Notes under the pieces: model-generated | The model's input: the letters and a program-made list of their open reading frames with translations, nothing else | What the model was told of the DNA's origin: nothing | The model's database searches: none | Translations under genes and position numbers: made by a program | In this document: piece by piece, positions 1 to 32,901 of the stretch | Layout: each line of letters opens with the position of its first letter | How positions within the stretch are numbered: position 1 is the first letter of the stretch | Source of the DNA: Cochliopodium minus | Taxonomy: Eukaryota; Discosea; Himatismenida; Cochliopodiidae | Direction of reading: 5' to 3' | DNA length: 32,901 bases | Assembly: GCA_024220525.1 (NCBI GenBank) | Contig: JAMYWO010000372.1 | Location: 1,652 to 34,552 of the forward strand

Positions 1-29
1 TTTTTTTTAACTATATTTTTTTGATTTAC

Positions 30-257
30 CAATTCTGCAACCCTTATGTTTTCCAATTCATCTGAATTTGACATTTCAATCCAATCTGGTTCGATTTTCT
101 GGCAAAATCCACACCATGGGGCATAGATTTTCAATAACCACTGTCCTTCGCTCAATTTCTGATAATTAAAAACATCAATCACCTCTACTTTTGAAGATCT
201 TGCTTCAAATGAAAGGAATAATAAAATGGCTATCAAAATTGAAAGATTATTTTTCAT
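30..257 (-). CDS. Thioredoxin-domain protein of the secretory pathway, first exon (PDI/TMX-like), partial
   Basis: The first exon encodes 76 residues. Residues 1-20 form a hydrophobic signal peptide (MKNNLSILIAILLFLSFEAR). A thioredoxin fold follows, with the active-site segment YAPWCGFC at residues 45-52. The two cysteines of CGFC (49 and 52) are the redox pair, and KIEPDW after it is typical of PDI and TMX proteins, which make or rearrange disulfides in the ER. The ATG at 257 follows a run of A on the coding strand. The exon ends in phase 0 at a GTAAAT donor (positions 29-24), and the rest lies beyond the left edge, so a membrane anchor or ER-retention signal cannot be judged. An AG only 19 nt into the intron is probably not the real acceptor. 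The thioredoxin call is firm; the subfamily is open. Confidence 0.85.
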
Positions 258-417
258 TTTTTTTTTTTTTTTTTTTAAAGAATTGAATGAGTCATGAAAA
301 TTGATTAATCAACTTTGTTTGATACTTCTTTTAGAACTTTTATTCTAATAGTTATCGATTAAACTTTTTTTCTTAAACTTTTAAAAAATCCAATTCAAAC
401 ACTTTAATTTCAAAAAT

Positions 418-1197
418 TTAATTTATTTCTATTCTTTTCCTTGTAAGAGCATCCTCATTTATCTTTGTTTTGTAGAATTTAATATCTAGAGATTTGATGA
501 TCATGAATTTGATGTATTTTGGCAACTTTATGCAAAAACATTCTTTAAAAACATTTAAGCACAATAAAAAAGAAAACACTGAATCTCTAAATTCTTGAAG
601 AAAACACAAATTATTTTTTAAAAAAAAACCAAATAATATTATTCTTACCTTTATAAAAATATTTGTGACGATTTGGCTTCCAATCAGAAGGATTATTTAA
701 AAGAAATTTTATTTTTTTAATGTATTTTTTGTCAATTTCTTTTTGTAGTTTTATTTTTTGTAGACCAGTGTTCCCTTTCAAAGCTTCAATCAAACTTTTT
801 ATTCCTTCATTGGTATAGTTGTTTTCAGTAAGGTTTATTTTTTTCAAATGTTTGTTGTGAGTAAGAGCTTTGGAGAGTTCACTCAAAGAATCTTCTCCAA
901 AAAAATTCCCTTCAAAGTTAATTTTCTCAATCATTTCATTATTTTGAAGAAAAATACTTAATATTTCCATATGGTCTATATCAAGCTGATTATAACTCAA
1001 ATCAATAGATTTGATGGTATCATTATCCCTCAATACATCGACCATAATCTTTATTTCTTTCGTGGTCATATATCTGAATCCCAAATTAAGTATATCAGTG
1101 CTATTCTCTATCTTTATGGATTCAATAAAATAAGAAATTTCTCATTAATTTGAAGAAAGTATACTTGTTCACTAATCCAGTCAGGATTTTGATTCAT
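418..1197 (-). CDS. Small leucine-rich-repeat protein with a C-terminal module shared with the RCC1-like gene
   Basis: Three exons (1197-1165, 1111-649, 593-418) join in phases 0 and 1 to give 223 residues. Residues 15-130 contain about four ribonuclease-inhibitor/RanGAP-type leucine-rich repeats; typical pieces are IKSIDLSYNQL, IEKINFEGNFF and LKKINLTENNY. Such repeats usually bind proteins. The last 70 residues differ: W-x4-H-K-Y-F, then FRDSVFSFLLCL and LPKYIKFMIIKSL. The same spacing of residues occurs at the end of the RCC1-like protein at 9181-11449. Intron 1 (1164-1112, 53 nt) removes an in-frame TAA, which supports the splice model. There is no signal peptide or membrane segment, so the protein is probably cytosolic or nuclear. 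The gene ends 160 bp before the thioredoxin-domain gene on the same strand. The specific function is unknown. Confidence 0.8.
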
Positions 1198-1256
1198 TTT
1201 TTTTTCTTTTTTCTTTTTTTTTTTTAATTAATAATTTTTTTAAATAATTTTATTAT

Positions 1257-2690
1257 TTATAATTTAGAAAGTCCTTGTTTATGAAGGTGAAGTTGCATTA
1301 ATCTTTCGTTTCTCCACTTCATCCTTTCATTCCTTTTTTCAGTAGGAATGAGCTGTCTCATAGATTCCTCAACAGTTTGGATGGTTTTTGGGGAAAACTC
1401 CCTGCTGTTGTCCTGTGATTTTATAACACGGTAAACACCAGCCAAATATCTTTTAAAATCCAAAAAATATTTAAAATGTAAAAAAAAGTAAATAAACAAT
1501 TAAATAAGCAAATTTTTTACCTATTGCAATAATCTGTCGTTCCTATTTATTTATTTGTCAAAATTTTTTTGAAAATTTAAAAAATTATTTAATAAAATTT
1601 TTTTTGTTTTGTTTTTTTTTACCATTGGGTGCGTTTAAGTCTATTGTTTCAAAAGGACCCATGAAAGAGTATCTCAAACCTAACCCTTCTTTCATCACAA
1701 CATCCAAGTCTTGGGGGTTCACTATCCCGTCTTCCACCAATCTAAAAGCCTCCGCTAAAAGAGAGAATTGCAATCTGTTCACCAAAAAACCATCCACTTC
1801 CCTGTTTAGTGAGACTTTTAATTAAAAAAAAATTTTTAAATTTAAATATTTTTTAAAAAAAATAAAATTATTTTAAAAAATCTCTTTGCCAGGTTTCATT
1901 TGAACTCTTGTCAATAAATCTCTTGTAGACTTTTTGGTTTCTTCGCTTGTCCACTCACTTGGTACTATTTCAACCAAAGGAATTGCAAACGGAGGATTTC
2001 TACATTGAAAATGAAAAAGCGGTTTGGTTTAGTTGAAGTTTCAATTTAAAAGAAAGATTTTTATTTTTAAAAAGAAGAGTTGAGTTAAAAAGAAAGTTCA
2101 AACAATTTTTTTTACATAGGATGTGAAACGAGGTAATTTTTTCTATTTTGAAGTCCACTTGTGAACAATGATGGTTGTATTGTTGATGTAGATGATGCCA
2201 CTATCGTTTTATCATTCACTAATTTATCTAATTGTTGGAATATCTCTTTTTTAGCCTCAAGGCTTTCGAAAATACATTCTTGTATGTAATCTGCATTGCA
2301 AATTGCTTTTTCTATTGGTATATATGTACGTTATAAATTTTTGAATTTTGATATAGTGTTGTTTATAATCCAATAATCGATTTATACTATCTATCAAATT
2401 TACCTATGGATGTTTCTCCTCTTATATTTGAAAATACTTGCTTTTGTGTTTTCCCAAACAAAAGATTTTTGTCATTCAAATCATTTAATAACAATTCGAT
2501 CCCTTTTAATGCTTCATCTATTTGAGAGGGGACTTTATCATACAAAACCACCTTCAGATCACATCTTGCAAAAATCTGCGCACATAATTTATTCAAAAGT
2601 GAAAATATAATTTTAAATTAAAATCAATACGATTGCCCATGATCTTCCAATCAAACCAGTTCCTATAATGGTGATAAATTTGAAATCCAT
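1257..2690 (-). CDS. CRYL1: Lambda-crystallin / L-gulonate 3-dehydrogenase homologue (3-hydroxyacyl-CoA dehydrogenase superfamily)
   Basis: Seven exons (2690-2631, 2575-2404, 2311-2116, 1999-1890, 1814-1623, 1542-1521, 1449-1257) join with consistent phases into 314 residues, the usual size for CRYL1. Residues 7-16 hold the NAD-binding loop [17 protein letters not shown] ends the second beta strand. [24 protein letters not shown] and [13 protein letters not shown] are family motifs, the last carrying the catalytic His. The C-terminal domain starts at [11 protein letters not shown] and ends with the characteristic [10 protein letters not shown]. The family oxidises L-gulonate to 3-dehydro-L-gulonate, or related 3-hydroxy acids, with NAD in the cytosol. 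Exon 6 is only 22 nt (TTDYCNR junction). Intron 4 starts with GC rather than GT (1889-1888); using it restores [12 protein letters not shown] exactly as the family expects. The substrate is inferred, since bacterial 3-hydroxybutyryl-CoA dehydrogenases share the motifs. Confidence 0.9.
1815..1889 (-). other. GC-AG intron in the CRYL1 homologue
   Basis: The coding strand reads CCTG|GCAAAGAG at the 5' end and TTAAAAG|TCTCAC at the 3' end. No GT near the end of exon 4 keeps the frame, whereas the GC donor restores the conserved [12 protein letters not shown] segment. GC-AG introns are a known minor class spliced by the major spliceosome. Confidence 0.75.
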
Positions 2691-2718
2691 TTTTTAAATA
2701 AAATTAAAAAAAAAATCA
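2691..2718. promoter_or_regulatory. 28-bp space between two divergent start codons
   Basis: Only 28 bp of A/T (with one C) separate the ATG of the CRYL1 homologue (-) from the ATG of the DOMON-b561 gene (+). Any promoter and 5' leader for either gene must lie here or inside the other gene. Both starts look right: one runs straight into a Rossmann fold and the other into a signal peptide. Shared control of the two genes is inference. Confidence 0.5.
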
Positions 2719-5700
2719 ATGAGGAACTTTTTTCAACTATCTTTCTTCCTTTTCATTATTCATATTGCATATTGTTCCATTCACCTTGATCCAAAAACAT
2801 TATTGGATGATTATAATCATATTACTCCTTTATCTCCTCAAATACCTCTGTTAGATGTTCATTATAAATTTTTCAAAGATGGATTTGATGTTGAATATAT
2901 TGATATAGTGTTGATAGCAAGATCCACATCTGGATGGGTAAAAAATTAGGAATTTTCCCTTAAACAAAATAATTATTTAATCAAATCAAAATGATTAATC
3001 AAATCCACCCAAAAAATCAATTCAATAAGAAAAAGTTGACAAGTATAATTTAAAGATAACATCCCTTTTGAAAAATATTTTGCGCCATAAAATTAAATTT
3101 CATATTTTCTTGAATACACTTTAATAAATTAATTATATCAACATCATTTTTCAATGAAACAACATCTTTATCATAGAGATTTCAATATTTAATTTTTATT
3201 AAAAGTAAAAGTTATAATTTTCATTAAATTTATTTTGTTGAATTTTAAAAAGGTAGGAATAGGATTTACCAAAGCACTTGCAATGCAAAATGCAGATATG
3301 ATGATTTGTAGGATGAACGAAAAAGAAGAAATGATTTCAGAAGACAGAAAATCAAGTGAAGGAGATTATGGAACTCCTCTTCTTGACACCAAATTGGGTG
3401 GTGTGGATGATATTTATGGTTTTGGTGGAGAGAGGGATACAGCGAATGGATCTTCTACAACTTATTGCAGATTTCAAAGAAGATTGAATACTGGTGATAT
3501 TCTTGGAGACATCATCATTGATCCTAAAAACAGTAAAAAGAAAATTTATTTAATTAAATCAATTAAAAATAAAAAAAAAAGATTAAAAAATTTTGATCAA
3601 TTAAAAAATTGATCATATTATTAAATTTTACCTTGAATCTAAAATATAAAAAATTTTAAAAATTAAATTTAATAATATTAAAATGTAAAAACTGAAAAAA
3701 AACCAAAAAAAAAAAATAATGATTATAAATTCATTTATTTTTAAAAAGTGAAAATAATAGCAGGGTTACATTCTACTTATGATGAATTTTTGGCACACAC
3801 GAGTAGGGGTTTTGTAGAAATATCAAATGGAGAAGTGATGCCTCCAATGAGAAGAGTTTACCTGAATCCCAAAGAAGATACTTCCTCCTGGAGAAAAAAC
3901 TCCTTCTCCAAAAATGTCAATTCTATTCTTTATTACAGATCTGTCAATTTGGGTACTTCTGATTATCCTTTTGACGTTTTTGATGCTATCATTATTTCTA
4001 AAAACATAAATGGATGGGTAAAAAAATGAATAGAAAAACAATTAAAATTCAAATAAAAATAAATTAAAATCAAATATAAAATAAAAATCAAAAAAATCAA
4101 ATGAACAAATTTTTTTACTTTAAAAATGATTAAATTTTAAAAATAATCAAAATGAAACATAAAAAAGAAATAAAATTAAATTAAACTAAGACTTAAAATA
4201 AAAAAAAATGATTTAAAAAATAAAAAATAAATTCAAACAAAAAAAAAAAAATGTTATGAATAAAAATCAAAAAAATTAAAAGTAAAAATAAAAATAAAAA
4301 AATAAAAAAATTCATGATTAAATAATATTTATTAATAAAAAAAAAATCAGTAAAATAATAAATAAAAAAAAATTAATTTTGAAAATAGATAGGGTTGGGC
4401 ATAGCGTTGAATAGTAGCTCGGGAATGATTTTGGGAGACATGATGATTTGCAGAAACATATCGGGGAGAATGTACGCAGAAGATAGAAAAGCATCAAACA
4501 ACCACAACACTCCTCTCACTGATGTGGGATTAGGAGGAAGTGATGACATCATAGGTTTTGGCGCTGCTAGAGAATTTGTTGGGGGAGTCATCACTTCTTA
4601 TTGTCGCTTTCAAAGGAAATTGGATACTAATGATTCCATTGGAGATAATCTAATACAAAAAGATTCTAATGGTAAATTTTTTTCCAAATTTTTTTTTTTT
4701 AAATTTTTATTTTTAATTTTATTTTTTAAATTTTTTTATTTTTTTATTTTTTATTTTTTTGATTTTTTTATTTTAATTTATTTTATTTTATTTTTATTTA
4801 TTTTATTTTATTTATTTATTTTATTTACTTTTTAAATTATTTTTATTTTTTTTACATTTTTTATTTTATTTATTTTTTAAATTTTTTTATTTTTTTATTT
4901 TTTATTATTTTAATTTTTTTTATTTTAATTTATTTTTTTTTATTTTATTTTATTTATTTTAAATTTTTTTTTTTTTTTAAAATTATCATTAACATTTTTT
5001 CAATTTTTTATTTTTTAAAATTATTTTTTATATTTTAAATAATTTTTTTTTTGAATTCATTTACTTTTTGATTTTGATTCTTATTCTAAATTTTTTATTT
5101 TTTATTTTTCATTTAATTTATTTACTCATTAATTTATAAATTTTTACAGTCTACCTTGACTTTGCACTTCACGAAACAAGCAACGATTTCTCATCCCACA
5201 CATTCGCAAAAGAGATATCAATCTACAACGCCTACGACCCAACACCCCTCAACATAATCTCCCCCACCCCAACTCAAACAGTATCTCCAACACAAACACA
5301 TGCACCCACTCACACACACGTGAAAGAGAAAATAAGTGTGTTTCCCCATCACTTTTCTTCTTTCAAAAACATTTCTTATGTTCCCTACTTGCTCGGCTTC
5401 CATTTTTATTACAGAATTTTCAATGATGGAGTTGATGATATTCTTGATGTTTTGTTGGTTTCTCAAGATACCAATGGCTGGGTAAAACAAATCTTTTTTC
5501 TTTTTTTTTTTTTTTCCTTTCTGCTTTTTTTTTTTAAATTTCAATGTTGGTTTTTAAATAAAAGAAAGATTAAATTAAATTATTTTCTAATTTTAATAAT
5601 TTTTACTTCTAATTTTAAATCTTTTTCTTGACGCAAATCATTTTATTTGAATTTTCTTTTTACTTTCTTTAAAATTTACATTAAAATAATACGATTTTAA

Positions 5701-8700
5701 TCTTTGAAAATAATTTTTTTATTGAAAAACTAAATGTATAATTTCGTTTTTTAATTTTGTTTTAAAATAATAATAATCTTTTTTTTTACAAAAATAGTTT
5801 TTAAAGTTTTTTTTTAAATCTCTTTTTATGTAAAAGGTGGGAATAGGAATCGGTCAAAGTTTGGAAATGAAGGGGATGGACATAATGCTCTGTAGAATGG
5901 TGTTGGGGGTGATGATATCAGAGGACAGAATGGTAACTGCAGAATCAGGAGATCTACCCGTCCTGGACACTATTTTGGGAGGGACAGATGACATCATTGG
6001 TTTTGGTTATTCAAAAGATTTAGTTGACGGATTCAATACCACTCGTTGCAGATTTCAAAGAAAACTGAACACTGGAGATACTATTGGAGATAATATCATT
6101 TTAAAAGATTCCAACTGTAACCTTTTTTAAAAAAATAATTTATTGAATTTTATTTTTTTATTTTTTATTTAACTTTATTTGAATAATTTCTAGATCTAAC
6201 TAGACTTATTATTAATTTAAATATCACTTTTTTTATTTTTATTTGTTCATTTGTTTATTTATTTTTTCTGGTTTTATTCTTTTTGAATCATCTATATTTA
6301 TATTAATTTATTTTTAACAAAAATTTAATTAATTTTTTAATTTTTTTTAATTGAAATGGTTAAATTATTTTTATTTTTAATCAATTCATTTTTATTTGTA
6401 AATTTAATTTAATAATCATTACTTCATTTTTTATTGAAATTATTTTTATTTTTTAATTAATTTATTTTTGTTTGTTTTTTATTAAAAAATAGTTATTATT
6501 TTCCAAAATTTTTATTTTAATATTATTTTTTTGAAGTGTATATTTTTCTTGCTGTGAATAAAAACGATGACGATCTTTCAAAACAAACAAGCCAAACATC
6601 CTTCATTTTAAAACTAGCTCCCCCAACAAACAACACAAACAACAACAATGGAACAGACGAGCCAGCTTACTACGATCTCCCCCTCAACATTTCTCTTGAT
6701 AATCATTTCAATTATTCTTTCTTGGACTCCAATTTTCTTTTTTATTGGAAAATAGATGGTGATATCCTTGATATTTATCTTATTGTAAGAACAAGAGGAT
6801 ATGTTGGTGTAAAAAAATTTATTTTTATTTTTTATTTTCAAATATTATTCATTTTTAATATTTACTTTTGATTTTTATTAAATATTTTTTTATTTTTTAT
6901 TTTTGATTATTCTTAATCCAACTTTTTAAATTTTCTCAAAAACTATTTTTGATTTTTTCTTTTTTAAAAATTTTTTTTGTTAATTTTATTATCACATTTT
7001 TTTTTTTCGATTTTTTAATAATTTGTTAATCAATTTTTTGTTATTAAAACCATAGATCGGATTTACAAAAAATCCATCGCATCCTATGAGAGGAGCTGAC
7101 ATTCTTTTGATTGCAGAAGATTACAACGGAGACATTTCAGTCATGGATACCTATTCCATCTCTACAACCACTCCCCTCTGTGATTATGACATTGGAGGAA
7201 AAGGTTTAATTATTTAAATTTTTTTTTTTTATTATTTTTATTAATTTAATTTTTTTAAAAATTAAATTAATTTTTTTTTTAATATTTTTTAATTTTTTTT
7301 AATTAATTTTTTTAATACAGATGATATTCTTGGATATGGAATACACAGAAATATAAACTCTGGTATTTTAAAAGCTAGAATTAGAAGAAAATTAGTAACT
7401 GGTAATTTTTAGAAAAATTAATTGAATAAAATTAAAAAAAATTTAAAAAATTAAAAAATTTAATTTAAATTTTAAAAAAATTAAATTAAAATAAAAAAAT
7501 ATTTAAACAGGTGATTCCAAAGATTACCAATTTGTTAAAAACGAAGCGGTGAATGTGATAGTAGCCACTCATAAAGATTGCATCACTCCTATTTATGTCC
7601 ATTCTTCCTCTTCCAATATCCAAATAGACCTTTTCAACAATATCGTTCACAATGATCCAAAAAGGTTTTTTTTTTTTTTTTTTGATAATCAAAGCTCATC
7701 TTTAATATTTATTTTTTAATGTGAAGGAAAATATTCTTTTATTTAAGAATTTATTTTATTTTCTTTTTTATTTAATTTATTTTTGAATTTTACATTTATT
7801 TTTAATTTTATTTATAATTTTTATTTTATTTTATTTTATTTATTATTATTTAATTAATTGTTTATTTTTACTCATTATAACTTTTCAGATACTTGGAATT
7901 TTAATGACACTTGGATGGGAGTTTTCATTGTTATGGGTGTATTCATTGCTAGATTTATTCCCAAGACAAATATTGGTGGTGGTTTTATGCTGTAAATATT
8001 GCCTTATTTTTTTTTAATTTTTAATTTAAAAATGTAATTATTTTTATTTTAATTAAATAAATTATTTTTTAATTTAATTTTTTCATTTACAAAATTATTA
8101 AAAAGCATGTTGGGTTCAACACTGTGGGTCTCATTTGTAATGGAATTGCTTTTATTTATCTTTTGTTATGACCAAATCTCAACCTCACTTTGCGAATTTA
8201 CATGGTAATTATTAAATATTTTTATTTTATTATTTATAATTTTAATAATTTTAAAATTTTTTAATTTTAATTTATAAATTTTATAATATTATTTTATTTT
8301 AATTTTTTTTAAAGCAATATTGGGAACTATCATGCTCGTGTTGTCAACCATACAATTTTTTTGGGAGTAATCATAGACGTGATATGGAGGAAAGCACAAA
8401 GAAACAGGATCTTACCCTGTCTTTTCTGTTCTCGATCTCGTGCATTGGTGGATAGGAAGATTATTGTTAATGTAAAAAAAAAAAATTATTCAAAAATTAT
8501 ATTTTTTTAAACAATTAATTTTTTTTAATAAATTTTCTTTTTCAATTTAATTTTTTTTTTTTGAAAATTAGATTTGCTCTTATCAACATCTTTTTGGGCT
8601 TCAATGAATTAGACATTCCTGAGTAAAACAATTTTAGAGTATCTTTAATAATTTACAAAAATTAATTATTTTAATTTTTTTAAAAATATTTTTTGATAAA

Positions 8701-9039
8701 TTTTTTAAATCTTATTTTTTGATTCTTATTATTATTTATTTTTAAAATTTTATTTTTAAAAAAAAAAGAATTTGGTACACGTTAACAACATTGTGGATTG
8801 CTTTGGTTTCTTTGATTATCATCGTCCTGGAAGCCAACAAATCCCTCAAACAAAAAGCTGCCGCTCAATCTCACCACAACCATCAAAATCACCATGAAAA
8901 AAATGATCACCACCATGACCACCATGACCACCATGACCACCATGACCACCATGACCACCATGACCAGAAACACTCTCTCATAGAGAACCAAGATGATGAT
9001 CATTGTGTCGAAATGGATGTTCTCCATTCCAAAAAATGA
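2719..9039 (+). CDS. Tetra-DOMON cytochrome b561 membrane protein with His-rich tail; b561 part frame-broken as assembled
   Basis: Fifteen exons: 2719-2937, 3253-3532, 3764-4017, 4389-4671, 5150-5481, 5837-6116, 6537-6808, 7056-7203, 7321-7401, 7511-7664, 7889-7991, 8106-8204, 8315-8472, 8572-8622, 8769-9039. Residues 1-20 are a signal peptide. Four DOMON domains follow at about 40-166, 195-345, 405-549 and 595-718. Each has GW(V/I)G(I/L)G or its variant GYVGIGF, and a C-terminal motif like CRFQRKLNTGD. A six-helix b561 core follows, with WWWFYAHVGFN, LHAILG and VHWWIGR carrying three of the four usual haem-ligand histidines; the first (normally HG-x-LM) reads ILGILM. Exon 15 adds a last membrane helix and a cytosolic tail of HDH repeats. 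DOMON-b561 proteins (FRRS1/SDR2, plant CYBDOM) move electrons across membranes to ferric iron or monodehydroascorbate. Exons 1-10 and 14-15 are clean; exons 11-13 need several single-base frame changes. Introns up to 478 nt hold only T-rich sequence. Confidence 0.85.
8907..8967 (+). repeat. Coding minisatellite, about six copies of CACCATGAC
   Basis: A 9-bp unit repeats almost perfectly and encodes the tripeptide His-Asp-His in the cytosolic tail of the DOMON-b561 protein. The identity between copies suggests recent slippage expansion. His-rich tails can bind Zn, Ni, Cu or Fe; that role here is inference. Confidence 0.9.
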
Positions 9040-9180
9040 TTTTTTTTATTTTTTCTCCAAAAAATTTTTCTTTTGTTAATTTATTTGTATTCAAAAAAAA
9101 AAAATTGTTCAAACAAAAAAAATTTTTTTTTTTTTATTTATTTATTTATTTATTTATTATTTTTTGAAATTAAAAAAAAA

Positions 9181-11449
9181 ATGGAAATCAACCAATTCAA
9201 TAAAGGATATCCTCCTGTTTACACTACATTATCTCATCGATTTCTATTCAAAACAAATGAAGGATGGTTTTATCAAGATGAAGAATCCTATTCAATCAAA
9301 ACTCTCGAAAATGAAAAGGAATATCATTTCCTATCTAATTCTGAATCTTGTAAGAAATAAATCAAATTTTCTTTTTAAGATTATATTTTGGAAACTTTAT
9401 GTTCTTCATTTTATAAAGTCATCAGAGAATGAAACATAATTGAAATAAAGCATAATACGTGATATTTTTAATAAAAAGTTCAAAAATCTTGAATTATACG
9501 AAATTTCTTACCAACAAATTTAGAAATCTGTTTATATCAGATCATTTAAGTATAATGCTGAAAATCATTTTAATTACTGTTAAATTGAACTATATCTTTA
9601 TAATACATCAATTGATTTAATAAACATATCTTTATTGGAAAGAGAAATATTTTTTGTTTTTAATTTTCGATGTAATTCTTGATTTTTGCTTATTGCTTTA
9701 GATGTTCAAAAAACATTATTAAATATTTTTTTTTTTTTTAATTCAGATGCATCTATTTCAGAGGACAGAATGAGTATGAAAATGGGAAATTTAAAACTAA
9801 TGGTAGATTCCCCAATAAAAACTATCCAAACAGGTAATAAAAAAATAAAAAATAAAATAATAAAAATAAATAATAAATAAAAAAATAAAAAATAAAATCA
9901 AAAATAAAAAGGTAAAAAAATATAATAAAAATAAAAAAAAATCTAAAAATAATAAAAAATATAAAAATAAAAATATTTAATATAAAAAAATATTTTTAAC
10001 TATAAAAAGGCGCAAATAGAGCTTGGGTAATTACAGAAAATGAACAAGTGTATATGTTAGGATCTCATGATTTCAAAGGAAATTTCATAAAGTAAGATTA
10101 TTTTTTAAATTTAATTAATTTTTTGTAAAATGTTTAATTTTTAATTTGATTATTTTAATTTTTAATGATTTTAAATCTTAATTCTTAATTTTAATTTTAA
10201 TTTTTAATTTTGTATTTTTTAAACAAAAAGAGACAATAAATTGAAAACAGAAACGTTGGTGGATGTAAAAGAAATAGACGAGGAGAAAATAGTGGCGATC
10301 TCATCGGGTTATTTTTTTTCGATGGTTTTGTTTAGTAACGGAGTCGTTTTGGGGTGCGGACAGAACAACTCGGAGAAAGGAGTTAAAATTAATGATGCTT
10401 GGCAGCTCATTTCTTGTCCCAAAATGAAATCTATTTCTAGTGGTTCTAATCATACCATTGGAGGTAAAAATCAAAAATTTTGAAAAGAAAAAATGAATTA
10501 AAATAAACGAAAAAATCAAAAGAATTAAAAAAAAACACAATAAAAATAAATATTAACAAACAAAAAAAGTGTAAAAAATAAAAAATAAAAAGTAAAAACA
10601 AAAAAAACTAAAAGTGTAAAAAAAGTTACATTCGATAATAAATTGGCCATTTGGGGAAGCAATGCTCTAAATTTTTGTGGAACTAGCCCTGTGATTGTTG
10701 TAAATAAATTAAATCAAAAAAAAAATTTTGAATTCACATGAAATAACTCCAAAAGAAATTAGATGAGGATGATGGTAGTTATGAATGGTACAATGCTTCA
10801 GCAGGAGGTGAACAATTTAATCAAAATTTTATATTTTAAAAAAAGATTTATTTTAATTATTTATTTTTAGGGTTTTATTCAGTTGCCATTTCAAATAAAG
10901 GAGTGTTTTATTTTTCTATGAGAAAAACAAAATTTTTTAATTGTAAAGGAGAGTTTTTTCCTTCCAAAGCTGGTAATGATATCTACAAAATATCTGACTT
11001 AAAGCCTCATCAAATAAGAAATGTTTATACCACTTATGCCACTTCTTATCTTTCTACTTTTGATGAAAAAGATTGGGTGATGACCGTTTCAGCGAATGAA
11101 TATAAATCAAATGAACCTCTATTGAGAATTTTGAGTAAAATAATCGACCTTTTTCAAAATTTTTTTTAAAAAATTTTATTTTTTTTTTTTGTTAGATTTT
11201 TTGAGAGGAAAAGAGTTTTCTATCCCTTTTTCGGGTAATTTTAATCCTTTTTTTAATGTTTGGAGCAAAGAAACTCATAGAATGTGGCCACAAAGCTTCA
11301 ATTTGATAGTCTTAGCAACACTTTTGTCTTTCAAAAGAATAAATCAAGACAAAAGAGTTTCCAACACTTTCCCAAAAGTTTTGGTAGTCGAAATTTTAAA
11401 GTTTTGTGCCCATAATTTTAATGAAAACAAAAAAGTGTCAAAGAAATAA
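9181..11449 (+). CDS. RCC1-like repeat protein with C-terminal module shared with the LRR gene
   Basis: Eight exons (9181-9349, 9747-9833, 10010-10091, 10231-10463, 10626-10699, 10756-10807, 10871-11134, 11196-11449) give 404 residues in consistent phase. Residues of about 85-270 form RCC1-type blades: GANRAWVITENEQVYMLG, then a blade with FFSMVLFSNGVVLGCG, then SSGSNHTIGVTFDNKLAIWG, then GGFYSVAISNKGVFYFS (glycines split by phase-1 introns). RCC1 folds act as exchange factors or protein-binding propellers; here the number of blades is too low for a full seven-blade RCC1. Residues 343-392 carry W-x4-H-R-M-W, SFNLIVLATLLSFKR and FPKVLVVEILKF, matching the tail of the LRR protein at 418-1197. 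There is no signal peptide. Exon 1 is joined over a 397-nt intron and is the least certain part. The stop lies 20 bp from that of the next, convergent gene. Confidence 0.75.
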
Positions 11450-11469
11450 ATAATTTTTTTTTTTTATTA

Positions 11470-12959
11470 TTATTTGTTTTTCTTTTTGAGAGGCTTTGTC
11501 TTTACAGCATTACGAACATTATTCACATTAAAATTGAGACCAGAAAGGATTAAAAGAGAGAAATAAAAGAGAGAAATGAAAGCGAAACAAAACAAAAACC
11601 AAAAACAAAGAAAAGAAAACAAAGACAAAAGAAAAGCATGAAAAGCATTACATACAAAAGTGGGGGAAGAAGAAGGGTCATTTCCCAAAACACGCAACAA
11701 AAGATCAGCAAAGCCAGTGTTGTAGCCACTCTGGTTTTTAAGCAACAAAGAAAAAACCAAAAGAACAAAAGGACAAAGAGCGGAATTAATCAAAAAAGAA
11801 ACGATGAAAGTGTTGATGGATTGGGATCTCCTCAAAAGAGCAGTCAAACGAGGATCATCTTCGTTGTTCCACTTGTTTTCCATCGCTTTTTTGATGTATA
11901 ATAGGGATCTTTGAAGATGGTATTGTGTTTGGTATCTGAGGGAAGCACATTGCAAGAAAGAGGTGAAGAGGAGCGCAAAAATGCGAAATTTAATAAGCAA
12001 ATAATTATTTTCACTGAATTCGTCGAAAAACAATTGAGGGAAATAGGTCAATAAGGGGATGAATGGAAGGATGATAGTTGCTCTGATCAATATACTATCC
12101 ACCTTTATGTTTTTCAGATTTCCTTCAAATTCATTCTCGTATAATTTCATTACGTTCAAGGCGGGCAAAAAAGAGACCATCGCAAAGATTCCGCAGATGG
12201 TGGAGAGTGAAAACTTGAATACCACCCATGAAAACTCTACTGTTCTCTTTCCATCCAGTTTTTCGTTGAACCAAATGTTCATTTTGTCGAATCTTTCTTG
12301 TAAATCTATATCTATGAATCTGCTGGGTATATCCATCACAAAAAATGATAGAATGTAACCTAGATGTATAATTAATTATATTCATTTTAAATAATTTAAA
12401 CATTCAACAGTATATTCCTTCATATAATTGAATTAATATAAATAGGAATGATAAAGTTATATGCGGTATCATATATAATTGACCCATTTCTTTATATTCT
12501 TGTTATATTTTTACCAACAAAAAAAAGGATGATGGAGATTCTTGTTTCGATTGGTATTAGACCCATATCTTTCAATATTCTCAAAATTGGAATGATCATT
12601 ATACCAATACTTATCAAAGAGATGACAATCAAACCAATATCTGGATGTTGTGTAGGTATAATCAAACCATGAACTTCATGCAACAGCAAATTGACCAACA
12701 CTGTAACCAAAAAGATTACCATTCTATGCCATTCATCTGTATAATTCAATGAATCGATCAATTTATCATTCAATTTTACAGTTAATATTTGTAAATCATC
12801 TCCTTTTTCGATTATCTCTGGTTTTTTTGGTGTTATGAACAACATGAGGTCTCTTATCCATTTTCTCGCAACTGAAAAAAATTTGATCATTTTGATTTGT
12901 ACAAATAAAGAGATGATAGTTGCAACAACATGAAACCCAATCCTAAATTTGATTTCCAT
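11470..12959 (-). CDS. TMEM161-like multi-pass membrane protein
   Basis: Two exons (12959-12515 and 12359-11470) join in phase 1 into 444 residues, close to the roughly 480 of animal TMEM161A/B. The splice rebuilds one membrane helix, ILFFVGYILSFFVMDIP. The N-terminal segment GFHVVATIISLFVQIKMIKF resembles the first helix of TMEM161. The C-terminal half matches the family more clearly: FKFSLSTICGIFAMVSFLPA, a charged loop, TYFPQLFFDEF, then FLQCASLRYQTQYHLQRSL. About eight hydrophobic helices are seen. Animal TMEM161B affects cardiac rhythm and brain development by an unknown mechanism, so no reaction can be given. The assignment comes from remembered sequence pattern rather than a search. 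The gene converges on the RCC1-like gene with 20 bp between stop codons, so the 3' UTRs probably overlap. Confidence 0.65.
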
Positions 12960-13295
12960 TTCTCCTTTTTTTTATATCTCTTTTTCATCTCTTAAGAATC
13001 AATCATAAGTGAAATAAAACCCTTTCCCATTTAATAATTTAACAATGATGACATTATAAAAACTAATGATGACTCAATTACAATGGATAAAAGATTTAAA
13101 CAAAAAAGAGATGGTTGATGAAAGTCAACCTAAATGATAAATAAATTATAACTTATGATATCCACTTATTTTTTTGAAAAGAAAAAAGATAATTTTTTTT
13201 GAATCAAAGATTTTATTTAAATTTGATTGACATCTGTTGTCTTTTTACAGATAAGTGGAAACCAGAAACATCCCTTTTTTCAAAAGAGATGAATC
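12960..13295. other. Intergenic region without a visible gene
   Basis: This stretch lies between the start of the TMEM161-like gene and the 3' region of the next minus-strand gene. It is AT-rich with several in-frame stops in every frame. I see no RNA gene or repeat; it presumably holds the TMEM161-like promoter. Confidence 0.5.
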
Positions 13296-13414
13296 CTAGA
13301 AACCTGATTTGTTAAACCAAATCAAAAAGATTAAGAAAAAAGATCTTTCAACCCTAGATACTTGATCCTCACTAAAACTTTTCCAAAGTTTCAAACACCG
13401 CAACGATTCCCTTT

Positions 13415-13448
13415 TCCAGCTCAAACAAGGAACACAATCCATCAAATC
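13415..13448. repeat. Left arm of a 34-bp inverted repeat
   Basis: The reverse complement of this arm matches 13512-13545 at 33 of 34 positions; the core is GATTTGATGGATTGTGTT. The arms are 63 bp apart and flank the putative 58-nt intron of the broken 3' region. Weaker similarity may extend outward: both sides can be read as DLMDCV(P/S)CLSW, and about 120 bp out a second patch reads (R/K)SFF-x-IF. Confidence 0.85.
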
Positions 13449-13511
13449 CCTATTAAATAAATAGAAAAAAAAATAAATCAAAAAGAGAAAAAGAAAAAGA
13501 ATTTACACTCT

Positions 13512-13545
13512 GATTTGATGGATTGTGTTTCTTGTTTGAGCTGGA
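13512..13545. repeat. Right arm of the 34-bp inverted repeat
   Basis: This is the partner of 13415-13448. RNA from either strand would fold into a long, nearly perfect stem with a loop of about 63 nt. If the putative intron is removed, the two arms come almost together in the mRNA. Confidence 0.85.
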
Positions 13546-13699
13546 TGGTAAACCATCACAATGCCCAAAATCTAGAAATGGCCCTTATGAGAAATTCAGC
13601 ACCAGAACCTAATAAATCATTCTTCAGAATCTTTTCAAGACAGCTCTTGAATCGAGTCTCATTAAGTCTCCCAACAAATGATAATATGTTTTTAACACA

Positions 13700-14669
13700 T
13701 TATTTTTCAATCTTTCCCTTGTTGGTTGCCTTTTTTGGTCTGATTCTTTTCTTCTTTGTTTCTAAGAATCGATCAAATTGAACCTTGTCCTCCAAGAAAT
13801 GGAAGCTCATTGTGTGAAAAGAGGTCTTGTTCAAACAAAGCTTGTCCCAAAACTTCTTGGTCTTCTCAACCTCCAATGAGAGAAGATCAGATACTCCATT
13901 ATGTCCTTTCCTTTCTTTTTTGCATTTCCTCTTCTCCAAAAATGGTTTCATTTTTTCAAATGAATCTTGGACATTGGAATCTTGTCTCATTAATTCTCCG
14001 AGTTTGAGAAATGGAATGGAATTTTCTTTTACATTCTCTAGAGCATATCCCAACTTCTTTTTCATTTCTCGAGAATAGTTATCACTTATTTGGCATGTGG
14101 GAATGTATTTTTCCAATCCTTTCAATCTATCTATATCTATTTAAAAGAGAATTATAAAAACCATAAAATCAATAAAAATTTTTTATATTGTTGGAATTAC
14201 CACAAGGATATATCTCACCATTTTCATAGTCTTCAATCAAATGCTTTGTTTCGTTAAATACCCATGCAAAAACGTGAATTTTGGTTGGATCCTCTGAATA
14301 CTGATTTATTTCACTGGGTGAACTCTTAATCTTTTTGTATTTTGGTTCTTCTATTGAATGATTGACATCTTCATTTTTTCTCTTTGCATTATTTTGTATA
14401 TTATCAAAATGTTCAAAGGATAATTCGTCAAGAGATTTATAATCAGAAGTGGAGTCTTTATTGAGAATTGGAGAAACATCAGATGTATCCATGGAATCCT
14501 CTGTACTTTGAAAAATTGAATTCATATCAAAAGAATCATCTGTGCTTGGGCTTTCATCTCCTGATGGTTCAAGATTTAAATCAAATATATTAATATTTAT
14601 TGGTCCGGCCCTATTTTCACAAAAGTCTTCAAATTCGAAATTATTTGAAAAATCCTCCAAAAAGCTCAT
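13700..14669 (-). CDS. Unrecognised acidic/basic protein, two exons, perhaps running on to about 13.3 kb
   Basis: Exon 1 (14669-14201) and exon 2 (14136-13700) join in phase 1, giving 301 residues up to a TAA. I do not recognise a family. Residues 1-130 are acidic and Ser/Asp-rich (PSTDDSFDMN, DSMDTSDVSPI), with a nuclear-localisation-like KRKNED and KYKKIKS around 95-115. Residues 130-156 (IHVFAWVFNETKHLIEDYE) look like the start of a folded helical region. The second exon is helical and Lys-rich (LKLGELMRQDSN, KKKRIRPKKATNKG). Acidic N-terminus plus basic patches suggests a nuclear or chromatin-associated protein, which is inference. The stop at 13700 may be an artefact, because coding-like sequence continues past it (see 13296-13699). 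The start ATG opens the longest frame and follows a pyrimidine/A-rich leader. Confidence 0.65.
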
Positions 14670-14973
14670 CTCTTGCCCTTTTCTTAAAATTTATAATTGT
14701 TATTTTTTTACTCTTTTCTTTTTTTTTTTTTAAAAAATAAAATTAAAATTTATATATTTATAATTTATATATTTTATAATTTATATATTTTTAAATACCT
14801 AGGTAAAAAAAACCAAAGAAGTTTTATTTGCTGAAAAAAATTCATTTCAAGGATTCTTTTTTGAGAAATTTTGCTCTTCTTTGAAAATGATCAAATTAAG
14901 GGAATGATAAAGAGTTTCCGAAATATATCTTGTTTGAAAAGTTAAGAATGTTTTTTTTAATTGGAAATATCTC
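14670..14973. other. Short intergenic region with a small A/T tandem repeat
   Basis: No gene is visible. Positions 14746-14792 hold about three copies of an AATTTATATATTTAT-like unit. The region contains the promoter of the unrecognised protein and the 3' end of the F-box gene. Confidence 0.5.
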
Positions 14974-16178
14974 TTATTTTTTGTTTCTGATTATTCCAGA
15001 AACATAATTTAAACAATTGGAAATAAGGATATATCCATCTGAACTTTCATCCCAACCATCACCACTAAATTTATTGCTGGTACCGATTGTATTCAAAGCC
15101 AATACTTTGCCAAAACCCTTTTTATTAGCTAAAATCTTTTCAGCAATCAAAATGTTGTCGTTGTTGTATCTTGCAATCACTTTTGAGGACTTATTTAGTT
15201 CACCAGGACCAAAAGTACCATTTTCTTTATTATGTTTAAACTGTTTTACGTTAAGTAAGGTAGGATGGTCTTTTTCGGACTTTTCTAAGTCAAGGTAGAG
15301 ACTTGTTTTGTTAAAAAAAAATTGGATTTTAAAAAATAATTCGAAGAAAATTTAAATAAAGTTGAATTATTTACTTTGGTGATCTGCTTGATTGTTCAGG
15401 TTTTACTGGAGTCATATTATGCATCTCCCACTTACCTAACAAAGGACATCCACAAGTTGTATAGCACATAATTACTGCCTAAATAAATCACATTAGTTAG
15501 TGAATAAGAATAAGTTTTAAAAAAAAAATGATTCTTAGAACTTTACCCCTCCTCCCCTAATATTGATCATTAAAAAAATCATTTTATTTTTTTTTTTTAA
15601 AAAAGAAATTTTCATTACATTGAAACATAATCGTATAAGAGATTTCCTTTTGTGACATCATCATTGAAAAATGAATTTTGAGAAAAGAATAATACTGAAT
15701 TATATTTCAATAGCAATTCCAAATTGAATTCATATTCAGAATCCTTTTTTTGTATGAAGGTTCATATTGATTAATATTTGATTGTTTGCCAAAAAAATAA
15801 TTTAAATATACTCACATGATGAAGATCGGCGGGGAATGGCAAATGTTTGTTTAATTCTAACATAAAATCTTTAATGATTGAACCACCTCCAGCAACACAT
15901 ATTAGATATCTACTTGTTTTGAGATGTTTATAAAAATCGAACCAACTTGAATGATTGTTCTTTCCTTGAAGTATTGAATTGATATTCTCTTTATCATCCA
16001 TTCCTCTTTCGAATTTCAGGAAGTTTTTTGATAATTGAGTCCATAGAGGATCATATTTTGTTTTATTATACCATTTTGATGAAACCAATTTTGCTCTTGC
16101 AATATCTATATCTGATAAATAGCTCAAAATATGGCAGAAAACAGGTTTTGGCAGATCTTTTCCAAAATCAATAAACAT
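14974..16178 (-). CDS. F-box protein with ThuA/class I glutamine-amidotransferase-like C-terminal domain
   Basis: Three exons (16178-15816, 15478-15375, 15301-14974) give 264 residues in phases 0 and 2. Residues 8-52 form an F-box: LPKPVFCHILSYLSDIDIAR, then SSKWYNKTKYDPLW. F-boxes dock to Skp1 in SCF ubiquitin ligases. The remainder looks like a ThuA-type flavodoxin/GATase fold: ICVAGGGSI, LHHAVIMCYTTCG with a possible nucleophile-like Cys, WEMHNMTPV, then FGPGELNKSSKVIARYN, ILIAEK, GKVLALNTIG and GWDESSDGYILISNCLNYV. The last blocks are those of putative trehalose-utilisation/amidotransferase-like proteins. A strong internal GTAAGT inside exon 2 (around 15430) could be an alternative donor, but reading through keeps conserved-looking sequence. 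The 337-nt intron 15479-15815 contains nothing else recognisable. Substrate and catalytic activity are unknown. Confidence 0.75.
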
Positions 16179-16360
16179 CGTTCAAATTTTCTTTTTTTTT
16201 TTTATCTTTTAATGAAATGAAATGATCGAAAATTTTGATATCTTACATTTTCCAATCAACTGAATGGTCAAATATAATTTTGCAAATAATTTTACTATTA
16301 AAATATTCCAATTTTGTTTTCCTAATTTAAAATAAAAAAATCGCCTCATTGAAAGTTCAT
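16179..16360. promoter_or_regulatory. Divergent promoter region, F-box gene / capping enzyme
   Basis: 182 bp separate the two divergent start codons. The sequence is AT-rich with A/T runs and no motif I can name. Being the only non-coding space upstream of either gene, it probably carries both promoters. Confidence 0.4.
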
Positions 16361-18087
16361 ATGGATATTAACAGTTTGATCAATCATGCAAAAGATATCA
16401 ATAATCAAAAAAAAGAAATAAATAAAGGATTGATAGGGAATGATATGAACATCACAATTAAAAGATTATCCAATTTTATTTTGGAGAAAAGAGCAATAAT
16501 TAACCAATATGATCCTGAATCATTAGAATTTGAATTGAGATTAGGATCAAAGCAACAAAATGTGTTCAATCCATCCATAAAGAAAGAAATTAAAGAAAAA
16601 TTAATAAATAAGCTCAATGAAGAAAATTATGTTTGTAAAGAAAGGATTACCACCGATTTTATTTATCAATCAGAAAATGGGAATAGAAGAATCACAGTGG
16701 ATAGAAATACAAACGATATATTGGAAGATATTTTAAAGGGAGAGTTAGATCAGAAAGATGATTTTGAATGCCCTGAGATAAAGCATGTATTAAGATGCCA
16801 AATAAAGTCTGAGGTAAAATAATAAATAAATTAAAAAAGAAAAATGAGAGAAAGAAGTAAAATAATTATTTTATTGAATGGATTGGGAGAACAAATAAAA
16901 TTTTATAAAGAAGACATCATAAATTATTATTATAAATGAGAAATTTTATTTTCTCCTTCAAAAATAAAATTTCTCTGAATTCAAAATAATATTCAAAAAA
17001 AAAGAAAATTAATAAATTCATTTCATTTCATTTTTGTTTTCTAGGAGAGAAACTCTAATCCAACACACATGGTTCACCCCGGTTATCAGTTCATCAGGAA
17101 AAAAGACAGGCTCACTTATCAAGGAGAAGACGATTGGTGGATTGATATAACCACCGTTTTGTCTCACCAAGTTGGAGCTAATCAAGAAAATGAAAGTCAT
17201 GAGGTATTTTGTTTTTTTATTTTTTATTTTTTTAATTTAATTTTTTTTTTTCATTTTATATTTTTATTTTTAATTTTTAATTTATTATTATTATTATTTT
17301 TTTTATATCAATATTTTTTAAATAATTTAGGTTGAGTTTGAATTCCACTCACAAATTTTGTATTACGAAAAGAATCAACTTGATGAATTATTCACTAAGT
17401 TCTGGAGAAAAGTGTTGTATTTGTTGGATTTCACTAAAATTGAAATTAACAATAACAACAATAAAACAATAACAATCACACAACCTCAAATACACAATGT
17501 ATTTTTTTTACAATTATTCTTTTTTTGAATATTTATTTATTTTTAATTTATTAATTTTCATTTTTTTAAATAAAAAATAAAAATAAAACAATCTCCAGAA
17601 ATGTCAAATTAATATTTTTGTTTCCAATCATTTTTATTTTTATTTTATTTTTATTTATTTCCTTATTTTTTTATTTTATTTTTTTATTTTATTTTTTTAT
17701 TTTATTTTTTTATTCAAACTTTTTTATTATTGTTTAAATTTGAATTAGAATACACATCAACACAACAACAATAAACAAAATAACACACACCACCATACAA
17801 GGCCAACATTGGAGGAACATTTTCAAAGCGAAACCAAAAAAACCCGAACAGACACTTCCATCAAATTAAAAGTTTTCAGCACTCCTCCTCTCGACTACTT
17901 TACTTCTAATTCAGTAGAGGAAACGAGAGGAGATATTTTGATAAAATTGAAAAAAGAGTTTTTGGGACATTTCGGCTTTAAAAATTTTGACAAGGAGGGT
18001 GTTTTTGAAAGGTTTCCTGGAAGTTTGCCCATTTCTTTGAATGGAACTCGTTTGCAAGAAGTCAATTCTACTTATTTTGTTTCTGAA
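16361..18087 (+). CDS. mRNA-capping enzyme: TTM-type RNA triphosphatase fused to guanylyltransferase, 3' part missing at gap
   Basis: Four exons (16361-16813, 17045-17203, 17331-17498, 17749-18087), all in phase 0, give 373 residues before the sequence enters a simple repeat and the N at 18230. Residues 25-255 match Cet1-type RNA triphosphatases of the triphosphate-tunnel fold: LEFELRLGSKQQNVFNP, RITTDFIYQ, RKKDRLTYQ, DWWIDITTVLS and the metal-binding strand VEFEF. An Asn/His-rich linker follows (about 243-277). Residues 278-373 begin a guanylyltransferase: ERFPGSLPISL (347-357) and then TYFVSE, which in the family runs directly into the catalytic K-x-D-G. The intron donor sits exactly there, so the active-site Lys lies on missing sequence. 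The enzyme would remove the gamma-phosphate and add GMP to nascent mRNA in the nucleus. The first Met is chosen because it begins the region with coding character. Confidence 0.85.
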
Positions 18088-18099
18088 GTAAAAATTTTT

Positions 18100-18126
18100 T
18101 TTTTCAATTTTTGTTTTTTATTTTTA

Positions 18127-18171
<45 letters not shown>

Positions 18172-18366
18172 ATAATTTATTTTTTATTTTTTATTTTTTA
18201 TTTTTTATTTTTTATTTTTTATTTTTTATNAAAAATAAAAAATAAAAAATAAAAAATAAAAAATAAAAAATAAAAAATAAAAAATAAAAAATAAAAAATG
18301 AAAAATATAAATAAAAATAAAATAAAAATAAAATAAAAATAAAATAAAAATAAAAAAAATAAAAAA
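18100..18366. repeat. Mirror-image simple repeats around a one-base gap (N at 18230)
   Basis: Left of the N is (ATTTTTT)n grading from ATTTTT-type units. Right of it is (AAAAAAT)n grading into AAAAAT-type units, so the two sides are reverse complements. Both lie within introns of genes that point at the gap, the capping enzyme from the left and the ABHD-like hydrolase from the right, and neither gene is finished. The simplest reading is that two contig ends were joined here. Confidence 0.85.
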
Positions 18367-18391
18367 AAATAAAAAATGAAAATAATATTAC

Positions 18392-19412
18392 CACATGATA
18401 CTCTTGAAATTCCAACAACAGGTCTCCTTTTATTATTATTATTTTTGTTTTGTTTTGATTTATTTTTATTTGATGTATTCATCAAATTTTTTTTTTTTTT
18501 TACCATCCTGACAAACTAAAACAAAAAGCTGCTCTTTTAATTTCAGATTCTTTGCTACTTCCAGTCATTCCTAATAAAAAAAAAAATTTCAAGAATTAAA
18601 ACATCATATTATTTTGATTTTGATTTGATTTATTTTTATTTTTATTTTTATTTTTATTTTTATTTTTATTTTTATTTTTATTTTTATTTTTGATTTGATT
18701 TGATTTTTTTTTATTTTTATTTTTATTTTTATTTTTATTTTTATTTTTATTTTTATTTTTTTTTTATTTTTATAATTTTTTTTATTTTTATTTTTATTTT
18801 TATTTTTATTTTAATAATTTTTTTTTTTTTTATATTTTTATAATTTTATTATATTTTTTTTTTTATATTTGATTTTTATTTCTTACCAGGCAAAATGAAA
18901 ACTATGGGTTTGTTTTTGTCATCATCATCAAGTACCATCCAATCAAGTGCAAGTGTACCATCATCTGAAAAAATAATAAAAACTCCGTCAAAAATATTTC
19001 ATTGCAAGATCATCTTACCTTCGGTTTTTATTGTTTGTCTTTCATATTCTATATCTTGAGATGGTCTCAATACATTTATAATTGATTGTGGATGTGTATT
19101 AAATGCCCATATTGTAGGTTTGAATTTTCTTTTCAATCTTTTTTTTTTTTATTCAGAGAAAATTAAAATTTTTTTTTTTTATATTTTTTTTATTTTAACG
19201 ATCTTTTCTTTCTTACATCGGCAATCTGTCCAATATCCTTTTATTCTCCAATGTATCTTTATAGTACAATTGAGGATATTCACATACTATGTAATAGTAA
19301 TACCACATATAGAATATAATGGTTGATAGCTTGGTTGTATGGTCAAATAATTGATTTAATTTGAATAATTTTGAAAATGCCTTTTATTTACAATAAAGAT
19401 CCAAAAGAACAT
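18392..19412 (-). CDS. ABHD1/ABHD3-type alpha/beta hydrolase, N-terminal half; rest lost at gap
   Basis: Six exons (19412-19392, 19329-19217, 19137-19019, 18964-18887, 18570-18504, 18426-18392) join in consistent phase into about 144 residues. Residues 1-20 are a membrane anchor (MFFWIFILSTIIFYMWYYYY). Then come FKPTIWAFNTHPQS, YERQTIKTEDDGTLALDWMV, FILPGMTGSSKES and WRPVVGISRVSCG, matching the order in ABHD1/3 and YheT proteins: aromatic segment, DGG-LDW, oxyanion LPG-TG, and the position of (N)xRG. The nucleophile elbow and the other catalytic residues would lie in exons beyond 18391, which run into the gap. The family hydrolyses medium-chain phospholipids or esters at membranes. Exon 1 is only 21 nt. 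The intron 18571-18886 is an almost pure TTTTTA repeat. Confidence 0.8.
18611..18880. repeat. TTTTTA simple repeat inside an ABHD-gene intron
   Basis: Runs of TTTTTA-type units with small interruptions fill most of the intron 18571-18886. There is no coding or RNA signal. Confidence 0.85.
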
Positions 19413-19813
19413 TTCTTTGCTTTGTTGTTTATTCTTCTCAAATTTTTTTTTTTTATTATATTTTTTTGAATCTTTATTCGGCAAATAAAATTGATCCTTT
19501 TTCATTCAGAACTTATATTAGTGGATATGTTCTCCATATTCACGAGATATAAATATAATGTGGGATGTGTATCTGTCCGATAATCTTTCCTTTGTATTAT
19601 CGGTCATCAGACATACCTATTTTGGTTTTCTATTTTTGATACATTGATGTGAGAATGATTATAAACTTGAATATCATCCCAGTATCTTATATCAATTTTT
19701 TATTTTTTTTCATTAGCTGAGAAAGATTAAAATTAAAATGAAAAAAAAAATTGTTGGTTATTTTTCAATTCTCTCTTCAACATCAAAGAGATTATTAGGA
19801 AAATTATTTGAAA
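19413..19813. promoter_or_regulatory. Divergent intergenic region with a hairpin
   Basis: The region lies between the starts of the ABHD-like gene (-) and the acidic-protein gene (+). It is less A/T-monotonous than other spacers. Positions 19577-19584 (CCGATAAT) and 19596-19603 (ATTATCGG) form a perfect 8-bp stem with an 11-nt loop, and the flanks can pair imperfectly. It may be a protein-binding site or a structured RNA. No known class is recognised. Confidence 0.4.
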
Positions 19814-21714
19814 ATGAATAGCCAGAGCGAAAATTGGTTTGAATTTGAACCTATTGAAAATACATTCAATAATAACAACACTACCATCACAAACAATGAT
19901 ACCACCAACATCAATATCTACAAAGATTTAATCAACAATGACGATTATCAATTTTATAATGAGGGGAATGAAATAGAGGAAGATATAGAAGATATGGAGG
20001 AGGATGAGAATGATGATTATGAAGATTATGAGGATATGGAAGAAGAGGAAAGAAATATAGATAGCACAGAGTTGGATGATGACATGGAGGATGAAAAAAT
20101 TTTTGATGATGGTTTTGAGGATGAATATGAGGATGATATAGAAGAGGAAGATGATTACGAAGATTATGATAGTGATGATGATAGTTTCAAAGAGCTGATG
20201 CCAAAATGGAAAGAACATGCATTAAAAAATATACCTTTATTTACACATAAATGGATAAAAAGATTGAATAATGGCAAAATAAAAAGAAAAAAAATATAAT
20301 TTCAGAGAAAATAATTTTTTTTTAATTTAGATATAGATGAGATAAATCCAAAAGTTAATTTGAAAAGTGAAGAATCTCGTTTAAACAAGCTCAAAGGAAT
20401 GTTGTTGGACATCTCTGAAGAAATGTTTTTGAATGCAAACAAATACAGACAAAAAATAAAGCAGATAGAAGAAATCTTCCAAATAAAACCGAACAGATCC
20501 TCCAAAAACATCTTCAACAGAATCCCAATCGTAAAGAAAGTAGCCAAAGTATCTCCGATCAAAAAAGCTCCGCCAACAAAAAGTAAAGAAGCAAGAAAAC
20601 AAGTTCAGATTCCTCAAATCAATCTCTCTAAAAATAATAAAGAAAATAGTAATAATAATAACAATAACAATGATAATAATAACAATCAAATTAATGTTAA
20701 TAATATTCACAGCGACATCAGTCAAATTTTGGTTGATATGCCACAATATCTCGACACAAACAATTTTTATTCCCATCCCACTCCTATGGTCAGTCAAAAT
20801 CCCTTCAACAACAGCAACCCAAATATAAATGTAAACCTAGGAAATAATACAAACAATAACTTGTTCAACGAAACTTTCGGAGAAATGCACTCCTTTTTTG
20901 AAGAAGAATCCTACCTTCCTGTCCCTTATAATCTCAATCCTGCTCCCTACTTACCCATCCAGGCCAAAGTCAGCAGCTCTGACATCCAGAATATCATCAA
21001 CAAGTGGCTTTCCAAAATCAACAAGTGCCTTTGTTCTTCCATAGAAAACAGAAGCGAAAGCATAGAATTAGAATTGCACAGAAATTTCTGGAATGAAAGT
21101 GTTGCTGTTTGGCTTCAAGAAAGGTTTTTTTTCAAAAATATATTTTTTCTTTTTTCCAAGAAATATTTTTTTCATTTTTTCATTTTTCTTTTATTATTTT
21201 TATTTTTTATTTTTATTTTTCATTTTTTTTATTTTTTATTATTTTTATTTTTTTTTTATTTTTCTTTTTTTTATTTTTTATTTTTTATTTTTTATTTTTC
21301 ATTTTTCATTTTTTTTTTTTGAATAGATGTAATGAACGAATTAACGAGAACGAATTTTGGATCACTTGTGTTGATAATCTCATTAAACTTTGCTGCGATG
21401 CTTTTTGTGATATCAATCTCCTCGTTGGTTCTTCCATTATCGATGAGAATGACATCAATCACGATTATCTTTTGTCCAGCGAATTAAATTCGCGCAAATG
21501 TGTTATTTATTTGACCAAAAATTATCCTTTGAAAATCACTTTTAATCAAAACAAATCTCCTTCTTTTGTCCGCATCACTTTTCACAAGATCATTTACTCC
21601 AAACATGAGTTTTTGTCCATGGGTTACAATGGTTTGGGATTGAAGGAGCCCGAAGAGGAACAAGAAAAACTTTGGAATGATTATGAAAAATTTTTCTCGT
21701 TGATTGACAAATAA
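19814..21714 (+). CDS. Unrecognised protein with highly acidic N-terminus and conserved-looking C-terminal domain
   Basis: Three exons (19814-20273, 20331-21123, 21327-21714) give 546 residues. Residues 52-130 are almost entirely Asp/Glu/Tyr/Met, as in histone chaperones and chromatin proteins. KWKEHALKNIPLFTHKWIKR and a Lys-rich segment with KKAPPTKSKEARKQ follow. An Asn run (about 245-270) is low complexity. The last 220 residues look folded: IINKWLSKINKCLCSSI, NFWNESVAVWLQER, FVRITFHKIIYSKHEFLSM, GYNGLGLKEPE. I do not recognise the fold. Exon 1 joins exon 2 through a GC donor (AATG|GCAAAA at 20274), the only junction nearby that keeps the frame. A nuclear role is inferred from composition only. 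The ATG at 19814 was chosen as the first Met in frame. Confidence 0.7.
20274..20330 (+). other. GC-AG intron in the acidic-protein gene
   Basis: The 57-nt intron begins GCAAAA after AATG and ends ATTTAG. Phase 1 on both sides gives NN-DIDEINPK across the junction. The donor context, G|GCAAA, is the same as in the CRYL1 homologue. Confidence 0.6.
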
Positions 21715-21848
21715 AAAAAGAACTTTTGTTTAAAAAAATAAAACTTTTTTTTTTTTAATTTCACTGAAATAAATAAATAATTAAAAAAATAAAATAAAAA
21801 ATTGGTTTTGGTTTTGGATACAAAGGTACCATTATAATATTTTATTTG

Positions 21849-22917
21849 ATGGAAGATGAAGAAATGATAGAGTTAAATCAGAAATATTCTCAATTGGTGC
21901 AAGAAAAGGAAATGAGCAAAGAAGAACCTCAGAAGATTGAATATATTGATCAACATAGAAGCATTGGATCTGTAAATTACCATATATCAGATGTTGGATT
22001 GAGTATGGTGATAAAGAAATCATCCTCTGTAAAAATAATTACAAAACAAAACAGAATATATATCTCACTGAAAAAAAAAAAAAATTTAATTTAGGTTGAG
22101 AAACCAATAGCATTGGTAAATCATGATGGAAAGGTAATAATTAATTTGAAAATTTTGAAAAAAAAAAAAATAAAAATAAATTTATGGATAAGATTTAGCT
22201 TAAATTTTTGAATAATTCAATAATTTCTATCACAAAAACAACTTATTCTTTATCATATGTTTAATTTTTTTTATATATTTAGTTATTATTGGGATATGAG
22301 CCAAGAGATGAAACTTTTAAAGTGGAAGAACCTGAAGAAAATGAACAAGTTGATTTTTTCGCAAGAAATTCTTTGGTGATGGTACTCAGAAACCCTCAAA
22401 AAGGTAAAATTAATTGAAAAATAAATTAAAAAATAAATTAAAAAATTCTAGACGAGGCTACCTTAAAAATTATTCAAAGAAATCTATTATATTTGAGAAT
22501 AATGACTGGATTGGCAATATTAGCCACTTTAACCAACATAATATGTGACAAATTTTTTTCTTCAAAAAAATTAAAATAAATAAAAAAAAATATTCAAAAT
22601 TAAAAAAAATGATGATTTTAGTGAGTTGGGCTCGTCATGATGTCAAAAATCTTACAGGATTCAAATTTTACAGTTTCTTTTTCTTTCCTTTGTTCGTGGC
22701 AATAAGTACAGCAACACTTTTCTACAAAAGTGGAAAGGACGAGATTATGTACATTGCTTTCTGCATCTTTCTAATCTTCAACTTTTTTTTCCAACTTTTT
22801 TTGCCAGTGTCTTTTTTCTTCATCATTCCTTGTCTCCTTTTTCTTTTTTTGTGTTTTCTTCTTTGCATGAACATTCGAAGAAAGATCATTGTCAAAACTT
22901 TTACCACTTCTGTTTAG
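21849..22917 (+). CDS. Unrecognised multi-pass membrane protein
   Basis: Five exons (21849-22028, 22095-22133, 22283-22403, 22452-22544, 22622-22917) give 242 residues. Residues 1-145 are hydrophilic and Glu-rich (MEDEEMIELNQKYSQL, YEPRDETFKVEEPEENE) and probably cytosolic. Four hydrophobic helices follow: LAILATLTNIIL (with preceding residues), FYSFFFFPLFVAISTATLF, IMYIAFCIFLIFNFFFQLF and SFFFIIPCLLFLFLCFLL, ending in a basic tail NIRRKIIVK. The last junction uses GTGACA at 22545. If it is not spliced, exon 4 reads to a TAA at 22579 and the protein would be a 155-residue tail-anchored form, so alternative splicing could give two products. Exon 2 is just 39 nt. I do not recognise the family. 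Confidence 0.65.
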
Positions 22918-23036
22918 ATAAATAAAAAAAATTATTTTGTGTAAAAAAAAAAAAATTTTTTTATTGTTTTTTTTTTCGCTTTAAAAAAATTATTTTTTTT
23001 CTCTTTAAAAATTTTTTAAAAAAAATAAAAAAAAAA

Positions 23037-25131
23037 ATGAAAGAAGAGAATGAGAAAGAACAATATAAATTCGAAAATAGTGATGAATGGAATTGGGAGG
23101 ATAAAGAATTCATTAAAAGTAAAATGGTGGAATATGGGGCTGAAGATTTAGAGTAATCAAAAATACAATTTTTTTATTTTTTTCAGCTAATTTATTTTTA
23201 AAGTGAATTTTATATTGCTAAATTCAAGAAATTGAAAGAGAGCGAAATACAAAATGTGGAGAATTGGTATTACACTGTTAAAGATTTCACTTTCAAAACG
23301 GAATTCATAGATATCTCGATTGAGGAGGCAGAAGCTATGATCCACATCTATCAGTTCAACTGCAACAATAAAAAGAATCCCTCTAAAGAAGATGAGAAGA
23401 TGATTTTGGATTTGGAGAAGAGGATCGATGAGAAGATGAACAGTTTCAACGAAGAGAAAACTGTGAATGGAAATAATTTTTATTTTTGTAGATTGAATTC
23501 AAGAAGTCCCAAGGATTGTCTAATTTTTCCCGGTTTATTTTTTGTTTTTATTTTATTTTATTTTATTTTTAATTTAATTTTTTATTTTTTAAGTTTTTAT
23601 TTTTATTTATATTTTTATTATTTATATTTATTTTTATTTTTATATTTTCAATTTATTTTAATTTTAATTTAATATGATTTTTTCTTTTATTTATCTTTAT
23701 TTATTTTTATATTTATTTATATTTTTATATTTTATTAAAATTTAGATTATTTTTTGAATAATTTTTTTTAAAATTAATTTATTATTTTTATTTATTTTAT
23801 TTTAAAAAAATTGTTCATTTTATTCTTATTTTTTGAATTTTTTTAAAAATATAAGGTCCTTTGTGTCAAAAGATGATAAGAGAGTTGGAAAAAGATTTAG
23901 TTAAAAACAATGTCCAAAATAAAAACGAGGAATACTTACAGTTGATGGACACCTGTGTAAAATGTCTCAAAAGTAATTCTGGAAAAACTGCCTTAGAAAT
24001 GATGTTAAACAGTGAACGTGTATTTTTGGACTTGTAAATTTTATTTTAAATAAGAAATATTATTTTTATATTTATTTTTATTTTTTTTGTTTTTTATATT
24101 TTATATTTTATTTTATTTTATTTTGTTTTTTATATTTTATATTTTATATTTTATTTTTTATTTTTTTTTATTTTTTTTTGTTTTTTGGATTTATTATTTT
24201 TATTCTTTTTTTTTTAAATATTTTTTTTAAATTATTATTTTTTATTTTTTATTTTTTATTTATTATATTTGATTTATTTTTATTCTTTATTTTTTTTATT
24301 TTTTATTTCAAGGTTGTTGTTTTTGTCTTTTAAAAAGAAATGGACAATGAAAATAGTGGTGAGAGAATTCAATGATAATTTGTCTTATGCTTTTGAGTTT
24401 CGTTGTTTTGTCTACAAAAGAAACATGACCGCGATTACCCAATATGACAGTGGGGCTTATTTTAAAGTTTATTTTTTTCATTTAATATAAATTTTAAAAT
24501 TTTTCTGTTTTTTATTTTTTATTTTTTATTTTTATTTTTATTTTTATTTTTTTTTAAAAAAATTATATTTTTTTATTTTTTATTTTTTTTATTAATTTTT
24601 TATTTTTCAATTTTATTAATTAAATTTAAATTAAGGAACTTGCTCAGTGGGAGAAAGTTAAAGAAATTCCAACTCTTATTTCCAACTATTTTTATGAGAA
24701 CTTACAGTCAAAATTACACTTGGAAAATTCTGTGGTTGACATTGCCATCCTCAAAGATGGTTCTCTCAAAGTAGTAGAAATAAATAGCTTTAATCATGGT
24801 AAAATAAAAAATAAAAAAAAATAATAAAATAAAAATAAAATCCAAAAAACAAAAAAATAAAATAAAAATAAAAAATAAAATAAAATAAAATGAAAATTAT
24901 TATTTAGGTACTGGTGCTTCCCTTTTTAATTGGATTGAAGACAAAGAAATTTTATGTAATGAAATTAAAGGGATACCTGTTTTCCGTTATGTTGAAAACG
25001 AGCTAGATAAAGAACAGATGGAGAAAAACTTTCCTTTTGAGTTTTACAACATCATTGTGGAAGCAAGAAATAGAATACTGAAAAAGAAAAAAGAAGAAAA
25101 CTCCAAAAAAGAGGGTTGTATTTTGTTTTAG
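23037..25131 (+). CDS. CDC123/D123-like ATP-grasp protein
   Basis: Six exons (23037-23152, 23204-23532, 23856-24033, 24313-24466, 24636-24798, 24908-25131) join without frame breaks into 387 residues. Key motifs in order are WYYTVKDFTFKTEFIDIS (about 70-90), RLNSRSPKD (135-143), FEFRCFVYKRNMTAITQYDS (about 234-254), VVDIAILKDGSLKVVEINSF and GTGASLFNW (314-322). This order of F-x-RL-x-RSPKD, a strand with RCFV and QYD, and a late D-x-N-like EIN-x-F plus LF-W, is that of the CDC123 ATP-grasp superfamily. Yeast and human Cdc123 helps assemble translation factor eIF2. This protein differs enough (RLNSRSPKD in place of the usual K-x-N-x-SPKDA) that a separate ATP-grasp ligase is possible. The C-terminus is Lys-rich. 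Introns 2-5 are T-rich simple sequence. Confidence 0.7.
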
Positions 25132-25213
25132 TGTTCCGTTTTACCAAAATTTTTAATTTATTAAAAAGTACATTCAAAAAAAAGTCATAAAAAAAAAATC
25201 TAACAGTTAACTA

Positions 25214-28148
25214 TTAGTTGTTACTTTCTTTCATTTCATTTCCCATTGATGTCAATGCTTTGCTGTACTTTTCTCTTGATTTCCAAAAAATAAATGTTCC
25301 AATGATTACAACTATCAAAGAACCTCCAATAGATCCCAAAACGATTCCCGCAATAGCTCCTGAAGAAAGACCTGACAAAAATATTTTAAAAAAATTTCTT
25401 TAAAAAAGAAATTCTCTTGTCTTTACCTTTGCAATTTGAATTAATTGTTGAAGAAAGTGATACAGAAAGAGAATTTTGTTGGTTATTTATCGAAGAAATA
25501 ATTTTGTCACATTTATTGTTTTTGTAAGTTGGTTTCACACTAAATTGAGTATTATTAAAACTCAGTTTTTGGGTACAGTTGTAGTTAACAAGTGAAATTG
25601 AAACATTCCCTTTCTCAATTTGGTTTTCGACAACCAAACTGACATTTCCATTTAGTGTTACACATCCTGTGACATTTATAGCACCTTTCAAACAAGATAA
25701 GTTCGATTTATTTGAAAAAATTTGTTAAAAAAATGATAATTTTACCATTTTTGTTAATGCTAGATAAAACAACAGTAATTTCGGACTGAGAAGACTGATT
25801 AAAATTTCCAAAGATTGTAATACTAGTTTCGTTCAAAATGAAGGATTCAGTAATGGAGGTGGTATCTGAAACTAAACTTGAGAAAGTGTAAATCCAATTG
25901 TTATTTGAAGTCACGCAAGAAATGTTGAATTGAGTTGGATCAACTTTGATTGTGTTTGAAAGACCACATTTTTCACAATTAGGGACATTATACAAACAAA
26001 GAGAAGGAAATAAAGTAGAAGGTATTAATGTGCTTGGATTTAAAGTTGATGGTAAATCTTTAGAAGGGACAGAAGTGGTGGGTTCACTGGTAGTTGCATC
26101 TGGTGTTGTAGGTGATTCCGAAGAAGGTATCAATGTAGAAGGGAAAATGGTAGAAGGAATCATACTTGTTGGTTCTGTGGTGGTTTCTTCGGGAGGTATT
26201 GTTGATGGGACGAGTGTACTTGGAATCAATGTTGAAGGAATAGGTGTCGAAGGAATTAATGTGCTTGGAATCGGTGTTGAAGGAATTAATGTTGACGGTA
26301 TTGGTGTTGAAGGTACCAAAGTGGTGTCTGGATTTAAAGTACTTGGTAGCATAGTTGAAGGGGAAAGAGTAGAAGGAGCTGTGCAATCTGACAAGTAAAT
26401 AATAAAAATAAAAAAAAAAAATTTTTTTAAAAAAAAAATAATTGATTTTTATTACTCAGGCAAGTACAATCTCCAGAATTGGGAATGTATTCTATCCTCA
26501 AAGCATCTCCTATCCAAATATTAGGATCAAAATTACTTACAAGAGAATAGTAAAGATTGACACAAGAATAAGGAGTAGGATAGCTTACAACCGTGGTATT
26601 GGAAGGAAAAGAATTGAGCGCGGCATTAGTATTAGACTGGTTATTGAAAAATACGTTTGTAAAATTCAAACTGATCAAATTTCCTCCAATGATTGCTCGG
26701 AGAATGTTTTTAGAGTTCGTTCCTTTCAGTAAGCTGCTTGAAACGTAACTGTTCGTCACTATCACATTGACTGCAGGGGTACTGTTGCTTGAACTAATAT
26801 CCCCAAATAACCCTAGAATGAAAAGAATATTAAATAAAAATAAAATAAAAATAAATAAAAAATAAAAAAATAAAAATAAAATTTACCTCCAGAATTTGTA
26901 CCATTCATTTTCCCCCTAAAATAAACATTGTCTATTGTGAGATTTGCAGGAGTATTTATTGTATAAAGTGCTATTATTCCTCCGCATTGATCATTACATC
27001 CTTGCACTGTGACATTAGTTCCCACATATATTTCTGAAAGACTAATTGTATCCCAAACCTGGGCAACTATCAAAAAATAAAAAATGTTCCCATTTAAAAA
27101 AAATTTTATCAAACCTATTCCTCCTGTTGTACTAGAGTCTGTAAATATGGTACCTTGAAAAACTCCACTCTTTGAAAGAATACCTGTTTTAATTTCAAAA
27201 AGTTTATTAAATTTTTAAAAAAGAAGCATGTCAAAAAATTTCTTTTTTACAAGTAGTGCAGTATCCAATCAACCCTCCTACAAAACGTGTTCCAGAAACT
27301 TTTAGAATGTTGGCAGTAGGATTGGAAAAAAATCCAAGATTATGGCAGTTAGTCATTATGCTCGTAGTAGCTGTGCCAACTCAAATAAAGTGAAATAATG
27401 AAAGGGGTTTTTTTAAATTTTGAAAAAAAATTTACTTATTCCACCCACATTTGTTTTAGAAGCTCCGCTGTTGATTATGAGGGTGTTTTGTAAAATGCAA
27501 TTTGAAATGGTACCACCCCTCATCTGTCCTACGATACCACCCACAAAACTGGATGTTGTGTTTATGATGTTTGAAAGGGAGGGATCTGATGTTGTCATTG
27601 TTATGTTGGTTATTGTACAATTTGAACAATCTGATACTAGGCCTCCGACATAATTACTACCAGAACTTACTTTCAAATTTACGAAAATGATGTTTTGAAA
27701 AGTAGAATTCGAGCCAAAGCCAAATAATCCTATATTTATTCATCATTACAAGATTTATTAAGTAATTCTTTTATTACCATTCCCTGATATAGTTAAATTC
27801 TGAGATAGATAAAAATTAAATATTATAAATACAATAATAAATATTATTTATATACGTTTTACGATTATCTTTTTATTTTGACCGTCTAGCCCACCATTGT
27901 AATTAGAGGTACTAATTGAGAAGATAGTATCTGTACAGTCAATATCATTTAATAATGCATAAAACCCATTTGATTGCATATTTGACAAATCTGTACAATT
28001 TGATATATTAGATACACCCATTACAAATTCTGGCAAAGTGAACAAAATTAAAATCTTTTTTTGATTAGTTGGTATTTATAAAAAAATTTTATGAGAAATA
28101 AAAACAGTTCTTTACAATTGAAAACAAAGTTATGAAAGAAATGTGCAT
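25214..28148 (-). CDS. Type I surface protein: GLUG-like beta-helix, Pro-Ser-Thr mucin-like repeat, TM, short tail
   Basis: Eleven exons (28148-28116, 28054-27863, 27799-27778, 27729-27436, 27379-27251, 27183-27115, 27066-26887, 26812-26456, 26387-25746, 25684-25427, 25371-25214) give 777 residues with every phase consistent. The first exon, 11 codons, completes a signal peptide (MHISFITLFSIILILFTLPE). Residues 25-300 hold GLUG-type repeats such as NYVGGLVSDCSNCTITN, SFVGGIVGQMRGGTISNC and RFVGGLIGYC, which build right-handed beta-helices. Residues 428-563 are PST repeats (IPSTLIPSTPIPST), a likely O-glycosylated stalk. A Cys-containing ectodomain follows, then a helix around 730-754 (GIVLGSIGGSLIVVIIGTFI) and a tail WKSREKYSKALTSMG. 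N-glycosylation sites are frequent. The architecture suggests a cell-surface adhesin or receptor. Exon 3 is 22 nt. The ligand is unknown. Confidence 0.85.
26000..26380 (-). repeat. Coding repeat for Pro-Ser-Thr stalk
   Basis: Degenerate 15-bp units encode x-x-PST pentapeptides. At about 26216-26312 they form a higher-order, nearly identical 30-bp unit (IPSTLIPSTP) repeated at least three times, which points to recent unequal exchange or slippage. Length is probably variable between strains. Confidence 0.85.
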
Positions 28149-28472
28149 TAGTTCTTATATTTTATGTTTGTGAAACAATTCGAAATTTTTTTTTTTATTT
28201 TTCGGAAGATTACGATTAAGAAAAAAAAAAAAAATATAAAAGCAAATATTTTAGATACTTCCTCGAGCAACATTTAATCAAGAAAAAAAAAGCATTTAAA
28301 CAATAGACATTTGATTGATTGTTTTACTTTGAATTTCATGATGAATTAACTTTAAAAGAAATTCCATAGGTGTTAAGATCTGTTGTTATATTCTTTTTGT
28401 GAGAATATTAATCACATTAATGATTATTTTGTCATGTTGTTTTTAAATTAAAAAATTGGGGTTGATTAATTG
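28149..28472. promoter_or_regulatory. Divergent intergenic region between surface protein and sugar transporter
   Basis: 324 bp lie between two divergent start codons. Homopolymer T and A runs occur around 28190-28250. I see no gene, RNA or known site. Confidence 0.4.
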
Positions 28473-29764
28473 ATGGATAATGTGAAAGATCAAGGTGATA
28501 CAGTAATTTCAGTTGAAGATCAATCCAATGAGAATTCCAAATTAACCATCAAAAGAATAAAGACATTTGAATCCATTTTAGCACTATTCTCTTTTTCATT
28601 GAGTTCTATTTTTATGATAGTATCAAACAAGGTAAACCTATTAAGGAGAAATTTCACATAAGAAAAGATTATAATCAATCTATAAAGCTTATTAGATTAT
28701 ACTCATTACATTTACACTCAATAAAAATATATATAAACACAATATTTCAATTATAGTTTATTTTACATTCATTTGATGGAAATCATCAAGAAATGTTGTT
28801 TATGGCTCAAAATATTGGGGTATTGATCTTCATAGGAATATCTTTCACATTGGGATTCACAGAAATAAAAAAGTTTGATTATAACATCTTGATAAAATTT
28901 GCTCCTCTCAATCTATTGTTTTTGGTGATGGTCATTTCGAATTACAATTGGTATAATTTTTTATATTTTTTCAAATAAATCAAAAAATTAAAGAAAAATA
29001 AAGTTTGTATTTGTTGTCAATACATGAAGCTATGATATATAAAAGCATAACGAATATTGTAATTACATTTGGGGACTGGTATTTCTACAAAACAATCATA
29101 AATTATAAAATAATAATAAGTATGGTGTTATTGTTGGTTGGTGCTGTATTGAATGGTTTCAGCGAAATCAATTTTCAAATTTATACTTTTATTTGGGTTA
29201 TGGCAAATACTTTTTCAAGTGCTTCTTATTACTTGTTCGTAAATACAAAAAAAAAAACAAAATTTCAATTTTCAAATTTCTATTTTTGATCTTTAAAGGT
29301 AAAAAGCATTAAAAAAATGAATGAATTCTCCAAGGTTTTTTATAACATAATCTTTTCTGTTCCTTTGCTTCTTCCTATCATACTTTATTTTGGGGAAAGA
29401 GATACTTTTATCGTAAAAAAATTTTTTTCAATTTAATATTTAATTTATTTATTTTATAAATAAAAAAAAAAAATAGATTGATTTGCTTGATAAAAACATA
29501 TTCTTCTGGATTATTTTCGCTATTAATTTCTTTAGTTCCTTCTTTGTTTCCCTTTCATCATTTTGGTCTTTGAAAGTATCTTCTCCCTCTACTTTTACTA
29601 TGGTTGGTGCTTTCAAACAGATTCCTCTTTGTTTGATTGGTCTATTTCTTTTTGAAACTCCCATTTCAAAGTTTGGAACTTTTAACTTGTCTTTTTCTTT
29701 TGTTTCATGTATTATATTTGCTTACACGAAAGTATCTCTTTTAAATGATCAAAATGAGAAATGA
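28473..29764 (+). CDS. Nucleotide-sugar transporter (GDP-mannose transporter-like, DMT superfamily)
   Basis: Five exons (28473-28631, 28757-28950, 29004-29238, 29299-29412, 29477-29764) give 329 residues, typical for the family, in consistent phase. A 30-residue hydrophilic N-terminus precedes about ten helices. Family marks are FSFSLSSIFMIVSNK (NK at the end of TM1), FAPLNLLFLVMVISNY, YLLSIHEAMIYKSITNIVIT (the Y-L-S-x-x-M/K region), SMVLLLVGAVLNGFSE and, near the end, SFWSLKVSSPSTFTMVGAFK followed by QIPLCLIGLFLF. These resemble Golgi GDP-mannose and UDP-sugar antiporters that exchange the nucleotide sugar for the nucleoside monophosphate. The classical GALNK substrate motif of GDP-mannose transporters is replaced by GAFKQIP, so the sugar cannot be named. 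The protein probably sits in the Golgi or ER membrane. It ends in TGA. Confidence 0.85.
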
Positions 29765-30481
29765 TAATCTCTTTTTTTTCCCTTTATTTATTCTGTAATT
29801 ATTAAATTAATTAAATTAAATTTTTTTTTCTATATGTTGAAGAAATTCTATTTACCAATCTACCAATCAAGGATTGATTTATTTGTAAATTGGATCTCAT
29901 TTTTACTAATCCCTTCTAAAGATCTATGTTTAAAAATGTAAAAAAAATATTTTTTTGATTTATTGTTTGTGAGAATAGAATGGAATTTCAAAACAAAAAA
30001 TTTGGTGAAGTTCTCATGAATCAATAAAAAAAAAAAAAATTTATTATTCACATTCAACCAAAAATAACCTCAATATGTTGTCATATGGTTCCAATATTTG
30101 TTCTAAATTATAGATAAGAGGATTTAAATTTAGAAAAAAGGTAAAGATCCAAAGAAAAAAAGGAGAATTCTTTCGAAAGAGAAAATAATAATATATAAAT
30201 TTTTTAATATTGATTGTGAAGTGAAATAGATTTTGATTTTAGTTGAAATGGTTTATTTTACGAAATCATTTAACATTTCAAACAAATTAAACATAATTAA
30301 AAGTCGAAATGATTTGAGAGGAAGATAAATTAATATATTTTCCCATATTCTATTTAAAATAATTTTTTTTATTTTTTTATTCAAGAAAATTGAGGAATAA
30401 ATAAATATCTTTTTGGATATTCGGAAAAACAAGAAGTGGAGATCCATTATTTTGGAAATTAAATAATTTTACATTTTAATT
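29765..30481. other. Convergent intergenic region, no supported gene
   Basis: 717 bp lie between the ends of the transporter gene and the HWTW-motif gene. Short AT-rich frames occur. One on the minus strand (30447-30253) contains IWENILIYLPLKSF, faintly F-box-like, but codon composition and context do not support it. No RNA gene is seen. Confidence 0.5.
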
Positions 30482-31039
30482 TTACTTTTTCTTAATGAAA
30501 TATTTTGCGTTTTTAGGATCCAAAATAATTTCAATAAGATCGTTTTTGCTTTGAAGCCAAGTCCAATGAAAATGAACTTTGTTTGTAAATTTTAGATTTT
30601 CGATAATTTCTTTAAGTTTTGAAACTTTCATCTTCCTTAAATCTTCATGTGAGTGATAGTTAGTTTCCGCTATAAAAGAATCTTCTTCTCCTAGTTTTAT
30701 ATTTTCCTGGTTATGATTTTCATCTAGTTGATAATTGATAATGTTCTTTTGTTGTGAAATCAAAATATCTTCGTTGTTTGGATTTAAATTATTATTATTA
30801 TTTTGCTCTTCAATATTATTTTGTTGGTTGCTATCTGATTGATCGAAATTAATCACTATAGGCTTATGAGTTTGGTTGTTTATATTTGGAGTATGATGTG
30901 TTGTTATATTAATTTGTTCTGTAATTTTATTATTTTTTTTGATTATCACCACCAGTTTTTTCGAATTTGGTCCATCTTCTTTCTCTCCTGTACTTCTCTT
31001 CTTATTGTTCTTGCCATCATTATTAATTTCACTATCCAT
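30482..31039 (-). CDS. Low-complexity protein with C-terminal HWTW motif domain (copy A)
   Basis: A single exon of 185 residues. Residues 1-130 are low complexity, rich in Asn, Gln and Lys, with a basic patch KNNKKRSTGEK near the start. The C-terminal 55 residues are compact: DLRKMKVSKLKEIIENLKF, then HFHWTWLQSKNDLIEIILDP and a KYFIKKK end. The pattern K-x-x-L-x-E-I-x-E ... HWTW ... K-x-DLIE-I resembles a SAP-like helix-turn-helix used to bind DNA or RNA, but the HWTW insert is not part of the ordinary SAP consensus. Copy B at 31694-32212 shares the C-terminal domain and lies head-to-head. A nuclear function is inferred. There is no intron, unlike most genes here. Confidence 0.75.
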   Translation of the reverse strand: MDSEINNDGKNNKKRSTGEKEDGPNSKKLVVIIKKNNKITEQINITTHHTPNINNQTHKPIVINFDQSDSNQQNNIEEQNNNNNLNPNNEDILISQQKNIINYQLDENHNQENIKLGEEDSFIAETNYHSHEDLRKMKVSKLKEIIENLKFTNKVHFHWTWLQSKNDLIEIILDPKNAKYFIKKK

Positions 31040-31693
31040 CTCACACTAATTTTTTTTATTTTTTTATTTTTAATTCAATAGTGTTCATTTCTCAAGATTT
31101 AAAATTTAATAAATAATAAAAATAAAAAAATATAAAAAAATAAAATGAATTTTTCAATTTCCCTAGCTGAATTAAATAAATTTATGTTATCTAATCACAA
31201 ATTAAATATCTTTTCAACAGATTTTCCTTTCTTCCCAAAATATTTAAAATTTAACTTAAATATCTCTTTTTTTTTTAAAAAAAATGAAAAATAATTTTGT
31301 AAATCAAACTCACACTTCTATCAAATTAAAATGTTGTAAGGATTTTTTACCTTTGTTTAATTTTAAATGTTTTTAATTAACTAAGAATTTTTTAATCAAT
31401 TTGATCTAATTCTTATTCTTTTCTAAAACTATTTTTTATTAATTAAATAATTCGTTGGAAAAAGGAATTTCTTTTTAAAAATACCAATGAAATTGATTTT
31501 TAAAATTTTAAAAGAAAAACATTTCGAATTTCAGATCAAAAATTTCATTAATTTCCACTATAAAATTCGAATATCGAATCTAGTTCGCCAATTTTTAACA
31601 AGGTTTAACTTGTTGTTAAAGGATTCTTTATTTTGCTGAAAACATAAAAAAGGATTAAATCAATATTAAAGTTTTTTATCAAAAAAAAAAAAA
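31040..31693. promoter_or_regulatory. Divergent spacer between the two HWTW-motif genes
   Basis: 654 bp of AT-rich DNA without a gene. A small hairpin (AACAAG at 31597-31602 with CTTGTT at 31609-31614) and a nearby TTCGA/TCGAA dyad (from 31565) lie about 90-130 bp before copy B. The region presumably carries both promoters. Confidence 0.4.
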
Positions 31694-32212
31694 ATGATTA
31701 AAGATGAAGAGCAACACATTTTTTTGAATTCTAATACTGACAATACTAAAGAATGTTCTTCAAATAAAAGAGGATTTAATGAAATTGAAGAAAACTGGGA
31801 GGATTTAAATAATTTACTGGAGAATTTAGAAGATGATAATGTATTGTTTGATAATATTGACTTCAATACTCCTATTGTAGTAAACTTTGAAGAGAATAAA
31901 GATGAGAAACTAATTGAAATCGAAAAAATTGAAAAGAAAAAAGATTCAGAGGAAAAATCTAACTTAAAAGAGAAAATAAACTCCGAAAATGTAAGAAAAC
32001 CAACAAGGAGATCAAACAAAAAATCAAAAACAAACTATACCTACAAACAACTGAAAAAAAAGAAAGTTCCTCAATTAAGAGAAATTGTGGAGAATTACAA
32101 ATATGATTTCAAGATTTATTATCATTGGACTTGGACACTCATCAAAGAAGATTTAATAGAACTTATTTCAGATCCAACAAATGAGAAATATACATTCAAA
32201 AAGGAAGGATGA
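31694..32212 (+). CDS. Acidic/basic protein with C-terminal HWTW motif domain (copy B)
   Basis: A single exon of 172 residues. It starts at an ATG right after a run of A. Residues 30-100 are acidic and Leu-rich (EIEENWEDLNNLLENLEDDN) and probably helical; residues 100-118 are basic (RKPTRRSNKKSK), a likely nuclear signal. The last 55 residues, YTYKQLKKKKVPQLREIVEN, then YYHWTWTLIKEDLIELISDP and KYTFKKEG, match copy A: KxxxLxEIxEN, HWTW, K-x-DLIE(I/L)I-x-DP-x-N-x-KY-x-x-KK. The N-terminal parts are unrelated. Domain-only conservation suggests the C-terminal unit is the functional part, perhaps nucleic-acid binding. It ends in TGA. Confidence 0.75.
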   Translation: MIKDEEQHIFLNSNTDNTKECSSNKRGFNEIEENWEDLNNLLENLEDDNVLFDNIDFNTPIVVNFEENKDEKLIEIEKIEKKKDSEEKSNLKEKINSENVRKPTRRSNKKSKTNYTYKQLKKKKVPQLREIVENYKYDFKIYYHWTWTLIKEDLIELISDPTNEKYTFKKEG

Positions 32213-32382
32213 AAATAATTTTTATTTTGCTTTTTCTTTGAGTGTTTTTTATTGTTGTGATTATATTTATTAAAAAGATTAGAAAGAACAAAAAACTATC
32301 AAATTTGAAAATCATCTTTTGATTTTCTTTGATTTTCTTGATGAGAAATCTCTATTGAATTTAATCAAAAAAAAAAAAAAAA

Positions 32383-32763
32383 ATGAAAGAAGAGGAGATT
32401 GTAATTCAAGAAAAAATTTCCGTTGTTCAAAAAATATCACCAAATGAAGAAAATAAACCAACTAAGAAAAGAGAATTAAAAAGAGATTTAGAAAATTTGA
32501 TAAATAACAATAATAGTTTCACAGTTCAAAAAATACCTAAAATAGAAGAAAAATTCAAAATAATGGCAGATAAAATGGAATTAAGCAACAAATTTCTCAA
32601 TAAAAAAGATGCAGATTACTATTTGGAAGAGTTATATAAACATATGGAATGGGTTCAAGAAGAAATAAAAATGATGGGAAAGACATTAGTAAAAAAAAAA
32701 TTAAATTATTTAGATAGAATGATAAATAAGTCATTATTTCAATTTCTGATTTCAAAAATATAA
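32383..32763 (+). CDS. Small Lys/Glu-rich coiled-coil protein, unrecognised
   Basis: 126 residues in a single exon, opening directly after a run of 17 A. Residues 1-60 are charged and disordered-looking (KPTKKRELKRDLENLI). Residues 60-115 have heptad-like spacing (KMELSNKFLNKKDADYYLEE, HMEWVQEEIKMMGKTL), consistent with a short coiled coil. The end is hydrophobic (SLFQFLISKI). I know of no family match. It could still be a chance frame in AT-rich DNA, but length, the A-tract start context and the non-random residue use argue for a gene. It lies 170 bp after copy B of the HWTW pair on the same strand. Confidence 0.55.
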   Translation: MKEEEIVIQEKISVVQKISPNEENKPTKKRELKRDLENLINNNNSFTVQKIPKIEEKFKIMADKMELSNKFLNKKDADYYLEELYKHMEWVQEEIKMMGKTLVKKKLNYLDRMINKSLFQFLISKI

Positions 32764-32901
32764 ATTTTTTTTTTTACTGGAATATTTTCGTCTTTTTTTT
32801 TTTCTTTTTTTATTTTTCAAAAAAAAAAAAAGAAACCTATGAGATTGATATGTATAAATGGAGATAACAATCTGTCTTACAGATATTCAGGAATAAAAAA
32901 A

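Follow-up and report, generated by a model that had tools for sequence, protein, structure and literature searches.

The window, i.e. the whole stretch of DNA analysed (32,901 nt, corresponding to bases 1652-34552 of contig C367 in an assembly of 44.65 Mb and 598 contigs), contained a single non-ACGT base over positions 1-32,901 (n = 1), an N at position 18230. A capping-enzyme gene ran towards it from the left on the plus strand, and an ABHD-like gene, encoding an ABHD1/ABHD3-type alpha/beta hydrolase, approached it on the minus strand, from the right-hand side.

The window half of the capping-enzyme gene comprised four plus-strand exons, whose limits were set by eye (for exon 4, the start). 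A tunnel-type RNA triphosphatase was encoded in its N-terminal part by exon 1 (16361..16813; FELRLG) and in its remainder by exon 2 (17045..17203; GYQFIRKKDRLTYQGEDDWWIDITTV); exon 3 (17331..17498) was an open frame with splice-like ends, and exon 4 (17749..18087) carried the start of the guanylyltransferase domain. The latter read FPGSLPISLN...STYFVSE and was followed by gtaaaa, the catalytic lysine being the next expected residue. Against PF02940 (cut-off 24 bits), exon 1 alone gave no match and the open frame holding exon 2 reached 18.9 bits over positions 168-217, under the cut-off, while the joined triphosphatase exons matched positions 88-221 with 39.4 bits. An exon-by-exon PF02940 search of the genome gave no match anywhere, the window's own gene also being missed. 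Exon 4 alone gave no match to PF01331. To see whether the left flank recurs as an intact allele or another copy, window positions 17700-18200 were used in a DNA search. This yielded at least 120 matches from the 40 scored of 661 candidates, and among them no match but the window's own extended left of 18065.

On the minus strand, three ABHD exons were matched in the comparisons made with the 5' half: ILKRKFKPTIWAFNTHPQSIINVLRPSQDIEYERQTIKTE (19019..19137), DDGTLALDWMVLDDDDKNKPIVFILPG (18887..18964) and (G)MTGSSKESEIKRAAFCFSLSG(W) (18504..18570). The last exon before the N, (W)RPVVGISRVSC (18392..18426, phase 1, limits by eye), was too short for a match of its own. Read by eye, the last four exons ended ...LPG / MTGSSKESE / WRPVVGISRVSC(g), followed by gtaatatt at 18392. 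The window half aligned to positions 2-106 of a human ABHD3 fragment (38% identity, 75.5 bits, E = 3e-22); this fragment, as well as the 3'-half query used below, is approximate in sequence. When the 5' half was searched against the genome at E<=1, the three rows returned were all the window's own exons, and no other match was obtained.

Between the two genes, the capping-gene intron started with its donor gtaaaa at 18088 and was T-rich from about 18090 (18088..18229, plus strand), and had a perfect (ATTTTTT)7 array at its end (18179-18227). The ABHD intron (18231..18391, minus strand) started with the donor gtaatatt adjoining 18392 and was T-rich on its own strand; on the plus strand it appeared as a perfect (AAAAAAT)9 array at 18237-18299 within an A-rich stretch reaching about 18376. 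The arms were reverse complements of each other, shifted in register, and only one base paired directly across the N. The first-pass annotation had described the left repeat as the reverse complement of the right one, the capping-enzyme gene as stopping before its catalytic Lys exon and the ABHD-like gene as stopping before its nucleophile; the register-shifted arrays, the exon ending ...STYFVSE before gt at 18087 and a window side devoid of a nucleophile motif bear out all three descriptions.

Partner of the capping-enzyme half

The PF01331 search of the whole assembly returned six places, on contigs C158, C324, C11, C75, C173 and C18. The short exon 4 of the window was not among them, so a second 5' half would also have been missed by this search. 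The place on C18 was discarded as a capping partner since its flanks, read by eye, looked like those of a DNA ligase. On C324, C11, C75 and C173, an FPG-like start (FFG in C75) was read by eye upstream of the motif-I place and in the same frame. From the same reading of flanks, C158, a contig of 88.7 kb, held the only one of the six PF01331 places without a 5' part.

The C158 exon opened immediately after an acceptor AG with KTDGVRCCLFIPQQFRG..., its first residue being the K of KTDG (KTDGVRCC...). The start of this exon lay 273 nt from the end of C158, and an (ATTTTTT)9 array preceded it on the sense strand, beginning 4 nt from the contig end. Exon 4 of the window and the C158 exon both broke between codons, with fitting phases, and the E/K junction read EKTDGVR, the standard motif; motif I (K-x-D-G) appeared as KTDGVR on the C158 side, its phase continuing from window position 18087. 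Concerning the domain itself, the C158 part alone matched PF01331 positions 23-194 with 81.3 bits, whereas the joined window and C158 exons matched positions 2-194 in one match with 97.3 bits (cut-off 29.6), exon 4 supplying positions 2-22. The left piece is thus predicted to belong with the end of C158. A PF03919 search gave three places but did not locate the C-terminal OB fold of the capping gene.

Five guanylyltransferase-like genes were present in the genome, on C324 (L009), C11 (L010), C75 (L011), C173 (L012) and across the window and C158 (L013). Motif I was intact in two of the five (C158 and C324) and altered in the other three, with KSQS, QADG or NPDG at the aligned place; these three paralogues may possibly be inactive. 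The degenerate C11 paralogue also had a triphosphatase-like exon upstream (L010 2842-3300), with 34% identity over 77 columns to the window gene (E = 4e-07).

Partner of the ABHD half and further, probably chimeric contigs

The human ABHD3 3'-half query hit one place in the genome at E<=10, on C199, a contig of 64.0 kb (E = 0.0068, query positions 119-203). In this locus, the nucleophile exon VVGFSLGAN (G-x-S-x-G) was read by eye upstream of the hit, preceded by a T-rich intron; the C199 minus strand here encodes EVKLTSKSFFGATKYDMNYLFNSLKETVIQRGYSRVLYVVGFSLGAN and, beyond it, more exons extending to GGHLGW. The last window exon (18392..18426) was read as continuing into EVKLTSKSFFGATKYD on C199, phase 1 to phase 1, the window exon ending with G and the C199 exon starting with AG to give C-E-V-K. 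The C199 read-through aligned to positions 107-313 of the ABHD3 fragment (23% identity, 49.3 bits, E = 2e-11), and the joined protein spanned the fragment in a single alignment (28% over 326 columns, E = 3e-34), with both G-x-S-x-G and GGH. The two ABHD halves appear complementary (positions 2-106 and 107-313), with neither overlap nor gap. Against PF00561 (cut-off 25.8), the joined protein scored 29.3 bits and the C199 half alone 28.5 bits, a gain so small that PF00561 by itself is no proof of the junction. The genome search with the same profile gave 12 places, none of them on C199, the profile being too general to locate the ABHD half. The right piece would thus belong with the 3' half on C199.

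Both 3' halves had been noted as absent, which holds for the window but not for the assembly, where they were found on C158 and C199. Contig ends had been proposed as the place for the missing exons; the K-x-DG exon was indeed near one, at its 273 nt from the end of C158, while the ABHD nucleophile exon was found on C199 but not at a contig end.

C199 itself carried one N, at position 16519 on the upstream side of the ABHD half, with an exon LLVEEGVIMGKVE adjoining it. The 77 nt following this N on the minus strand exactly matched the first 77 bases of contig C106 (L035 4443-4519 and L042 1-77), and the two contigs diverged past these 77 nt, within a T-rich intron. C106 continued as an acyl-CoA dehydrogenase gene, with PF22217 and PF00441 both over cut-off. 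The LLVEEGVIMGKVE exon was ruled out as a part of the ABHD gene, being identical to the C106 start that leads into the acyl-CoA dehydrogenase. In the C199 read-through, no more than four residues ahead of the ABHD exon were included in the ABHD3 alignment; a shorter read-through gave a best E of 0.29 against ABHD3 and carries no weight, its true ABHD part also being left unaligned. With the LLVEEGVIMGKVE exon belonging to the C106 gene, the ABHD half would be attached on C199 to a foreign gene through a T-rich intron. As the ABHD partner does not lie at a contig end, a second misjoin on C199 must be assumed, which the C106 duplicate supports without proving it.

On C158, the minus strand (L013 29-680 and L036 5985-7426) showed a guanylyltransferase exon ending ...FACVDDDNQ, then an N-free array intron, then a cytochrome P450 exon (PF00067 positions 280-336, 60.2 bits). 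The stretch read before the P450 exon contained guanylyltransferase exons and no P450 5' half, and an open frame further along C158 contained FQCGPRICLG, which we take to be a haem-binding motif. Judged by this gene content, C158 is a predicted second, unmarked chimera, in which the guanylyltransferase gene leads through an N-free array into the 3' half of a P450 gene.

Array junctions across the assembly

Exact overlapping matches to (ATTTTTT)5 numbered 5,532 in the genome, with 2,816 on the forward strand and 2,716 on the reverse; the reversed motif matches the same arrays, so that this count has no control. A census of the tight T-array/A-array pattern with <=3 mismatches returned 34 rows, which were merged by hand to 24 sites, the window's own included. 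An N fell within 13 of the 24 sites, the other 11 being free of N, and at <=2 mismatches within six of seven sites, against a background of one N run in the 49,094 bases of 15 gene-centred loci. N was thus greatly over-represented at T-array/A-array junctions, and its presence at 13 of 24 sites indicates that the failure is general in this assembly. The reversed control pattern (A-array/T-array) gave 27 rows at the same stringency, to be compared with the 34, so that T/A junctions as such were not over-abundant. Gene directions taken from the nearest long open frame at 12 N-bearing loci were too noisy to be counted and were left aside.

Contig starts were also sampled systematically (n = 39), of which 16 read as N and 23 were readable. 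At least three perfect array units occurred in the first 150 nt of five of the 23 readable starts, compared to nine of 533 tiles of 150 nt (Fisher p = 1.2e-4), a comparison that is conservative since some of the tiles came from loci chosen for their arrays.

Two individual sites can be described further. At C181:16781 (L067 1523), a T-array and an A-array flanked an N, and an RCC1-like gene, its family assigned by eye, entered from each side. At C166:80459-80539 (L028 1464-1544), with a palindrome core at 80489-80530, a tight array palindrome without N was found, with weak A2M matches on its right side only, all under the Pfam cut-off; it is perhaps an unmarked misjoin and perhaps natural. The C166 site was therefore dropped as a natural control, the one-sided weak A2M matches leaving room for a misjoin. 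Given this N-free palindrome and the 11 N-free census sites, a palindrome alone proves nothing.

Origin of the junction

C367 is almost certainly a chimeric scaffold, in which the single N at 18230 (18230..18230) would mark a false join, through a T-rich repeat, of two unrelated assembly pieces whose flanking genes continue on two other contigs. This reading rests on gene content, both partner halves having been shown to occur elsewhere with fitting phases and continuous domains; junctions of this type were also shown to be enriched in N. Introns of this AT-rich genome often carry (ATTTTTT)n arrays on their sense strand, contigs break within these arrays, and the resulting same-array ends would be interchangeable to the assembler and the scaffolder. 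The broken capping-enzyme intron (plus strand) may then have been joined tail to tail with the broken ABHD1/3-type intron (minus strand), with one N as a placeholder. We infer this order of assembly events, as well as a scaffolder that paired same-array ends in opposite orientation and wrote one N. In scaffolding practice, a lone N marks a place where two pieces were estimated to overlap but could not be merged. A statement of this single-N convention was not found in the literature searched on scaffolder placeholders and repeat misjoins, including passages of PMC6733440 and PMC8110574.

The two genes could instead be truly linked and convergent, with both 3' halves lying in a gap of several kilobases that the N represents. 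Both genes do run into the N in convergent orientation, and the assembly contains longer N runs (542 N in L007, possibly a gap). Both 3' halves, however, sit on other contigs with other neighbours, and the gap would need to accommodate C158 (88.7 kb) and C199 (64.0 kb), or pieces of them; we consider such a large gap very unlikely. Missing kilobases or a false join had been the two options of the first-pass annotation, and the false join is the one that stands, the partner halves having been found elsewhere. Unique kilobases between the true partners need not be missing, as what separates them can be a matter of array length alone.

Still less probable is a real palindrome with one ambiguous base, flanked by half-genes that are pseudogene fragments. 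If the N is taken as A, the junction has the same sequence as the palindrome without N at C166:80489-80530, which speaks for this reading. Against it, no second copy of either 5' half appeared among the matches scored in the non-exhaustive searches, the 3' halves occur elsewhere without 5' halves, and the exons are open with splice-like ends and no decay. That the genes are truly split between loci and rejoined by trans-splicing through array-bearing introns would suit halves on different contigs, fitting phases and T-rich introns, but is extremely improbable, as the C158 array runs to the contig end as in a broken contig, both intron halves bear the same array strand and so would not pair with each other, C199 shows an independent sign of misassembly, and C158 a second chimera at an array with the P450 gene.

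The N junction at 18230 is thus most likely an ordinary assembly artefact, a sequence error and not biology, and the earlier caution that linkage across 18230 is unsafe is upheld by the continuations of both genes on other contigs. Any 'convergent pair' or 'palindrome' spanning 18230 would be wrong, as would gene models and the gene order across it, and the linkage should be discarded. The same type of error is suggested at other array junctions, marked by an N on C199 and unmarked on C158, and fusions, truncated genes or palindromes at (ATTTTTT)n arrays in this assembly should not be trusted without reads.

When compared with known systems, the joined ABHD halves would form an ordinary, diverged member of the ABHD1/ABHD3-type alpha/beta hydrolases, with nothing notable apart from this. 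The joined capping-enzyme exons resemble an mRNA capping enzyme in scoring over the cut-off for both PF02940 and PF01331 and in having an intact KTDG motif I (on C158). They differ in that a tunnel-type triphosphatase and a guanylyltransferase are here combined in one gene model; the title of a paper on a capping enzyme refers to a metazoan/plant-like enzyme in Trichomonas. As for the junction, it resembles a repeat-induced scaffold misjoin, with a break and a join in a high-copy simple array, truncated flanking genes, and partners situated on other contigs, in one case at the contig's end. It differs from such misjoins in its inverted arms, which result from both introns carrying the array on their sense strand, so that the two genes end up tail to tail.
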